Assembly (NCBI RefSeq): GCF_030068615.1 | Contig: NZ_JASJOC010000006.1 | Location: 1-64,000, forward strand | Length of the DNA: 64,000 nt | Source of the DNA: Halostagnicola sp. A-GB9-2 | Lineage (GTDB): Archaea > Halobacteriota > Halobacteria > Halobacteriales > Natrialbaceae | Direction: 5' to 3' | Shown: positions 1 to 64,000 of the stretch, in pieces | Position numbering within the stretch: position 1 is the first letter of the stretch | Layout of the letters: the number at the start of each line of letters is the position of its first letter | Made by a program: the position numbers and the translations under genes | Notes under the pieces: generated by a model | Databases searched by the model: none | What the model saw: the letters and a program-made list of their open reading frames with translations, nothing else | Told to the model about the DNA's origin: nothing

Positions 1-131
1 TGACATCCTGCGTCACGTCGTTTACATTCATAACGAGGAGACGGTCCCTACATAAGGCCGTCGAACGAATCGTCCTCCGAAAACCGGTACCATGCGACCC
101 CCTTCCAATGGGCACGCCATAGTGTGAGCAG

Positions 132-368
132 TTACTCGTGAGCCGCGTCCCACTCGGTCGGCTTCCGGAAATTTCCACACTGGTTGCACTTGATCCGGCC
201 CATCGAGTCCATCGCGTTGTCGATGCTCTCGCAGTTCGCACAGAACCAACCGTATCGCTGGTTGCAGTCTCGAGACTCGTAGGCGACGAGAAACGGCGCT
301 TTAGAACCCGTATCGCCCTCGGACTCGGAGATGTAGACCGTCCCGTCGTCCGTGGATTTCGTTTGCAT
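132..368 (-). CDS. Small zinc-ribbon protein, DUF5816-like
   Basis: A 78-residue acidic protein. Its C-terminal half carries two cysteine pairs, FCANC and CNQCG, about 20 residues apart, which is the spacing of a zinc ribbon. The end (RKPTEWDAAHE) matches my memory of the haloarchaeal DUF5816 family, known only as small putative zinc-binding proteins. It starts at an ATG and stands alone, divergent from the phosphoesterase gene that begins about 140 bases to its right. Its function is unknown. The family name is from recall; the zinc-ribbon reading is visible in the sequence. Confidence 0.75.
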   Translation of the reverse strand: MQTKSTDDGTVYISESEGDTGSKAPFLVAYESRDCNQRYGWFCANCESIDNAMDSMGRIKCNQCGNFRKPTEWDAAHE

Positions 369-504
369 AACGCACCGTTGGTGGGCTCGAAATAAATGCG
401 TGTCTTTCCCACGAATTCTCCTCGCGTGTGTCCGTGTGCGCGTTGGGATAATCCTGCAGGAGAGACCGACGGAATCAAGCTACCGGTGACGTAATTTCCG
501 GCGA

Positions 505-1866
505 ATGTCTCTCCACCTGGTACAGTACTCCGACATCGAAAACGCCTGTGATTACCCCGAACAGATCGGGCGGCTCGCACGAGCGATCAGAACGCGATCC
601 GACGACGGAACACTGGTCATCGGAACGGGAGATAACACGTCTCCCGGCGTCTTGCCGCTGATGACCGAGGGCCGACAGGCGCTCGAGTTTTACGATGCGG
701 TCGAACCGGACGTCGAAACCTTCGGCAATCACGACTTCGACTACGGCTACGAGGCGACTCTCGAGATCGTTCGGAATTCGCCACAGCAATGGGTGAGCGC
801 GAACGTGATCCGGAACGGCGACACGTTCGGCGCGGAGGCAGGGGTCAAACCGTGGACGACGGTAGAGCGAAACGGAACGACCGTCGGAATCACCGGTGTC
901 ACGACCCAGCGAACCGGGTCGTTGAACCCGATGGCGACGGGGTTGGGGTTTCGTGATCCGATCGATGCCGCGGACGAAGCTGTAGCTGAGCTCCGCGCTG
1001 CGGGTGCCGAGATCGTCGTAATCTGTTCGCACCTCGGCGGGGCCGACGGTGACCTCGCGCATGCGGTCGACGCCGACGTTATTCTGGGCGGCCACGTTCC
1101 GAGCACGCGACTCGAGCGGATCAAGGGAACGCTGCTAACCCGACCCGGCGACGGTGGAAGCGCGATCGTCGACGTAACAATCGAGAGCGAGCCGGATTCG
1201 AGGATCGTCCGGACGGACGGGTACGAACCCGCGCCAGACGTCGTCGAGGCGTTTCGAGAACTCGAGGTCTCGGCGGGACTGAACGACGTTGTCGCGACGG
1301 TCGATGACCCGATCGAACGGACCGAATCGACGCTGTTCGGTGGCGAAAGTCGTGTGGGGAACTTCGTTGCCGATGCCTATCGGTGGGAGACGGGTGCCGA
1401 CGTCGCCGTCCAAAACAGCGGCGGAATCCGCTCTGGAGCCTCACTCGAGGGCGAAGTAACTGCGTCGGACCTCATTAGCCTGATTCCGTTCGACGAACCG
1501 ATTGCAATCGCAGAACTCACCGGAGAGCAACTAGCTGCGGTGTTCGACGACGCAGCGGGCCTCGACCTCGGATTTGCTGAACCCGGCTGGTGGCACGCAC
1601 ACGTAAGCGGGATCTCGCTCGAGTGGGAACGAGAGAACCACGGGGTGACGATTCAGCGGGTAAATGGTGAACCGTTCGATAGCGACGCAATGTACGAACT
1701 AGCAACATCGAACTACCTCTTTCATACGGACGACGAGTTCCCGGCGCTTGGGGCCGCTGATCGAACGGAAACGACCGAATCCACTCAGTACGAAGTATTA
1801 CTCGAGTATGCACGCGAATGTGGAATCGATCCGTCAGTCGACGACCGGGTCCGACCGCGATACTAA
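505..1866 (+). CDS. 5'-nucleotidase / 2',3'-cyclic phosphodiesterase family metallophosphoesterase
   Basis: A 453-residue two-domain enzyme of the UshA/YfkN type. The N-terminal calcineurin-like domain has the metal-binding GNHDFDYG motif near residue 75 and ICSHLGG near residue 175, followed by an ILGGHVP metal-site histidine near residue 196. The C-terminal half has NSGGIRSG near residue 305, the substrate-binding signature of the 5'-nucleotidase C-terminal domain. Such enzymes remove phosphate from nucleotides. There is no signal peptide, unlike bacterial UshA, so a cytoplasmic location is likely; the usual first metal motif (DxH) is replaced by QYSDIE near the start. It runs into the Usp-like gene just downstream on the same strand. 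Confidence 0.85.
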   Translation: MSLHLVQYSDIENACDYPEQIGRLARAIRTRSDDGTLVIGTGDNTSPGVLPLMTEGRQALEFYDAVEPDVETFGNHDFDYGYEATLEIVRNSPQQWVSANVIRNGDTFGAEAGVKPWTTVERNGTTVGITGVTTQRTGSLNPMATGLGFRDPIDAADEAVAELRAAGAEIVVICSHLGGADGDLAHAVDADVILGGHVPSTRLERIKGTLLTRPGDGGSAIVDVTIESEPDSRIVRTDGYEPAPDVVEAFRELEVSAGLNDVVATVDDPIERTESTLFGGESRVGNFVADAYRWETGADVAVQNSGGIRSGASLEGEVTASDLISLIPFDEPIAIAELTGEQLAAVFDDAAGLDLGFAEPGWWHAHVSGISLEWERENHGVTIQRVNGEPFDSDAMYELATSNYLFHTDDEFPALGAADRTETTESTQYEVLLEYARECGIDPSVDDRVRPRY

Positions 1867-1897
1867 ACGTTTACCAGCGCGGGGAGTGTTCGAGTGG

Positions 1898-2311
1898 ATG
1901 ATGACGCTGGTCGTGGTCCCCGTTCGGTACCCACTAACAACACACTCTAAACGAACGCTCGAGCAGGCTATCAATGTCGCGCGCGAGCGCGAAGGAGCGC
2001 TGACTGTCTTGCACGTCAACCTATATCAGAACGGAAAGAGCGTAACTCGAACCGAACTAAAAGACGCCGTCGAAGAGCACTTCGGACAACTCAAGAACGT
2101 TCGGTACATCGTTCGCACCGGGTTCTTGGTTGAGGAAAGCATTCTCGAGGAAATTGCAGCGGAAGAAGCGGATGTCGCGGTCATCGGAACCAAACAGGTG
2201 AGTCGGTTGCGACGGATATTCAGGCGATTTACGGATAACCCGAATATCGATCATTACCTGCGTTCGCACCTCGATTGCGAGGTGATCACCGTGGATAAAT
2301 CACTGAGTTGA
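1898..2311 (+). CDS. Universal stress protein-like (diverged UspA)
   Basis: About 137 residues with a Rossmann-like alternation. The N-terminal strand TLVVVPVRYP is followed by helix-rich stretches, and a final strand EVITVDKS ends the fold as in UspA proteins. The glycine-rich ATP loop (GxxG-9x-G-S/T) is not recognisable; only VIGTK remains at that place, so this is probably a non-ATP-binding Usp. The reading frame is open further upstream into the preceding gene, but the tandem ATGs at 1898 and 1901 fit the Usp N-terminus, so I start there. It begins about 30 bases after the phosphoesterase stop and may share its transcript. Confidence 0.7.
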   Translation: MMTLVVVPVRYPLTTHSKRTLEQAINVAREREGALTVLHVNLYQNGKSVTRTELKDAVEEHFGQLKNVRYIVRTGFLVEESILEEIAAEEADVAVIGTKQVSRLRRIFRRFTDNPNIDHYLRSHLDCEVITVDKSLS

Positions 2312-2331
2312 GCGACGGAGACTCGGGGATG

Positions 2332-2790
2332 TCACTGGCCCGATTCGCGGTCGGTGGATCCTGCGTTACGAACGACGAGAACGGGAGTCGACGCGTTATC
2401 GACGACCCGCTCCGAGACGCTCCCTAACGAAGTCACTTTCTCCCGAGGACTTTTTCCGCGGGTTCCGATCACGATGAGGTCGATCCCCTGCTCGTTCGCG
2501 TACTCGAGGATCGCCTTTGAGGGAGTTCCGCGTCGGACGGATCCGACCGTGTTGAGGTCCCGCTCGCGCGCCGTAGCTTCGACCGCGTCGACGGCGCGCA
2601 TTCCCTCGGACTCGAGTGACTCCTCGAGATCCGCCTTCGTCTCGTCGGCGGCCGCAGTCGTAATTCGACTGTCGACGACGTAGAGTCCGTGAACCGTTGC
2701 GTCGTTGTCTACTGCGATCGAAACGGCATGCGAGAGAGTTTCCGGAACGGTATCGCTGGCGTCCGTCGGAACGAGAATGTCGTCGTACAT
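2332..2790 (-). CDS. Universal stress protein UspA family
   Basis: A 152-residue classic Usp. It starts MYDDILVPTDAS, has a central alpha/beta core, and near residues 107-130 shows VIGTRGKS followed by GSVSERVV, the G-2x-G-9x-G-S ATP-binding signature. The last strand is TPVLVVRNA. Haloarchaea keep many such stress proteins and the specific role cannot be read from sequence. It converges with the diverged Usp gene on the other strand, so two Usp genes sit tail to tail 20 bases apart. Confidence 0.92.
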   Translation of the reverse strand: MYDDILVPTDASDTVPETLSHAVSIAVDNDATVHGLYVVDSRITTAAADETKADLEESLESEGMRAVDAVEATARERDLNTVGSVRRGTPSKAILEYANEQGIDLIVIGTRGKSPREKVTSLGSVSERVVDNASTPVLVVRNAGSTDRESGQ

Positions 2791-2846
2791 CTATCGATCT
2801 ACCGTGGGATTTGAACGCTGTCCCCATAAAATGACCTCAGGGGGGG

Positions 2847-3854
2847 TTACGGTCCGGGCGCATCGGGGTTGCCGTCACCGGTCTGAAACTCCGTTCGCGG
2901 CGCTCGTTCCTGCACGTGCTGGTCCTCGATGGTCGTTCGGGCGACACCGCTCGTCTCGTCGAAGACGTGATGGGTGTGCGGGTAGGCGAACTCGACGTCG
3001 TTTTTCGCGAACCGGCGTCGGATCTCGGCCTGGACGTCCGAGCGGGCGACCGTCTGCTTGTAGGGATGTTCGATCCAGAACCGGACCTGTAAGTTCACGC
3101 CGTGATCGCCGTACTCGATAATATCGCAGATGGGCGCCGCACCGTACCGTGCGCTCCCGATTCGAATGTCAGGGCCGCCCGAAATGACGGTATCGACGCT
3201 TCGAGCCGCCCGTTGAGCATGGCGTCGAGCGGCTTCGAGGTCGCTTTCGTAGGTGACGTCGAACGCGACGGAGACTCGCGTTCGCTCGTCTTCTGCCGAA
3301 TAGTTGACGACGTCCCGGCGGTGAATCTCGGAGTTTGGTATCACGAGAAAGGTATTATCGAGCGTGAATATCTTCGTGTATCTGATGGTGATGTCCTCCA
3401 CGAAGCCTTTGTGGCCTTCGTCGGTGACTTCGATCATGTCACCGATCTCGAAGGGGCGGTCCGAGAGGATGAAGATACCATTGATGAAGCTGCTGATCAG
3501 GGGTGCGAGGACGACACCGACGATTGCGGAGATGACGGCGACCGAAAAGAAAATCTCGCCGCCACCGACGCCGAAGATGCTCGCCACGACTGCGAACGTG
3601 AACAGGAGAACGCTGACGCGCACGCCCCTGAGAATCGTCCGGGTGACGCTCGGCCGTTCGATCTGTCTGGCGACGGTCCGTCCGGTGAGTCTCACGACGA
3701 GCTTCGAGAGATACCAACCGGCGACGAGGACGAGACACGCGAGGAGAATCTCGAAGCCGGCGTCGACGAGCCGTTCTGAATCCCAGTCCGAAAGGAGACC
3801 GTAGGATTCTTCGGCCACAGCGAGCTCACCGGCCCTCAGCCAGTCTTCGCGCAT
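2847..3854 (-). CDS. Small-conductance mechanosensitive channel (MscS family)
   Basis: About 335 residues. Three predicted membrane segments lie near residues 32-52, 72-92 and 96-125; the last is glycine/alanine-rich ([29 protein letters not shown]) and forms the pore-lining helix. It is followed by the MscS beta domain, with [11 protein letters not shown] and VEDITIRYT, and the alpha/beta C-terminal vestibule. Such channels release osmolytes on hypo-osmotic shock, which is relevant to a halophile. The frame is open 33 codons further upstream, but the ATG at 3854 gives the normal N-terminus and leaves a promoter gap toward the divergent TrmB gene. Confidence 0.9.
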
Positions 3855-3980
3855 AAAAACACACTCTTGTTGCCGGTGGTTAAGCGTTCTGACGGACTCG
3901 CCGATGACAACCGAATTTCGAAAACGAGTGTTACTCAATCCATAATAAATCATTTATCCTTCGAGAGCATACGGTGTCAC

Positions 3981-5042
3981 ATGTCACAGGACGAGCTTCG
4001 CTCGACCGTCGAGCGTGTCGGGGACCGATTCAACCTCGGCGAATACGAAATCGATGCCTATCTGACGGTCCTAGAGCAGGGCCAGCTCACGGCGAGTGAA
4101 ATCGCGGATCGGACCGATATTCCCCAGCCGCGAGTGTACGACACCGTCCGAAGTCTCAGCGACCGTGGGCTGGTCGAGTTGCGAGAATCTCGCCCGATGA
4201 AAGTCGTCGCCATCGATCCCGAGGAGGCCTTCGAGAACGTCCAGAGCTCCCTCGAACAGATGATCGACGAACTCGAATCCCGGTATACGGCACCCGCTCG
4301 AGATACAGAGGCCGTCTCGCTCGTCAAGTCTCGGTCGACAATTCTGCGCTACCTCGAGGAGGTGATCGATGCGGCCGAGTACGAGCTTGCACTCTCGCTG
4401 ACTCCCGATCTGTTGACTCGTTTCGAGGACGAACTGAAGGCGGCCGTCGACGACGACGTGAGTGTCGATCTGATCGTCACCCCCGCCTCAGAGGCGCCCG
4501 AACCCGACGAGTTCGATTACCTGGAAGTTGCGACGACCGCACGTGCCCGAAGAGGAATCACGACGCCAGTCGTCGCCGTCGCGGACGGAAACTATTCGAT
4601 CTACGCAACGCAGGATGCCCTCCGCGACGACCAGGATCGGTATGGAGTCATTTTCAACCGGTCCGCACTGGGCTTTCTCGTCTCGGGCTTTTTCGGAACC
4701 GTGCTCTGGACCACCGCTGAACGGACGCTGGGCGAAAACGGAAAGGGGCGACCCTATCCCCGCCGATACGCGTCGATTCGGCGCTGTGTGAAAGACGTGA
4801 TCGACGAAGGCGGAGAGTTCTACGCGACAATCGAAGGACGGGACGTCGCCGTTGGCGGTTCGCGCGTCGTGCAGGGACTCGTCACCGACGTTTCCTTCGA
4901 AGTTTCCGAAGAGGTCGCCTCGCTAACCCTCGAGACGAACGACGGCGACCTGACCGTCGGCGGTCGCGTGGCAGCACTCGAGGATATCGAGGCACACGAG
5001 ATCCGGATCGGCCGACACAAGCCACCGGCGCTCGACGAATAG
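3981..5042 (+). CDS. TrmB family transcriptional regulator (sugar-responsive)
   Basis: A 353-residue regulator. Residues about 25-75 form a winged helix-turn-helix ([17 protein letters not shown], then [14 protein letters not shown]). A coiled linker follows, then a PLD-like sensor core, and the C-terminal beta domain typical of TrmB proteins binds sugar ligands. In characterised archaea TrmB proteins control maltose/trehalose uptake and central sugar metabolism. Its location directly upstream of a sugar ABC operon on the same strand suggests it regulates that operon. The ATG at 3981 is preceded by an AT-rich TATA-like stretch (about 3941-3957). The frame is open upstream, but the longer start would run over that promoter. 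Confidence 0.87.
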
Positions 5043-5055
5043 ATCATCGGACATC

Positions 5056-5107
5056 CACGCTCTGTACATCCCGACTGAGCATTCACGCTCTGTACATCCC
5101 GACTGAG
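5056..5107. repeat. Tandem 24-base direct repeat downstream of the TrmB gene
   Basis: CACGCTCTGTACATCCCGAC and the four following bases (TGAG) occur at 5056-5079 and again, identical, at 5084-5107, a 28-base period. The pair lies between the TrmB stop codon and a mini-ORF. A slippage duplication and a protein-binding pair are both possible; the sequence alone does not decide. Confidence 0.8.
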
Positions 5108-5108
5108 T

Positions 5109-5252
5109 ATGGACTCGCATCCGCGCTCAATGAGTGTTTTACTGGCGAAACTCGATATTGATGAGAAGGAGACGACGCTACTCGTTTGTTTGGCTCAGTC
5201 ACTCGAGAAAGTGATCGGTGACGAGAACGGATCGTCGATGAACGACGGCTGA
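5109..5252 (+). CDS. Possible 47-residue small protein
   Basis: An ATG-to-TGA frame of 48 codons between the TrmB gene and the sugar ABC operon. It would encode a small, mostly helical peptide with a hydrophobic centre (TTLLVCLAQSLEKVIG). A second ATG lies 7 codons in. I recognise no family. Its start overlaps the last bases of the 24-base tandem repeat. The only support is its position, orientation and haloarchaeal-looking codons, so a chance ORF is quite possible. Confidence 0.25.
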   Translation: MDSHPRSMSVLLAKLDIDEKETTLLVCLAQSLEKVIGDENGSSMNDG

Positions 5253-5284
5253 GTCGACTTGTAAGCTCGTCTTAGACGCGTACA

Positions 5285-5335
5285 GAATCGAGAGATTCAG
5301 TTTTTATTACAACGATTCTAGCGAAGAATTATATT
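5285..5335 (+). promoter_or_regulatory. Promoter and candidate operators of the sugar ABC operon
   Basis: Two short perfect inverted repeats precede the operon: GAATC-GAGA-GATTC at 5285-5298 and ATTCT-N5-AGAAT at 5315-5329. The second abuts an AATTATATT TATA-like element (5327-5335), which lies about 26-30 bases before the ATG at 5361 and therefore fits a leaderless haloarchaeal transcript. The position over the TATA box is what a repressor site would need. TrmB, encoded just upstream, is the obvious candidate binder, but that is inference. Confidence 0.5.
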
Positions 5336-5360
5336 GGAGAGTGCACTCTAGTTGGAAGAG

Positions 5361-6836
5361 ATGGCCCCGAAGGCAAGCGACGAACGTTCCCGGCGAAGGG
5401 TTTCCCGGCGGATATTCGTCAAAGCGGCGTCGGTGTCGGCGGCGACGACTGGCGTCGCCGTCGCCGGCTGTCTGGGTCGGGCGCGCCAAGAAGGTACGGT
5501 CGTGATGTCCGGCGATACGGACTTCGAGGACATCATGCACGCTGACGGCGACGAGCCGTCGGTTCAGCAGGCGCTCTGGGATGCCGGGCTCGACGAAGAC
5601 ATTACCGTCGAGGTGCAGGCGAGCGTCGACGATTCCGCACAGCGGATGCAGTCATACCAGTCCGCGTTGCAGGCCGGGCGATCCCCGCCGGACATCTTTA
5701 TGATGGACAGCGGGTGGACGATCCCGTTTATTCTCCGGGAGCAAACGACGCCTCTCGAGGAAGAACTCTCGCCTGAGATCATAGAGCGGGTCGAAAACGA
5801 GTATCTCGAGGCGGCACTCGAGACGGCTCGCAACCCGGAAACCGACAGGCTCCACGCGATCCCGTTGTTCCCGGACTTCGGTACGGTGCTCTACCGGCAG
5901 GATCTGATCGAAGACGCGGGATACGAGACGGACGAGTGGGGGACCGAGCCGCCGACCTGGCAGGAGTTCTCCGAAGTGACGGGCGATGCACTCGAGGAGA
6001 GCGGTGTTGATTTCGGGTTCACGACGCAGGCGGCGGCCTACGAGGGACTCGCTTGCTGTACGTTTACCGAGGTGATGTCCACCTGGGGCGGCGGATACTT
6101 TGGCGGGACCGAGAACCTGTTCGTCGCGGGTGATCGCCCGATTACCGTCGACTCGGAACCGGTTCTCGATGCGATTCGGATGATGCGGACGTTCATCCAC
6201 GGGCCAGACGACGAGCACGCGCTCGAGGGGTATCAGCAGATCTGTCCCTCGGCTATCGTTCAATGGTCCGAAGAAGAATCGCTGAGCCCGTTCGCGAACG
6301 GGAACGCGGTCGCCCACCGCAACTGGCCCTTCGCGATCGCACAGACCGGCGCAGAGGACGCTTTCGGCGAAGACCTCGGTGTGATGCCGATGCCGTACGC
6401 GGTCAGCGAAGACGAGTCGGAGTTCGAGGGTGTCGGCGGAACGGCCGCCGGACTCGGCGGCTGGCACCTCACTCTCAATCCCAACACCGATCGAGTCGAC
6501 GAGGCGGCGCAGGTTCTGGAGGCGTTCACTCAGGAGGAAGTGATGCTCACCATCTTCGAACTCCAGGGCTTTCTCCCGCCGATTCTCGAGCTGATCGAGG
6601 AGGCGGATCCGGACGAAATCGGCCCCGTCGCACGATACACCGACCAGATACAAATCGCCGGGGAGAACGCCGTTCCACGACCCGTTACCGACATCTGGCC
6701 CGAACAATCCGCGCTGATATTCCAGGAGGTAAACGCCGCCTATCGTGGTGCAAAGTCGCCGGAGGGTGCGATGTCAGATCTCATGGACCGACTCGAGGCG
6801 AGCGAAGCAGGCGTGGAGGAACAGAATGTCGACTGA
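5361..6836 (+). CDS. Sugar ABC transporter substrate-binding lipoprotein (MalE/UgpB-like)
   Basis: About 491 residues. The N-terminus holds a twin-arginine signal (SRRIFVKAA near residue 18) followed by a lipobox-like AVAGC, typical of haloarchaeal Tat-exported lipoproteins. The mature part is a family-1 solute-binding protein, with the PPDIFMMDSGWT segment of sugar binders, aromatic-rich patches and a long C-terminal helical lobe. It captures a carbohydrate outside the cell for the two permeases that follow. The frame opens at a TTG three codons earlier; I chose the ATG at 5361. The stop overlaps the next gene by 11 bases, so the two are translationally coupled. The substrate cannot be assigned from sequence. 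Confidence 0.9.
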   Translation: MAPKASDERSRRRVSRRIFVKAASVSAATTGVAVAGCLGRARQEGTVVMSGDTDFEDIMHADGDEPSVQQALWDAGLDEDITVEVQASVDDSAQRMQSYQSALQAGRSPPDIFMMDSGWTIPFILREQTTPLEEELSPEIIERVENEYLEAALETARNPETDRLHAIPLFPDFGTVLYRQDLIEDAGYETDEWGTEPPTWQEFSEVTGDALEESGVDFGFTTQAAAYEGLACCTFTEVMSTWGGGYFGGTENLFVAGDRPITVDSEPVLDAIRMMRTFIHGPDDEHALEGYQQICPSAIVQWSEEESLSPFANGNAVAHRNWPFAIAQTGAEDAFGEDLGVMPMPYAVSEDESEFEGVGGTAAGLGGWHLTLNPNTDRVDEAAQVLEAFTQEEVMLTIFELQGFLPPILELIEEADPDEIGPVARYTDQIQIAGENAVPRPVTDIWPEQSALIFQEVNAAYRGAKSPEGAMSDLMDRLEASEAGVEEQNVD

Positions 6837-7869
6837 CACCGATTCCGATCGAGAGTTGCTGGTCGGCGGAGACGGCGAGTCAGAACAGGACCGAACCGGT
6901 AACGTGATCACCAACTGGATGGAGGGGCTGAGCGAGGCGGCGTACGCCTACCTGCTTTTGCTTCCGGCGTTCGCGCTCTTGGCGTTTATCGCCTTCTATC
7001 CGCTGTTGATGACGTTCGTGATGTCCCTGCGGGAGGACCAAACGAGGGGTGCGGAGCCGTTAGGCGGGTTCGTCGGAATCGACAACTACGCCGACATCCT
7101 CACCGGAAACGCGCGACTCGCTCGCCAGTTTCTCGACGTATCGGTCTCGACCTCGTTCCCGTTTATCGACCTCGGCGTTCCGTTTTTGCAACAGGCGCTG
7201 TTCGTCACGCTCGCCTTCGCCGTTGTCAGCGTCTTCCTCGAGACAATCATCGGCTTCGGGCAGGCGTACGTACTGGATCAAGACTTTCGTGGACGGCGGT
7301 GGGTTCGCGTCGCGATCATCCTCCCGTGGGCCGTTCCGATCGTTATCCAGGGGATGATCTTCTTCCTGCTCTTTCAACCTACGGTCGGCTTCGGCAGCGA
7401 CCTCATGCAGTGGCTCGGAATCTTCGGGCCCGACCCGCTCGCGGATAGTCAGGACTCGTTTATCATCATCCTCATCGCGGATATCTGGAAATCCTCTGCG
7501 TTCATGGCGTTGCTTATTCTCGCCGGACTCCAGAGCATCGATCGGAGCCTGTATAACGTCGCCCAGGTTGCCGGAGCGTCACCGTGGCAACGGTTCAAAC
7601 TGATCACGCTCCCGCTGGTGTTGCCCGCCTTGCTGGTCGCGATGTTGTTCCGAACGATGGACGCCATGCGGGTGTACGGACTCATCGAATCGACCGCTGG
7701 TTGTACGACCGTTCCGTCGTTGACGTGTCTTGTCGTCGAAGCGATGTTTGGCGGGACTCGCATCTACGCGACGGCCGCGGCCGTTGCGTTCGCGACAGCG
7801 CTCGTGATCGGCCTGATCATCTCGGCGTACGTCTTTTTCTTCCGGGATACCGAGGGAGGTGTCTACTAA
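6826..7869 (+). CDS. Sugar ABC transporter permease (MalF/UgpA-like)
   Basis: About 347 residues with six or more membrane segments, the first near residues 42-66. The EAA cytoplasmic loop that docks the ATPase reads NVAQVAGASPWQRFKLITLP near residues 245-265, giving the expected A...G spacing. It starts at an ATG 11 bases inside the upstream binding-protein gene. The longer open frame upstream lies within that gene and is not used. It pairs with the second permease, whose ATG overlaps its stop. Confidence 0.92.
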   Translation: MSTDTDSDRELLVGGDGESEQDRTGNVITNWMEGLSEAAYAYLLLLPAFALLAFIAFYPLLMTFVMSLREDQTRGAEPLGGFVGIDNYADILTGNARLARQFLDVSVSTSFPFIDLGVPFLQQALFVTLAFAVVSVFLETIIGFGQAYVLDQDFRGRRWVRVAIILPWAVPIVIQGMIFFLLFQPTVGFGSDLMQWLGIFGPDPLADSQDSFIIILIADIWKSSAFMALLILAGLQSIDRSLYNVAQVAGASPWQRFKLITLPLVLPALLVAMLFRTMDAMRVYGLIESTAGCTTVPSLTCLVVEAMFGGTRIYATAAAVAFATALVIGLIISAYVFFFRDTEGGVY

Positions 7870-8951
7870 TGACCGGTGATCGAAACCACGCCGAAGACGA
7901 CGGCGGATCGGCTACGGAACGAACCGGTGATGAAGCCGTTAATCGGGACACTACCCTCGAGAAAGGGACCGAAGCCGGGGCCGAACTCTCGGCAACTCGA
8001 GCGGCCGACGGCGGAACGACCGTCGGCGAAACCGACGACGCGGAGCTCCGGCGAGGGTTCTTCCAGCAGTGGGTGGCCGACTCGATCTCGAATCCGGCCC
8101 GGGTGTACCGGTCGATGTTCTACGTCGCGACGATCTTCTTCCTGTTGACGACGCTCTTTCCGTTCTACTGGCTCCTGATGGTGGCGCTGACCCCCGAAGG
8201 GCAACAACAGGATATCATCCTGACGCCGAACGGATTCAATCCCGGGGCGTTCGTCGAGGTCTTCGAAGTGATTCCGTTCCACTGGTACATGTTCAACAGC
8301 TTCGTGATTGCGACGGCGTCGACCATCATCGTCCTCGTCATCGCGAGCCTCGCGGGCTACGCCTTCGGCCGACTCGAGTTCCCGGGAAAAGTTCCCCTGT
8401 TGTTGCTCGTGTTGGTGATTTCCTTTTTCCCGCCGGCGGCGTTTTTCATCCCGTTGAACGACCTGTTCAACACGCCCGTCGGAATCCTCGAGCCGATCAC
8501 CGGCGATGGAACGCTGTACAACACGCCCGGGGCGATGGTCATGCCGCTGTCGGCGATCTTCATGCCGCTGGCGATCTTCATCCTGACGACGTTCTACTCG
8601 CAGATCCCCGAGGGACTCGAGGACGCCGCCCGTGTCGAGGGCACCACGCGGCTGGGAGCGCTCTTCCGGGTCATCATCCCGCTGTCGGCACCCGGCGTCG
8701 CCACGGCGGGCGTGTTGACCTTCATCGCCGTCTACAACGAGTTCTTCTTCTCGTTTCTGATGACAGACGGCCAGCCCGAGAACTGGGCCCCGATTCTCGA
8801 GGGGATCCTCGGTTACCAGGGGCAGTACGAAGTGATGTACCACCTCATGGCCGCCGCGAGCATCATCGGGGTCATCCCCGTCGCGATCCTCGTAATCGTG
8901 GCCCAGGAAAAGATCGTCAGCGGACTCACCGCGGGCGCACTCAAGGAATAA
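7869..8951 (+). CDS. Sugar ABC transporter permease (MalG/UgpE-like)
   Basis: About 360 residues, starting at an ATG in a TAATG overlap with the previous permease stop. An unusually long acidic, charged N-terminal tail of about 75 residues precedes the first membrane segment (ATIFFLLTTLFPFYWLLMV). The EAA loop near residues 260-280 reads LEDAARVEGTTRLGALFRV, the MalG-type signature. The C-terminus has AQEKIVSGLTAGALKE, also family-typical. The long N-tail is more than MalG normally has. Confidence 0.92.
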   Translation: MTGDRNHAEDDGGSATERTGDEAVNRDTTLEKGTEAGAELSATRAADGGTTVGETDDAELRRGFFQQWVADSISNPARVYRSMFYVATIFFLLTTLFPFYWLLMVALTPEGQQQDIILTPNGFNPGAFVEVFEVIPFHWYMFNSFVIATASTIIVLVIASLAGYAFGRLEFPGKVPLLLLVLVISFFPPAAFFIPLNDLFNTPVGILEPITGDGTLYNTPGAMVMPLSAIFMPLAIFILTTFYSQIPEGLEDAARVEGTTRLGALFRVIIPLSAPGVATAGVLTFIAVYNEFFFSFLMTDGQPENWAPILEGILGYQGQYEVMYHLMAAASIIGVIPVAILVIVAQEKIVSGLTAGALKE

Positions 8952-8960
8952 TCACAAACT

Positions 8961-10148
8961 ATGGCACGAGTACGACTCGAACACGTCACGAAACGCTACG
9001 AAGATATCACCGCGGTCGACGACGTCAGTCTCGACATCGAGGACGGAGAGTTCCTCTGTCTCGTCGGGCCCTCGGGCTGCGGGAAATCGACCACGATGGA
9101 GACCGTCGCCGGGCTCACGAAGCCGAGCGACGGAACCATCTACATTGGCGAGCACGAGGTCACGAACCTCGCGCCGAAAGACCGGGGCGTCGCGATGGTC
9201 TTCCAGAACATCGCGTTGTTCCCCCACATGAACGTCTTCGAAAACATTTCGTTCGGACTTCGACTGCGAACCTACGACGACGAGGAGATCGAGCGACGCG
9301 TCACGCAGGCCACCGATATCGTGCAGTTAGAAGGGATGCTCGAACGAATGCCCGACGAGTTATCCGGCGGGCAACGACAGCGGGTGGCGATCGCCAGGGC
9401 GATCGTGAGGAATCCGGGCGTGTTCCTGATGGACGAACCGCTCGCGAACCTCGACGCGAAACTTCGCGTCCACATGCGGACCGAACTCCAGCGACTTCAT
9501 CGCGAGTTACAGACGACGGTTATCTACGTCACGCACGACCAGGCCGAGGCGATGACGATGGCCGATCGCATCGCGGTGCTCGACGCCGGAAAGCTCCAGC
9601 AGGTCGACCCGCCGCTAATCTGCTACAACAAGCCCGATAACCTGTTCGTTGCCGGTTTCATCGGCTCGCCGTCGATGAACTTCGTGGAGGGCGAAGTCGT
9701 CGAAAACGGACTAAAAACCCCGAATTTCCTCGTCGAATTCGATCCGACTCGAGTCCCCGACGTTTCCGTCGGACAAGCGGTGACACTCGGGATCCGCCCC
9801 GAGGATGTCCACCTCGCTGAGTTCACCGAATCGGTGACACAGCCGACGGACTCCATTCCCGCTCGAACGGACGTTATCGAACCGATGGGTGACGAGGTGT
9901 TCGTCTACCTGTTGCTCTCGGAGGCCGTCGAAGGTGGGATGGAACGGGACCCTGCGTCTTCGCCGGATCAACTTCTGATGAGCGTGACTTCCGACACCGA
10001 GATCACCGACGATCAGCCAATCGACGTCGTGTTCGACGGGACGAAGGTGCACCTCTTCGATACCGAGACGGGGACGGCACTCACGCACGGTATCACAGAA
10101 CTCGGCGGGACGGACGACGGGGCGACGATGACCGAGGCGGACGGGTGA
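8961..10148 (+). CDS. Sugar ABC transporter ATP-binding protein (MalK/UgpC-like)
   Basis: A 395-residue ATPase. Walker A is GPSGCGKSTT near residue 38, the Q-loop is FQNIALFPHM, the ABC signature is LSGGQRQRVAIARA near residue 136, Walker B is VFLMDEP, and the switch histidine is in YVTHDQAEAMT. After residue 240 comes the TOBE/MalK regulatory domain (TLGIRPEDVHLAE). It powers the two permeases. It starts 9 bases after the second permease, so all four genes form one operon. One oddity: the usual QIGTP-type stretch after the D-loop region reads VDPPLICYNKPDN. Confidence 0.95.
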   Translation: MARVRLEHVTKRYEDITAVDDVSLDIEDGEFLCLVGPSGCGKSTTMETVAGLTKPSDGTIYIGEHEVTNLAPKDRGVAMVFQNIALFPHMNVFENISFGLRLRTYDDEEIERRVTQATDIVQLEGMLERMPDELSGGQRQRVAIARAIVRNPGVFLMDEPLANLDAKLRVHMRTELQRLHRELQTTVIYVTHDQAEAMTMADRIAVLDAGKLQQVDPPLICYNKPDNLFVAGFIGSPSMNFVEGEVVENGLKTPNFLVEFDPTRVPDVSVGQAVTLGIRPEDVHLAEFTESVTQPTDSIPARTDVIEPMGDEVFVYLLLSEAVEGGMERDPASSPDQLLMSVTSDTEITDDQPIDVVFDGTKVHLFDTETGTALTHGITELGGTDDGATMTEADG

Positions 10149-10223
10149 CCCGTTTTCGCCCGTTCGGACGCCACCGGTGAAGCGAAGGGAGACCCAGACG
10201 GACTGCTGTCAGGCATTTCCGGC

Positions 10224-10251
10224 GCAACCGCGACCCGTTTCCTGCGGTTGC
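10224..10251. repeat. Inverted repeat/hairpin after the sugar ABC operon
   Basis: GCAACCGC (10224-10231) and GCGGTTGC (10244-10251) are perfect 8-base arms around a 12-base loop. It sits about 80 bases after the ATPase stop and 150 bases before the next gene, in a 254-base gap with no gene. There is no T-tract behind it, so it is not a clear terminator. An mRNA 3' stabilising or processing hairpin is possible. Confidence 0.5.
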
Positions 10252-10402
10252 ACCGATAAATCGTGACAGCGGACCGTATCATTCGTTGCAAATCGCCGAC
10301 GGACCAAAGACCACCGAGTGCGTACCGGTCGGTACTGTTGGCTCCACATCGGAACGCTCCCGATCATCGCCGGCGAAACCGAACTCGGATTGATCAGCAC
10401 CA

Positions 10403-11473
10403 ATGACTCCAGACCGAACTGATATTAAAACGGGAATCGTCGGACTCGGAAACATTGGCCAGTATCACGCCGAGCGGCTCCTCGAGCTCGGCGTTCCGCT
10501 AGTCGGCGGCATGGACGTCGCCCCCGAAGCGCGGAAACGATTCACGCGGCGGTACGATGTCGACGTCTACGAGGACCACCAGGAGCTATACGAGGCCGTC
10601 GACGCGATTATCATCACGACGCCGAACAAGTTCCACGAACAGTACGCCGTGAGCGCCTTCGAAGACGACCTTCACGTTCTTCTCGAGAAACCGCTGGCCC
10701 ATACCCTCGAGAGCGCAGAACGGATCGCCGACGCAGCCACACAGTCGTCGGGGATCACCATGGTCGGATTCAACAACCGGTTCGCAAATACCGTCCAGAT
10801 CGTCAAAAACCGGATCGAACGAGGCGACCTGGGAACCGTCACACACCTCGAGGCGAACTACGTTCGGAGGCGAGGGATTCCCGGACGCGGTTCGTGGTTT
10901 ACTCGGCGGGCGATCGCTGGTGGCGGCGCACTTATCGATTTGGGCGTTCATGCAATCGACCTCGCCCTGTACCTACTCGGGTACCCAACCGTCCTCGAAG
11001 TGTCCGGCGTCACGCGCGGCGAGTTCGGTCCGCGGGAGGAGTATGCGTACCTCGAGATGTGGGGAAGCGACTCGGGGCCCGGCGAGTTCGATGTCGACGA
11101 CTCCGCGAGCGCCTTCGTCCGCTGTGAACAGAACCGGACGATTTCTCTCGAGGTGGCCTGGGCGACGAACCGGCCCGAAAACCACGAGTTCGTCGTCCGC
11201 GGAACGAACGCAGCCGCGAAATTCGACCTCCTCGAGAACGACCTGACCTTCCACTCGGCGAGTACGATCGGTCCGGATCACCTCGAGAACACGTCGATAG
11301 AAACGCGTCAGAACGATACCCACACGGACGAACAGCAGACGTTTTTCGACGCTATCGTCACCGAGATCGACCTCGAAGACAGCGTCGAGCAGGGGCTCGA
11401 CGTCCAGAGAATTATCGATGCGATCTACCGCTCGAGCGAGGAGGAGCAAACGATCTCGGTTTCGGACCGATAG
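10403..11473 (+). CDS. Gfo/Idh/MocA family NAD(P)-dependent oxidoreductase
   Basis: A 356-residue sugar or inositol dehydrogenase-like enzyme. The N-terminal Rossmann fold has GIVGLGNIGQYHAE (dinucleotide loop) near residue 12. The hallmark EKPLAHT lies near residue 95, where the lysine is catalytic. The C-terminal domain contains GGGALIDLGVHAIDLALYL near residues 173-191, with the conserved D and H of the family. Downstream of the ABC operon on the same strand, it most likely oxidises the imported sugar or a derivative. The exact substrate is not readable. Confidence 0.92.
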   Translation: MTPDRTDIKTGIVGLGNIGQYHAERLLELGVPLVGGMDVAPEARKRFTRRYDVDVYEDHQELYEAVDAIIITTPNKFHEQYAVSAFEDDLHVLLEKPLAHTLESAERIADAATQSSGITMVGFNNRFANTVQIVKNRIERGDLGTVTHLEANYVRRRGIPGRGSWFTRRAIAGGGALIDLGVHAIDLALYLLGYPTVLEVSGVTRGEFGPREEYAYLEMWGSDSGPGEFDVDDSASAFVRCEQNRTISLEVAWATNRPENHEFVVRGTNAAAKFDLLENDLTFHSASTIGPDHLENTSIETRQNDTHTDEQQTFFDAIVTEIDLEDSVEQGLDVQRIIDAIYRSSEEEQTISVSDR

Positions 11474-11539
11474 CGATTTGGCGTCGGTTTTCCAACAGAC
11501 GCCCCCGTCTTATTTCGCCGCTGGCGTAAAACGCCCCCC

Positions 11540-12505
11540 ATGGAGATCGGTCTTCACACTCCGCCGCTGGCAAACGAGTCGCTCGAGGGCGCACTCGCGT
11601 ACTGCAACGAACAGGGCGTCACGGCGATCGAACCCGGTGTCGGCGGATTTCCAGGACAGGATCATCTGCCACGAACCGAATACCTTGACGACGCCGACGC
11701 GCAGGCCGACCTCGAAGACGTTCTCGATACCTACGAGACACGGATCAGTGCACTCGCCGTGCACAACAATCCGCTTCATCCGGACGAACAGCGAGCGGAT
11801 CGAGCTTCGACCGAGCTTCGGGAGGCGATACAACTCGCGGCCCAACTCGACGTTTCCACCGTCACCTGCTTTTCGGGGCTCCCCGCTGGCGGGCCGAACG
11901 ACGACGTACCGAACTGGATTACGGCACCGTGGCCCACAGAACACGCCGACGCGCTCGAGTACCAGTGGGGTCGAGCCCTCGAGTACTGGAACGAACTCGC
12001 GGCGTTTGCGGCCGATCACGGTGTTGACGTCGGGATCGAAATGCATCCAAACATGCTCGTGTACGAACCGCACGGATTGCTTCGATTGCGCGAGGCGACC
12101 AACGAGCGGATCGGAGCCAACTTCGATCCCTCTCATCTCTACTGGCAGGGAATTTCGATTACGGACGCGATTCGGTTACTCGGTGAGGACGATGCGATCA
12201 AACACGTCCACGCCAAGGACACGAGAATCTACGAGCCGCAGGCTCGAGAGAAAGGCGTTCTCGATACGACCGCCTACGACGACGAGGCGAATCGATCGTG
12301 GCTCTTTCGATCCGTCGGCTACGGCCACGACGAAACCCATTGGAAGGACATCGTCTCGACCTTGCGAATGGTCGGCTACGACGACGTTCTAAGCATCGAG
12401 CACGAAGACTCGCTCACGAGTTCTCGAGAGGGACTCGAAAAGGCAATCGAATTCCTCGAGCGGGTCCGCTTCGGAACGGATCCAGAAGATGCTTACTGGA
12501 CGTAA
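11540..12505 (+). CDS. Sugar phosphate isomerase/epimerase (TIM barrel, AP endonuclease 2-like)
   Basis: A 321-residue xylose isomerase-like TIM barrel. Metal and catalytic positions are visible as VGIEMHPNM near residue 175, NFDPSHLYWQG near residue 200, KHVHAKDTR near residue 225 and DVLSIEHED near residue 290. These are the Glu, Asp, His and Glu metal ligands of the IolE/Hyi-type family. It follows the Gfo/Idh/MocA gene by 66 bases. That pairing with an ABC sugar importer is common in carbohydrate utilisation clusters, with the dehydrogenase and isomerase acting in sequence. Confidence 0.88.
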   Translation: MEIGLHTPPLANESLEGALAYCNEQGVTAIEPGVGGFPGQDHLPRTEYLDDADAQADLEDVLDTYETRISALAVHNNPLHPDEQRADRASTELREAIQLAAQLDVSTVTCFSGLPAGGPNDDVPNWITAPWPTEHADALEYQWGRALEYWNELAAFAADHGVDVGIEMHPNMLVYEPHGLLRLREATNERIGANFDPSHLYWQGISITDAIRLLGEDDAIKHVHAKDTRIYEPQAREKGVLDTTAYDDEANRSWLFRSVGYGHDETHWKDIVSTLRMVGYDDVLSIEHEDSLTSSREGLEKAIEFLERVRFGTDPEDAYWT

Positions 12506-12671
12506 TTAGGGCCGTACGCGACGGCAGCCGAGATAGATGGAATTTCGTGGAATGTGTGTCGTTGCGCTGAGTGCTATCTCCGTTTCGTAAATTCAGTATC
12601 GTCGCTGAATCCTTGCTGTCGAACTCCGCTGGCGGTGGCGGGTGGTGTCGTCGATATCCTTCGTTGCGACC

Positions 12672-12986
12672 TCATTTTCCGATCGAGTTAACCGTATCAT
12701 CGGACGGACTCGCCTCCGAAACGTCGACCCGACCACCGTCGTAGACGTCGACTTCGTATCCTTCGTACGTGAACGTAACCCGAATGTCGGAGTCGTTCCC
12801 CTCCGGCGGATGTTCGTCGAACAGTAAATCCAGTGCTTCGGGATCGATCACGGAATACAGTGGATCGTACGCGGGCGGTCGCAACTCCACGACATCGACA
12901 CCTTCGGCGTTCGCTACGGCTTCGATGATCGCCCGGGTTGGAGGGATCCCTCGATCGGCCGTCGAAGTGTCTCTTGGAGTGACCAT
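12672..12986 (-). CDS. HalOD1 output domain protein
   Basis: A 104-residue acidic protein made up almost only of the haloarchaeal output domain HalOD1. It has a helix with EAVANAEGVDVVELRPP, a DPEALDLLF segment, and then strands VTFTYEGYEVDVYDGGRV. The domain is common at the end of haloarchaeal signal-transduction proteins and also as stand-alone proteins; its biochemical role is unknown. The start is an ATG and the upstream side has a TATA-like CTTATGCC on the minus strand. It is monocistronic, opposite in direction to the sugar cluster. Confidence 0.85.
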   Translation of the reverse strand: MVTPRDTSTADRGIPPTRAIIEAVANAEGVDVVELRPPAYDPLYSVIDPEALDLLFDEHPPEGNDSDIRVTFTYEGYEVDVYDGGRVDVSEASPSDDTVNSIGK

Positions 12987-13078
12987 ATCCTATGGTAACT
13001 GTTGACAAGGCATAAGTTTGCTGGTTAATTCCACCGGATCAGGCTATCGTCTACATATTCCCAGAGAGAACCCGTCGG

Positions 13079-13963
13079 TTACTCTCGGTCACCTTCGAAC
13101 CGTGTTTGGGCGTCTTTAAATTTCGTACTGAAGAAGACCCTCGCAGTCCTCACGAGCCCCTCGACGGTATAATTACGGCCAATATAGACACTAACGAGGG
13201 CGAGAAACGTTCCGGCGATCACGTCTGAAAACCAGTGAATACCGAGATACATCGTCGAGAGTGCAACACTACCGGCGAGAACGCCCGAAAGAGGGACCCA
13301 CAACGGATACTTCTCTCTGGTATGTACCGCGAGGAAAAATACCGTCATTGCCATCGATGTATGAAGCGAGGGAAACACGTTCGTGTTGTGATTTATCGAG
13401 TGCGTGAGAAATCCCGATTCAGGGAACGCCGTATAAAGAAGCCCATCAAATAGCGTTGGGTCGACGTTTCGAGGGCCGTATGCGATAAACACGAAATAAC
13501 ACAGCAGGCCGATTCCGTAGTTGGCGGTGTATGCGAGTATGAGCGTCGAAAGGTCGTCCATCTCACGGAGAGCGAAATACGCGACGAACGGAAACGCGAG
13601 CAAGAACGCGTAGCCGTATATATAGACGAACACGAAATACGACGTCAATTCGTCCATCTGGATCGACTGCAAGAAGACAACGGGCGTTTCGCCGAAAAGC
13701 GCTCGGTCGATCCCGAAGAGATAATCCGTGATAGCAACACCAGTTACCTGTGTCGAAATCGTCTGAGCGACGTCCTGCGTCGCCCATCTGAGGAACAGCA
13801 CGCAGAGTAACACAGTCGTTGGAAGCGCGATCCCCTCGAGTCGCCATCGGAAGTCCCGAACTGCCCGAACGAGTTGACGAGGGCCAACGATGACGAGCGT
13901 CGCCGTAACGAGCATAGCCAGGACGGCGAGGCCGATCTCGAGAACGACGCTAGCGAAGACCAT
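13079..13963 (-). CDS. PAP2 superfamily membrane phosphatase (Aur1-like)
   Basis: About 294 residues with six or seven membrane segments. The catalytic lipid-phosphatase motifs are FPSLHTSMAM near residue 200 (motif 2, PSxH) and TMYLGIHWFSDVIAGT near residue 245 (motif 3, with the catalytic His and Asp). The arrangement resembles the Aur1/Ipt1-type PAP2 branch acting on phospholipid head groups. The frame opens nine codons upstream, but the ATG at 13963 (MVFASVVLEIG) begins directly before the first membrane segment and is preferred. No clear partner genes are nearby. Confidence 0.85.
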   Translation of the reverse strand: MVFASVVLEIGLAVLAMLVTATLVIVGPRQLVRAVRDFRWRLEGIALPTTVLLCVLFLRWATQDVAQTISTQVTGVAITDYLFGIDRALFGETPVVFLQSIQMDELTSYFVFVYIYGYAFLLAFPFVAYFALREMDDLSTLILAYTANYGIGLLCYFVFIAYGPRNVDPTLFDGLLYTAFPESGFLTHSINHNTNVFPSLHTSMAMTVFFLAVHTREKYPLWVPLSGVLAGSVALSTMYLGIHWFSDVIAGTFLALVSVYIGRNYTVEGLVRTARVFFSTKFKDAQTRFEGDRE

Positions 13964-14109
13964 ATTGTGAGAGTACAAACTGCAGGCCACTAATACAAAC
14001 CGGTTGGGAAACGACGAGTCCCGAGACTACTCTGTAACTGTCATCGCGCAGTGAATGTGTTTCGGTGGAATCGAATCGAGACCGCATCGGTGGCCGGACC
14101 TGGATGCGG

Positions 14110-15870
14110 TCACTCCAGTAACGTATCATCGTCGTATCGATACCCCTCGTCTTCGAACAAGGTCCGAACCAGGTCCTGGTTAATCTCTCCATCCGATCCA
14201 GGGAACCGCAGTACGGAAGCCGTTCCATCGGCCGATCGACTGCTATCGTCGGGCGATCGAACACCGGCCAGTTCGGCGTAAGTTTCCGGCTTTTCAGCGT
14301 ACCCGTCGAAAACCTCCTCGACGACGTGATCCCGGTCGATCAGCCGAGAGACGAGAGAGCGAAACCGTGGGTCTCCGAGCTGTGGGTGCTGGAAGTTGTA
14401 TCCAACGATATACGCCGAATCGGTCGAGGAATTCACCATCGAAACGTCGCTCTCCTCGACGATCGATCCGGCGTGTTCTGGCGGGAGGTCCGCACCGATG
14501 ATATCGATGTCGTCGTCCGCCATCATATCGATAAGAACGCCTGGATACGGACCGACGATGTGGAATTCTATCCCATCGTACTGCGGAAATCCGTTGAGAA
14601 TCGACGGGCGATCCGAAACGGCCGGATCCAAAAGGACGTGATCGTCGAACAGTTCGAACTCGAGTAGCTCGTTCGCTTCGTGTTCGCCGAACCTGAACAG
14701 GCCCGAACCGATAGGAGGCTCGTTATCCGTGGTTCGGGCTTCGGTCTGGTACTCACCGACGGGTTCGGAACGGGACTCCCAGACGTGTTCGGGCAGGATC
14801 GGAACGGTGAGTGGCCGACTCGCAACCGCTTCGCTGGGCGTTTCGAACGAAAATTCGACGGTCCTCGCTCCAACCGTCGACACGGAATCGACCACCGACT
14901 GACACCCTCTGTACTGTGACGTCGGTACCCCACTTTCTATCTCTCCAAGCGACGTGTCCTCGAAAAACCGTATCGTGAACTCGACGTCGGAGGCATCCAG
15001 TGATTCGCCGTCGTGCCAGGTGAGGCCCTCTCGAAGTCTTACCGTCGCCTCGATCTCGACGCCCGAATCGTCCCACGAAATGTCGTCAGCTAGCCACGGA
15101 ACGTACTCGCCGTCGATCCTGCGAGCGAGTGGATCATACAGGAGTTCGAGCAGCGGCCGTTCGCTTCCGACGTCCGCAGCGATCGGGTTGAACCGATCCG
15201 AGAGCCCCTCCCCGAACAACCCCACTCGGAGTGGATTGGTTCGGCTTCCGTCCGCAGGCTCGGTCGAAAGCAGGTCGATATACCCCTCGGCACGGTTTGG
15301 AGTCCACGATGTTCTCACTTCGTTGCGAGCACCTCCCAGATGGTTTGGGAAGGCCACGACCGAATGGGGGCCGATCTGCTCGAGCGATTCGAATAGTTCC
15401 TCGAGCGTTTCTTCGCGCGTTTCGCCCTCGGACGTATGCTGTTTCTCGAGCAGTTCGTCGATCGCCATGTTCGAGAAATTAAATGGGTTCTGCCACCCTT
15501 CTTCGGTCCTGAACGCCGAGTGAAGCAGATCGCGAAGGGCATCCGGCTCGAACAATCCGGGGTGGCGTCCGACGAAGATGTCGTAATCGCGCTGGATGAG
15601 AATTTCTCGGTAGAATTCGCGCTCTGCGACCGGTTCGGTGGTTACTTGGATTCCAGCGTCGGCGAGGTTCTCTCTGAGCTGGCTCAGAATCGATGCCGCG
15701 ATATAGTCGTCGTCCGTCGGGACCGTTTTGATGACTAATGAGACTTGCTCCGGCGTGTTCTCGTCCGACCCAGACCAGAACCGCTCCATGCACCCCGCGA
15801 CACTTCCAGTTGTCGCTGTGGCAATTCCAGCGAGCAATTGACGGCGGGTGGGTGGAGCGAGTTCCTCCAT
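14110..15870 (-). CDS. Family-5 ABC substrate-binding lipoprotein (peptide/nickel type), orphan
   Basis: About 586 residues. The start MEELAPPTRRQLLAG gives a twin-arginine motif, followed by VAGC as lipobox, so it should be Tat-exported and lipid-anchored. The mature protein has two lobes; the second shows family-5 features: LRVGLFGEG, ATVRLREGLTWHDGE, ASDVEFTIRFFED and the VPILPEHVWESR segment. Peptide-type binders normally sit beside two permeases and two ATPases, but none is present here. The first about 200 residues are also solute-binding-like (YDIFVGRHPG). A longer open frame of 55 codons upstream is ignored because the Tat motif fixes the start. It is divergent from cetZ. Confidence 0.82.
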   Translation of the reverse strand: MEELAPPTRRQLLAGIATATTGSVAGCMERFWSGSDENTPEQVSLVIKTVPTDDDYIAASILSQLRENLADAGIQVTTEPVAEREFYREILIQRDYDIFVGRHPGLFEPDALRDLLHSAFRTEEGWQNPFNFSNMAIDELLEKQHTSEGETREETLEELFESLEQIGPHSVVAFPNHLGGARNEVRTSWTPNRAEGYIDLLSTEPADGSRTNPLRVGLFGEGLSDRFNPIAADVGSERPLLELLYDPLARRIDGEYVPWLADDISWDDSGVEIEATVRLREGLTWHDGESLDASDVEFTIRFFEDTSLGEIESGVPTSQYRGCQSVVDSVSTVGARTVEFSFETPSEAVASRPLTVPILPEHVWESRSEPVGEYQTEARTTDNEPPIGSGLFRFGEHEANELLEFELFDDHVLLDPAVSDRPSILNGFPQYDGIEFHIVGPYPGVLIDMMADDDIDIIGADLPPEHAGSIVEESDVSMVNSSTDSAYIVGYNFQHPQLGDPRFRSLVSRLIDRDHVVEEVFDGYAEKPETYAELAGVRSPDDSSRSADGTASVLRFPGSDGEINQDLVRTLFEDEGYRYDDDTLLE

Positions 15871-16201
15871 ACGAGACCCGTAGTCACCACGATGTATAGG
15901 ACTTACTCCCCAGACGACAGCTTTCTTCAAAGCCTGTACTGCCCGTGTGCGGATATCGAAATCGGAAGGGGCGGTATCACCGCTAGCCGCTCTTGGGGTC
16001 GCCGGCCGAACGCGAACATCACCGGCCCGGATCATTCACGACTTGATGATAGTATTGACTGCTTGACTGTCTTTTCATCGATCGTACGTGGGCCATAACA
16101 ATACCCGGTATTGGCGACAGAGGAAACGTGGAAACCGTTCCCGACTCGGCCCGGCGGGGCCCCCGCTGACCGCTCTCGGAGAACGGCCACAATCGATAGC
16201 T
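15871..16201. promoter_or_regulatory. Divergent intergenic region upstream of cetZ, with a palindrome
   Basis: This 331-base gap separates the orphan binding protein (minus) from cetZ (plus) and holds no credible gene. A perfect inverted repeat, CAATACC-C-GGTATTG, lies at 16099-16113, about 90 bases before the cetZ ATG. A GC-rich stretch (GGCCCGGCGGGGCCC, around 16148-16162) follows. The palindrome is a candidate binding site for a dimeric regulator; which gene it serves is not known. Confidence 0.45.
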
Positions 16202-17365
16202 ATGAAACTCGCACTCATCGGCTTCGGACAGGCAGGCGGGAAGGTGGTCGACGAGTTCCTGGCGTACGAACGCACGATCGACGGTAGCTTCGTCGAATCG
16301 GCAATCGCAGTCAACTCTGCGACGACTGATTTACAGGGACTGGAACAGATTCCCACGGAGAATAGGGTACTCATCGGACAGGCACGGGTGAAAGGACACG
16401 GTGTCGGTGCCGACAACGAACTCGGCGCGACGGTGACAGAGGAAGATATCGGCGAGATTCAGGGAGCCGTAGATCGCGTCCCGGTTCACGAGATCGACGC
16501 ATTCCTGGTCGTCGCCGGCATGGGGGGCGGAACCGGTTCGGGTGGTGCCCCCGTCCTCGCGAAACATCTCAAACGGATCTACTCCGAACCGGTGTACGGG
16601 CTCGGAATTCTCCCCGGTACCGACGAAGGAGGGATCTACACGCTCAACGCCGCACGATCGTTTCAGACGTTCGTTCACGAAGTCGATAATTTACTCGTCT
16701 TCGACAACGACGCCTGGCGACAGACCGGCGAATCGATCCAAAGCGGGTACGATCAGATAAACCGAGAAATCGCCGAGCGATTCGGCCTCCTGTTCGCCGC
16801 CGGCGAAGTCGGACAGGGCGATCACGTCGCCGAAAGCGTCGTCGATTCATCCGAGATCATCAACACCCTCTCGGGCGGTGGCGTTTCGACGATCGGATAC
16901 GCCCGAGAGACGGTCGAGAACAGTCAAGACGGACTCATGTCCAGATTCCGCGGGAGCGACTCGCCGGACGAACTGTCCGCGACGAATCGACTGACGAGTC
17001 TGATTCGAAAGGCGGCGCTCGGCCGGCTCACGCTTCCGTGTGATGTCTCGAGTGCCGAACGGGGACTCGCAGTTGCGACCGGCCCGCCGTCGTACCTGAA
17101 CAGGAAGGGCGTCGAACGCGGACGTACGTGGCTCGAGGAGGAAACGGGAAGCATGGAAATCCGAGGCGGTGATTACCCGCTCGTTGGAGAAAACGAGGTT
17201 GGATCGATCGTGCTCCTCTCGGGCGTTACGTCGGTCCCGAGGATTGAGACGCTCCAGCAGGTGGCGATCGATGCAAAGGATCGGAACGCGGACATCCAGG
17301 CACAGAGTCAGGATCAGTTCTCGTCGCTCATGGACACCGGTGGCGAGATAGACGCACTTTTCTGA
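16202..17365 (+). CDS. cetZ: CetZ tubulin-like GTPase
   Basis: A 387-residue member of the tubulin/FtsZ superfamily. The N-terminal nucleotide strand is ALIGFGQAGGKVVDEF, the tubulin signature GMGGGTGSGGAPV is near residue 103, and GLGILPGTDEGG and the T7-like region follow. Haloarchaeal CetZ proteins form cytoskeletal filaments that control cell shape and rod development rather than division itself. FtsZ would show a different N-terminus and C-terminal tail; this one has the CetZ-type start. The ATG at 16202 is chosen because the longer frame upstream runs through a GC-rich non-coding stretch. Confidence 0.92.
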   Translation: MKLALIGFGQAGGKVVDEFLAYERTIDGSFVESAIAVNSATTDLQGLEQIPTENRVLIGQARVKGHGVGADNELGATVTEEDIGEIQGAVDRVPVHEIDAFLVVAGMGGGTGSGGAPVLAKHLKRIYSEPVYGLGILPGTDEGGIYTLNAARSFQTFVHEVDNLLVFDNDAWRQTGESIQSGYDQINREIAERFGLLFAAGEVGQGDHVAESVVDSSEIINTLSGGGVSTIGYARETVENSQDGLMSRFRGSDSPDELSATNRLTSLIRKAALGRLTLPCDVSSAERGLAVATGPPSYLNRKGVERGRTWLEEETGSMEIRGGDYPLVGENEVGSIVLLSGVTSVPRIETLQQVAIDAKDRNADIQAQSQDQFSSLMDTGGEIDALF

Positions 17366-17633
17366 CGGGAGTTGTTCCTCCATCGGCTCTGAGAGGAGAA
17401 CTCGGACAGTAACGGCCCGTTCGAAATTACGACAGAACCCGATCCTTTCGAGCAGTTCGTTCTCAAAAGGATCGGTGTGGGGTTGAAACCGTTGTTATTA
17501 TTTTGAGAATATTTCTAAACATGTTTTTTCTTTTTATGGTAGAATTCTTCCGTAGAAAGGTATAGTGAGTTTTACCGCAACATTGTTATCGTCGCAGTTA
17601 GTTACATTCAACAATCATCATGGTTGGGAGACA
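17366..17633 (+). promoter_or_regulatory. AT-rich promoter region upstream of the APC transporter
   Basis: No gene is visible in these 268 bases. From about 17495 to 17570 the sequence becomes strongly AT-rich, with runs of T (ATGTTTTTTCTTTTTATGG around 17520-17538), quite unlike its surroundings. It is likely to contain the transporter promoter and possibly the cetZ terminator (the T-run). I cannot place the start site with confidence. Confidence 0.4.
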
Positions 17634-19016
17634 ATGACACAACATGGGATAATCAACACCAAGGTCGGGGTGGTCGGCGCCACGGTACTAATTATTGGAA
17701 ACGTGATCGGTGTGAGCGCGTTCGTCCTTCCCGGACCCCTCGCAGGCGACGTTGGTCCGGGCGTTATCTTTGCACTGTTGCTCGCGCTGATTCCGCTCGT
17801 CTTTGGGATCATCATGTCGCTACAGTTGGGTGGGGCGATTCCGGTCGCGGGCGGTAGTTACGTCTACGCCTCCCGCCTCGTCGGGCCGTTCTGGGGGTTC
17901 TTACTCCCGTGGATTACGATCCCCGGCGTTTGGGCCGGAATGTTGTTCATCGCACTCGGGTTCGCGGAGTACGTCGGGTTCGTCTCCGAAACGATCTCGT
18001 TCGTTCCGGCGATCCCCGAACTCACCTTGATTTACGGCTTGCTCATCCCGTTCATTATCTTGAACGTACTCGGCATTCGAATGGTGGCGATCATCCAGTT
18101 CCTGATGGTGTCGCTGATCGTCGTCGGAATGGCCGCGTTCATCGTTCCCGGGGCGTTCGCCGTCGAAACGTCGAACTACACGCCCCTGTTCCCCAAAGGA
18201 ACCGCGCCCGTTATCGTCGCGATCGTTTCACTGTACTTCCCGTTGCGCGGCTTCCGCCTCGTCGTCGAACTCGGTGAAGAGATGAAAGATCCCGCTCGAA
18301 ACATCCCGCGCGTACTGGGTCTCTCCGCCGCCATTTCGTTGACGCTGTTGATCGGCCTCGTCATCGTCCTCGTCGGCACGACGAACTGGGAGACACTCGG
18401 CGGAATGGACGCCGCAGTCGCACAGGTGTCGATGGACACTGCTCCGGCCTCGCTCACTGCGCTCGTCCTCGTCGCCGCGGCGATGGGAGCGCTCACCTCT
18501 ATCAATATGACCTACACCGCGTACTCTCGTCTCCTGATGCGAGCGGGCCGCGACAATATTATTCCCTCGGCGATCGCTCGAATCCACGAGCAGTACGATT
18601 CACCGTACGTCGCGGTGATTCTGCTCGGAGTCCCACCGCTTCTCGTCGCCCCGTTCTCTCCCGGTACCGTGACGCTCTCGGTCGCACTCTCCATGACGAT
18701 CCTCTTTGGGCTCGCCGTGGCCGGCATCGCGCTCTGGAATCTCCCGAAAGTATACCCCAAGCGGTACGAACACTCGTTGTACAAACTCCCGCCGTGGCTG
18801 TTGAAGGTCACCGCGGTCGGCGCAGTCGGATCTGCGGCGTTCCTGTGGGTGCTCGTGGCAACACAGCTACCGCTGATGGTCGGCGTCTTAGTCGGATGGA
18901 TGGCGCTCGGGTACGTCTTCTACCGAACTCGAGTCTACTGGTTCAACCGACGAGGAATCGATCTCAAGAGTCGAATGGGTCAGCTTCACGAGAGCGAACA
19001 GGCCGACGCCGACTGA
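17634..19016 (+). CDS. APC superfamily amino acid permease
   Basis: About 460 residues with 12 predicted membrane segments. The first contains the unwound-helix signature GNVIGVSAFVLPGP near residues 20-33, as in amino acid/polyamine/organocation transporters. GGSYVYASRLVGPFWGF and the sixth segment FPLRGFRLVVELGEEMKDP also match the family. It should import an amino acid or organic cation; the specificity is not readable. The ATG at 17634 (MTQHGIINTKVG) is used, although the frame opens 23 codons earlier in AT-rich sequence. Confidence 0.87.
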   Translation: MTQHGIINTKVGVVGATVLIIGNVIGVSAFVLPGPLAGDVGPGVIFALLLALIPLVFGIIMSLQLGGAIPVAGGSYVYASRLVGPFWGFLLPWITIPGVWAGMLFIALGFAEYVGFVSETISFVPAIPELTLIYGLLIPFIILNVLGIRMVAIIQFLMVSLIVVGMAAFIVPGAFAVETSNYTPLFPKGTAPVIVAIVSLYFPLRGFRLVVELGEEMKDPARNIPRVLGLSAAISLTLLIGLVIVLVGTTNWETLGGMDAAVAQVSMDTAPASLTALVLVAAAMGALTSINMTYTAYSRLLMRAGRDNIIPSAIARIHEQYDSPYVAVILLGVPPLLVAPFSPGTVTLSVALSMTILFGLAVAGIALWNLPKVYPKRYEHSLYKLPPWLLKVTAVGAVGSAAFLWVLVATQLPLMVGVLVGWMALGYVFYRTRVYWFNRRGIDLKSRMGQLHESEQADAD

Positions 19017-19022
19017 TCAGGC

Positions 19023-19061
19023 GCGCTCTCGGCGACCAGGGGTGCTCTCGGCGACCAAGGG
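19023..19061. repeat. Short imperfect tandem repeat after the APC gene
   Basis: GCGCTCTCGGCGACCAGGG is followed directly by GTGCTCTCGGCGACCAAGGG, with weaker related stretches (GCGCTCGGTG, GCGTTCTCGA, CGTTCTCGATGACCAGG) up to about 19110. It lies in the convergent gap between the transporter and mptE. It looks like a local slippage duplication near the 3' ends. Confidence 0.6.
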
Positions 19062-19126
19062 CGCTCGGTGAAGGTGCGTTCTCGATAAGTAGTACGTTCT
19101 CGATGACCAGGAGAATTGTGCTGGAA

Positions 19127-19834
19127 TCAAGAACGGTTCTCGAGCGGAAGCGCGGTCGTCTCGATCAGATCTCGGTGTCCATCAAGAACGGCGAACCGTT
19201 CTTCGCGGCGCGTCTCGAGCCAGTACAGCAGTCGTTTCGCCCACTCGAGTTTTTTCGCTTTCATCGAATTGACGGACGGATCGTCGAAATCCCAGCCGAC
19301 GAAAACAAGGGTCGAAGCGCCGAGTGCATCCGCGAGGAACGCCGCTCGGTCGCCGTCGGTAAATCCGCCGAAGTTGCGGACGGGACCGGACGGTGGCGCC
19401 TGTGTCGTCGGAAGAACGAACTCCGACGTACACGCCGGAACGATCTCGCGCACCGCGGAGATGTTATCGCCGTGGCCGTGAACGGCGACGGGCGTCCCGC
19501 GCTCGGTCAACCGAACGACGGTCTCCGGGTTTTTGTCGAGGTCGGTCACCATACAGTCGACCGTGATGCCGCGATCCTCGAGCGCATCGACCGCCGTCGA
19601 GGCACCGAACACGACATCGCAGTCGCGAGCGCGTTCGATTGAGTCCGGCGTCTCGAGAGAGGGTCCCGCGCCCGCTATCGCGACGGTTCGGTCCCGGGTA
19701 CCGCGGAGATGCTCGAGGTCGAACGGCTCCGCTATTTCCGCGAGAATGTCGCGTGCGCGCTCGTCGGCCGACCGATCGAAGTCGAAATCCTGCAAGATAG
19801 CTTCGTAGACGGGTTCGAATTCGTTGTATTCCAT
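19127..19834 (-). CDS. mptE: 6-hydroxymethylpterin diphosphokinase MptE-like
   Basis: About 235 residues of the DUF115/MptE family. Diagnostic stretches are VAIAGAGPSLE near residue 51, DCMVTDLDKNPE near residue 90 and AVHGHGDN near residue 112. Characterised archaeal MptE transfers diphosphate to 6-hydroxymethyl-7,8-dihydropterin, the step just before the pterin is condensed with p-aminobenzoate. The folP-like gene lies upstream on the same strand, and the two steps are consecutive. The ATG at 19834 (MEYNEFEPVYE) is the family start; the open frame to 20020 is the untranslated leader. Confidence 0.88.
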   Translation of the reverse strand: MEYNEFEPVYEAILQDFDFDRSADERARDILAEIAEPFDLEHLRGTRDRTVAIAGAGPSLETPDSIERARDCDVVFGASTAVDALEDRGITVDCMVTDLDKNPETVVRLTERGTPVAVHGHGDNISAVREIVPACTSEFVLPTTQAPPSGPVRNFGGFTDGDRAAFLADALGASTLVFVGWDFDDPSVNSMKAKKLEWAKRLLYWLETRREERFAVLDGHRDLIETTALPLENRS

Positions 19835-20391
19835 GCGTTGGGGTCTCGGGGTAGCTCGCGATGAGACTAGTTCCATAACTGTAAAGCGGTGCGGTTCCGC
19901 TCGGCTTGCGGAGTTTCTCCCAGTTATGGAATGTATACTTCCAATTAAGATGTGTATAGATGTCTCTTTCGGATGTAGTACCACAATAATTCCGTGTTGT
20001 GGGCCGGGGGTCGCCTCCAAAGTACCCCTACCCGGGAGGCCGCCCGGCGTCCATTCCCCTCTTTCGAAGCCTTCGGTATAAGCTTTCTCTTACTGCAAGA
20101 CATCGGTAATACCCATCCTATAATCAACAATAGTCTTGTTTTCACTGTATAGAACGGTTGAAAGCCGAGAAAAAGGATCCATCATCGCTCAACGAAGAAT
20201 CGTTCTGCTTCATCGAGAGGCCCCTTTGTATATCGGCACCGCCGAGGGCATCACTGTCTGCTGGAATTCGTTTCTCTGAGCTGTACTCAATTGTGTTCTG
20301 CGGTACTCAGTCTCACTGAGCTATACTCAATTGGTTCTACTGTGACCGACGGAGAATCGTTGTGATCGATCGGGTCGCCCCTCGAGTCGGC
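19835..20391 (-). promoter_or_regulatory. mptE leader and promoter region with mini-ORF and hairpin
   Basis: No ordinary gene is seen in these 557 bases. On the minus strand a haloarchaeal-looking promoter, GAAAGCTTATACC (TATA at about 20075-20082), is followed about 25 bases on by an ATG at 20054 that opens a 9-codon ORF ending at 20028. This mini-ORF overlaps a GC-rich inverted repeat (about 20003-20048) that can fold into a hairpin. From the predicted start to the mptE ATG is about 220 bases, unusually long for haloarchaea, whose mRNAs are mostly leaderless. Attenuation-like control is possible but unproven. Confidence 0.4.
20274..20338. repeat. Imperfect direct repeat with CTGAGC-TACTCAATT unit
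   Basis: CTGAGCTGTACTCAATTG at 20277-20294 and CTGAGCTATACTCAATTG at 20317-20334 differ by one base. A partial copy (GGTACTCAGTCTCA) lies between them. They are in the gap between mptE and folP. The unit contains TGAG...CTCA dyad elements, so it could bind a regulator, or be a small duplication. Confidence 0.55.
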
Positions 20392-21282
20392 TTACTCCGA
20401 TCCGTCGAGAAGCGGCTGATCGCGCTCGGCAAACGTCGACCCGATGCGCGCGGCGTCGCGCGTTTCGGCGACATCGTGGGTTCGAACGATGTGGGCTCCG
20501 CGTTCGATCGCCATCGACGTCGCCGCGAGGCTTACCGGAAGCCGCTCGTCCGTCTCGCGGCCCGCGATCTCTCCGAGGAAGTTTTTTCGGTTGATCGAGA
20601 CCAGCATCGGTTTTCCGAGCGAGCGGAACTCCGAAAGCCTGCGAAACGTCTCGCGATCGTGCTCGGTGGTCTTGGCCTCGCTCCACCCGCCGAAAGCCGG
20701 ATCGACGATAGTCTTGTCCGTGAATCCGTTCTGCTTCAACGATTCGTGCACCATATCGACGTAATCCGCCTTCTCGGCCCACGCTGGAGATTTGCGATCC
20801 GCCCAATCGGTTTCTTCGACCGCACCGGGACGCTCGAGATCCGGTGGACTCGCCATTTTGACGACCGCGGCGTCTTGCTCTCGACAAACGGTGGGCATCT
20901 TGGGATCGGCGAATCCGCAGATATCGTTGACCATATCGAACCCCTGAGAAAGCGCCTCGTCCGCGACAGCGGCATACCGAGTCTCGATCGAAAACACCGC
21001 ATCGCCGGCGGTCTGATCGATCGTTTCGAGTGCGACGTGGAGACGGTCGAGTTCTTCTTCAGCCGTCAGGACGTCGAACCGTTTGTTCGCGGACTCGAGG
21101 CCGATATCGACGATATCCGCCCCCTCGCCGATGAGTTCCTCGTCAACGTACGCCGCCGCATCGGCGGGGTCATCGTATACGCTCGGATCGTAGGGCGATT
21201 CTTCGCTCACGTTTAAAACGCCCATTACCCGCGCTGGATGCTCGTCACCGATACCCAGTCCAGCAGCGTCGACGCTGTTCAT
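20392..21282 (-). CDS. folP: Dihydropteroate synthase
   Basis: About 296 residues. The DHPS fold shows VMGVLNVSEESPYD near residue 20, ADIVDIGLESANKR (pterin/metal region) near residue 55, FDMVNDICGFADP near residue 115, TIVDPAFGGW near residue 190 and the C-terminal HIVRTHDVAETRDA. It joins the pterin diphosphate made by MptE with p-aminobenzoate or a related acceptor. The usual bacterial FSDGG after the first motif is changed to PYDPS, as in archaeal relatives. Start chosen at the ATG at 21282; an ATG eight codons upstream is the alternative. Confidence 0.9.
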   Translation of the reverse strand: MNSVDAAGLGIGDEHPARVMGVLNVSEESPYDPSVYDDPADAAAYVDEELIGEGADIVDIGLESANKRFDVLTAEEELDRLHVALETIDQTAGDAVFSIETRYAAVADEALSQGFDMVNDICGFADPKMPTVCREQDAAVVKMASPPDLERPGAVEETDWADRKSPAWAEKADYVDMVHESLKQNGFTDKTIVDPAFGGWSEAKTTEHDRETFRRLSEFRSLGKPMLVSINRKNFLGEIAGRETDERLPVSLAATSMAIERGAHIVRTHDVAETRDAARIGSTFAERDQPLLDGSE

Positions 21283-21395
21283 ACGGACAGTGAGGAAGGG
21301 AGACAAAAAGGTATCGCGGTTGCGGTCAACTGACTCAGTTATCGTCGACTACTGTTTCGTACAGTGCTATTACCCGAGGAATTAGTTCCGGTCGA

Positions 21396-22658
21396 TTACT
21401 GGCCGAGTTTCGTCTGCTGATCTTCAGCGTCCGCACCTTCCTCGAGAAGCGCGAGTCGGGAATCTCGCAACAGCACCTTCTTGACGATCGACGGGTTCTC
21501 GAGGAGTCGGTGTTTGGCGTGGGCACCGCGGCCCCGCCCTCGACCCTTTCGCTCGGACTGAATCACGTTGAGGAAGTTCTGCTCCTGGAGGATTTCCTGG
21601 ACGCGACGTTCCGAGAGGATGTCGAAGTCGAGTCGTCTCGCAAGTTCCTTGTACTGATTGTAGATAATCTTCGTCGGAAACTCTTTTTGGGAACTGTTCT
21701 GGGTCAATAGGGTGAGCGCGTACAGAATTGCCTTGGCCTGCTGGGGAGATCCCTCGATCAACTCGTTGAACCGATCGGCTTCGGTCTTTTCTTTTGCCTC
21801 TCGAACATTTTCGGCAGTCACACGTGCGTCGTTTTGTTTCTTCGCGAGCCGGCCCGCGTTTCGGAGGATGTCGATCGCTTTCCGTGCGTCACCGTGTTCC
21901 TGCGCCGCGAGCGCGGAAGTCAGCGGAATCACGTCGTCCTCGAGAACGCTGTCATGGAACGCGTCCTGGCGCTTCTCGAGTATCTCGACGAGTTGGTTCG
22001 CGTCATACGGCGAGAAGACGAGTTCGTCCCGTGAGAGGCTCGATTTGACCCGTTCGGAGAGGTGATCCGGAAAGTCGATCTTGTTCGAGATACCGATGAT
22101 GCCGATCGCCGAATCCGAAATCCGTCGGTTCTCGCCGGCTCGAGAAAGTTTTCGGAGGATTTCGTCGTCCTCGAGCATATCGATCTCGTCGAGGATAACG
22201 ATCGTGACATCGGTACAGTGATCGATCGTTTGCCAGAGTCGCTTGTAGTAATCGCCCGTTCCGAGTCCGCGGTCGGGAACGGTGATGCCGCTGTTGTCCG
22301 GTTCGTTTACGATCTGTGCAATCGTTTTGACGACCGAGGCTTCGGTATTTTGCTCTCCACAGTCGATAAAGGCGTATTTGACGGTCACGTCGTCGCGTTC
22401 GGCTTCCGTGATCACTCGCTGAGTGACCGACCGAGAGATCAGCGATTTCCCGGTTCCCGTCTTCCCGAAGATGAACAGGTGATTCGGCTCGCTCCCAAAC
22501 ACTGCAGGGTTTAGTGCATCGGCAACCCGCTGCATCTGCTCGTCCCGCCCGACGATTCTGTCGGGTCCTGGAAGATGCGTAATCTCGAGCAAACGCTCGT
22601 CGGCGAAGATTGGATCATCGTACCGAAAGAGCGGGTCCCGGTCATCGTTGGAGGACAT
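21396..22658 (-). CDS. orc1: Orc1/Cdc6 replication initiator
   Basis: A 420-residue AAA+ initiator. Walker A is FGKTGTGKSLISR near residue 65, Walker B is VIVILDEIDML near residue 153 and sensor 1 is IIGISNKIDF near residue 187. The C-terminal winged-helix domain (KEFPTKIIYNQYKELARRL, SERRVQEILQEQNFL) binds origin DNA. The protein recognises origin elements and loads the MCM helicase. It is transcribed away from a long gene-free region that carries repeated elements, the classic arrangement for a haloarchaeal origin. Whether this is the main chromosomal Orc1 (oriC1 type) cannot be told here. Confidence 0.95.
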   Translation of the reverse strand: MSSNDDRDPLFRYDDPIFADERLLEITHLPGPDRIVGRDEQMQRVADALNPAVFGSEPNHLFIFGKTGTGKSLISRSVTQRVITEAERDDVTVKYAFIDCGEQNTEASVVKTIAQIVNEPDNSGITVPDRGLGTGDYYKRLWQTIDHCTDVTIVILDEIDMLEDDEILRKLSRAGENRRISDSAIGIIGISNKIDFPDHLSERVKSSLSRDELVFSPYDANQLVEILEKRQDAFHDSVLEDDVIPLTSALAAQEHGDARKAIDILRNAGRLAKKQNDARVTAENVREAKEKTEADRFNELIEGSPQQAKAILYALTLLTQNSSQKEFPTKIIYNQYKELARRLDFDILSERRVQEILQEQNFLNVIQSERKGRGRGRGAHAKHRLLENPSIVKKVLLRDSRLALLEEGADAEDQQTKLGQ

Positions 22659-22700
22659 TCCAGTACCGAAACGATACTAATTGGCCAATCATAAACCCAT

Positions 22701-22853
22701 AGGGTTACCTCGCGTGTGTAAATGTTATATGTACCCCTTTTCTGAGGTCTGAAACCCGGCAATTGCGGACTCTCGAGAAAAGAGCTGTTCTCGCGTTTCT
22801 ATCTGGGGTGTCTTGAGTCGGACCCCCACACCAGTGTCGCGAGTGTAAGAGGG
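22701..22853 (+). repeat. Two orc1-proximal ORB-like elements
   Basis: The cores TCGCGTGTGTAA (22710-22721) and TCGCGAGTGTAA (22837-22848) lie in the same orientation close to the orc1 start. The second has ACCCCCACACC in front. They share the core with the distal elements but lack the extended G/C string downstream, so they may be weaker sites, perhaps for autoregulation of orc1. Confidence 0.65.
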
Positions 22854-23430
22854 CTGAAAAATGGGAGAGAAGTGTTGACCGTAGCCGACGGGAATCAGTA
22901 CGCACGCGAATCTATTCGAAGGTGGATCAACACGACGTACAATTGTAGTACGCAACAAATCAAGCACTAGTACGCCCTGATCTATTCACAGATCCGATGA
23001 GTTGAAGTAACGTGTTCGTTCGAGCCGGACTGCTCGGCTCGTTCTTTCCAGACTCGAGTTGAGAACGGTTCGTCCAACGAATCGATCGCAATCCATACGG
23101 TCGAGAAATCGAGATGAAATCGCACGCCGTGACAAGGATACTCTCGCTCACGGAATTGACTGCCTCGCGCGCGAAACCGATTTTTGACACGCATCATGGG
23201 GGTGCTCCCTGTTCGATTTCGCTGCCTGATTTTCGTCTTCGACCGGATTCGACGAGCGCTCTCGAGGATCTGTTGTGATGGCTGGATACGTCCGATAAGT
23301 GGTACCGAGTCAACGAGAAATCTGCACTCGCTCGCGGAACAATCAGGTCCGATCCGAACCTGAACTCGATCGCCACAGCAAGGGGGGACTTTGCGACGAA
23401 GGGATGGGATGCGTGATGCGATGGGACACA

Positions 23431-23598
23431 CACCCCCGTCGCGTTTGTAACGTCAAATGTGGGGGTGGGGTTGTTGAATATCGACGAATTCCGGACCTAC
23501 CATCATTTTCCAGGCAAGATTACACCCGCGACAAAGGTGTGTTCCCAAACAGAACCCCCACCCACATACACCGTTACAAACGCGAAGGAGGTGTCTCA
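23431..23598. repeat. Distal ORB cluster with two long inverted ORB elements
   Basis: The element at 23431-23470 and the reverse complement of 23553-23598 share TCGCGTTTGTAACG, followed in both by ATGTGGG and a G-rich string (GGGGGTGGGG and GTGGGGGTT). They face each other across about 80 bases. A third core, TCGCGGGTGTAA on the minus strand at 23520-23531, sits between them. This matches the layout of inverted origin recognition boxes with G-strings. Confidence 0.75.
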
Positions 23599-23690
23599 CC
23601 CCCAATCAATCCAATCCATTTTCTGAGATCGGTAGAAACCGCCGTATTCAGCGTAGAGACAGCCGAACGCCCTATCAAGAAATGATTACA

Positions 23691-23801
23691 CTAGATTACT
23701 ACCACTAGACTAGATCAGTTCTAGTTCCCTTCTTCTCTTACTCTACTTACTCTACAAGAACAACAACTAGAATTACCTAGAACTAGCTAGTATAGAACTA
23801 G
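23691..23801. other. CTAG-dense AT-rich zone, probable duplex unwinding element
   Basis: Nine CTAG tetranucleotides fall within 111 bases (at 23691, 23705, 23710, 23721, 23767, 23777, 23783, 23787 and 23798), including AACTAGCTAG. CTAG is usually rare in haloarchaeal chromosomes. The zone is also much AT-richer than its surroundings and is next to the ORB cluster, where a helix-opening element is expected. Confidence 0.7.
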
Positions 23802-24128
23802 TAACTGATGATTAGAAGGTGAGGTAGTTTAACACATCCCCACTCCAACCGGTCGGGCTAATCCGCTTCAAGCGGTCCGCTCCACTCCAACTCCATCAAC
23901 TCTATTGATTCTATCAACTCACTCCAACTCACTCCAACCAACTTCATTACTACAATCCCATCAGACCCATCCTGTTCTAAAACTCTTCTCACCACGACCG
24001 CTCCGTCATTACGACCGTCCCTCACCACGACCGTCCCTCACTTTCCCCCTCTTTCTCGAGGCGTCTCTCCATCCACCGGGACTTCCTTCGAACAGACTTC
24101 TTTTCCCTGCTCACGATTAGCGGAGTAC

Positions 24129-24959
24129 ATGGCCTCAAGTGATCCACCCGCCGTGGCAGTTGTGGACGCGACGACTCCCGGGAACGTAGGAACCATCGCT
24201 CGAGCGATGAAGAACTTCGGCTTCGAGGATCTATTGCTCGTTGACCCGCCGGAACTCGATCCGGATGGCGAAGCCTACGGGTTCGCTGGCCACGCTCGAG
24301 ACGATATCTTGCCTAACGCCACGGAACTTTCGTTCGACGAACTCGTCGACGAACACCACACGATCGGCTGTACGGCCGTTACGAACGAGGATGACCAGAG
24401 CCACGTTCGGTTTCCGTACACGACTCCCTCCGAACTGGCCGAGCGACTACCCGCGGTCGACGCTTCCACAGTACTGGTCTTTGGTCGAGAACGCGTCGGC
24501 CTCACGAACGAGGAACTGAGCCGGATGGACGAGATTTGTTCGATCCCTGCAAGCGCCGAATACCCCGTGCTCAATCTCGGCCAAGCCGCAACGATCACCC
24601 TCTACGAACTCAGGACCCTCACTCTCGAGGACGCAGACACTCAGCTTCCGGACAGAGAACGGGTTCGTGCGCCGGAACCGTTGCTCGAGCGCCTCTACGA
24701 CCAGTGGGGCGATCTCCTCGTGGAACTCAACCACCCCGAGGAAAAACGGGAGAAAACGATGCGAATGATCCGCCGCATCTACGGGAGAGCGGATCCAACC
24801 GAAGGAGAGATCAACACCTTCCTCGGCCTGTTACGACGCGCGACGGAACGGCCGGACCAGCAGGTGTCGGAACGGCCGGACCAGCGGGTGTCGGAACAGC
24901 CAAACCAACAGGCGTCGAAAAAGCCAAACCAGCCCCCTTCAGAATCCCGAGATACGTAG
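24129..24959 (+). CDS. TrmJ-like tRNA 2'-O-methyltransferase (SPOUT family)
   Basis: A 276-residue SpoU/TrmH-type enzyme with the trefoil-knot motifs. Motif 1 is PGNVGTIARAMKNFG near residue 17, motif 2 is VLVFGRERVGLTNEEL near residue 118 and motif 3 is AEYPVLNLGQAA near residue 142. The TrmJ subgroup methylates position 32 of tRNA, and I assign it to that subgroup by overall shape. The last about 36 residues are a low-complexity tail of four 8-residue repeats (ERPDQQVS-like) absent from the catalytic fold. It starts at the first ATG after the origin region and converges with gatE. Confidence 0.85.
   Translation: MASSDPPAVAVVDATTPGNVGTIARAMKNFGFEDLLLVDPPELDPDGEAYGFAGHARDDILPNATELSFDELVDEHHTIGCTAVTNEDDQSHVRFPYTTPSELAERLPAVDASTVLVFGRERVGLTNEELSRMDEICSIPASAEYPVLNLGQAATITLYELRTLTLEDADTQLPDRERVRAPEPLLERLYDQWGDLLVELNHPEEKREKTMRMIRRIYGRADPTEGEINTFLGLLRRATERPDQQVSERPDQRVSEQPNQQASKKPNQPPSESRDT
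24846..24938 (+). repeat. 24-base tandem repeat in the methyltransferase tail
   Basis: Four consecutive units of 24 bases (the last slightly short) begin GAACGGCCGGACCAGCAGGT and encode ERPDQQVS, ERPDQRVS, EQPNQQAS and KKPNQPPS. The first two units are almost identical and the later ones have drifted, so the array grew by duplication in frame. It adds a hydrophilic disordered tail to the enzyme. Confidence 0.85.
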
Positions 24960-24988
24960 TCGATAGCCGTCCCGAATAGGTCGACGAA

Positions 24989-26863
24989 TCAGGCTCGCTT
25001 CTGGATCTCTTCGCGAAGTACCTCGCTGACGAGGTCGCCGTCCGCTTTTCCGCGGAGTGCACCCATGCACTCGCCCATGAGCCCGGAGAACGCCTGCATC
25101 CCCTCGGATTCGACCTGCTTCTCGTTACGTTCGACGACCTCGGTGATCGCCTCTCTAACTTCGTCTTCACCCGCCGAGCCGAGTCCAGCTTCTTCGGCGG
25201 CGTCCTCGGCCGACTGCTCGGGTTCTTTGGCCAACACCGTCAGCAGATCCGGGATCCCCTCGTTCGGAAGCTCACCCCCCTCGGCTAACTCGAAGACTTC
25301 CTCGAGGTGGCGCTGACTCAACTTCCCGACCGGAACGTCGTCGCGTCTGAGTTCGGTGAGTGTGGACTCGAGGGTGGTCGCGGCTAGCGTCGGATCGATG
25401 CCATCAGCAACTACATCTTCGAAGACGGGCATGTACTTGCCGTAGGCGACCTGATTCGCTAGCCCGGCTCCCAGTCCATACTCCTCCTGGTAGCGTTCGA
25501 CTTTTTCCGTCAGGAGTTCGGGTTCGGGGACGTCGCTCGGATCGGGTTCGACGGGCGGCACGTCCGTTTCGGGGTACATCCGCGCGGCACCGGGAAGCGG
25601 ACGGAGGTATCTGGTCGTTCCGTCGTCGTTCGCCCCGCGCGTTTCCTCCGGGACACCCTCGAGTGCAGTTTGCGCACGCGATGCGACGGCTTCGATCGCC
25701 GACTCCGCAACGTCAGTATCCGCGGCGACGATTGCGACGGCGTCCTGTTCACCGGCACCGACGGCGTCTCGCAACGCCGCAACTTCTTCTGGAGTCACGC
25801 CGTAGGCCGGAAGCTCGTCGGTGTGGAAGATACCACCCGCACCGTGGCGTTTGGCGTGATCCGAGAACTCGGTTCCGAGCCGTCGGTCGGGTGCGATCTC
25901 CCGGCCGACGATCCCGTCGAACCCGTAGAGGGGAACGGCAGTCACCGATCCGCCCGAGGATAGCGCGCCGCCGATTACGCCGCTGTCGGTGTTCGCAAAG
26001 ACGTCCGTTACGTCCTGAGAATCTCCCACAGAAGCGTCTCGATCGTCCAGTTCGGTCACGATCTCGACGAGTTTCGCCTGCCGCCTCACCTCGTTGCGAA
26101 CGATGTCGTCGATGTCGTCGAGGCTCTGGACGCCCTTGATCTCGACGCGTGCTCCCTCCTCGATGGAGACGTTGACGTCCTGGCGAATCGTTCCGAGTCC
26201 GCGCTTGACTTTGCCGGTCGAGCGAAGTAACATACCGATTCGCTCTGCGGCCTCGAGGGCCTGTTCCGGCGACCGAATATCTGGGCTGGTTCCGATTTCG
26301 ACGAGCGGAATGCCGAGCCGGTCGAGACTGTAGGTCACGCCGTCGTCGGTTTCCTCGACGCGCTGGGCGCTCTCTTCCTCGAGGAGGAGGTCCTCGATGC
26401 CGACCGCTCCCTCGCTCGTCTCGATCGAACCGCCCGTCGCGATAAGCGTCGAGCGCTGGAAGCCCGACGTGTTCGAGCCGTCGACGACGATCTTTCGCAT
26501 GACGTTCGCTTGATCGACCGGGTGCATATCCATCAGCTGTGCGACTTCGAGCGTGGTCTCGAGAGCTTCCTCGTCCAGCCGGTGAGGCGGCTCGTCGTCT
26601 TCCTCGACCAGACACGTCGAGTCGTAGGCAAGATAAGTGAACTCTCGGTCGACCTTGCTCTCCTCGACGGCGGCGTCGTCGAGTTCGCCGAGCTCACTCC
26701 GCGTCGGGTGGAGATAGCGGGTAAACTGACGCGTCGCTTCCTCGGGTTCGCGCAACTCCGTCGGACACTGACAGAACAGCTTCGTCGCCGTATCGAGTTG
26801 CTGGTGGATTTCCAGCCCGGCGACGAGTCCGAGTGCCTCGTAATCGTACTCGTCCTCGGTCAT
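24989..26863 (-). CDS. gatE: Glutamyl-tRNA(Gln) amidotransferase subunit E
   Basis: A 624-residue protein, the usual GatE length. The cradle domain opens with GLVAGLEIHQQLDT near residue 11; ATGGSIETSEGAVGIEDLL and GIPLVEIGTSPDI mark the GatB/GatE catalytic core. A bacterial AspRS-like GAD insertion (residues about 290-390) separates GatE from GatB, and the C-terminal YqeY-like tail closes with KADGDLVSEVLREEI. With GatD it turns Glu-tRNA(Gln) into Gln-tRNA(Gln), the archaeal route. GatD is not in this window. Confidence 0.95.
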   Translation of the reverse strand: MTEDEYDYEALGLVAGLEIHQQLDTATKLFCQCPTELREPEEATRQFTRYLHPTRSELGELDDAAVEESKVDREFTYLAYDSTCLVEEDDEPPHRLDEEALETTLEVAQLMDMHPVDQANVMRKIVVDGSNTSGFQRSTLIATGGSIETSEGAVGIEDLLLEEESAQRVEETDDGVTYSLDRLGIPLVEIGTSPDIRSPEQALEAAERIGMLLRSTGKVKRGLGTIRQDVNVSIEEGARVEIKGVQSLDDIDDIVRNEVRRQAKLVEIVTELDDRDASVGDSQDVTDVFANTDSGVIGGALSSGGSVTAVPLYGFDGIVGREIAPDRRLGTEFSDHAKRHGAGGIFHTDELPAYGVTPEEVAALRDAVGAGEQDAVAIVAADTDVAESAIEAVASRAQTALEGVPEETRGANDDGTTRYLRPLPGAARMYPETDVPPVEPDPSDVPEPELLTEKVERYQEEYGLGAGLANQVAYGKYMPVFEDVVADGIDPTLAATTLESTLTELRRDDVPVGKLSQRHLEEVFELAEGGELPNEGIPDLLTVLAKEPEQSAEDAAEEAGLGSAGEDEVREAITEVVERNEKQVESEGMQAFSGLMGECMGALRGKADGDLVSEVLREEIQKRA

Positions 26864-26982
26864 TGTCGATGACTCGGAGGCCGAAGGGTAAAAAACCGTT
26901 CAGTTCGTCCGGATCAGTTCGTACCCGCTTCTTGACGAGCCCGACCCGAGATTCAATCTACACCGTCCCGGTAGAGTAGCCG

Positions 26983-28464
26983 TTACCGTCCCGGCGGATT
27001 CGACGACTCCGGTGAGTTCGTCTCTGTCGGGTTGGTCGTCGATTTCGCCGGTTCGGATGACTCTCTCCCATTCGGCCCGGCGAAATCGACATCCTCGGTG
27101 GTCGCCCGCGAAACTGCCTCGAGAACCCGTTCGACGCTTGCCTCGAGCGCGCTCACACGACACGTTTCGTACAGTTCTTTGGCTTCTTCACCTGCGAAGT
27201 GTCGGTCCTCGAACGACCGCGTTTCGATCACGACGAGCGGTTCAGCCGCATCGACCGCCTCGAGAACGAGCTGATTGCCCGAGCTGATTTGCACGTCGGC
27301 TAATACCACCGCGTCGCTCTCCGAGATTGCTTGCTCCAACTCTCCGAGATGGCTCTCGGAGAGCGAATCGAAGGGCGGCGCTTCGATCCGTTCGATCTCG
27401 AGTCGACGGGCTGTTTCCGCGGCGATATCGCCACTCGGAACCGGGCCGAGGGAGGTTTCGACGTCCGCATTCCTCAATCGCGCCACCACGCCGACGGCTG
27501 CGGATCCGGAGCCAAGTATGTGAACCCGATCGGGAACTGTAGGGGTGTGCGTTTCCGTTTTCCGGCCTCCATCCGTAGGGGTGTGCGTTTCCGTTTTCCG
27601 GCCTCCATCGAAATCAGCGCTTTCGGCGGCCGGAAGCGCCGTGACCGTACTCGTTCCGGTGACCGGGTTCTCGGTCACGGCCGCGTTCGAATTGAACACG
27701 TCTGAGAGCGTCTCCGCAGATAACACCGCCTCCGGCGCTCCCGTCCGCCGAACGCCGCCGTCGGCGAGCATCACCACCCTGTCGCAGTACCGCGCCGCGA
27801 GATCGAGGTCGTGAATCGCCGCACAGACGGCTCGCCCGCTGTCGACCAGCTCGCGGACTAACTCGAGGGTTTCGACCTGGTGGTTGATGTCGAGACTCCC
27901 CGTCGGTTCGTCGAGCAGGAGGGCGGGCGTCTCCTGTGCGACGGCTCGAGCAAGCACGACCCGCTGGCGTTGGCCCCCGCTCACTTCGTCAATCGGGCGA
28001 TCCGCGAGGGCTTCGGTACGGGTCCGCTCTAGGGCTCGGTCGACCGCGTCCCGATCCTCGCGCGTCGGCGGAGAGAACCGAGATCGATGCGGGTGACGCC
28101 CCATCTCGACAACGTCCCGGACGGGAAACGAAAACGAGAGGCTCGTATCCTGCGGGACGACCGAGACGAGCCGGCTCGAGGCCTGTGAGGACACGTCGTG
28201 GATATCGACGCCGTCGATCGTAACCCGACCCGCGTCGGGCTCGAGTGCGCCGCTGATGGCGCGGAGTAGCGTCGTCTTTCCGGCCCCGTTCGGACCGACG
28301 AATCCGACGAACTCGCCCGGTTCGACGGTGAGTGAGATGTCCTCGAGGATAGCGACATCGTCGAACGAGAGCTTGAGGTTTCGGACGGAAACCGTGCCAA
28401 CCGTTTCGCTCGAATCGCGAGCGTCCAAACCCTCGTCATCGGCCGTTCCGTATCGGTTAGTCAT
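26983..28464 (-). CDS. btuD: Cobalamin ABC transporter ATPase BtuD with C-terminal extra domain
   Basis: A 493-residue fusion. Residues about 25-255 are an ABC ATPase of the FecE/BtuD type: Walker A GPNGAGKTTLLRA, signature VSGGQRQRVVLARA, Walker B ALLLDEPT and a switch histidine in AAIHDLD. A linker with a duplicated 12-residue unit follows, then a second alpha/beta domain (about 320-460: HILGSGSAAVGVVARLRN, AVVLADVQIS, PLVVIETRS) that is not part of the ATPase. I do not recognise the extra domain for certain; it looks nucleotide- or corrinoid-fold-like. Its ATG overlaps the btuC stop (ATGA), so the two are coupled. Confidence 0.88.
   Translation of the reverse strand: MTNRYGTADDEGLDARDSSETVGTVSVRNLKLSFDDVAILEDISLTVEPGEFVGFVGPNGAGKTTLLRAISGALEPDAGRVTIDGVDIHDVSSQASSRLVSVVPQDTSLSFSFPVRDVVEMGRHPHRSRFSPPTREDRDAVDRALERTRTEALADRPIDEVSGGQRQRVVLARAVAQETPALLLDEPTGSLDINHQVETLELVRELVDSGRAVCAAIHDLDLAARYCDRVVMLADGGVRRTGAPEAVLSAETLSDVFNSNAAVTENPVTGTSTVTALPAAESADFDGGRKTETHTPTDGGRKTETHTPTVPDRVHILGSGSAAVGVVARLRNADVETSLGPVPSGDIAAETARRLEIERIEAPPFDSLSESHLGELEQAISESDAVVLADVQISSGNQLVLEAVDAAEPLVVIETRSFEDRHFAGEEAKELYETCRVSALEASVERVLEAVSRATTEDVDFAGPNGRESSEPAKSTTNPTETNSPESSNPPGR
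27539..27610 (-). repeat. 36-base exact tandem duplication inside btuD
   Basis: A 36-base unit is repeated back to back in the linker of the ATPase, encoding GGRKTETHTPTD and then GGRKTETHTPTV on the minus strand. The two copies differ by at most a couple of bases at the edges, so the duplication is recent and in frame. Confidence 0.85.
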
Positions 28465-29591
28465 ACCGAGTGCACCTCCCGACGAGTGAGCAAGAACAGG
28501 AAAAACGGCGCTCCGAGCGCGGCGGTGACGATACCTACCGGGACTACGGGCATTCCGAACTCGATTCCCAAGGGTAACGACACAGAATCGAGCCGAGCTA
28601 TCGTATCCGTCGCGACGAGAAACGATGCGCCCGCGAGCGCGCTCGTTGGGAGCAGGATTCGGTGATCGGGACCGACGATCAACCGCATGATGTGCGGGAC
28701 GACGAGGCCGACGAAGCCGATGACGCCGGCGACGGCGACTCCCGCGGCGGTGATGATACTCGCGAGCGCGAGCAAGAAGAGTTTGGTCCGTTCGACGTTG
28801 ACGCCCAGGTGATGGGCGTCTTCCTCACCCAGCAAGAGAACGTTCATCTCTCGAGTGAACCCGCCGAGGATGAGAACCCCGACGACCGAGATCGGCAGGG
28901 CGAACGCGACGTCTCCCCAGGAACTGTTGTGGAGATGTCCCATCATCCAGATGACGGCTTCCCGGAGGTCGTCGCCGCTGTAGACGAGCATGTATGAGAT
29001 GGCGGCACCGAGAAACGCCTGAACCGCCACACCGGCTAGGAGCAACGTCGCGACGGGCGTCCGTCCGCCCTCGGTCGCGATCGCGTAGACCAGAAAGGCC
29101 GTTCCGAGCGCCCCGACGAACGCCGCGAGGTGGAGACCGCCGAAGGGAATCAGTGCGGGAAACGCGATCGCGGCAACCGCGCCCGCGGCCGCGCCCGAGG
29201 AAACGCCGATTATCGACGGGTCGGCCAGCGGATTGCGAAAGAACCCTTGCATCACGGTTCCGGCGGCCGCCAACGAAAATCCGACCGTCGCAGCGAGTGC
29301 GATTCGGGGAAGCCGAAGCGTCTCGACGATGACCTGATTCGTCGCGGAGACATCGAACGAGAATACCCCGGCGTACTCGAGGCCCGGAACCGGAACCGAC
29401 CAGCCGACCACGGGAAGAGAGCCGCTCTCTATCGCGATCCCGGTCGGGATAACGATCGCGTTGAGGATCGCCATTCCGACAGTTGTGGGTTCGATCCAGA
29501 CCGATCCGAGCCCGGCGCTGACGACCACGACGGCGACGAGAAGGCAGGTCAAGCCTGCCGACCAGGTGACGGTTCGGACCGATCGCTTCAT
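28461..29591 (-). CDS. btuC: Cobalamin/siderophore ABC permease BtuC (FecCD family)
   Basis: A 376-residue permease with about ten membrane segments. The FecCD signatures are TLRLPRIALAATVGFSLAAAG near residue 93 and FVGLVVPHIMRLIVGPDHR near residue 298, and the interaction loop for the ATPase lies near EEDAHHLGVNVER. It forms the channel for BtuD; the binding protein is encoded divergently 60 bases away. Haloarchaea take up cobalamin by such a system. Heme or siderophore import remains possible from sequence alone. Confidence 0.9.
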   Translation of the reverse strand: MKRSVRTVTWSAGLTCLLVAVVVVSAGLGSVWIEPTTVGMAILNAIVIPTGIAIESGSLPVVGWSVPVPGLEYAGVFSFDVSATNQVIVETLRLPRIALAATVGFSLAAAGTVMQGFFRNPLADPSIIGVSSGAAAGAVAAIAFPALIPFGGLHLAAFVGALGTAFLVYAIATEGGRTPVATLLLAGVAVQAFLGAAISYMLVYSGDDLREAVIWMMGHLHNSSWGDVAFALPISVVGVLILGGFTREMNVLLLGEEDAHHLGVNVERTKLFLLALASIITAAGVAVAGVIGFVGLVVPHIMRLIVGPDHRILLPTSALAGASFLVATDTIARLDSVSLPLGIEFGMPVVPVGIVTAALGAPFFLFLLTRREVHSV

Positions 29592-29652
29592 CGAACAAAA
29601 CCACGCTTGGAGTAGTCAAATATTTGTTGAAGTATCGTGGATACACACCCAG

Positions 29653-30825
29653 ATGAAACAGCAATTGGCAGTGTTTTTGACCGTTTTACTCGTCGTCTCA
29701 GCGCTTGCTCCGCTGGCCTCGGCGAGTCCAGTCGCACAAGCCGACGCGGGCGATCGAACGGGCACGGCTGGTGCGGTAGGTTCGACGGCGACAACCGCCG
29801 CAGATGCACAGTGTGAGTACCCCGTCGAACACACTGACGCGACGGGCGAAACGATCTCCCTTGAGGATGCACCCGATTCAGTCGTTGCACTCCAGCCCAG
29901 CGACGCGCAGACGATGTTCGAGATCGGTGCCGAGGACCGACTCGACGGAATGCCCGACACGCCGGCAACCGAAGATCTCGATATGGGCGATAGAGAAGCC
30001 GTAATGGACGAGGATTACACGGTGCTCGACGAACAAATCGTCGCGCTCGATCCTGATATCGTGCTTGCGGCCAACGCGACGTTCGACGACGACATCGAAC
30101 AGCTTCGCGAAGCCGGACTTAATGTCTACGTCTTCGATGAAGGAAATTCGATAGACGACGTAAAGGACAATACACTCACCACGGGCGAACTCGTCGGTGA
30201 GTGCGACGGAGCGGAAACCTCGGTCGAGTGGATGGACGAACGGATCGACCTGCTCGAGAACGCGACGGCCGAGGACGCCGACGATCGACCGCTCGCGTTC
30301 TACGACATGCGCGCCGGCCAAACGGCCGGAACCGAGTCGTTCCAGGACGAGGTACTGACGACTGCCGGCGTCGAAAACCTCGCCGAACGGGTCGGCCTCG
30401 AGGGTTGGGGCGAAGTCGACTCCGAACAGATCGTCGACGAGGACCCAGAATGGATCATCCATCCTGACGACGGAATGGACGAGTACGAGTTCAGCGCCGG
30501 CGTTGACGAAACGACAGCCTATGAGGAAGACAACATCTTGCCCGTTGACGATAACGCGATGAGTCAGCCCGCCCCGCAGGTCGTCTTCGCTATCGATGAA
30601 ATCGTCGAAGGCGTCTATCCAGACGCCTACGCAGCAATCGAAGCCGATCTCGAGGAACTCGATTCGGAGTACCGGGACGACGGAGCAAACGACGGCGAGG
30701 GTGACGATGAAGGGGAGACCACAGACGACGAAAGTGGCGACGATACCATTCCCGGATTCGGCGTCCCAGCCGCTGCGGCGGCACTGATCGCGGCGAGCCT
30801 GTTTGCGCTTCGACGTCGCTCGTAG
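29653..30825 (+). CDS. btuF: Cobalamin-binding protein BtuF with PGF-CTERM anchor
   Basis: About 390 residues. A Sec signal (MKQQLAVFLTVLLVVSALA) starts the protein, then a periplasmic-binding fold of the BtuF type (PDSVVALQPSDAQTMFEIGA, LDPDIVLAAN). An acidic Glu/Asp-rich linker follows. The end TIPGFGVPAAAAALIAASLF plus ALRRRS is the PGF-CTERM signal processed by archaeosortase A, so it should be lipid-anchored at the surface. It captures the vitamin for BtuC/BtuD encoded divergently. The frame is open far upstream across the btuC start; the signal peptide fixes the ATG at 29653. Confidence 0.93.
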   Translation: MKQQLAVFLTVLLVVSALAPLASASPVAQADAGDRTGTAGAVGSTATTAADAQCEYPVEHTDATGETISLEDAPDSVVALQPSDAQTMFEIGAEDRLDGMPDTPATEDLDMGDREAVMDEDYTVLDEQIVALDPDIVLAANATFDDDIEQLREAGLNVYVFDEGNSIDDVKDNTLTTGELVGECDGAETSVEWMDERIDLLENATAEDADDRPLAFYDMRAGQTAGTESFQDEVLTTAGVENLAERVGLEGWGEVDSEQIVDEDPEWIIHPDDGMDEYEFSAGVDETTAYEEDNILPVDDNAMSQPAPQVVFAIDEIVEGVYPDAYAAIEADLEELDSEYRDDGANDGEGDDEGETTDDESGDDTIPGFGVPAAAAALIAASLFALRRRS

Positions 30826-30960
30826 ACAGTTCTCTCGTCAGTACGAAACGTTCGAATTCGTCCGCCTGTTCCGGCCTCGAACTAATTCGTTCGACTGTTT
30901 CGGCCTCGAGTCCCCATCGCTATGAAAAGGGTTTACTCGCGGGCCTTCGCATGGACGAGT

Positions 30961-31242
30961 ATGGTCGAAAACGTCATTTGGCCCGCCTATCTGGATGCGA
31001 CCTGTTCTCGGGCCGACGGACGACGCGTCCCCGAGGATCTCGCCGTCGACGAGCCCACAGTCGACGAAATCGCACAGGCCGTCCAGCAGATCGGTTACGA
31101 CGCGGTCGTCGAACGCGATAAGTCCTACTCGAGAGCCCCGTGGGACGAGCGCGGTCGCGTCGTCGTCCGCGGAGCGGAGGATTCGACGAAGAACGATCTG
31201 GTTCAGGCCGTGGCGGCCTACGTCGTCGCGATGCGAGAGTGA
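30961..31242 (+). CDS. srp19: Signal recognition particle 19 kDa protein
   Basis: A 93-residue SRP19. It opens [20 protein letters not shown] and carries [12 protein letters not shown], the SRP19 signature, and a basic [15 protein letters not shown] segment. It binds 7S RNA and helps SRP54 assemble on it. The 13-codon upstream extension of the open frame is outside the family start. It overlaps the next gene by one base (TGATG), a coupling with gar1 seen in other haloarchaea. Confidence 0.95.
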
Positions 31243-31493
31243 TGCGTCGGGTTGGCCAGGTCGTCCGGATTTCACAGGGACTCGCGATCCTCAGAGCGGA
31301 CGACGATACGACGGGTGGATCGGCGGACGACATCGACCACGCGATCGGAACGACCGTCCTCGACGACAACCTCGAAGAGATCGGACGCGTCGTCGACGTG
31401 TTCGGTCCCGTAGACAAACCGTACCTCGCGGTGACGACCGACGACGACGTCCACAACCCGTCGTTGGTCAGTACGACATTGTACGCTCGGTAG
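31242..31493 (+). CDS. gar1: H/ACA ribonucleoprotein protein Gar1
   Basis: An 83-residue Gar1/Naf1-type beta-barrel protein. It begins [19 protein letters not shown], then has IGTTVLDDNLEEIGRVVDVFGPV, the conserved Gar1 core, and KPYLAVT. Archaeal Gar1 joins Cbf5, Nop10 and L7Ae in the complex that makes pseudouridine under guide RNAs. It starts within the srp19 stop. There are T-rich bases at 31501-31506 just after the stop, a probable terminator. Confidence 0.95.
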   Translation: MRRVGQVVRISQGLAILRADDDTTGGSADDIDHAIGTTVLDDNLEEIGRVVDVFGPVDKPYLAVTTDDDVHNPSLVSTTLYAR

Positions 31494-31543
31494 TCGCGTT
31501 CATTTTTGAGGTCGTCCCGTTTCGTTTTCGAGTCTCATCTTTG

Positions 31544-31631
31544 ATAGGGTCGGTTGGGTTGGAAGTCATTTCCGTCCATTCGCCACCCTCGTTCTGGCGA
31601 CAAACCGGGAAACAGGTATAACCGACCCTAT
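31544..31631 (+). ncRNA. Candidate structured RNA (88 nt) downstream of gar1
   Basis: ATAGGGTCGGTT (31544-31555) and AACCGACCCTAT (31620-31631) are a perfect 12-base inverted pair enclosing 64 bases. Inside is a second perfect hairpin, TCGCCA (31580-31585) with TGGCGA (31595-31600), and a weaker GGAA/TTCC stem (31561-31573). The region codes for no protein. A multi-stem RNA fits; the strand is not certain because no clear promoter is seen. A pair of protein-binding sites is the alternative. Confidence 0.4.
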
Positions 31632-31719
31632 GAGCGCCTAGATCCCCGTTACCGAGCTATTCAATTCTCCCTCCTCGAAGAAGAAAACACAGATACCATA
31701 GGGATCCAAAGACCCCTAC

Positions 31720-32841
31720 ATGAACGATCGGGCTCGGATTGTCCTCGCGGTCGGCGTGACGGTACTGCTGTTTCTCGGCGTCCAACTCGGCGCATTAGCC
31801 CTAGTCGAACCGTTCCACGATTCCGACCGACAGGCCGTCGAGGACCCTACGGATCCGACTAACAGCGCGATCTACTTTGCGGTCATCCTCATCGCTACCG
31901 GACTGATGCTCGCGGCATTTAAATACGATGCCGAGCGATTGATTCGAGGGTTGATCATCGGTGTGAGCGGCATGCTTTCCTGGTTCGTCTTCATGGAAAT
32001 CATCCCACCAGTTGTCACGGTTGGGTCGGTAAACGCGGTCGCACTGCTGGCCGCCGCTGGAGTCGCAGGTGCACTTTTGCTCTATCCGGAGTGGTACGTC
32101 ATCGACACCGCCGGGGTGTTGATGGGTGCCGGCGCCGCCGGACTGTTCGGCATCAGTTTCGGCTTGCTCCCGGCGATCCTGTTTCTCGTCGTGCTGGCGA
32201 TATACGACGCGATCAGCGTCTACAAAACCGAGCACATGCTCGATCTTGCCGACGGCGTAATGGACCTCAAGATCCCCGTCATCTTCATCGTCCCGACGAC
32301 GCTTCCCTACTCCTATCTCTCCGAAGGGAGTACCGACGGCGTCCTCGAGGATACGTCGAGTTCGGAGAGCAATGAGAACGCTTCGAACGCGAGGACAACT
32401 ACGACAGATGAAGACACGCAACTCGAACAAAACGGTGGCCGAGAGAGCGGCGGCGCAAACAGCGGTGCACTCCTCGAACAGCGCGAAAAAGACTCGGATA
32501 CGAGCACGGACGAGACGAACGAGGAGAGCGGTAGCGACCAGGAACGCGGTCGAGACGCCCTCTTTATCGGACTTGGCGACGCGGTGATCCCGACGATATT
32601 GGTTGCAAGCGCCGCGTTCTTCATAGAAGCGGGCACGATCGATGTTCCGGGAATCGCATTGAACGCACCGGCGCTCGGCGCGGTCATCGGAACCAACATC
32701 GGCCTCCTTATTCTGATGTATATGGTGATGAAGGGGAGAGCCCACGCCGGCTTACCGCTACTCAACGGCGGCGCAATCGCCGGCTACCTCGTCGGGGCTC
32801 TTGCAAGCGGGCTGTCGATTATGACCGCGCTCGGTCTCTAA
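31720..32841 (+). CDS. Presenilin-type intramembrane aspartyl protease (PSH)
   Basis: A 373-residue, nine-helix membrane protein. The two catalytic aspartates are in LVVLAIYDAISVY (YD motif) near residue 163 and DALFIGLGDAVIP (GLGD motif) near residue 290. The C-terminal GLPLLNGGAIAGY takes the place of the PAL motif. Archaeal presenilin homologues cut transmembrane helices. Between the two catalytic helices is an acidic, Ser/Thr/Glu-rich cytoplasmic insertion of about 75 residues, longer than the minimal loop. Nothing nearby points to a substrate. Confidence 0.88.
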   Translation: MNDRARIVLAVGVTVLLFLGVQLGALALVEPFHDSDRQAVEDPTDPTNSAIYFAVILIATGLMLAAFKYDAERLIRGLIIGVSGMLSWFVFMEIIPPVVTVGSVNAVALLAAAGVAGALLLYPEWYVIDTAGVLMGAGAAGLFGISFGLLPAILFLVVLAIYDAISVYKTEHMLDLADGVMDLKIPVIFIVPTTLPYSYLSEGSTDGVLEDTSSSESNENASNARTTTTDEDTQLEQNGGRESGGANSGALLEQREKDSDTSTDETNEESGSDQERGRDALFIGLGDAVIPTILVASAAFFIEAGTIDVPGIALNAPALGAVIGTNIGLLILMYMVMKGRAHAGLPLLNGGAIAGYLVGALASGLSIMTALGL

Positions 32842-32887
32842 GCACTCGGTCTCTAAGTTATGGCCGCGTTCAGCCTCTAAGAAGTCG

Positions 32888-33535
32888 TCACTCGTCCCCG
32901 TGCTCGACACCTTCGATCAAGCTGTCGATCCGCTCGTTTTCGTCGGGGATGTCCTGCGGATAGACGCCCGCGAAAACCAGGTGATCCTCTTTATTGTCGA
33001 GTTGGCAAAGATCGACGAAGACGCCGACGCTCCCTTCCGCATCGAGTTCTGCTTCGCCCTCGTAGGTCGTAATCGATATCGCCTGTGAAAGCGTCTCGAG
33101 TCGTCGTTGACCGACGTCTGTCTGGGTTTCCACGGAAAGCTCTCCGTACCGATCCTGCACGAGTTCAAGAAGTTCTCCCGGCCCCATCTCTCCGATAGGG
33201 TTGTGATTTTCTCCGGCGATCTCGACCTGTGGCGTCGCGATCGTTCCGAACACGCCGGCCTCGATTTCACCGAGGCCGAGCACCGATAGGTCGATCGTTC
33301 GACTGTACTCGTTCGCGTAGTTCGTCACTTCGACCGTCTCGCTCGCGACCGATTCTTCTTCGACCCACTCATCGGTTCCGTCGTGCTCGTAGCCAGTTTC
33401 CTCGAGCGCGTGGCCTGAGACCGCAGCGGGTATCGCCTCGTACGTGGTCAAATCCTCGAGAAAGCTTCCGATACACCCCGCAGTGAGTCCACTACCCCCG
33501 GCCCCGACGGTTGCGATGAATACTCGTCGGTTCAT
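32888..33535 (-). CDS. Haloarchaeal lipoprotein, DUF6517-like
   Basis: A 215-residue secreted lipoprotein. It begins MNRRVFIATVGAGGSG and then GLTAGC, a signal with a lipobox. The mature part alternates beta strands (TVEVTNYANEYSRTIDLSVL) with helices (GELLELVQDRYGEL). I match it to the DUF6517 group from memory; function unknown. Its stop lies 47 bases from the presenilin stop, and the two converge. Confidence 0.75.
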   Translation of the reverse strand: MNRRVFIATVGAGGSGLTAGCIGSFLEDLTTYEAIPAAVSGHALEETGYEHDGTDEWVEEESVASETVEVTNYANEYSRTIDLSVLGLGEIEAGVFGTIATPQVEIAGENHNPIGEMGPGELLELVQDRYGELSVETQTDVGQRRLETLSQAISITTYEGEAELDAEGSVGVFVDLCQLDNKEDHLVFAGVYPQDIPDENERIDSLIEGVEHGDE

Positions 33536-33638
33536 AGTACTCGGCCACTTTCGATAGCAGTAAAAGTATCGTGTGCCCTCCCGACTCCACCGTCGTGTAA
33601 TCCGATCCTACCGGTGGCGAAAGTGGGGCTCGACTGGG

Positions 33639-35141
33639 TTATTCGTCAGTTTCGAGTCGGTACGTCGCCCCGTCGTCCGTGTCCTGCACTTCGACGCCGA
33701 GGGCCTCGAGTTCGTCTCGCAACTCGTCGGCGCGCTCGTAGTTTCCGCGGTCGCGTTCTTCTTCACGAACGTCGAGAACGAGTTCGACGACGTCCCCTGC
33801 AAGCTCAGCAGACCCGGTCGTCTCGCCGTCGAAGGAGAGTCCGAGAACGCTACCGAGTTCCTCGAGCGTTTCGACGGCGCGGCGGAGCCCGCGATAGTCG
33901 AAAGCGCCGTGCTCGGTTTCCGCAACCGCATCTACGTGACGATTGATCGCCGTCGCGACCTCGAGCAGGGCCGATTGGGCTTTCCGGGTGTTGAAATCGT
34001 CGTTCATCGCCGCCATAAACTCGTCTCGAGCGCTTTCGACCGCGTTTCGAAGCTCGTCGTCTTCGGCTTTCGTTTTCGCATCGGGTGAATCGACGGCGCC
34101 GACGGCGGTTTCGTAGGCTCGTTCGAGCCGATCCCAGCGCTCTCTGGCTTCGGCGATCGTTTCATCGGAGTACAGCTGTTTGCTGTTGTACGAGCCGGCG
34201 GTGAGGAACGTTCGGAGCGCGTTCGTCCCCCACGCGTCGACGGCATCGCTAACGGTGACGAAGTTGCCCAGACTCGAGGACATCTTTTCGTCGTCCATCT
34301 GGAACAACTCGCAGTGGAGCCAGTAGTTCGCGAACTGGTGGTCGGTCGCCGCCTCGGATTGGGCGATCTCGTTTTCGTGGTGTGGAAAGACGAGGTCGCG
34401 TCCGCCAACGTGGATGTCGAGCGTCTCGCCGAGGTGGGTCATGCTCATCGCCGAACATTCGATGTGCCACCCGGGACGGCCCTCTTCCCAGGGGGAGTCC
34501 CACGTCAGCCCCTCGGGCGGTTCGCCCGCGACTCCCTCGTGGCGGTGTTCCTTGATCGCGTCCGGATCGACGCCGCCAGCCTTCCAGAGCGCGAAATCAG
34601 CTGGATGGCGCTTCTCGCTTCGTTCGTCCGGTTCGCCCTGTTCTTCGATCTCCTCGAGATTTTGATTCGAGAGCTTCCCATACTCCTCGAACTGCGTCAC
34701 GTCGAAGTACACCGATCCGTTCGATTCGTACGCGTAGCCCTTTTCGATCAGCGTTTCGACGAGTTCGATGATCTCTGGCACGTGTTCGGAGACTCGAGGG
34801 TAGACTTCCGCTCGGAGGAGATTGAGCGATCCCATATCCGAAATCGTCCGATCGATGTACGTCCGAGCGACCTCCGCTTCGCTCTCACCGAGGTCGTCTT
34901 CGCCCACGCGTGCGGCGATCTTCTCGTTAACGTCGGTGAAGTTCTCGACGTGTCGAACGTCGTAGCCGAGATACTCGAGCCAGCGGTGCATCACGTCCAC
35001 GTGCACCCACGAGCGCGCGTGGCCGAGGTGGGGCGGGTCCGAAACCGTCAGGCCACAGTAGTAGAGCAAGACGTTATCGGGGTCCTGTGGCTCGAACGGC
35101 TCGGATTCACCCGTCAGCGTGTTCGTTATACGTAGGGTCAT
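33639..35141 (-). CDS. cysS: Cysteinyl-tRNA synthetase
   Basis: A 500-residue class I synthetase. The first zinc cysteine is in [20 protein letters not shown], which also holds the HIGH-type motif HLGH near residue 37. [11 protein letters not shown] carries a second zinc ligand and the KMSKS loop reads [12 protein letters not shown] near residue 266. The DALR-like anticodon-binding domain follows. It charges tRNA(Cys). Length and motifs are complete, so it should be functional; it uses KMSSS instead of KMSKS, a known tolerated variant. Confidence 0.95.
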
Positions 35142-35290
35142 TACGTTTCCGTAACCACGGATCGAAGTTAAAGCGTTGGATAGGGTACGAACTCTCTGGC
35201 CGTTCGGGAACCTCCCCGGCCGGATCCCGACTGAAGGGAACGGCTAGGAGCGTTTGCGGACAAAACTATCCGCCGCGAAAAAGACAGCAT

Positions 35291-35337
35291 GGTAACAAGA
35301 TAAGAACCGTTATGTGTTACCCTCTTATCAGCTGATA
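35291..35337 (+). promoter_or_regulatory. Interleaved palindromes upstream of the MFS transporter
   Basis: Three dyads crowd the 50 bases before the ATG at 35340: GGTAACA (35291-35297) with TGTTACC (35315-35321); GATAAG (35299-35304) with CTTATC (35324-35329); and the perfect 12-mer TATCAGCTGATA (35326-35337), ending 2 bases before the ATG. This is operator architecture of a locally repressed gene. No regulator gene is next to it. Confidence 0.6.
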
Positions 35338-35339
35338 CA

Positions 35340-36608
35340 ATGGGTGAAAAGGAACCGGGAAGGGGACACGCTGATGACGGTACTACGGTAGTCTCCCCGC
35401 TCGGCCCTGAAACCGTTCCATCGGCGTTTATCGGCGTTGCCATCCTTTCGCTGATCTGGTTCGTACTAAGCGTTTACCGCATTACGTTCTCGGTATCCCT
35501 TCCCGACTTTCTGGAGGTAACAGGGATAACCTACACGGGGGTCAGCGTTCTCTTCGGCGCGTTTTTTAGCGGGTACGCACTAAGCCAGTTCCCCGCAGGC
35601 CTCCTCGCCGATCGTTTCGGTCCTGGAACGATTATTGCATCCAGCATTCTGGCGACTACCGTTGCGCTCGGTTCGCTCTCCGTCGCTAGCAGTTACGCAC
35701 ACGTCTTCCTCGCTGTTCTCGTTATCGGATCCGGAATCGGGAGTTATCGAGCAGTCAGCCAGATCGCGGTCGCTCACACTGTTCCCGAGAGGATGGAAGG
35801 GGCTGCGTTGGGACTGCTCACCGCTGCGAACCCGCTGGGATACGTGGTGGGTCCCGTCGCTATCGCGATACTACTCACGAAGTACGATGTCTATACGGTA
35901 CCGCTTTTGCTCGCTCTCGTTCCCGTCCCACTTGTTTTGCTCGCTTATCTCGTGAACCCCGTATCGATTCGATCCGCTTCGAAGGTCGGGCGTGGGCCGA
36001 CTGCGCGACAGGCGCTTTCGACGTTCAGAGAGCACCTGTGTGCGACTACTACGCTTCTAGTGATCGCGTTCGGAACGGCGTTCACGACGACATCGAACTC
36101 TCTTCTGGCTATTCTTCCGCTATATCTGGTCGAAACGACATCGCTTTCGCTTACGGTCGGTGGTCTTTACGCCGGAGGCATATTCGGCGTCGGGGCGATA
36201 GCGGCTCTCACCGGTGGCGTTTTCAGAGATCGGGTCGGTGCTATCCCAATCCTCGTTGCCGGATTCGTAACCGCCGCCGTTGCGCTCGCCGTGCTCTCGT
36301 TCGTTTCTTCGCTACCGCACGTTCTCGCTACGCTCGCCGTGTTCAGCCTCGGCCTGAACAGTATCCTTCCCGCTCGAGATCGCGTTATTAACAGCCACGC
36401 AAGCGACTGCTCCGATCGGCATACAGGTGCGATGATCGGCGGACTTCGGTCGCTTTGTTATCTCGGCGGCAGTCTCGGGGCCGTACTGGTTGGCCTCGGT
36501 TTTGCGAGGTTCGGAGTGACCGTCGGATTCAACTCGCTGATAGCGGTACTCGTAATCGGTGCAATTTGCGTTACAGCGCTGTGGAACGTCGAAAACAGTC
36601 GATACTGA
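35340..36608 (+). CDS. MFS transporter
   Basis: A 422-residue transporter with 12 membrane segments. The first half has the family-typical loop 2-3 signature GLLADRFGPGTI (a variant of GxLaDrxGrkxxl) near residue 86, preceded by FFSGYALSQFPAG. The second half repeats the theme with GGVFRDRVGAIPILVAG. Substrate unknown. The acidic N-tail (MGEKEPGRGHADD) precedes the first helix. The dense dyads just upstream suggest tight transcriptional control. It is convergent with the DUF7523-like gene, 8 bases away. Confidence 0.88.
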   Translation: MGEKEPGRGHADDGTTVVSPLGPETVPSAFIGVAILSLIWFVLSVYRITFSVSLPDFLEVTGITYTGVSVLFGAFFSGYALSQFPAGLLADRFGPGTIIASSILATTVALGSLSVASSYAHVFLAVLVIGSGIGSYRAVSQIAVAHTVPERMEGAALGLLTAANPLGYVVGPVAIAILLTKYDVYTVPLLLALVPVPLVLLAYLVNPVSIRSASKVGRGPTARQALSTFREHLCATTTLLVIAFGTAFTTTSNSLLAILPLYLVETTSLSLTVGGLYAGGIFGVGAIAALTGGVFRDRVGAIPILVAGFVTAAVALAVLSFVSSLPHVLATLAVFSLGLNSILPARDRVINSHASDCSDRHTGAMIGGLRSLCYLGGSLGAVLVGLGFARFGVTVGFNSLIAVLVIGAICVTALWNVENSRY

Positions 36609-36616
36609 GGGAAGTT

Positions 36617-37129
36617 TTACCCGCTTCGTGGTGTCGAGGTTTCCTTGAGCACACGTTCGATCGTTCGAACGGCGTTCGCTCCCGCCAGTCGCTCGACGAC
36701 GACGATCACCGCCCCGTCGCTGAACCCCGCGCCGCCGACCTCGATATCCTCGAACTCGAGCGCCTGCAAAGCTTCACCCAAATGCGATGGATCGACGGCC
36801 CCAGACGCGAAAACGGCGGTATGTCCGTCACCGTCTGGACCGAATACCGATCCGTCGACTGAGAGTACGTTCTCGAAATCGGCACCCTCCCCGTCAACCT
36901 GAACCGGTCCGATACCGCTTTCCATAGTGACGCGGATCTCCGGCGATTTTGCGTCGTACTCCGGAAGCTCTTCTGCGTATCGGCGAAGCGCCGTCGCGAC
37001 GGCTTCGTTTTCGCCGTCGACATCGAGAAAGCGTGCGCCGGCGGTGTAGTTGATAACGCCAGCGCGCAGTGCGGTGATCAAAAACGGATGATTCCGTGCC
37101 GCCCGGCGCGTCTCGCTCGCGAGGGACAT
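36617..37129 (-). CDS. Conserved haloarchaeal protein, DUF7523-like
   Basis: A 170-residue protein. An N-terminal helix-turn-helix-like stretch (SETRRAARNHPFLITALRAG) leads into LDVDGENEAVATALRRY. The C-terminal half has strands that look like an ACT- or ferredoxin-like fold (FENVLSVDGSVFGPDGDG, DIEVGGAGFSDGAVIVVVERL). I match the family name from memory and know no function. The frame stays open 100 codons upstream, but the opposite-strand BolA-like gene starts there, so I use the ATG at 37129. Confidence 0.7.
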   Translation of the reverse strand: MSLASETRRAARNHPFLITALRAGVINYTAGARFLDVDGENEAVATALRRYAEELPEYDAKSPEIRVTMESGIGPVQVDGEGADFENVLSVDGSVFGPDGDGHTAVFASGAVDPSHLGEALQALEFEDIEVGGAGFSDGAVIVVVERLAGANAVRTIERVLKETSTPRSG

Positions 37130-37234
37130 ATGCTCACTCGGGAAGTCGACCAGCATAAACGACGTGGATGTACGGGCGCTGGGCGGTACGGCCGTACCGC
37201 GGCGCTTTTGCCTCGAGGACCCCAAGCTACCGAT

Positions 37235-37486
37235 ATGAATCCAGCAGACGTCGAGGACCTCATCGAATCGGAGCTCGAAGACGCCGACGCGACCGTCACG
37301 CGGGCGAGGGGAGAACACGATGACGACCACCTCGCCGCGACGGTCGTCTCCCCGGCGTTCGACGGCCTTTCGTTGGTCCAACAACACCAGAACGTGTACG
37401 ACGCACTCGACGGACACATGACGACCGATATTCACGCTCTCGAGCTATCGACTTACACGCCCGAAGAGTACGAGGACGCCTCGTAA
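37235..37486 (+). CDS. BolA family protein
   Basis: An 83-residue BolA/IbaG-type KH-fold protein: MNPADVEDLIESELEDADATV, then HLAATVVSPAFDGLSLVQQH (with FDG and H of the family) and ALDGHMTTDIHALELSTYTPEE. BolA proteins work with monothiol glutaredoxins in iron-sulphur traffic; no glutaredoxin gene is nearby. The start is at ATG 37235; the longer frame lies inside the divergent promoter region. Confidence 0.87.
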   Translation: MNPADVEDLIESELEDADATVTRARGEHDDDHLAATVVSPAFDGLSLVQQHQNVYDALDGHMTTDIHALELSTYTPEEYEDAS

Positions 37487-37536
37487 CCGATCAAGATAAC
37501 CCTACATTTATCGTTCAGAACTAATACGATACTGAC

Positions 37537-37998
37537 ATGGAGTCGCTTAATTCCCGGATTCGACTGCTGTGGATCGCACAAGGTGCGATCGTCGCAGCGA
37601 TTCTCGGCGCGGTGCTCGTCGGTGTTGATCGAATAGTTGTCGACGTTCCGATGGGGGTGATCGCCGCGGTGATCGCGGTCGCCGCAATCCTCGGAATCGC
37701 CTACGCGGTTCGGCTCTATCAGGTCTGGCAGTTCGAACTGCAAGACGACGCCCTCTATTTAGAGCGAGGGGTCGTGACGTTCGTCGAAACTGCGGTGCCG
37801 TTCGTCCGGGTCCAACACGTCGATACCCAGTTCGGTCCCATCGAGCGCGCGCTCGGCCTCTCGAGCGTCGTCGTCTACACTGCAGGATCGCGAAACGCGG
37901 ATGTCCGGGTTCCCGGATTGACGCCCGACCGTGCCCGGAGTTTGCAGGATACGCTCCGAGAACTGGCCGTCGAGAGCGATACGGACGACGCCGTATGA
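37537..37998 (+). CDS. PH-domain membrane protein (YdbS-like)
   Basis: 153 residues. Two membrane segments (IVAAILGAVLVGVDRIVV and VIAAVIAVAAILGIAYAV) precede a bacterial PH-2 domain: LQDDALYLERGVVTFVETAVPFV and RVQHVDTQFGPIERALGLSSVVVYTAG. The YdbS family is a short membrane PH protein that nearly always has a long YdbT partner. Here that partner is the next gene, overlapping by four bases (ATGA). The pair's function is unknown; membrane stress or lipid roles have been suggested in bacteria. Confidence 0.85.
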   Translation: MESLNSRIRLLWIAQGAIVAAILGAVLVGVDRIVVDVPMGVIAAVIAVAAILGIAYAVRLYQVWQFELQDDALYLERGVVTFVETAVPFVRVQHVDTQFGPIERALGLSSVVVYTAGSRNADVRVPGLTPDRARSLQDTLRELAVESDTDDAV

Positions 37999-39674
37999 AT
38001 CGACTTCACCCATTGAGTGCCGTCACGCTGGCACTTCGGCGTGCGCTTGCCGGGTTATTTGTCGCCCTCACGGTCGTCACCGGGCTTGCCGCCTTCGTCG
38101 ACTTTGTTTCGGGCGCCTGGATGACCGTCGCCGTCCCGCTCGGGTTCCTCCTCGGTGGAACTTACGGAATCGTCTACTACTTTCGGTTCGAGTACGAGAT
38201 CACTGACACTACGTTTGACGTTTCCTCAGGCGTTTTCTCGAGGCGGTCTCGAGAAATACCCTACAGACGAATCCAGAACGTCGACGTTCGGGTCGGTATT
38301 CTCCAGCGGCTCCTCGGTCTCGCCGTCGTCTCGATTGAAACCGCAGGCGGCGGCAATACGGAAGCCGTCCTGAACTTCGTCAGCGAGGAAGAAGCAAACC
38401 GGCTTCAACGGGAGATTCGTCGCCGAACTGCGAAAGCGACGGAAACGCAAGAGAAGTCTTCGGCGGATGACCTCGAGGACGTTCCAGCGGCCGATTCGGA
38501 GTCCGCTCGGGACCGAAACGAAGCGGGAGATCCGATCGAACACCCCGACGAGACTGTCGATGGTCGAGGTGGAGAGCCGTCAGTCGACCACGAGTCGCCT
38601 TCGACAGCCGCTCAGCGACGGGATCACGCCAAACGGGAAAAATCGCTGTTCGGTCTCGAGGCTCGAGAGCTGCTCTTGTACTCGTTCACGTCGTTCCGGC
38701 CAGCAGTGGGCGCAGCGCTCCTGTTTTTCGTTTTCATTGCCATCGACCCGGTGATCAACCACTTACTCACCGTGGCACAACCGGTTGGCGGGCCGGAAGA
38801 CCTCGAGACGGGAACCGCCGGTAATTACGGTATTTTGACGGCCGTTTCGTTTGTCTACGCCGTTGCGGTCACGTATCTCGTGAGCGTCGCCTACACGTTC
38901 GCAACGTACTACGGCTTCAAACTCAGCCGTGCCGGCCAGGACTTCGTCTACGAACGCGGGCTGGTACAGCGCTATAGCGGCTCGATTCCTGCCGAAAAAA
39001 TCCAGTCGGTCACCGTGACTGACAACCCGCTACAGCGGCTGATCGACTACGCGGGAATGTGGATCGAGACGGCCGGCTACGGCCCGGAAAGCAGTAGCGG
39101 CAGTCAGTCCGCTGTTCCGCTCGCCCGGAAGTCACGGGTTTACGAGTTCACCGAGCGATTGACCGGAGCTGAGACGCCAAAGTTCCTCAGCCCGCCAGAA
39201 CTGGCTCGCAGACGGTACCTCGCCCGGTACTCGATTATCGCAGGAGTGATCGTTGCCATCGCGTTCGGCGTCTCGCTGGCGACGACGCTCGAGCAGTGGT
39301 ATCTCGCCGCGATCGTATTCCTCGCCGTTCCGCCCGCGGCTCACCTGCGTTACGTCAACATCCAGTATTTCGTCGGCGAGGATCACCTCGTGGTTCGGCG
39401 CGGCTTCTGGCGTCGTCGAACGACCGTCATCCCCTATTACCGCATTCAGACGGTTTCGACGCGCCGCTCGGTCTTTCAGCGACGGCTCGGTCTCGCCTCG
39501 GTCGTCGTCGATACCGCGAGTTCCAGTTCGTTCTCGATGACCGCACCGACGATCTACGACCTGGAACTCGAGGACGCTCGAGACGTAAACATCACCAGTC
39601 GAAAACAACTCCAGCGGACGCTACGTGAGCGAGCCCAAGACGACGATCTCGGGTTAACTGTAGACTTTACTTGA
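37995..39674 (+). CDS. Multi-PH-domain membrane protein (YdbT-like)
   Basis: 559 residues with three PH-2 domains, each after a membrane hairpin. Each repeats the motif RIQNVDVRVGILQRLLGLAV (first, near residue 95), KIQSVTVTDNPLQRLI (second, near residue 335) and RIQTVSTRRSVFQRRLGLAS (third, near residue 490). Between the first and second there is an acidic, charged linker of about 75 residues. Overlaps YdbS-like gene by four bases. The triplicated architecture matches bacterial YdbT. Upstream and downstream genes are not related in an obvious way. Confidence 0.87.
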   Translation: MNRLHPLSAVTLALRRALAGLFVALTVVTGLAAFVDFVSGAWMTVAVPLGFLLGGTYGIVYYFRFEYEITDTTFDVSSGVFSRRSREIPYRRIQNVDVRVGILQRLLGLAVVSIETAGGGNTEAVLNFVSEEEANRLQREIRRRTAKATETQEKSSADDLEDVPAADSESARDRNEAGDPIEHPDETVDGRGGEPSVDHESPSTAAQRRDHAKREKSLFGLEARELLLYSFTSFRPAVGAALLFFVFIAIDPVINHLLTVAQPVGGPEDLETGTAGNYGILTAVSFVYAVAVTYLVSVAYTFATYYGFKLSRAGQDFVYERGLVQRYSGSIPAEKIQSVTVTDNPLQRLIDYAGMWIETAGYGPESSSGSQSAVPLARKSRVYEFTERLTGAETPKFLSPPELARRRYLARYSIIAGVIVAIAFGVSLATTLEQWYLAAIVFLAVPPAAHLRYVNIQYFVGEDHLVVRRGFWRRRTTVIPYYRIQTVSTRRSVFQRRLGLASVVVDTASSSSFSMTAPTIYDLELEDARDVNITSRKQLQRTLRERAQDDDLGLTVDFT

Positions 39675-39797
39675 CCGGTCTGTAGCCCTTCGAAACCGCA
39701 CTTTTGATCGATCGCCGTGTGTTATCTCCGCGCCGCTTGCCGCCGTTGGCGTCGGGCTTTCGGTGGCTTTTACCTGACTCACCGACACACTCTGCGT

Positions 39798-41213
39798 ATG
39801 GTAGACGATGGCGAGTTCCGCATCGAGGAGGACAGTCTCGGCGAAATGCAGGTTCCCAAAGACGCCTACTGGGGCGCACAGACCCAGCGGGCGATCCAGA
39901 ACTTCCCCATCTCGGGAATCTCGTTCGGACGGCGGTTCGTTCGGGCCCTCGGCGTCGTCAAGAAGGCCGCGGCACAGGCGAATCGAGACCTCGGGCTCGT
40001 CGACGACGAAATCGCGGAGTCGATCATCGAAGCGGCCGACGAGGTCATCGCGGGTGAACACGACGATCAGTTCCCCGTCGACGTCTTTCAGACCGGTTCG
40101 GGAACGTCCTCCAACATGAACGCGAACGAGGTTATCGCGAACCGCGCCGCCGAAATCATGGGTGCAGAGGTCGGTGACCGTGTCGTTCACCCGAACGACC
40201 ACGTCAACTACGGTCAGTCCAGCAACGACGTGATCCCCACGGCCATGCACGTTGCGTCCCTCGAGGCCGTCGAAAAGGACATCATCCCGGCGCTCGATAC
40301 GCTTCGTGAGTCCCTCGAGCGGAAAGAAGACGAGTTCGACGACGTCGTCAAGACCGGTCGAACGCACCTTCAGGATGCGACGCCGGTCACGCTCGGCCAG
40401 GAGTTCGGAGGCTACCGGGCTCAGGTCGAAAAGGGACTCTCCCGGGTCGACAAGGTCCGCGATCACCTCTCGGAACTCGCACTCGGCGGAACCGCGACCG
40501 GAACGGGCCTGAACACCCACGAGGAGTTCCCCGGCCGCGCGGCGGAGTACATCACCAAAGAGACCGGCGTTCAGTTCCGCGAAGCCGACAATCACTTCGA
40601 GGCCCAGGCGGCCCACGACGCGATGTCCGAGGCACACGGCGCGCTTCGAGTCGTCGCTGGCTCGCTCAATAAGATCGCAAACGACCTCCGATTGCTCGCA
40701 TCCGGTCCTCGAAACGGACTCGGCGAACTCGAGCAGCCCGAAAACCAGCCCGGCTCCTCGATCATGCCCGGCAAGATCAACCCCGTCGTCGCCGAGGCCG
40801 TCAACCAGGTCCACAAGCAGGTTATCGGAAACGACGCCGCGGTCTCTTCGGCCGCCGCCGAAGGCCAGATCGATCTCAACCTCTACAAACCAGTTCTCGC
40901 GCACAACTTCCTCGAGTCCGCCGAACTGATTGCGAACTCGAGTTCGATCTTCGCGGATCGATTCGTCGACCCGATCGAAGCGAACCGCGACCACTGTGAG
41001 TCGGCAGTGCTCGAATCGATGGCGCTCGCGACCTCACTCAACGTCCACATCGGCTACGACAAGGCTAGCGAAGTCGCCAAAACGGCGCTCAAAGAGGACA
41101 AAACCGTTCGCGAAGTCGCCCTCGAAAAGGAGTACCTCACCGAGGATGAGGCTGACGAGGTTCTCGATCCGGCCAAGATGACCGAACGAGGCATTCTCGG
41201 CCAGGACAAGTAG
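39798..41213 (+). CDS. fumC: Class II fumarate hydratase
   Basis: A 471-residue fumarase/aspartase superfamily enzyme. The signature GSSIMPGKINPVVAEAV is near residue 318. The catalytic TGRTHLQDATPVTLGQE is near residue 188 and the substrate loop GSGTSSNMNANEVIANRA near residue 101. It interconverts fumarate and malate in the TCA cycle. Aspartate ammonia-lyase is the closest alternative, but the TCA role is commoner in haloarchaea. The ATG at 39798 starts MVDDGEFRIEEDSLG; the frame upstream is unlikely to be translated. Confidence 0.94.
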   Translation: MVDDGEFRIEEDSLGEMQVPKDAYWGAQTQRAIQNFPISGISFGRRFVRALGVVKKAAAQANRDLGLVDDEIAESIIEAADEVIAGEHDDQFPVDVFQTGSGTSSNMNANEVIANRAAEIMGAEVGDRVVHPNDHVNYGQSSNDVIPTAMHVASLEAVEKDIIPALDTLRESLERKEDEFDDVVKTGRTHLQDATPVTLGQEFGGYRAQVEKGLSRVDKVRDHLSELALGGTATGTGLNTHEEFPGRAAEYITKETGVQFREADNHFEAQAAHDAMSEAHGALRVVAGSLNKIANDLRLLASGPRNGLGELEQPENQPGSSIMPGKINPVVAEAVNQVHKQVIGNDAAVSSAAAEGQIDLNLYKPVLAHNFLESAELIANSSSIFADRFVDPIEANRDHCESAVLESMALATSLNVHIGYDKASEVAKTALKEDKTVREVALEKEYLTEDEADEVLDPAKMTERGILGQDK

Positions 41214-41455
41214 ACCGATAGACTGACCGGTCGTAACACAGGACGTAACTGATTTCAGACACTAACTTTGGACGAGATCGCGCTCGCTTATCGCTTTCGA
41301 GAGGCGGAAAACGAGAGCCTTCGAATCCGAGGACTCCTCTCGTCGTTCGTTGTGCGTTCGTGGAACTGAATCGATAGAAAGGACGCCGACCAGAGCCGCT
41401 CGTGTAGAATAAGAGAACCCAAGCAGTTTTTACGGATGCTGTCGTCTGACGAAAC

Positions 41456-41689
41456 ATGCACACCTGTCGTAACTGTAATCAGTCGTTTCAGACTGAACTT
41501 GCGCTTGAGCTGCACCGGGATTCGTGTAAGAAATCACAACTTTGCTGTCACGTTTGCGGGGATCGATTTCGCGAGGGCGATGCGACGCGTGACGGATGGC
41601 ACTACGAATGCCCGAACGACGATTGCGATGGGAACGGACTACAAGAGGATATTTTCAACGTCGGGGACGTCCGAACTGCAACACAGTAA
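41456..41689 (+). CDS. Small zinc-finger protein, HVO_2901-like
   Basis: A 77-residue protein. It opens with a C2H2-type finger, CRNCNQSFQTELALELHRDSC, and continues with a second set of zinc ligands: CCHVCG, then H in DGWHYECPNDDC. It resembles the short haloarchaeal zinc-finger proteins grouped as HVO_2901 family (from recall). Such proteins may bind nucleic acid or protein partners; no target is known. It starts at an ATG 240 bases after fumC, same strand, probably on its own promoter. Confidence 0.82.
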   Translation: MHTCRNCNQSFQTELALELHRDSCKKSQLCCHVCGDRFREGDATRDGWHYECPNDDCDGNGLQEDIFNVGDVRTATQ

Positions 41690-41963
41690 TTCGTCTGGGT
41701 GTCACTGATTCGGTTCTACGACGCGCTCTTTTCGATTTGAAGCCGCTTGTGGCGTCTCCGCTCTGGATCCGATTTAGGGCGTTGACCAGGATGGGTTCAG
41801 CCCCAGCTACCGCCTCGGAGAAGTTGGGTAGCATCTGTTGAGTATCTCCAGGGAGAGAATATGATATAGCGAAATACGATTTACTTGTCCGATTCGAGAC
41901 GGCAGTTATTGAGTATGATTGTAGTAAACGAAATATCCGTATTAGCATTCGATAGAAAAACGC

Positions 41964-43004
41964 TCAGAAAAGGGAGTAGATGTTCCGCTCGTAAACCGTT
42001 CGAACCTGATCTCCCCAGTTGTGCGTGTAGGTGTCGATGATGTCGCTTGCGACGTCTCCGCGGAGATACTTCACGACGCCTCGGTCACCGGTCCGATCCC
42101 GAAGATGCGTAGTGAAAAAGTGCCGGAAGTAGTGAGGCGTCACGTTTTCGGTTGCACCGCCACCCGTGCGATACCAGCCCCGTTCTCGAGCGTGTTTTTC
42201 GACCATATAGCGAACGTCCGCCGGCGTGAGCCGCGCTCCCCAGGAATCGCCGGTATCGAGAAAGAGCGGTTCCGCGGGAGAGCGACTATCCGGTCGGATC
42301 GCGAGCCACTCGAGGAGAACCCGACGGAGCTCCTCATCAACGGGGATAATCGTGTCCCGTTCCCGTTTGTTCGACGCAGTTCGCTCCGCTCCGTTGGTGG
42401 TTGCCCCTCGAGAAGGCTCCGCGGAGACGAACAACGAATCCGGTCGGCGCTCGAGTTGCACGCGCGGATCGAGGTTGTACTCGAGGGCCGAAACGTCCGT
42501 ATCGAGGTCTCGAACGTCGAGGTTACAGCATTCGCCGACACGCATTCCCGTTTTGAGCAGGGTAACGACGACGGCTCGCTCGAGGGGGTGACCGATCGAG
42601 TCGACGAACGAGCGCATTTCCGAAATCGAGATCTCACGCCGCGTAGGGTTCGTATCGATCGATTCGGACATTTCTTCCATGACCAGCGCCATGGGGTTGT
42701 CCTCGAAGGTTCCGACGCGGCTCATGTAGTCGTAAAACCGGTTGAGATACGAGGCGTAGGTCGCGATCGTACTCGGCTTTCGGCGTCCTCGAAGGGAATG
42801 GATCCAGGCCATGCACTCGCGTCGTTCGGCGCCGCCGGGCGAATCGACGTCGGCGAACTCCGAACCGACGTAGCTCTCGAAATCCCGTAGAACGCGTTCG
42901 TAGGCCTCGAGCGTCCGTTCGCTTTTCCCGTGATACCGCTGATCATCCAGGAAGTACTCGATCGGGTCGGAAACGGCTTCGGCCGAGTCGACTTCAGTCG
43001 CCAT
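41964..43004 (-). CDS. XerC/D-like tyrosine recombinase
   Basis: About 346 residues. The N-terminal SAM-like DNA-binding domain (YFLDDQRYHGKSERTLEAYERVL) precedes the catalytic domain. Catalytic residues are R in LLKTGMRVGECCNLDVRDLD near residue 168, H and R in TPHYFRHFFTTHL near residue 297, and Y in IIDTYTHNW near residue 325. A reading to 43112 exists, but the ATG at 43004 overlaps the DUF5805-like gene by 11 bases and gives the right length. I see no att site, tRNA or phage genes around it, so a house-keeping Xer-like role fits better than an integrase of a mobile element. Confidence 0.87.
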   Translation of the reverse strand: MATEVDSAEAVSDPIEYFLDDQRYHGKSERTLEAYERVLRDFESYVGSEFADVDSPGGAERRECMAWIHSLRGRRKPSTIATYASYLNRFYDYMSRVGTFEDNPMALVMEEMSESIDTNPTRREISISEMRSFVDSIGHPLERAVVVTLLKTGMRVGECCNLDVRDLDTDVSALEYNLDPRVQLERRPDSLFVSAEPSRGATTNGAERTASNKRERDTIIPVDEELRRVLLEWLAIRPDSRSPAEPLFLDTGDSWGARLTPADVRYMVEKHARERGWYRTGGGATENVTPHYFRHFFTTHLRDRTGDRGVVKYLRGDVASDIIDTYTHNWGDQVRTVYERNIYSLF

Positions 43005-43386
43005 CGGTATCACCGGTAGTGGTGTATCCGCCGTGGCGGCCGCTGTATCGAATTCGATTTTCGGCCTGGAGTTCTTCGAGTGTCTCCTCGAGTCGGTCTT
43101 CGATGTTGTCACTTACTGCCTCGAGGAGTTCGTCCCACGAATACGTGTCAGAAGAAAGTAGTTTGAGCACCCGTGTTTCGAGGCCGTTACCCCTAGGGTT
43201 AGGGCCGCCAGAACGGGGTTCCTCGATCGGGGAATCGAACCCCTTTCGACCGGCTTGAACCATCGTTCGAATGAATTCGCTCTGGCTCATTCCGAGCTCT
43301 TCAGCGTGGGATTTCCACTCGTCTTTCTGGTACTCGGGAACGTACGTCTTCACAGATTTCCGAGTTGTTTCGGGCGACTCCGCCAT
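42994..43386 (-). CDS. DUF5805-like ribbon-helix-helix protein
   Basis: About 130 residues. The N-terminal 45 residues look like a ribbon-helix-helix or antidote-type DNA-binding segment (KSVKTYVPEYQKDEWKSH, ELGMSQSEFIRTMVQAG). A winged-helix-like C-terminal part follows (YSWDELLEAVSDNIEDRLEE and NRIRYSGRHGGY). The DUF5805 name is from recall. Its end overlaps the recombinase start by 11 bases, so the two are probably made together and may act together. Start at ATG 43386; an alternative ATG is ten codons upstream. Confidence 0.8.
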   Translation of the reverse strand: MAESPETTRKSVKTYVPEYQKDEWKSHAEELGMSQSEFIRTMVQAGRKGFDSPIEEPRSGGPNPRGNGLETRVLKLLSSDTYSWDELLEAVSDNIEDRLEETLEELQAENRIRYSGRHGGYTTTGDTDGD

Positions 43387-45140
43387 ACTGAACGCATTCG
43401 ATTCCCGGACCTTCAATCCACCCCATATTTTGAGCTAAGTGATCTTATCTCGAATCTCATGACTCTATAGGCGCCAAATATAGTCCTAGAGCTTAAGATA
43501 CAATTGCTCCGAAACACCACAATTTGAGATAAAATTCGAGCGCTGCAGCACTGACTTCGCTCAAAAACAGTGAGTCCCAAATCGAGGGGTCGCACATACC
43601 ATCTCACTTATGCTGTTCGTTCCGCCATCATTCCAGCACTGAAAAAGGTAAATAAATATCGCCAAAACGCAGTTGTGGTGAGTATTTCTCCCGATCTTTC
43701 CGAACGACTCGGGGTGCTAGTGAACGCGTCTAATCTACGTGTTGATCGATCTCGAGAATCGCCCACTGTGGATCCCTCCAGTCAGTCCCGTCCATCGATC
43801 TGAATCGATAGATCGGGTGTTCGGTTTTCTCGACATCTTCGTAGTCATTGCTCACTGTATACGAGTGCGTTTCGGGTGGATAGATCAGTATGAGGGGTCA
43901 AAACCGGCTGGTTTGAGCGGAACACAGCGTCAAAAACGACGATGGGTCCGTAAACGTGGCCAACAACAAAGCGTCTTCACAGGACACTCAGGGGCTGTTA
44001 GAACGACTACAGACGTGTCGTTCCGTCGGTCGAGATCAGTTCCTGATGAGTTTCGGAGAGTGCTATCCTCGGTCAGGTATTCGCTTTGGAAAAAACCGGG
44101 ACTCGAGTCGCAGCTATCGCTTTCGACTCGACGACTGTTTGTCGTCGATTCCAAACGAACACCGAATACTGTCGGTCCCAAGAACGAGTTTGGATGCGGA
44201 GTGAATTGGGTGGCATTGTTCCGTTTGCAGTTCAGACTCGAGTCTCGGGCGAATTGAATACATGGTGCGCTATCGAGAGCGGTGTTAGGTCACTCCGCGT
44301 GCGTTCCCCCCTGGATTCGCCACCCCAGAACCCGACTCGAGCCGTTTTCACAGACAGTCGAGGGAATTTCCCGACCCTAGGCCGGCTCGAAAATCCAACT
44401 GTGGCTTCGAACGTTGACTATACGCAAGCGATAGAAACACATCTGGGAGGTGCGGTTGAATCGTATGAGACCAACGGTATCCCATAGCCTGCGAGCGGCC
44501 GCTTTATATCCGTAAGTAGGGAGTCTGTGTCTCCTGTCTCTACTCGAGCATGAACAGGAGTCTACGGGAAAGGGCTGGTTCGGAAATTTTCGACCTTCCG
44601 TGAGTGAGCGAATCGGACCTAGACGCGGCCATAGTTTCTGCGAGGTCAGCAGGACTTCCCCCGCCAGACTGTCCAATGTCCGTGAAACCGCTGAATTCGC
44701 TTGATGACCAGCGAACACCGCTTGCTTGACACCGAGTCGACTTCACCAGCTGATCAACTTATTCTCCGCTTGTCTTTGTAGGTAGTTCGTTCGATGCGGG
44801 TACCACCGGACGACTGCCGTGTTCGGAGTTGGTCGATTCGAGTCTCGAGTCTGAATTCGGTTCAGCGAGGGTGATTCATAGAGCGAACTATCGGATGACC
44901 GGTCTCGTTCCTCAACCGTCGTTGCTTAGTTGGGAACTCTACCTGTGTAGTTAGTATTGGTTATTGTTGCCACACCCGTTACGACTGGGTAATGACACTA
45001 TGTCTACGGTCGCTGTCGGACAGATAAATCCTATATCGCTATACCGAAGAGAGGGTGGCTCGAGGATGATGGTCCATCCATTCTCATCCCCATCGCACAG
45101 AACAAATCGTTTTGACCCTGGAACCGAATTCTGGGGATAG
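43387..45140. other. 1.75 kb gap with no convincing gene
   Basis: Open frames here (for example 43739-44257 plus, 44086-44487 plus, 44377-44718 minus) have no recognisable domain, poor haloarchaeal composition (many Ser and Arg, few Asp/Glu) and overlap each other in several frames. The GC content is lower than in neighbouring genes. The part next to 43387 should contain the promoter of the DUF5805-like gene and the part from about 45010 that of the amidohydrolase. A decayed gene or insertion remnant is likely, but I find no identifiable fragment. Confidence 0.6.
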
Positions 45141-46469
45141 ATGCTACTCTCCGGAACAGTTATCGCCGACTCGAGGTCCGTACTCGACGACGGCGCACTC
45201 GTCGTCGAAGGATCCGAGATCGCGGCGGTCGGCGACCGATCCGAAATTCGCGATCGGTATCCGGATCTCGAAGAACACGAACACGATATTCTAGCGCCGG
45301 GGCTCGTCGGCGGACACATCCATTCGGTGCAGAGTTTGGGGCGGGGAATCGCCGACGACTCTGAGCTCCTCGAGTGGCTATTCGAGTATGTCCTCCCCAT
45401 GGAGGCGTCGCTATCGGGCGACGAGATGGAAATCGCGGCGACACTCGGCTACCTCGAGATGATCGAGAGCGGGACGACGACCTGTATCGACCACTTATCG
45501 GTAAACCACGCCGACAGGGCGTTCGAAGCCGCCGGCGAAAGCGGAATCCGCGGCGTGCTCGGGAAAGTGATGATGGACCAGCGCTCACCCGAGGGGCTTC
45601 TCGAGGAAACCGAAGAAGCGCTCGCCGAATCCGAACGGCTAATTCAGCGGTACCACGGCTCGTTCGAGGACCGAATCCGATACGCGGTAACCCCCCGCTT
45701 TGCAGTCTCGTGTACAGAGGAGTGTCTTCGGGGGGCTCGAGAGCTCGCTGACGCCTACGACGGTGTTCGAATTCACACGCACGCGAGCGAGAACCGAGGT
45801 GAGATCGAAACCGTCGAATCTGACAACGACATGCGAAACATCGAATGGTTAGACGAGGTCGGACTCACCGGCGAGGATGTCGTGCTCGCCCACTGCGTCT
45901 GGACGAACGAACGCGAACGGGAGATCCTCGCCGAGACGGGAACCCACGTCACCTACTGTCCGTCCTCGAACATGAAACTCGCGAGCGGCGTCGCGCCGAT
46001 TATGGACTATCTCGAGCGCGGGATTCCGGTTGCCCTCGGAAACGACGGTCCGCCGTGTAACAATACGCTCGACCCGTTCACGGAGATGCGACAGGCGAGC
46101 CTGCTCCAGAAAGTCGACCGACTCGATCCGGTTGCGATCCCCGCAGAGGAAATATTCGAAATGGCGACGATAACCGGCGCAGAGGCGGCCGGTTTCGATA
46201 AACTCGGCGAGCTCCGCCCTGGATGGCGTGCGGATATCATCGGCATCGATACCGACAAAACGCGTGCGACGCCGTTACACGATCCGATCTCACACCTCGT
46301 CTTTGGAGCCCACGGTGACGACGTCGAGTTCACCATGGTCGACGGCGACGTGCTCGTCGAGAACGGTGAAGTCCGTTCGCTCGATGCACAGGAAGTTCGC
46401 GAGGAAGCGTCTGAAATCGCACTCGACCTCGAAGCGTACCGAGAGCAGACCGACGACGCGCGTCCTTGA
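45141..46469 (+). CDS. Amidohydrolase / cytosine-guanine-MTA type deaminase
   Basis: A 442-residue metal-dependent hydrolase of the TrzN/SsnA/MtaD group. The metal HxH is in PGLVGGHIHSVQSLGRG near residue 57, another His in VRIHTHASENRG near residue 213, AHC near residue 251 and the catalytic Asp in ALGNDGPPCNNTLDP near residue 305. The group deaminates or dechlorinates amino-heterocycles such as guanine, adenosine derivatives or S-adenosylhomocysteine. It faces RidA, a nucleobase permease and a purine phosphoribosyltransferase across an inserted IS, which supports a purine or related substrate. Its stop codon is supplied by that IS (see finding). Confidence 0.85.
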   Translation: MLLSGTVIADSRSVLDDGALVVEGSEIAAVGDRSEIRDRYPDLEEHEHDILAPGLVGGHIHSVQSLGRGIADDSELLEWLFEYVLPMEASLSGDEMEIAATLGYLEMIESGTTTCIDHLSVNHADRAFEAAGESGIRGVLGKVMMDQRSPEGLLEETEEALAESERLIQRYHGSFEDRIRYAVTPRFAVSCTEECLRGARELADAYDGVRIHTHASENRGEIETVESDNDMRNIEWLDEVGLTGEDVVLAHCVWTNEREREILAETGTHVTYCPSSNMKLASGVAPIMDYLERGIPVALGNDGPPCNNTLDPFTEMRQASLLQKVDRLDPVAIPAEEIFEMATITGAEAAGFDKLGELRPGWRADIIGIDTDKTRATPLHDPISHLVFGAHGDDVEFTMVDGDVLVENGEVRSLDAQEVREEASEIALDLEAYREQTDDARP

Positions 46470-46475
46470 CATCCT

Positions 46476-46495
46476 CCTCGCCGTGAACGGCGAGG
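46476..46495 (-). repeat. Right-end hairpin of the IS (3' of tnpB)
   Basis: A perfect 8-base-pair stem with a TGAA loop (plus-strand view), a few bases before the TCAA end. In IS200/IS605 elements subterminal hairpins are recognised by TnpA. In TnpB systems this end also forms the 3' part of the guide RNA, so the stem could belong to the transcript as well. Confidence 0.75.
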
Positions 46496-46513
46496 ATTCC
46501 TCTCGTGGGAGTC

Positions 46514-47853
46514 TCAGTCGTTCCGAGCCTTCCCGAGAGCGATATTCCCACTCGGTGTGGTACTCTGGTTTGTGTATGCCTCGTTGGCCATTGTCTCCAC
46601 GACGGAGGGCGGGCTATGGTGATCCTGCCATTCGTGATTGTTCCACTTGAGGTACACAGGCCGTGCCATCGACCTGACTTCGTTGTTCTGCTGTCTGAGG
46701 AACGACTCCGACGCTGTGAGATCAGCGTGTCCCTCGAATCCGCACGGACACGTCAACGTGTCCGCAAGCCGAACCGTCTCTTCGCGTTCACCACACTCTG
46801 GGCACGTCTGACTCGTCCATGCCTCTGACTCCTCCTTGACTGAGATACCGTATTCTTCACACACGCATTCAAGTCGATTGATGAACCGTCGGTACGCCCA
46901 GAAGTTGTGTGTCTTCTCGTTCACGCGAGCAGACCAATGCGTCGATAAGACGCCCGTGATATCGCCAACGTACAGTATGGATACATCGTCTTCGTGTAGG
47001 CGTTCCACGAGATCACGGACGAGCGCATCCTGTACGTGATCTCGGCGATTTGTACGCTTGCGATATAACCGGTCGATGCGGTTACTGGTCTTTCGCTGAT
47101 TTTCGAGGAGTGACTGATAGTACGCGATTTCTTCGGTGGTTTCGCGGAACCGTTCGAATTCATCGCGCCCATCGTACAGGTATTGTGAGCCAGTTGTCGT
47201 GGTGCAAGCGACGAGGTTGTTCGCGCCGACATCCAAGGCGGCCTCTTCGGAGGTCAGTGGTGAATCCAATCGAGAATCGTCGATAGTGATTGGTTGGAAA
47301 GCCCTGAACGTGTCTGCAAGTTCGTCGTACACGAGTTCTAACCGGCCTTGCTCACCGCTCCACTTCGGATCACCGGTCACTTCAAGTCGGAGGCGATCTC
47401 GGTGTCCGAACCCGTATTCGTCTTTGAGATCGGACCCGATCGGCACTTCGAGCCGGGAGCGTTCCCCAATTTCGATGGTGTACTGGTCGTTACGAACGTA
47501 CGTACGGAGCACACGCCCGTCTCCTTCGTTCCCCCAGTACCCGGGCGGACTAGGTTTCTCATCGAGCTTTCCCTCGTGGTACTTCTCGTTGAGCGAAAGG
47601 AACGACCGCCAGGCTTCGGTGTTCTTCCGGATAAGTTGCTGAGCAACGGAACTGCTAGAACACCTTTGTATTTGCCTTCGAGTGTTCCGGTGTCGACATC
47701 CCAGACACTGTCAGTGTTGTCTGAGAGGAACGCTTGACGGCGAGCGTAGTTGGTTTCGTTCCAAAGACTCGCAGATGCATCCAACCATCGAACGAACACC
47801 TCGCACTCCTTCTCGGAGCGAGGCCGAACGTTGAATCGGTTGGATCGCTTCAT
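46514..47853 (-). pseudogene. tnpB: Frameshifted TnpB-like RNA-guided nuclease (IS1341)
   Basis: A TnpB broken by a frameshift. The N-terminal part (MKRSNRFNVRPRSEKECEV, SLWNETNYARRQAFL) is in one frame from 47853 to about 47655. It continues in another frame ([20 protein letters not shown]) to the main 332-residue frame ending at 46514. RuvC-I Asp is in [12 protein letters not shown]; the zinc ribbon is CPECG and CPCG; and RuvC-III is [13 protein letters not shown]. At RuvC-II, where TnpB proteins have Glu, I read [11 protein letters not shown], a glycine. Such proteins cut DNA next to the target motif with an RNA guide. Here the frameshift alone should abolish the full product. Confidence 0.85.
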
Positions 47854-47954
47854 CACCTATCGTTACGATTCAAGTGTTTGTAAAACTACGGGATTGCGTT
47901 GGAGACTCGGCCTTGCTATCGAACACGAATTGTTCAAAAGTTGCCAGATTCATC

Positions 47955-48019
47955 CCGCCGTGAACGGAGAGGGACCTTCGGTCCCTCAAGCAGTCGGGCG
48001 TAGCCCGACGACGGCGAGG
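47955..48019 (-). repeat. Left-end hairpins of the IS
   Basis: Two perfect adjacent stems at the 5' end (tnpB orientation): GAGGGACC/GGTCCCTC with a 3-base loop at 47969-47987, and GTCGGGC/GCCCGAC with a 3-base loop at 47993-48009. They are framed by CCGCCGTGAACGG (47955-47967) and ACGGCGAGG (48011-48019), which resemble the right-end hairpin arms. This is the subterminal structure expected in IS200/IS605 elements. Confidence 0.75.
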
Positions 48020-48047
48020 CTTTCTCCTTGCTTCTCCGTAATTGAAT

Positions 48048-48428
48048 TCAGTCGTTCGTCGCGATCACTTCGATTTCTATGCCGACGCCTTTCGGTAGGT
48101 TTGCCACTTCGAACGCGCTCCGAGCCGGCGGCTCGTCGTCGAAAAAGTCCGCGTACGCCTCGTTCATCTCGTCGAACGCGTCGATGTCCTCGAGAAGAAC
48201 GGTGACTTTGAGAACGTCGCTCATCTCGAGGCCTTCCTCGGCTAAGACTGCCTCGACGTTGGTGAGACTTTGGTCGGTCTGGACGGCGATCGGTTCGTCA
48301 TCAAGCAGTTCACCCGACGGGGTCAGGGGAATCTGTCCTGCCGTAAAGACCAGGTCACCGTTCGTGGTCGCCTGACTGTACGCGCCGACGGCCGCCGGTG
48401 CGTCGTCCGTACTGATAATTCGTTTCAT
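48048..48428 (-). CDS. ridA: RidA family 2-iminobutanoate/2-iminopropanoate deaminase
   Basis: A 126-residue RidA/YER057c/UK114 protein. The signature is SQATTNGDLVFTAGQIPLTPSGE near residues 18-40, and the catalytic Arg is in PPARSAFEVANLPKGVGIEIEVIA near residues 100-123. RidA hydrolyses reactive enamine/imine intermediates released by PLP enzymes. Deaminase-type neighbours are frequent. Before the IS inserted, it would have ended about 8 bases from the amidohydrolase stop, tail to tail. Confidence 0.94.
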   Translation of the reverse strand: MKRIISTDDAPAAVGAYSQATTNGDLVFTAGQIPLTPSGELLDDEPIAVQTDQSLTNVEAVLAEEGLEMSDVLKVTVLLEDIDAFDEMNEAYADFFDDEPPARSAFEVANLPKGVGIEIEVIATND

Positions 48429-48508
48429 GAGTAGCTGTTACCGTCTAATCGCTTAAATATTGGTGAGCACTGTCACCCGAGGGTGAACGTTACTTCCACC
48501 CAGCTCGG

Positions 48509-49891
48509 TCAGTCGTCGCCAGTGGATGGGGCGTCATTTGCTGGGCCAACAGAATCGCTTGGCTCGTCGAACAACGGACTCGAGTCGCCCGGCACGAACG
48601 TGTTCAAAAGCAACGCGGAGAGTCCGGTCATGATGACTGCCTCGCCGAAGAACGTCTGTGCTCCCTGTGGAAGCCCCTGCAGTGCTTCGGGGACGACCGC
48701 GACGCCGAGGCCGAGACCCAGGGCAGTCGAAATGATGACCATATTCCGGCGGTTCATTTGTACGTTTAAGAACAGCAATCGCATTCCGCTCGCAGCGACC
48801 ATGCCGACCATGACGAGAACGGCACCGCCGAACACCGCGTCCGGAATCGTCGTAACGACGGCTCCAGCGATCGGGCTCAGTCCCATGATCGTCAGAAAAA
48901 TACCGCTGACCCCGACGACGTGTCTGCTCATGATGCCGGTGAAATTGACAATTCCGACGTTCTGGGAGAACGAGGTTACTGGGAACGAGCTAAATATCGC
49001 ACCGATCGAACTCATGAGGCCGTCCGCGAAGATGCCACCGCGGAACTCCTCTTCGTCGGGATTGCGTCCCTCCGCAGCGGTGATTCCGGACATGTCACCG
49101 ACCGTCTCCATCGCGGAAACGAGAAACAGGAACGCAAACGTGACGATCGCGACCGGATCGAAGGCGTAGCCGAACTCTCCAGGCGTCGGGATCTCGAACA
49201 ACCCTGCATTGGCGATCGGACTGAAGTCGACGACCCCGACCGCGATTGCGACGAGGTAGCCGACGAGGATTCCGATGAAGACGCTCAAGATGCGCGCCAT
49301 TCCCTCGAGGAAGAGGTTAAACAACACGGCGATCAGCAAGACGAGACCAGCGAGGCCGAGGTTCTGTACGGAGCCAAAGTCCGCTGCAGTCGGATCTCCA
49401 CCCGCGGAGTACTCCATCCCCGTCGGGATGAGATAGAGTCCGATGATGATCACGATCAGCCCCGTTACCAGCGGCGGGAAAAACGGCTCGATGCGCCTGA
49501 ACTGCCAGCCAATCAATCCTTCGACGAGAATTCCGGTGACCAGTATCGCTCCGAAGACAGCCGCCAACCCCTGTTGACTTCCGATTGCACTAGCCGCTCC
49601 GAGGAACGTAAAGCTCGTTCCCATGACGATCGGGAGTTTGGCGCCGACCGGTCCGATCGTGTACGCCTGTATAATCGTCGCGAGTCCAGAAAACAGCAGG
49701 ACCATCTGGACGAGATACCCCGTATCCGCGGCCCCCAGACCGACTTCGCCTGCAACGAGGAACGCGACCGCGGTCGACGGGACGATCATCACCAGGACGT
49801 GTTGAATTCCGAGCGGAATCGCCTCCGACAACGGTGGTTTTTCGTCGAGTTCGTACGCGAGGTCTATTTTCCCATCCCTCTCCTCAGACAT
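48509..49891 (-). CDS. NCS2 nucleobase:cation symporter (xanthine/uracil permease family)
   Basis: About 460 residues and 14 membrane spans. The start (GIQHVLVMIVPSTAVAFLVAGE) and the diagnostic helix ETVGDMSGITAAEGRNP near residue 280, with FSSFPVTSFSQNVGIVNFTG near residue 317, are NCS2 hallmarks. Within NCS2 the UraA and UacT/XanQ branches cannot be separated by eye. It most likely imports a purine or uracil, which the divergently encoded phosphoribosyltransferase could convert to a nucleotide. Start is the ATG at 49891; the longer frame to 49924 adds 11 residues without family match. Confidence 0.9.
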   Translation of the reverse strand: MSEERDGKIDLAYELDEKPPLSEAIPLGIQHVLVMIVPSTAVAFLVAGEVGLGAADTGYLVQMVLLFSGLATIIQAYTIGPVGAKLPIVMGTSFTFLGAASAIGSQQGLAAVFGAILVTGILVEGLIGWQFRRIEPFFPPLVTGLIVIIIGLYLIPTGMEYSAGGDPTAADFGSVQNLGLAGLVLLIAVLFNLFLEGMARILSVFIGILVGYLVAIAVGVVDFSPIANAGLFEIPTPGEFGYAFDPVAIVTFAFLFLVSAMETVGDMSGITAAEGRNPDEEEFRGGIFADGLMSSIGAIFSSFPVTSFSQNVGIVNFTGIMSRHVVGVSGIFLTIMGLSPIAGAVVTTIPDAVFGGAVLVMVGMVAASGMRLLFLNVQMNRRNMVIISTALGLGLGVAVVPEALQGLPQGAQTFFGEAVIMTGLSALLLNTFVPGDSSPLFDEPSDSVGPANDAPSTGDD

Positions 49892-50037
49892 GAAGTGTTG
49901 TCTTTCACCTCTCAAATTCGGCATTTATATGTTCTCCTCTCGAGGAACGGCGCGGCTCTCCGATCGAAGCGTCGTCTCCCCACTGAGGGACCAAGAGCCA
50001 ATCAATAGCTTTTATTTGCGCCACAAGAAGTATCAGC

Positions 50038-50634
50038 ATGGAGAAACTGGAGCGATCGGTTCACGACGCGCCGATCATCGAGAAGGACGACTACGAGTAC
50101 CTCGTCCATCCGATCAGCAACTGCGTCCCAGTGCTCGAGCCCAGCCTGCTTCGAGAAGTGGTCACTCGGATCGTCCGCGCCGCAGAACTCGAGAACGTCG
50201 ACAAAATCGTCACCCCGGCCGCGATGGGGATTCACATCTCGACCGCCGTCTCGCTGGCGACTGATATTCCGCTCGTCGTTATTCGCAAACGCGAGTACGG
50301 TCTCGAGGGTGAAGTCTCGCTCACACAGGAGACGGGCTACTCGGAGAGCGAGATGTACATCAACGATGTCGACGAGGGCGACAACGTCCTCTTGCTCGAT
50401 GACATGCTCAGCACCGGCGGGACGCTCCGAGCGATCACCGAAGCGCTCGAGTCCATCGGTGCGAACATCGTCGATATCGTCGTTGCGATGCGGAAGGTCG
50501 ACGGCGGCGATGCGATGGTCGACAGCGAGTACGACGTCGCGTCGTTGCTCGATATCGTCGTTCGCGACGGCGAAGTCACGATAATACGCGATGAGGAAGA
50601 ACGTCAACTTGTCGACGACCAACCCGCGACGTAA
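50038..50634 (+). CDS. hpt: Hypoxanthine/guanine phosphoribosyltransferase
   Basis: A 198-residue type I PRTase. The PRPP-binding loop is [17 protein letters not shown] near residue 118; [31 protein letters not shown] is an APRT-like core, written here as two parts. This haloarchaeal group is treated as Hpt for purine base salvage. It is divergent from the NCS2 permease, 146 bases away, so uptake and salvage are next to one another. AT-rich bases at 50000-50030 hold its promoter. Which base it takes (guanine, hypoxanthine or adenine) cannot be proven from sequence. Confidence 0.88.
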
Positions 50635-50684
50635 CGAACGGGGTCCTGTCGGTTCCGACGTGCAGTCTGGCTCGAGTTGTGTCG

Positions 50685-51614
50685 TTACTCGCCGAGACCG
50701 ACCGCGAGTTCGGTTTCCGTGTCGCCGTCCGCTAACAGTGAGCGAACGCCAGCGATAGTCTCGTCCGCTTCAACGGTATTTTCCATCAGTACCGTCTCGC
50801 TCGGAAACAGCTGTTCGCCGAGCAAGAGGCCGTGCTCTCGAGCGGTCGAGCCGGTAACCGTCAGGTAGACGCCGACGCCGGCGTCGGCAATGGCCGCTTC
50901 CTCTTCGATCGTCGGATCCGGATGCTCGAAGCGGATGCCTTCAAGCGCTTCTGTGCCGAGAACGGCCTGGACCAGCCGTTCGTACCGCGGTACGATACAT
51001 AGCGGTCCGGTGTACTCCTCGAGGAACGCTCGGTCGATCGATTCGGACGACGGCGTCGCGTCCGGGGTCGCCATCAACGTGTGATAGACGGTATCCCCCA
51101 GACCGGTGACGACTTGCACGTCGGTGTCCGACGGATCGATTCGGGCGTTGATATCCGCGATGCGCTGTAGCGGGTCCGCACGCAGTTCGACGACCTCCTC
51201 GAGGACGAGGTCGGCGCTGTCGAATCCCAGCGCGAATTCGTGGGTTCGAAGCGCGCGAAACGGTTCCTCTCGACCGACGAGTTGTACCGACGTTCCGGAC
51301 GGAACGCCGTCGACTCCCTCGAGCGGGATGGTGACGCTATCGAAGACGATCCGACGCGGTTTCCCCGCGCGGTCGTCGCGCAAGAGGGTATACTCGGGTT
51401 CGGTTGGGTCGCCGACGGTACTGTAGTCTGCGAGACGATGGTACACGTCGCGGTCGCACGAAAGGGTGTCTTTCGTGAGCGCTTTCTCGTGACGAAGCGT
51501 CGAACTGACGTCGTCCGCGAGATCGTCGACTCCCAGTCGGGTCGCTAGCCGATCCAGTACTGACTCGAGTGGTCGTCCTTTTCGAGGAATCGCGATCGGG
51601 ATCGTCTCGCCCAT
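50685..51614 (-). CDS. HisG-like protein of unknown function
   Basis: About 309 residues. The N-terminus, ETIPIAIPRKGRPLESVLD, echoes the start of ATP phosphoribosyltransferase (HisG: ...VPNKGRL...). RTHEFALGFDSADLV and LEEVVELRADPLQRI resemble the HisG strand-helix around its specificity region. The PRPP-binding Gly-Thr-rich loop of HisG is not evident, and a HisG regulatory domain is not obvious either. It could be a diverged PRTase-fold or type-II binding-fold protein. It is the neighbour of hpt on the opposite strand. Alternative starts exist at 51629. Confidence 0.5.
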   Translation of the reverse strand: MGETIPIAIPRKGRPLESVLDRLATRLGVDDLADDVSSTLRHEKALTKDTLSCDRDVYHRLADYSTVGDPTEPEYTLLRDDRAGKPRRIVFDSVTIPLEGVDGVPSGTSVQLVGREEPFRALRTHEFALGFDSADLVLEEVVELRADPLQRIADINARIDPSDTDVQVVTGLGDTVYHTLMATPDATPSSESIDRAFLEEYTGPLCIVPRYERLVQAVLGTEALEGIRFEHPDPTIEEEAAIADAGVGVYLTVTGSTAREHGLLLGEQLFPSETVLMENTVEADETIAGVRSLLADGDTETELAVGLGE

Positions 51615-51669
51615 TGGCCCAAAATCCACAACCGAGCAGTAAACGAGTTGCGTTTTGTCGCTCCGGGAG

Positions 51670-53514
51670 TCAGTTAGAGAACATCGAACCGAGCTGATCG
51701 CGCCAGTCGTTCAGTTCGGCGATGTCTTCCGAAAGCGTCTCGACCTCCGTCTCGACGTCTTCGACCGTCTGTTCGACTTCCGAAACGGTTGCCTCGACGT
51801 CGTCGACCGATTCCTCGACGGTCGAGACGGTCGTTTCGACGCCCTCGACGGTTTCTTCTACTTCCGAGACCGTTCCTTCCACGTCGTCGACGGACGCCTC
51901 GACCGTCGTAACGGTGTCTTCGACGTCTTCGACCGTTTGCTCGACTTCCGAGACCGTTCCTTCTACGCCCTCGACGGACGCTTCGACGGCTTCGACATCC
52001 TCGACCACGCCACCGACATCGTCCTTGAGCTCGGTGACGTCGGACTTGGTCGTCCCGACATCATCTTGGAGGTCGTCGACGACGCTTTGGGTCTCTCCGA
52101 TCTCGGATTCGAGGTCGTCGAATCGAGTATCGATGCCATCGACTTCCTCCGAGAGGGTATCGAGTTGGTCCGTCGCCGAGTTCAGCTCCTCGCCAAACAG
52201 CGCCGTCTCGGATTCGACGTGATCGACGTCCGAAACGACCTCCTCAAGTTCGGATTCGGTGGCGCTGACACGTCCCTTCATCGAGCCCAGTTCCGATTCG
52301 ACGCCCTCGAGTTCGGACCTGAACTGCTCGATGATCTGCTCGCCGGTCCCATACTCGTCGAGGAACTCTTCGATCGCCCCCGAGTAGGCGGCCACTTCCT
52401 CGACGCGTGATTGGAGGTGATCGACCCTCGCGAGATCCGGGCCGTTCATTTCGATATCGAGTTCGGAACGAAGGATCTCGAGATCGCGTTCGCTAACGGA
52501 TCCGGATCGGATTTCGTCCGCGAGTCGGGCACTGACGGAGTGAGGGTCGTCGGTTGGTGTCACGCTCACGTCCGTCTCAGACTCGGATTCGCCGTCGTCG
52601 GCTGGCTCCGTCTCGAGTTCGTCGTCATCGGCCGTCTCGGACGCTGATTCTTCGCCGCCACGCGCGTCGGCTTGGTCGGAGTCGGCGTCGGTGTCGGGCC
52701 CGAGACCGAGTTCGGCTTCGGGATCGTCGACCGACTCCGTCTCGTCGTCTTCCGGACTCGGAATGTTGTCTTCCTCGAAGTCGAGGTCGACACCGGCGGA
52801 ATCCGCCGTATCGTCGTCCTGAGTCCCTTCTGTCTCCGCGCGGTCCTCGTTTTCATTGTCTTCCGCGTCGTTCTCGAGGCCGAGATCATCGGCGTCGTCC
52901 GCCTCGGAAGCGACTTCGTCCGCCGCAGGTTCGTCCACGGCTGGTTCTTCGGGAGAGGATTCGTCGTCGAGACCGGGGACAGCGTCGGAGTCCCCGGAAA
53001 TCATGTCTTTGACGACCTGATTCCGGTCGTCGGTGATGATTTCGTCGATCATGGTGTCGTCGACTTCGTTGCTGGCCGCCGACTCGGATCCGCTCTGTGA
53101 GTCGTCTCGGCCGTCCGTATCGCCGGCCGACTCGTCCCTATCCGCGCTCGTTTCGACGTCGACAGTCGTCGAATCGGTCAGGAATGGAGCCGCCTCCGAC
53201 TCGTCTCCGATGCGGATGCCGTAGACGGTGACGAGCGTCTCTTCGGGGGAGAGCGTTCGCGTAAATTCAACGTGATGGTCCTGGAACGCGGTCCAGTCTT
53301 CGCTGTAGTAGTTGGGATGGAACCCGACGCCATCCATCGGGAACGATTCGGGAATCTCCTCGGAAACGTTGACGGTGATCGCTTCGTCGCGGTCCGAGTC
53401 GATTTCGAATCGAATTGCAGGAACTGGGAATTCGTCGGCTGCAAATAGTTTCCGAACAGTCACCCCATCAGAACGTGTTTCGATTACCTCGTCTATGTCA
53501 GCGGCTGAACTCAT
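51670..53514 (-). CDS. Acidic coiled-coil protein with N-terminal conserved domain
   Basis: A 614-residue highly acidic protein. Residues about 1-110 form a folded domain (VTVRKLFAADEFPVPAIRFEI, GVGFHPNYYSEDWTAFQDHH) that I believe occurs in other haloarchaea. Residues about 115-335 are an Asp/Glu/Ser-rich disordered linker. From about 340 to the end it is helical; residues 520-603 are an array of seven-residue units (TVSEVEQ, TVEDVED, SVDDVEG) in a 28-residue super-repeat. It should make a long rod. No membrane segment or signal is seen, so it is cytoplasmic. Function unknown; a structural or scaffold role is an inference. Confidence 0.8.
   Translation of the reverse strand: MSSAADIDEVIETRSDGVTVRKLFAADEFPVPAIRFEIDSDRDEAITVNVSEEIPESFPMDGVGFHPNYYSEDWTAFQDHHVEFTRTLSPEETLVTVYGIRIGDESEAAPFLTDSTTVDVETSADRDESAGDTDGRDDSQSGSESAASNEVDDTMIDEIITDDRNQVVKDMISGDSDAVPGLDDESSPEEPAVDEPAADEVASEADDADDLGLENDAEDNENEDRAETEGTQDDDTADSAGVDLDFEEDNIPSPEDDETESVDDPEAELGLGPDTDADSDQADARGGEESASETADDDELETEPADDGESESETDVSVTPTDDPHSVSARLADEIRSGSVSERDLEILRSELDIEMNGPDLARVDHLQSRVEEVAAYSGAIEEFLDEYGTGEQIIEQFRSELEGVESELGSMKGRVSATESELEEVVSDVDHVESETALFGEELNSATDQLDTLSEEVDGIDTRFDDLESEIGETQSVVDDLQDDVGTTKSDVTELKDDVGGVVEDVEAVEASVEGVEGTVSEVEQTVEDVEDTVTTVEASVDDVEGTVSEVEETVEGVETTVSTVEESVDDVEATVSEVEQTVEDVETEVETLSEDIAELNDWRDQLGSMFSN
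51706..51957 (-). repeat. 84-base tandem super-repeat in the coiled-coil gene
   Basis: Three consecutive 84-base units (residues 520-547, 548-575 and 576-603) each encode four heptads of the pattern TVSEVE-TVE-V-T-VE-SVDDVE. The first two match almost perfectly at the protein level; the third diverges after its second heptad. It grew by duplication and heptad phase is kept, as a rod would need. Confidence 0.8.
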
Positions 53515-53656
53515 GAGAGCAATATTAACTTACCATTACTATAAATTGCACGGCAGTGTCGGCAGTGGCGATTTGAACCGTCAGGAGGCTAAAATGCCCA
53601 AAAATTGGCCATTCCGGCTCGGCGAGTGCAGGAAACGGACCGAACCCACAGACGGA

Positions 53657-54487
53657 TCAGAGGTCGACTCTGTCTCCGATTTCGATGATCTCGAGGTCCG
53701 TTGGATATTCGAAACTGTTCGCATGGTGAAAGAGTGCCTTCGGGTCCGCGGTCAGCCCTCGCCACATGTCCCAGTGACTCGGACAGAGGGTGTCGAGTTC
53801 GAGTGCGCTCGCCGCCTCGATGATCTGGTTTTCGTCGTTGTACCAGCGGGTTCGTTTCGGCTCGCCGGTCTCCTTATCGGGAACGTTGCCGACGGTGCCG
53901 AACGCGAGGACGCCGATGTCGATATCGTATTCGTCGCCGATTCGCTCGAACTCGTCCGACGGTTTCGTATCGCCGCCGTGGAAGAACGTTCCCGCCTCGT
54001 GCTCGATAACGTAGCTAACCGGATGGGTTGCGTCGGGATCGTTCGCCTTCTCGATGTGTACGGTAAACTCGCCGATTTCGACTGTATTGCCCTCCGTAAC
54101 CTCTTCGAACTGCTCGTCGGTAACGTCCCACTCGTCGGTCCAGCCCTCCTCTCGAGTGACGGCGAGGCTGTCGTCGGGGCCGTACAGCGTGGTACCGGTG
54201 TTCTCGAGAATCGGGGCCTGGCTCGGGCCGTCGACGTGGTCCGTGTGTTCGTGCGTTGCGAGGATCGCATCGGCGTCGGTGATATCTGCCGGATCGAAGG
54301 GGATCGGAATCATCCGAACGGTCCGCGGTGGGTCTCCGATTCCCACGTAGGGATCAATAAACACCGTCGTCCCGTCGGTCCCTTTCAGTGCGAATCCGTT
54401 ACAGCCGAAGTACCAGATAGCGACGCCATCCGGGTCAGCATCCTCAATCGCACGAACAAGCCACTCGTCCCAGTCGCTCGTTGTCAT
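53657..54487 (-). CDS. MBL-fold metallo-hydrolase (UlaG-like)
   Basis: A 276-residue metallo-beta-lactamase fold. The metal motif is ATHEHTDHVDG near residue 78, preceded by VFIDPYVGIGDPP; a later His-Gly-Gly-Asp is FFHGGDTKPSDEF near residue 168, and LCPSHWDMWRG carries the last His. It is closest to the L-ascorbate-6-phosphate lactonase-like group, but the substrate cannot be assigned. It is alone, in the same direction as the coiled-coil gene 143 bases away. Confidence 0.87.
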   Translation of the reverse strand: MTTSDWDEWLVRAIEDADPDGVAIWYFGCNGFALKGTDGTTVFIDPYVGIGDPPRTVRMIPIPFDPADITDADAILATHEHTDHVDGPSQAPILENTGTTLYGPDDSLAVTREEGWTDEWDVTDEQFEEVTEGNTVEIGEFTVHIEKANDPDATHPVSYVIEHEAGTFFHGGDTKPSDEFERIGDEYDIDIGVLAFGTVGNVPDKETGEPKRTRWYNDENQIIEAASALELDTLCPSHWDMWRGLTADPKALFHHANSFEYPTDLEIIEIGDRVDL

Positions 54488-54610
54488 ACGTGTGTTTGTT
54501 CGGAGTGAGTGCGTAAGTGTTGTCGTTTCGGCTTCAGTTCGCGATAGCTGGGGTCGGACCGTTTTCGACGGAACGCTTCGAGAAGAGTCGGTCCAGTGGT
54601 TGAATTCTCA

Positions 54611-55321
54611 CTAGGCCGAGGCCGAAAGGTCAACGATCATTGCTGCCTCGTCGTCTCGGTCATCTGGTATTTGGGACCGAACCAGGTTCGCGTCAGGATC
54701 GTACTCGATCAGCCCGGCGTCGGCGAGCAGCGGCAGATCCGTGTGGGTGATGAGTCCTTGAATGCGCTTCCAGTCCCCGGTCGAAACCGGTCGGTTTTGG
54801 TCGTCTCGAAGTCGCTGGCTGAGCTCGACCGAAACTGACTCGACCGTTATAGCGTGGGATTTTTCTGCGAGACTTTCGAGAACGTATCGACGACGCGGAT
54901 CGGCTACCGCATCGAACAGCGCATCCATTTCTTCGGCGTTTTTTTCTGAAAACTCACAGATGTCTTGAATATCTGCCTCGAGATCGGCGGGGTCGACGGC
55001 TGCCGTCGCGCGCCTGGTCTCGGTATCGTAGGCGATCAATCCCGCATCCGAAAGAACCGGAAGATGCCGATGGTGCAAATCGACCAGAAGAGACTCGATA
55101 GACCCGGTTTGTAGCTCTTCGTCGCTGCTCTCGAGTCGTTTCGCGAGGTCCGACGCCGCGACCGTTGACATTGGCGAGTCGAATAACAGTGTAACGAGAC
55201 GCCGCCGAACAGGGCTAGCAATCGCGTTAAGCACGGCATCGAGTTGTTTCTCGTCGCCAGTTGCATGTTTACTCGTCGGACCGTACGCATAGTTCGTCAT
55301 TACTGCTTCTGGGGACGCCAT
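54611..55321 (-). CDS. Two-domain DUF7344 winged-helix protein
   Basis: About 236 residues. Two winged-helix units of the same type are seen: LDAVLNAIASPVRRRLVTLL with HRHLPVLSDAGLIAYD, then MDALFDAVADPRRRYVLESL with HTDLPLLADAGLIEYD. These match the haloarchaeal DUF7344 (HTH) group. A DNA-binding regulator is likely, target unknown. The open frame extends 100 residues upstream, but the sequence there is basic and unlike haloarchaeal coding; the ATG at 55321 (or 55300) is chosen. Confidence 0.8.
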   Translation of the reverse strand: MASPEAVMTNYAYGPTSKHATGDEKQLDAVLNAIASPVRRRLVTLLFDSPMSTVAASDLAKRLESSDEELQTGSIESLLVDLHHRHLPVLSDAGLIAYDTETRRATAAVDPADLEADIQDICEFSEKNAEEMDALFDAVADPRRRYVLESLAEKSHAITVESVSVELSQRLRDDQNRPVSTGDWKRIQGLITHTDLPLLADAGLIEYDPDANLVRSQIPDDRDDEAAMIVDLSASA

Positions 55322-55488
55322 CTCATTAAGCACGTTCCCAAACTCTGTAGGATTGTTCGAATGAACAGTCGCTCCGCTAGCACTGTTCGCTCGTTGCAAC
55401 GGATCCAGTGTAATCGCACAAATCGTAAAAACGACCGCTCCGTGTCGTATTTCGGACTGCAATTTTCCAGGGGTTGTCTGGGATCGGC

Positions 55489-55899
55489 TCACTCTCCCTT
55501 CCCTAATCCCAGCGCGAACGATCCAAGTCCGGTGATCACGAGAACGAAATCCAGTATGCCACCGAGCACCGGGACTGCAGAGACGAGAGAAACGAGCAGT
55601 GCTCCAACGACCAATCCTTGCCAATACCGTGACCCGCCGACGAGCGAGGTTCCAACCGCAACCGTTGCCAAAACGCTGCCGAGCAAGAGGGCGATCACGA
55701 AAACGATCATGCCGGGAATAAGTACCAACACACCGACGATCGTGATGATGAGAACGACTGCGCTTCCAATAGCGATAACGAGTGCCAGCAGTCCGTACAG
55801 GAACGACTCACCGGGCAGGGAGCGCATACGGTCGACGTTTCGCTTCGACGATTCCGGTGCAATTGCGAGAACGAGCGTCCCGATGAGCAACGTTCTCAC
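55489..55899 (-). CDS. Membrane-domain fragment (DUF8173/bactofilin C-terminal-like)
   Basis: About 136 residues with four hydrophobic segments: MRTLLIGTLVLAIAP, a helix GLLALVIAIGSAVVLIIT, VLVLIPGMIVFVIALLLGS and GILDFVLVITGLGSFALGLG. This is the membrane tail found at the C-terminus of haloarchaeal polymer-forming (bactofilin-like) proteins, as I recall. The frame runs about 17 codons upstream (PTPPTVSILGEIVGQF) to a TGA without an ATG or a soluble domain, and the only start is a GTG at 55899. It may be a 5'-truncated gene or a stand-alone membrane protein. Confidence 0.55.
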   Translation of the reverse strand: MRTLLIGTLVLAIAPESSKRNVDRMRSLPGESFLYGLLALVIAIGSAVVLIITIVGVLVLIPGMIVFVIALLLGSVLATVAVGTSLVGGSRYWQGLVVGALLVSLVSAVPVLGGILDFVLVITGLGSFALGLGKGE

Positions 55900-56090
55900 G
55901 AACTGACCGACGATTTCGCCGAGGATCGAAACCGTGGGAGGAGTCGGTGATTGAGGTCAGGGCTCACCTGTGTGATGGAACCGAGCAATGAACCCAGCTC
56001 GACACTCACTGGGACCGCGATGGGGGACATGCCTCTATCGAGAGTTGAGGCTCATAAATGTTTTATGAGTGGCAGATTACTGAAACTGCC

Positions 56091-57140
56091 TTACCAGGTA
56101 CCGTGGAAGGTATCGAACTCGAGGCTATCGAGCGGTTCGTGGCCGACGGCGATTTCGTACTCGCCGGGGGTAAGCATCGGCTTGTGGAACTGCGGGCCGT
56201 CGTCGGTCGTGATCCGCGGACAGCCGGTGTTGACGAACGCGTCCATGTCGAAGTTCCGAAGCCGGTCTGGCGTGACTTCGTCCATCGTGATGAGGTAGGC
56301 GTTGTCGTTTTCGTCGAGAATGTCCTGGGCTTGCTCCCAGCGACCCTGGCCGATTTTGGTACAGAAGATGACGCCCCACTTTTTGGCGTCCATCGCGCGG
56401 TGGATCGCGCCGTAGCGCTGTTTCATGAACTTTTCAGTATCCGCGACGGTGACGACGTTGTTGACCGGATCGGCGATGACGACGTGTTTGTCGGGGTGTT
56501 CCATCGCAAGGCCCAGCGGGTGGAACTTGCCGCCGCCGACGTAGAGGATCTGATTCGCCGGCACGTCCGCACTCGCGTAGTTACATCCGAGCACCTGCCC
56601 TTCGTGGGTCAATCGCTCGTCGCCGCGACGGCTGTCGACGTCGTAGCCGTGCTCCTCGAGGAACGCTTTCATTTCCTCGTAGAGGTTCATGTGCTGGGCG
56701 GTTGTCACGAGGCCGACATCGGGGTCGTCTTCGGGATCCTCGAGCGTCTCGAGGGCTTCGTCCATGATCGGCGTGACGTCGACGTTCGAGAACAGGGGCA
56801 CGTAGATCACCTTGTCCGTGTCCTTCATCGGCGAGTGGCCGAAGTGAACGAAGACGTCGGTGCGTTTCATCAGGTACGTATCGAGGTCGCAGGCTCCGTA
56901 ACAGGGCTGTCCCGAGAGCATGATCGTCACGTCCTCGCCGACGCGTTCTCGGAGGTCGTCTGCGACCTTCGGCCCGCGGCGCTTGAGGCCTTCTGGGAAC
57001 TGAAGTCCGACTTTGGTGGCGTCGCGTTCGTTAATCTCGTCGACGATCCGCTCGAGTTCGTAGTCCCACTCTCGATCGTGCTTGAGGCTCATCCCGGTGT
57101 TTCGGAGGTCTCCCTCGCTGTACTCCGACTGCTGGCTCAT
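56091..57140 (-). CDS. dph2: Diphthamide biosynthesis enzyme Dph2
   Basis: A 349-residue radical-SAM-like Fe-S enzyme. Three conserved cysteines bind the cluster: GQPCYGACDLDT near residue 81, GQVLGCNYAS near residue 185 and NTGCPRIT near residue 314. It starts the diphthamide modification of a histidine on elongation factor 2 by adding a 3-amino-3-carboxypropyl group from SAM. The ATG at 57140 (MSQQSEYSEG) is the family start; a longer frame to 57239 is not needed. Complete and probably active. Confidence 0.94.
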   Translation of the reverse strand: MSQQSEYSEGDLRNTGMSLKHDREWDYELERIVDEINERDATKVGLQFPEGLKRRGPKVADDLRERVGEDVTIMLSGQPCYGACDLDTYLMKRTDVFVHFGHSPMKDTDKVIYVPLFSNVDVTPIMDEALETLEDPEDDPDVGLVTTAQHMNLYEEMKAFLEEHGYDVDSRRGDERLTHEGQVLGCNYASADVPANQILYVGGGKFHPLGLAMEHPDKHVVIADPVNNVVTVADTEKFMKQRYGAIHRAMDAKKWGVIFCTKIGQGRWEQAQDILDENDNAYLITMDEVTPDRLRNFDMDAFVNTGCPRITTDDGPQFHKPMLTPGEYEIAVGHEPLDSLEFDTFHGTW

Positions 57141-57331
57141 TACAATTTCATTCGTGGGCGCACGTAAAACGGCGGCGCTTTCCGTCCCAATTACGAAATC
57201 GGTCCTTTCGGCCCTCGTCATGGAGGGATAATTTTCCAACCGAGTTTGGCGACACTGAGAGGGTACTGTTGGGTATCGTCACGTTCTCGTGGTCCGAAAA
57301 GTCATGGTACTGCAGTCTAAATGGGGTGTCA

Positions 57332-58252
57332 ATGGTAGCACGAGGCGATTCGGACGGATACCTATTCGACCTCTACCGCCAATACATTGGCGAGCCGTCG
57401 GGTCGAAACGACATCTATGTTGGATTTGGCCTGTTCTTCGGTGGTATCGGACTCGCGGTTACAGCATTGGTGCTTTTTATTTGGGGGAGCACCCACGAAC
57501 CCCGGTCGACGACGTATGTAATGTGGACGGAACCGGCCTACGGGTTCGGGATGCTGTCGCTTCCGGCGATGATGCTCGGCATAGTCGTTTTGTTACCCTC
57601 GAACCGACGGATGTTGTATACGTCCGTAGCGGGTGCAACGGTGACATTCGTTGCCGTCATGGGATTCTTCTATGCGTACCCCCTAGACTGGAACGGCCAC
57701 GGACAGGATTACACGGTGGAAGTTGTCGCAGTGTACGCGGTCGGCGTCGCGGGACTCATCGCGTCGACAGGCGGCGCACTGATCGCTCACTATCTCGAGC
57801 TCGCACAATCGGCTGGAGTCGGGGGCGGGAGTTCGCTCAAGGAAGAAGAGGCGGACGAGTCCTATACCGATGCGGAGATTCAACAGGATATCGACGCCGC
57901 GATGGAAGACGTCGAACTCTCCTGGGGCGGCGTCGAAAAGGGCGACAATACGAGCCTGAGTTTTAGCGGTCACGAGTTCGACAACGTCGAGATTGACAAT
58001 ACCGCAACGACGACCCGATCGTCCGGCGTCGATTCGCAGGTGGCGGGGCTCAAGGGGCTCAAAGGCGGCGAAACGAAGACAACGACCTCGAGTTCGTCCG
58101 TCGAGGACCAGACGGCGAAACTCAAAGAACTCAGGGAACAAAAGCGGGCCGAAGAAATGGCGACGGACGACTCAAGCCGTGCCCTCGAGACCGTGACAAA
58201 ACCGGTCGGTTCAGTTGCCGAACGGTTGCGCGAACTCTTAGGTCGAAATTAA
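57332..58252 (+). CDS. Four-helix membrane protein, DUF7139-like
   Basis: 306 residues. Four membrane segments lie near residues 28-52 (YVGFGLFFGGIGLAVTALV), 70-90, 95-117 and 127-150. A long charged, disordered C-terminal tail follows (acidic EEEADESYTDAEIQQD, then basic KLKELREQKRAEEM). The DUF7139 match is from memory. It lies 96 bases upstream of the actin-like gene on the same strand, an arrangement I would test as a membrane anchor or partner. Start set at ATG 57332; the frame opens 21 codons earlier. Confidence 0.75.
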   Translation: MVARGDSDGYLFDLYRQYIGEPSGRNDIYVGFGLFFGGIGLAVTALVLFIWGSTHEPRSTTYVMWTEPAYGFGMLSLPAMMLGIVVLLPSNRRMLYTSVAGATVTFVAVMGFFYAYPLDWNGHGQDYTVEVVAVYAVGVAGLIASTGGALIAHYLELAQSAGVGGGSSLKEEEADESYTDAEIQQDIDAAMEDVELSWGGVEKGDNTSLSFSGHEFDNVEIDNTATTTRSSGVDSQVAGLKGLKGGETKTTTSSSSVEDQTAKLKELREQKRAEEMATDDSSRALETVTKPVGSVAERLRELLGRN

Positions 58253-58318
58253 TTCCGTTGCAACGGGACAACTGTCAGTTCTCGTTACCGTGTTCGAGAT
58301 AAAAATAATCCACATAGA

Positions 58319-58325
58319 TTTATAA
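58319..58325 (+). promoter_or_regulatory. TATA box of the salactin-type gene
   Basis: TTTATAA lies about 27 bases before the ATG at 58349, after an A/T-rich run (AAAAATAAT, 58300-58308). The distance fits a leaderless transcript starting at or next to the ATG, as is usual in haloarchaea. This indicates the gene has its own promoter. Confidence 0.7.
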
Positions 58326-58348
58326 GTTGTCGGTGGCCTTCCCAAACT

Positions 58349-59380
58349 ATGGCCAAAGGCCTAGACGTTGGGACAATGAACATCCTGTCTGCCCAACAGG
58401 ATGGCGACGACACGGTATTCGTACAGCAACGCAACTCCTTCGTAGAGATAGAGTACTCGGATATGGCCGAGCAGATGCTCTCCCGAAGCGAAGTCCTCCA
58501 CATCCGAAAGGACGACAAAGTGTACGTCGTTGGCGACGACGCGCTGAACTTCGCGAACATCTTTAACAAGGAAACGCGGCGACCGATGAAACACGGGATC
58601 CTCTCGAACGACGAGAAGTCCGCCATCCCGATGATGAAACTCATCATCGAACAGGTCGTCGGCGAACCGACGTATCCGGACGAAAAGCTCTACTTCTCGA
58701 CCCCAGCAGATCCGATCGACGACGATCTCTCGACGCTTTACCATCAGAAGACGATCGAGTCGTTCCTGAACGATATGGGATACGACGCCGAGCCGATCAA
58801 CGAGGGGATGTCCGTTATCTACTCCGAACTCGCGGACAACAACTTCACCGGTCTCGGTATCTCCTTCGGTGCAGGGATGACGAACGTCTGTCTGGCGTAC
58901 TACGCGGTCCCTGTCATGAAATTCTCCGTCGCCCGCGGTGGCGACTGGGTCGACGAACAGGCCGCTCGAGCGACCGGTACGCCGGTCGACAAGGTTACAT
59001 CGATCAAAGAAGACGACTTCGAACTCGACTTCACGACGGACATCGGCGGCGTCGAAGGTGCCCTCTCGATTTACTACGAGAACCTTCTCGATTACGTCAT
59101 CGAGAACATCGTCAGCGAGGTCGACGAGGAGGACGTCGAGGAAGGTCTCGACGTCCCCGTCGTCGTCACCGGCGGGACCTCGAGCCCGAGCGGGTTCGAG
59201 GACCTGTTCCGTGACCACCTCGAGGACGCGAACATTCCGTTCTCGATCAGTGGCGTTACGCACGCGAACGAACCGCTCTACAGCGTCGCACGTGGTGGCC
59301 TCGTCGCCGCCCGTTCGGACGAAGATGTCGACCACGACCGCGACGACGAAGAAGTAGAAGCGGCCACGGCGAACGAATAA
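58349..59380 (+). CDS. Actin-like ATPase, salactin type
   Basis: A 343-residue actin/MreB/Hsp70-fold protein. The phosphate-1 loop is [16 protein letters not shown] near residue 5; phosphate-2 is [13 protein letters not shown] near residue 171; the adenosine motif is [19 protein letters not shown] near residue 271, and the connect region is [21 protein letters not shown]. The overall sequence matches the haloarchaeal actin homologue described as salactin, which forms dynamic filaments at the cell pole in Halobacterium. The assignment is from recall. The C-terminus is a charged, disordered tail ([10 protein letters not shown]). Its neighbour is a DUF7139-like membrane protein. Confidence 0.85.
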
Positions 59381-59430
59381 CAGCGACTTCACCGTCGCTT
59401 TCACCTGCTGTAAACCCCCATTGGCGCAGC

Positions 59431-59622
59431 TTACTCTTCATCGGTACTCTCGGTTATGTCGTAAAACCGATTGAAGGCGTCCCGCCACGATTCGAGTTCT
59501 GGGAACTCCCGTTCGTGTTCAACAGGAACATCAGCATACCCACAATGGCTACACGTCACCGTCGTCACGTCGGCGAGCGAAAGCCGCTCGAGCGGGGACG
59601 AACATCGTGGACAGTTCTCCAT
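59431..59622 (-). CDS. Small zinc-ribbon protein
   Basis: A 63-residue protein. Two CPRC/CSHC-type cysteine pairs (ENCPRCSSPLERL and VTCSHCGYADVPV), about 20 residues apart, form one zinc ribbon; the rest is an acidic helix (ELESWRDAFNRFYDITE). No function is known. It is on the opposite strand to the actin-like and methyltransferase genes. Confidence 0.8.
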   Translation of the reverse strand: MENCPRCSSPLERLSLADVTTVTCSHCGYADVPVEHEREFPELESWRDAFNRFYDITESTDEE

Positions 59623-59809
59623 ACTGGTTTCTGTTACGGCACGTTCTTAACTTTATCTCAGACTCGCTTGAGCGAGTACCGATTCGCCGCTGAATTTGAC
59701 TACTTATTTGTCTCGGTTCGAGCTACTCCGGGAGTGTCTCAAACGGAATGGGATATAACTACTAGACATTTACAAAACCTTTTGTATGCGGCTTACGTAT
59801 CCCCGTACA

Positions 59810-60211
59810 ATGAGTACGTCATCGAACCCCACTATCGATCAAACGATCGAACAGTGTCAACCCGAAGACATTACCCCCGTTCGGCTCGAGGCAGAGACCG
59901 TCGAGTCGACCTCACCCAGCTACCTTCGCGAACTCAAATCCGAACTGCAGGAAAACGGCCTCTTTCCCGCTGGGCTGACGATCGAGGTCTCGTTCGACGA
60001 AGATTGTTCGCTCATCACTCAACGGGAAGCCGACCGAATTCGAGAGTACGTTCGCGCCGGTTCGTTCCTCGGCGTCGGCTCGGTCCACGTTTCCGTCGAC
60101 GACGTGGCAAATCCCGAAAAGGTTCGACCCGCACTCGACGCTTGCTTCGAGCGAGCACGACGGGACGGAATCGCACTCGAGATCGATTCGTCGGTGCCCC
60201 TCGAGCGGTGA
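59810..60211 (+). CDS. Conserved hypothetical protein beside a methyltransferase
   Basis: A 133-residue acidic protein. A first helix-rich half (DQTIEQCQPEDITPVRL, SYLRELKSELQENGLFPAG) precedes a beta-rich half (TIEVSFDEDCSL, VGSVHVSVDDV) and a C-terminal helix (LDACFERARRDGI). I recognise no family. It starts at ATG 59810 and its stop overlaps the methyltransferase start in GTGA, so the two are coupled and may work on the same RNA. The AT-rich sequence at 59756-59780 is the promoter. Confidence 0.65.
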   Translation: MSTSSNPTIDQTIEQCQPEDITPVRLEAETVESTSPSYLRELKSELQENGLFPAGLTIEVSFDEDCSLITQREADRIREYVRAGSFLGVGSVHVSVDDVANPEKVRPALDACFERARRDGIALEIDSSVPLER

Positions 60212-60891
60212 GCGTGCCCTCGAGGCGAACGATCGCGCGTCGGTTAGAGGGCGTTGCGGATTTTCGGGAACCGTCTGCTGACTTAGAGCAGTATCTCACA
60301 CCGCCCGAAGTCGCGGCCCATATCTGCCATTTCGCTTCGTTACAGGGAGATTTAGCCGGCGACACCGTCGTCGATCTGGGAACCGGAACCGGGATGCTCG
60401 CGATCGGTGCTGGTCTCTGCGATGGCGACCGCGTCGTGGGGATCGATACCGATCCCGACGCGCTCGCTCTCGCTCGTCGAAACGAGCAGTCTGTACTCAC
60501 CGGCCATTCCGTCGACGGTGTTTCGAACGAGGAATCAATGGTTCGCACTCCTCTCGAATGGGTCCGCGGTGACGTCACCCGCCCGCCGTTGTCAGTTACT
60601 GACGCGACGGTGCTCTCGAACCCACCGTTCGGTGCTCAGCGAGGGAACCGCCACGCCGACCGCGACTTTCTCGAGACGACCCGCTCGATCGCCGCGACAT
60701 CCTACACGATCCACAACGAGGGTAGTCAGGAATTCGTCGAATCGTACGCGGACGACGCCGGTGGAAGCGTTACTCACGCGTTCCGCGCGACGTTTTCGCT
60801 GGATAACCGACTGGAGTTTCACACCGACGAATCCCGGACACTCGAGGCGGAAGTGTTTCGAATCGAGTGGGACTCGGGCGATCGGCAGTAA
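60208..60891 (+). CDS. METTL5-like adenine-N6 methyltransferase
   Basis: About 227 residues of the Rossmann methyltransferase fold. Motif I is VVDLGTGTGMLAIGA near residue 52, an acidic strand end VVGIDTDPDAL near residue 75 and the catalytic motif IV is SNPPFGAQRGN near residue 134, the NPPF type of adenine-N6 methylases. It resembles the archaeal/eukaryotic METTL5 group that methylates 18S/16S-like rRNA. The start is a GTG at 60208 or 60214, with the first giving a GTGA overlap. No ATG start is available in this frame near here. Confidence 0.82.
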   Translation: MSVPSRRTIARRLEGVADFREPSADLEQYLTPPEVAAHICHFASLQGDLAGDTVVDLGTGTGMLAIGAGLCDGDRVVGIDTDPDALALARRNEQSVLTGHSVDGVSNEESMVRTPLEWVRGDVTRPPLSVTDATVLSNPPFGAQRGNRHADRDFLETTRSIAATSYTIHNEGSQEFVESYADDAGGSVTHAFRATFSLDNRLEFHTDESRTLEAEVFRIEWDSGDRQ

Positions 60892-60918
60892 CGCTCGATC
60901 ACCGCCGACGCGGTGGCG

Positions 60919-62799
60919 TTAGTTGATTTCGTTGTACTCCTCTTTTTCTGCGACTTGAACGATCGTTCCGTCGGTGCTCGCGTAGATCCCGCCATCTTCG
61001 TGGATGAACTCGATGCCGCCGGCCTGGGCAGTCTCGCCATCATCGGGAACCTCAACGACCGTCGAATCGACGGTCTCACCGTCGTCGTTGGTCAGTTCGA
61101 CCTCGAGAACGAATTCGTCCTCGTCGGTCGCGACCGTGACCATCCGATCGTCGATCTGAACGTTCGCCATCGACTCATCTGCTGTGAACGCCAGCTGTCC
61201 CTCGCCGTCGGCTTCGGAGAGCCAGATCTGGTAGACCGGATCGTTCCCCGTCGGAACCCAGCCGGTCCGTTCGGCGTGGACCGTTTCTCGCCAACCGGGG
61301 CCGCCGACCGAAACCGTTTCTTCGCCACTGAACTCGAGTTGATGGGCCGTCACGGTCTCTTGCCAGATGTGGCGTTCGTCGCTCGAGACGATGACGCCGT
61401 TCGATTCGACCGTCGTATCCTGCCCGAACGCGCCGATGTCGATGACGCCGACAAGTTCGTTTTCTTCGCCTTCGACGTACTCGATCGTGTAATCCTCGAC
61501 GGTGATCGAGTTGTCCGCAGTCTCGGTCTCTCCCGAAATGACGAAGAGATTCACTGGAAGCGCGGGTCCAGAAATGGCCGCAACGACGAGGATAATAACG
61601 AGGAACGCGGCCTGTCGTCCACTAAGCGCCGAAAACGCGCCCGAATCACGCGGGTAGCTTCCGCGGTTGATAGCGTCGACCCGTTCGAGATTGTCCCTCG
61701 TCTTGTCTCGACTCGAGGCGCCGATCTCGAGGATACGATCGATCGTGACATTCGTACGAATCTCGCGGCTGGCAGTCGACGAGCGAGTGAATCGCTCTCG
61801 GACTCTTGTGGGAACGAGTGGCCGTTCCGAGGCGGTGACTGCCAGCGTAACGACGAGTGCGAGCGCGGTGACGATCGCAATGCCAGGTCCCTGGAATAGA
61901 TAGTAGATGTTCTGATCGCCGAACCAGTAAATCTGCCACAGTCCCTGTGCGAACCCGAAGATAAGAATCGCGATCCACAATCGAAGTGCGTTCGGCCGAT
62001 AGTTCCGACGATGGAGGAGTATCGCACCGAGAATAAAGCCGATAAAAAACCCGAGCGCGTGGCCCTGAATGGCGACGTTCGCCCACGACGGAGCCATCGC
62101 AGGGCTCGGTTCCGCGATATACACGCCGACCGGAGTCAATAGCGCCCGATACGTCGTCAACAGGATGGTTTGGCCGCCGAGTATCGCCACAATCGTGTGA
62201 ATTGGGTATCGAACGATCGCAAAGCCAGCAAACGCGAAGACGATGCCGGAGAAGCCGATCACCGGACCGAGCGCAAACAGGCTCGTGACGAGTCCGATCG
62301 CGACGACTGCCAGCGGAAAGATGACGAACGCCCGAATCCGTGGATTCGTCCACATCGACGCTATCGAGCGCTCTTCACGCCAGTTCGGATGCTTATCTCG
62401 CTCGTTTGAGTACTCGTCTCGTCCGTTCGGGTAGTGACCCCACGCGTACTCAGCGATCGGTGCGACGACGAGCGCTCCGAAGAAGTTACTCAGAAGGTGC
62501 CCCGAACTCGCGTGGGTAAACGATGCAGAGGCCATTCCGAGCGGGTAGTAGTACGACCACGCTCGATAGGGGATCGACACCGGATCGCTGAAATCGGAGA
62601 TTCCGTCCTGTACGAAGAGATACACGGCGAGGACGAACGCGAGAACGATGACGGTTCCCCACGGAACGCCGAGAACGAATCGGGAACGAAGCACATCTCG
62701 CCATCGCCGTTCGGGTTCGTGCACCCACCTGATGGCCACAATCGATACGATGATCGTCGCTGCGAGGATGAGTCCCAGCACGACCCCGATCGGATCCAT
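60919..62799 (-). CDS. Rhomboid-family intramembrane protease with large C-terminal domain
   Basis: A 626-residue membrane protein. Six helices make the rhomboid core: FTHASSGHLLSNFFGALVVAP near residue 95, the catalytic serine in GPVIGFSGIVFAFAGFA near residue 178, and the catalytic histidine in IQGHALGFFIGFILG near residue 245. A further helix near residue 405 (FLVIILVVAAISGPALP) leads to about 200 residues of extracytoplasmic beta-rich domain (DIGAFGQDTTVESNGVIV). Most rhomboids have no such domain, so it may bind substrate. An acidic/charged loop between helices 2 and 3 is also unusual. Confidence 0.85.
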   Translation of the reverse strand: MDPIGVVLGLILAATIIVSIVAIRWVHEPERRWRDVLRSRFVLGVPWGTVIVLAFVLAVYLFVQDGISDFSDPVSIPYRAWSYYYPLGMASASFTHASSGHLLSNFFGALVVAPIAEYAWGHYPNGRDEYSNERDKHPNWREERSIASMWTNPRIRAFVIFPLAVVAIGLVTSLFALGPVIGFSGIVFAFAGFAIVRYPIHTIVAILGGQTILLTTYRALLTPVGVYIAEPSPAMAPSWANVAIQGHALGFFIGFILGAILLHRRNYRPNALRLWIAILIFGFAQGLWQIYWFGDQNIYYLFQGPGIAIVTALALVVTLAVTASERPLVPTRVRERFTRSSTASREIRTNVTIDRILEIGASSRDKTRDNLERVDAINRGSYPRDSGAFSALSGRQAAFLVIILVVAAISGPALPVNLFVISGETETADNSITVEDYTIEYVEGEENELVGVIDIGAFGQDTTVESNGVIVSSDERHIWQETVTAHQLEFSGEETVSVGGPGWRETVHAERTGWVPTGNDPVYQIWLSEADGEGQLAFTADESMANVQIDDRMVTVATDEDEFVLEVELTNDDGETVDSTVVEVPDDGETAQAGGIEFIHEDGGIYASTDGTIVQVAEKEEYNEIN

Positions 62800-62925
62800 A
62801 TCCCTCCCGTTCGAGCGAAGCAGTATAGGGGTTTATCTTCGCGCGCTCGTCGAACAGCAGGTACCCCAAACTGGACGAACGGCGTCTTCGAAAGGTACAA
62901 GCACGTGACGCTCGGATGAAATCGT

Positions 62926-63210
62926 ATGGAATTGCGGGTCACCGAACGCACGGAGACCGAGCTTTCGATCGAGATCGGTGGAGAGGATCACACGTTCATG
63001 AACGTGCTCAAAGGCACACTCCTCGAGCACGAGGATATCGCCGCGGCAACCTACGACGTGAACCCGGAACAGTCGGGTGGACAGACCGAACCTATCCTGA
63101 CGATCAAGACCGAACCGGGCGTCGACCCGATCGACGCGCTCGAGGAGGGTGCAGGAAACATTCGCGATAAAACGACGGCGTTTCGCAACGCGTTCGAAGC
63201 GGCAGTCTAA
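62926..63210 (+). CDS. rpo11: DNA-directed RNA polymerase subunit Rpo11 (L)
   Basis: A 94-residue Rpo11/RPB11-like protein. [20 protein letters not shown], then [18 protein letters not shown] with the alpha-like dimerisation helix, and PEPIL-type strand [15 protein letters not shown] are characteristic. It pairs with Rpo3 in the assembly platform of the polymerase. It starts at ATG 62926 and is single, with a divergent rhomboid upstream. Confidence 0.96.
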
Positions 63211-63337
63211 TTCTGGTTCGATGATGTGCGGTCGATCCCACTATCGTTGAGAGCCATAGTGCTCGAGAATCAAGACGATACAGGTTGGGAGATGACCGTT
63301 GAGTACGACGCATCGTAATCACAACGTGATATCCGTC

Positions 63338-64000
63338 TCAGCACGCGGTGTATAGGACGAGTATCGATCCGTCGGGTCCAACGTGGATATCGATTCCTTC
63401 CGCGTCGAACTCCGGCCGTTCGATGTCCTGTGTCTCCATCCTCTCGAGTAGTTCGTCCGCAACGTCGTCCGCGAGTTCGCTTTCGGTTTCGTACTCCTCA
63501 ATCGAGGAGTCGGCCAGAAGCTGGTAGCCCCGTGGCTCCTGTTCGCAGGTGAGATCGAACTCCGCTGGATTCGCGCGTTCGCCGCCGTCATCGTCAGTGT
63601 ACGCATCGACAACGAGGCGTTGGTTTTCGGCGGTCGCGAACTCCTCGAGACCGTCATTGTACGCGAGCGGTTCGTCAAGTTCATCCCCGCCGTCGGTTTC
63701 CGCTTCGCCGGTCGCCTCCTGTTCGGCAGTGAGTCTTTCGTGGACTACCAGCGCCGTTTCCTCGAGGTTGATTCCCTCCGCTTCGGTATCCTCGCCGGGA
63801 AGGTCAGTCCCGACTCCCGGTAGAACCGATAACGGGACGATGCCGGTCGCGAATAAGGCGACGACGAGCGCGATCACGACAATGACCGGCGAGTACGGTT
63901 TCGCAACTTCGAGCCATCCGGGAACCTCGAGATCGTTGTCGACATCCTCGAAGGTCTGTCTGGTTTTCTCGAGCGTGTGGTTTCCACAGCGGGCACAGGG
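63338..64000 (-). CDS. Zinc-ribbon membrane protein with CAP-like extracellular domain (5' end outside window)
   Basis: At least 220 residues; the gene is cut by the window's right edge. The visible N-terminal side has CARCGNHTLEKTRQT, one half of a zinc ribbon, followed by a membrane segment (VIVVIALVVALFATGIVPLSV). The extracellular part (LEETALVVHERLTAEQEATG, PLAYNDGLEEFATAENQRLV) resembles a CAP/SCP-like beginning but lacks the usual histidines, so I call it only CAP-like. A shorter reading from an internal GTG at 63877 is not supported, because the coding frame continues to the edge. Confidence 0.6.
   Translation of the reverse strand, partial: PCARCGNHTLEKTRQTFEDVDNDLEVPGWLEVAKPYSPVIVVIALVVALFATGIVPLSVLPGVGTDLPGEDTEAEGINLEETALVVHERLTAEQEATGEAETDGGDELDEPLAYNDGLEEFATAENQRLVVDAYTDDDGGERANPAEFDLTCEQEPRGYQLLADSSIEEYETESELADDVADELLERMETQDIERPEFDAEGIDIHVGPDGSILVLYTAC

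Follow-up and report, generated by a model that had tools for sequence, protein, structure and literature searches.

The volactin gene of Halostagnicola sp. A-GB9-2 lies directly downstream of a gene for a DUF7139 membrane protein. This protein belongs to a dedicated subfamily, the tail of which agrees with volactin in presence or absence in 389/391 genomes of the class (phi 0.99). A functional coupling of the two proteins is close to certain, and the linked DUF7139 protein is the best candidate for the factor that fixes volactin filaments to the membrane. A sequence-only reading of the window (the whole stretch of 64,000 nucleotides analysed) had proposed a conserved membrane partner of an actin filament from gene position. 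The partner itself is now strongly supported, by the genome-wide agreement and by its being kept where the genes are no longer adjacent, and the evidence from clade, tail and co-occurrence is far stronger than position. The actin family, however, had been misidentified.

Both genes of the pair were complete and lay on the + strand, with the DUF7139 gene upstream (Table 1). The spacer was exactly 96 bases (58253-58348), as had been read from the sequence, and the ORF coordinates agreed. Assignment of the upstream product as a DUF7139-like membrane protein was borne out by PF23600, for which it passed the curated cut-off (161 bits vs 30, aa 10-156). About 6 kb from volactin, at 51673-53514 on the - strand, the window also encodes a long acidic coiled-coil protein (614 aa), found near volactin in 26/60 loci, mostly within the window's family.

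Table 1. Features of the volactin locus and of the same tail in a second genome (aa, residues of the linked DUF7139 protein).
Feature	Position	Strand	Basis and remarks
Volactin-linked DUF7139 membrane protein gene	57332-58252	+	306 aa; PF23600 161 bits; member of volactin-linked clade
Four-helix membrane domain (predicted), aa 25-166	57404-57829	+	Hydropathy; AlphaFold2; positive residues in TM2-3 loop and N-terminus
Conserved volactin-linked tail module, about aa 175-275	57854-58156	+	Profile A1, 128 bits; not a Pfam domain
SWGGV core motif, aa 197-201	57920-57934	+	Both G invariant; alignment of 57 orthologues
Tail repeat 1, aa 229-247	58016-58072	+	Consensus SSGVDDQVAGLKGLKGG
Tail repeat 2, aa 255-272	58094-58147	+	Consensus SSTVDDQTAKLKELREQ; similarity to repeat 1
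volA promoter element, TATA-like box	58311-58325	+	CACATAGATTTATAA; about 25-30 bases before ATG; leaderless-type spacing
Volactin gene volA (VolA, actin-like protein)	58349-59380	+	343 aa; PF25216 462 bits
G129 beta-propeller protein with volactin-linked tail	L045:11543-12916	opposite volactin	About 2.5 kb from volactin

The downstream protein had been described as salactin-type, and this label did not hold. It was a full-length match to the volactin family PF25216 (462 bits, cut-off 35, model positions 1-321 of 321), while its score against the salactin family PF25229 was below threshold (12.9 bits, cut-off 27.1). No salactin match was found in the whole Halostagnicola sp. A-GB9-2 genome, which holds one volactin and two DUF7139 genes, and a salactin identity was rejected. 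Salactin of Halobacterium salinarum is likewise a haloarchaeal actin, dynamically unstable and pole-anchored (PMC10746226, PMC10869688), but it is of another family and its synteny is reported to be poorly conserved. Because the actin of the pair is volactin, the argument from growth at cell poles, borrowed from salactin, does not apply. The salactin family did score above cut-off in the control genome of Haloferax volcanii, for which volactin has been called the only identified actin homologue (PMC7617734).

Volactin was well conserved across 59 loci (77-96% identity) and contained no TM-like segment; its AlphaFold model was poor (pLDDT 49). In one genome (G364, C54:57721-67544) the gene was in two pieces, one for residues 1-102 and one for 96-321, with about 8.8 kb between them, which suggests an insertion; the tail profile was still present. 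At another locus a second, partial copy lay 1.2 kb downstream of the intact one (L260:6205-6808).

The window actin is a clear family member of volactin (VolA, HVO_2015) of Haloferax volcanii. Published work, on HVO_2015 only, describes filaments that are dynamic, hold to the membrane at their tips and have a role in disk shape (PMC10869688). Volactin-GFP filaments join the membrane via their tips in that study, which calls volactin-binding factors unknown (PMC10869688). Published work names no membrane partner, in contrast to the pairing found here. In PMC10869688 the main text mentions hvo_2013 to hvo_2020 only as a region of interest, and the linked DUF7139 protein goes unnamed in the main text of the published Hfx. 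volcanii screen. DUF7139, HVO_2014 and HVO_2016 had no mention in the main texts of the open-access literature searched; supplements and preprints may differ.

Hydropathy analysis placed four TM segments in the upstream protein, at aa 32-50, 70-88, 95-113 and 129-147, and AlphaFold2 gave helices at high pLDDT at 25-52, 60-87, 92-115 and 128-166, in keeping with the four membrane helices first noted. The topology was inside-positive, with positively charged residues at the N-terminus and in the loop between TM2 and TM3, and both termini, and with them the tail, are predicted to be cytoplasmic. By prediction, then, the protein is membrane-embedded with a cytoplasmic part that would face the filament, as would suit an anchor or nucleator. 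Foldseek searches with models of the membrane domain and the tail returned no match at E<=0.001. VIA-align returned nothing beyond helical bundles and BAR-type structures at Z below 10, uninformative for helical models, and assignment to a known fold was rejected.

Adjacency was examined in other genomes, at 60 volactin loci that represent nine families with roughly one locus per genus. An intact DUF7139 gene lay directly upstream on the same strand in 53/60, with spacers of 39-225 bases; the exceptions were four loci from Halorubrum (g30), G129, G366 (contig edge) and G060 (a deletion remnant). Since any other neighbour in the window was kept in at most 29/60 loci, the adjacency is not chance. 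Outside the window's family the intact pair was found in 30/37 loci, as compared with 8/37 or fewer for dph2, methyltransferase, rhomboid and rpb11. The pair is thus adjacent across the Halobacteria, and not only here. In a set of 80 named loci from genome contigs, a tail-bearing gene lay directly upstream in 58, Haloferax species other than Hfx. volcanii among them. The gene was also upstream in L223, where the assembly is frame-shifted, and in L260, with a gap of ~0.7 kb, and it was downstream in L227; L224 and L273 stop at the edge of a contig, and the remaining non-adjacent loci were from Halorubrum and Halobellus captivus.

Adjacent genes often remain together in related genomes, and within the window's family the spacing was nearly fixed at 96-98 bases. 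The pairing might on these grounds reflect inherited gene order or co-regulation only, without functional coupling, a reading we consider very improbable. Other neighbours were not kept across families, as noted, and the distribution of the partner in genomes with and without volactin bears on the same question.

The DUF7139 family occurs in 376/391 genomes of the class, so nearly universally that its presence alone is uninformative. In a tree of 176 DUF7139 domains, in which several internal supports were low, all volactin-adjacent domains fell in one clade of 57 (node 0.898). The three non-adjacent members of this clade (G153 of g30, G129 and G366) all came from volactin-bearing genomes. Copies examined from 50 genomes chosen as without intact volactin included none in the linked clade; about ten low-scoring copies from these genomes were outside the tree and were covered by a search with a tail profile. 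The sampled genomes without volactin still held other DUF7139 paralogues.

The tail profile (A1), built from 37 tails alone, was found in 232/233 genomes with volactin and in 1/158 without, while 157 held neither. The two discordant genomes were G060, which has a volactin remnant but no tail, and G187, a draft of about 180 contigs that has the tail but no volactin. Twelve genera contained both states, and the rule was followed within each of them. As the genomes are related, this within-genus concordance is a better argument than the P value of Fisher's test (2e-109). The difference between 232/233 and 1/158 already speaks against inherited gene order as the sole cause of the pairing. Six Haloferax genomes (g43) had neither volactin nor the partner; in Hfx. 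volcanii a full volA deletion is reported to have been unobtainable.

Rearranged loci were informative in the same respect. In Halorubrum and in G129 the two genes were separated and both were still kept. In three genomes of one genus (G106, G212, G270) the pair was duplicated as a unit, each extra volactin having its own upstream partner. In G060 a single in-frame deletion joined the N-terminus of DUF7139 to the C-terminus of volactin. Retention of the linked paralogue after separation, its absence where volactin is absent within the 12 genera, and co-duplication all argue against gene order without coupling. The G060 remnant is a 153-aa frame (L047:8866-9327), one event having removed both genes.

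The TATA-like box upstream of volA was conserved in most of the 60 loci. A spacing of 25-30 bases is typical of leaderless haloarchaeal genes. As volA has its own promoter-like element, the pair need not be one transcript. An operon-only explanation was rejected on account of this element and because the association outlives gene separation.

The C-terminal tail of the linked protein was confirmed to be charged, with 32 D/E and 16 K/R in 151 aa. Alignment of 57 orthologues identified a helix (DIxxAM), the invariant GG inside SWGGV, and the motifs SSGVDDQVAGLKGLKGG and SSTVDDQTAKLKELREQ. The last two each carry one of two copies of V-D-x-Q-x-x-x-L-x-x-L, with a similarity that was matched by 0/5000 column shuffles, and look like duplicates of each other. 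The motifs were at least as conserved as the membrane domain, and the linkers and last 34 residues less so. AlphaFold2 predicted tail helices at 180-193, 234-244 and 258-304, joined by low-confidence linkers.

The GVDxQ and GLKGG motifs occurred in none of the other DUF7139 proteins, which carry a Cys-rich DUF7140, DUF1508 repeats or no further domain at the C-terminus. The paralogues with DUF7140 or DUF1508 have the four-helix membrane domain in common with the linked protein but are without these motifs, and are present with or without volactin. A loose W/F-GG pattern alone was seen in 17/119 other DUF7139 proteins. The window protein combines membership of the linked clade with the WGGV/VDxQ tail (A1, 128 bits). 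The best match of the tail profile among PDB sequences was only E=0.19, viral contigs gave no match, and in a phylum-wide draw of genomes the tail matched solely in those known from the class search.

In G129, with its separated pair, the volactin-linked tail also forms the end of another protein, a PQQ-type beta-propeller, which is a single case of transfer of the tail to a different protein near volactin. The tail may be portable and bind volactin, which would make it a new class of archaeal actin-binding motif array, used by membrane proteins and at least one beta-propeller to recruit volactin filaments; we offer this tentatively, at somewhat less than even weight.

Four TM helices, termini predicted to lie inside, a linked history and a constrained tail, together with a volactin that has no membrane segment, make the linked DUF7139 protein the natural tether. 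Under the mechanism best supported by these patterns, which we regard as fairly probable, the upstream gene would encode a dedicated volactin membrane partner, seated in the cytoplasmic membrane by its four helices, with the N and C termini on the inner side. The flexible tail of this partner (short helix, invariant WGGV, two VDxQ-type helical motifs) would reach into the cytoplasm and bind volactin. The partner would thereby gather volactin at the membrane and anchor, and probably nucleate or stabilise, the filament ends. Several subunits could be held by the tandem motifs, as nucleation or the capture of tips would demand, and such a partner would explain the published tip attachment. Physical binding, which end of the filament takes part, and the activity as anchor or nucleator are what we infer here; the tail would suit a regulator or a cargo adaptor equally well.

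The serious rival readings are those of a negative regulator and of a sensor. The linked DUF7139 protein might be a negative regulator or depolymerising factor, triggering catastrophe at the membrane or holding monomers, rather than an anchor. Depolymerisation of volactin filaments is fast and apparently regulated (PMC10869688), the tandem short motifs could bind monomers, and volA carries a promoter-like element of its own. The near-obligate co-occurrence and the joint losses are as compatible with an anchor as with a negative regulator. For filament tips to attach, however, the membrane must offer some receptor, and the linked protein was the sole candidate in this analysis. We think a negative role unlikely. 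No more probable, in our estimate, is that the protein is a sensor of tension, curvature or osmotic state, or a cargo of volactin, with other proteins anchoring the filaments. DUF7139 is a widespread membrane module on varied C-termini (Cys-rich DUF7140, DUF1508, none), as of an input module, and volactin has been proposed to act in mechanosensing in compressed tissue (PMC7617734). Against this, no ligand or sensor fold was matched at E<=0.001, and the need for a sensor in every volactin genome is not obvious.

Bacterial MreB is an actin with a transmembrane partner, RodZ, the cytoplasmic part of which meets the filament. The volactin pair would be comparable, with a membrane protein as companion of an actin-like filament. 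The systems differ in that the linked protein crosses the membrane with four TM helices and bears its motifs in a tail at the C-terminus, and in that volactin filaments reportedly meet the membrane by their tips, not lengthwise (PMC10869688).

Volactin is a shape-controlling actin of salt-loving archaea; it drives the change from rod to disk and plays a part in archaeal tissue under compression. What is new is one specific, single-gene partner candidate, found in nearly all genomes that have volactin. The probable contact region is narrowed to a stretch of about 100 residues in which some motifs are invariant, and the question is directly testable in Haloferax. If the tail is portable, haloarchaea would own a small set of modular actin-binding proteins.
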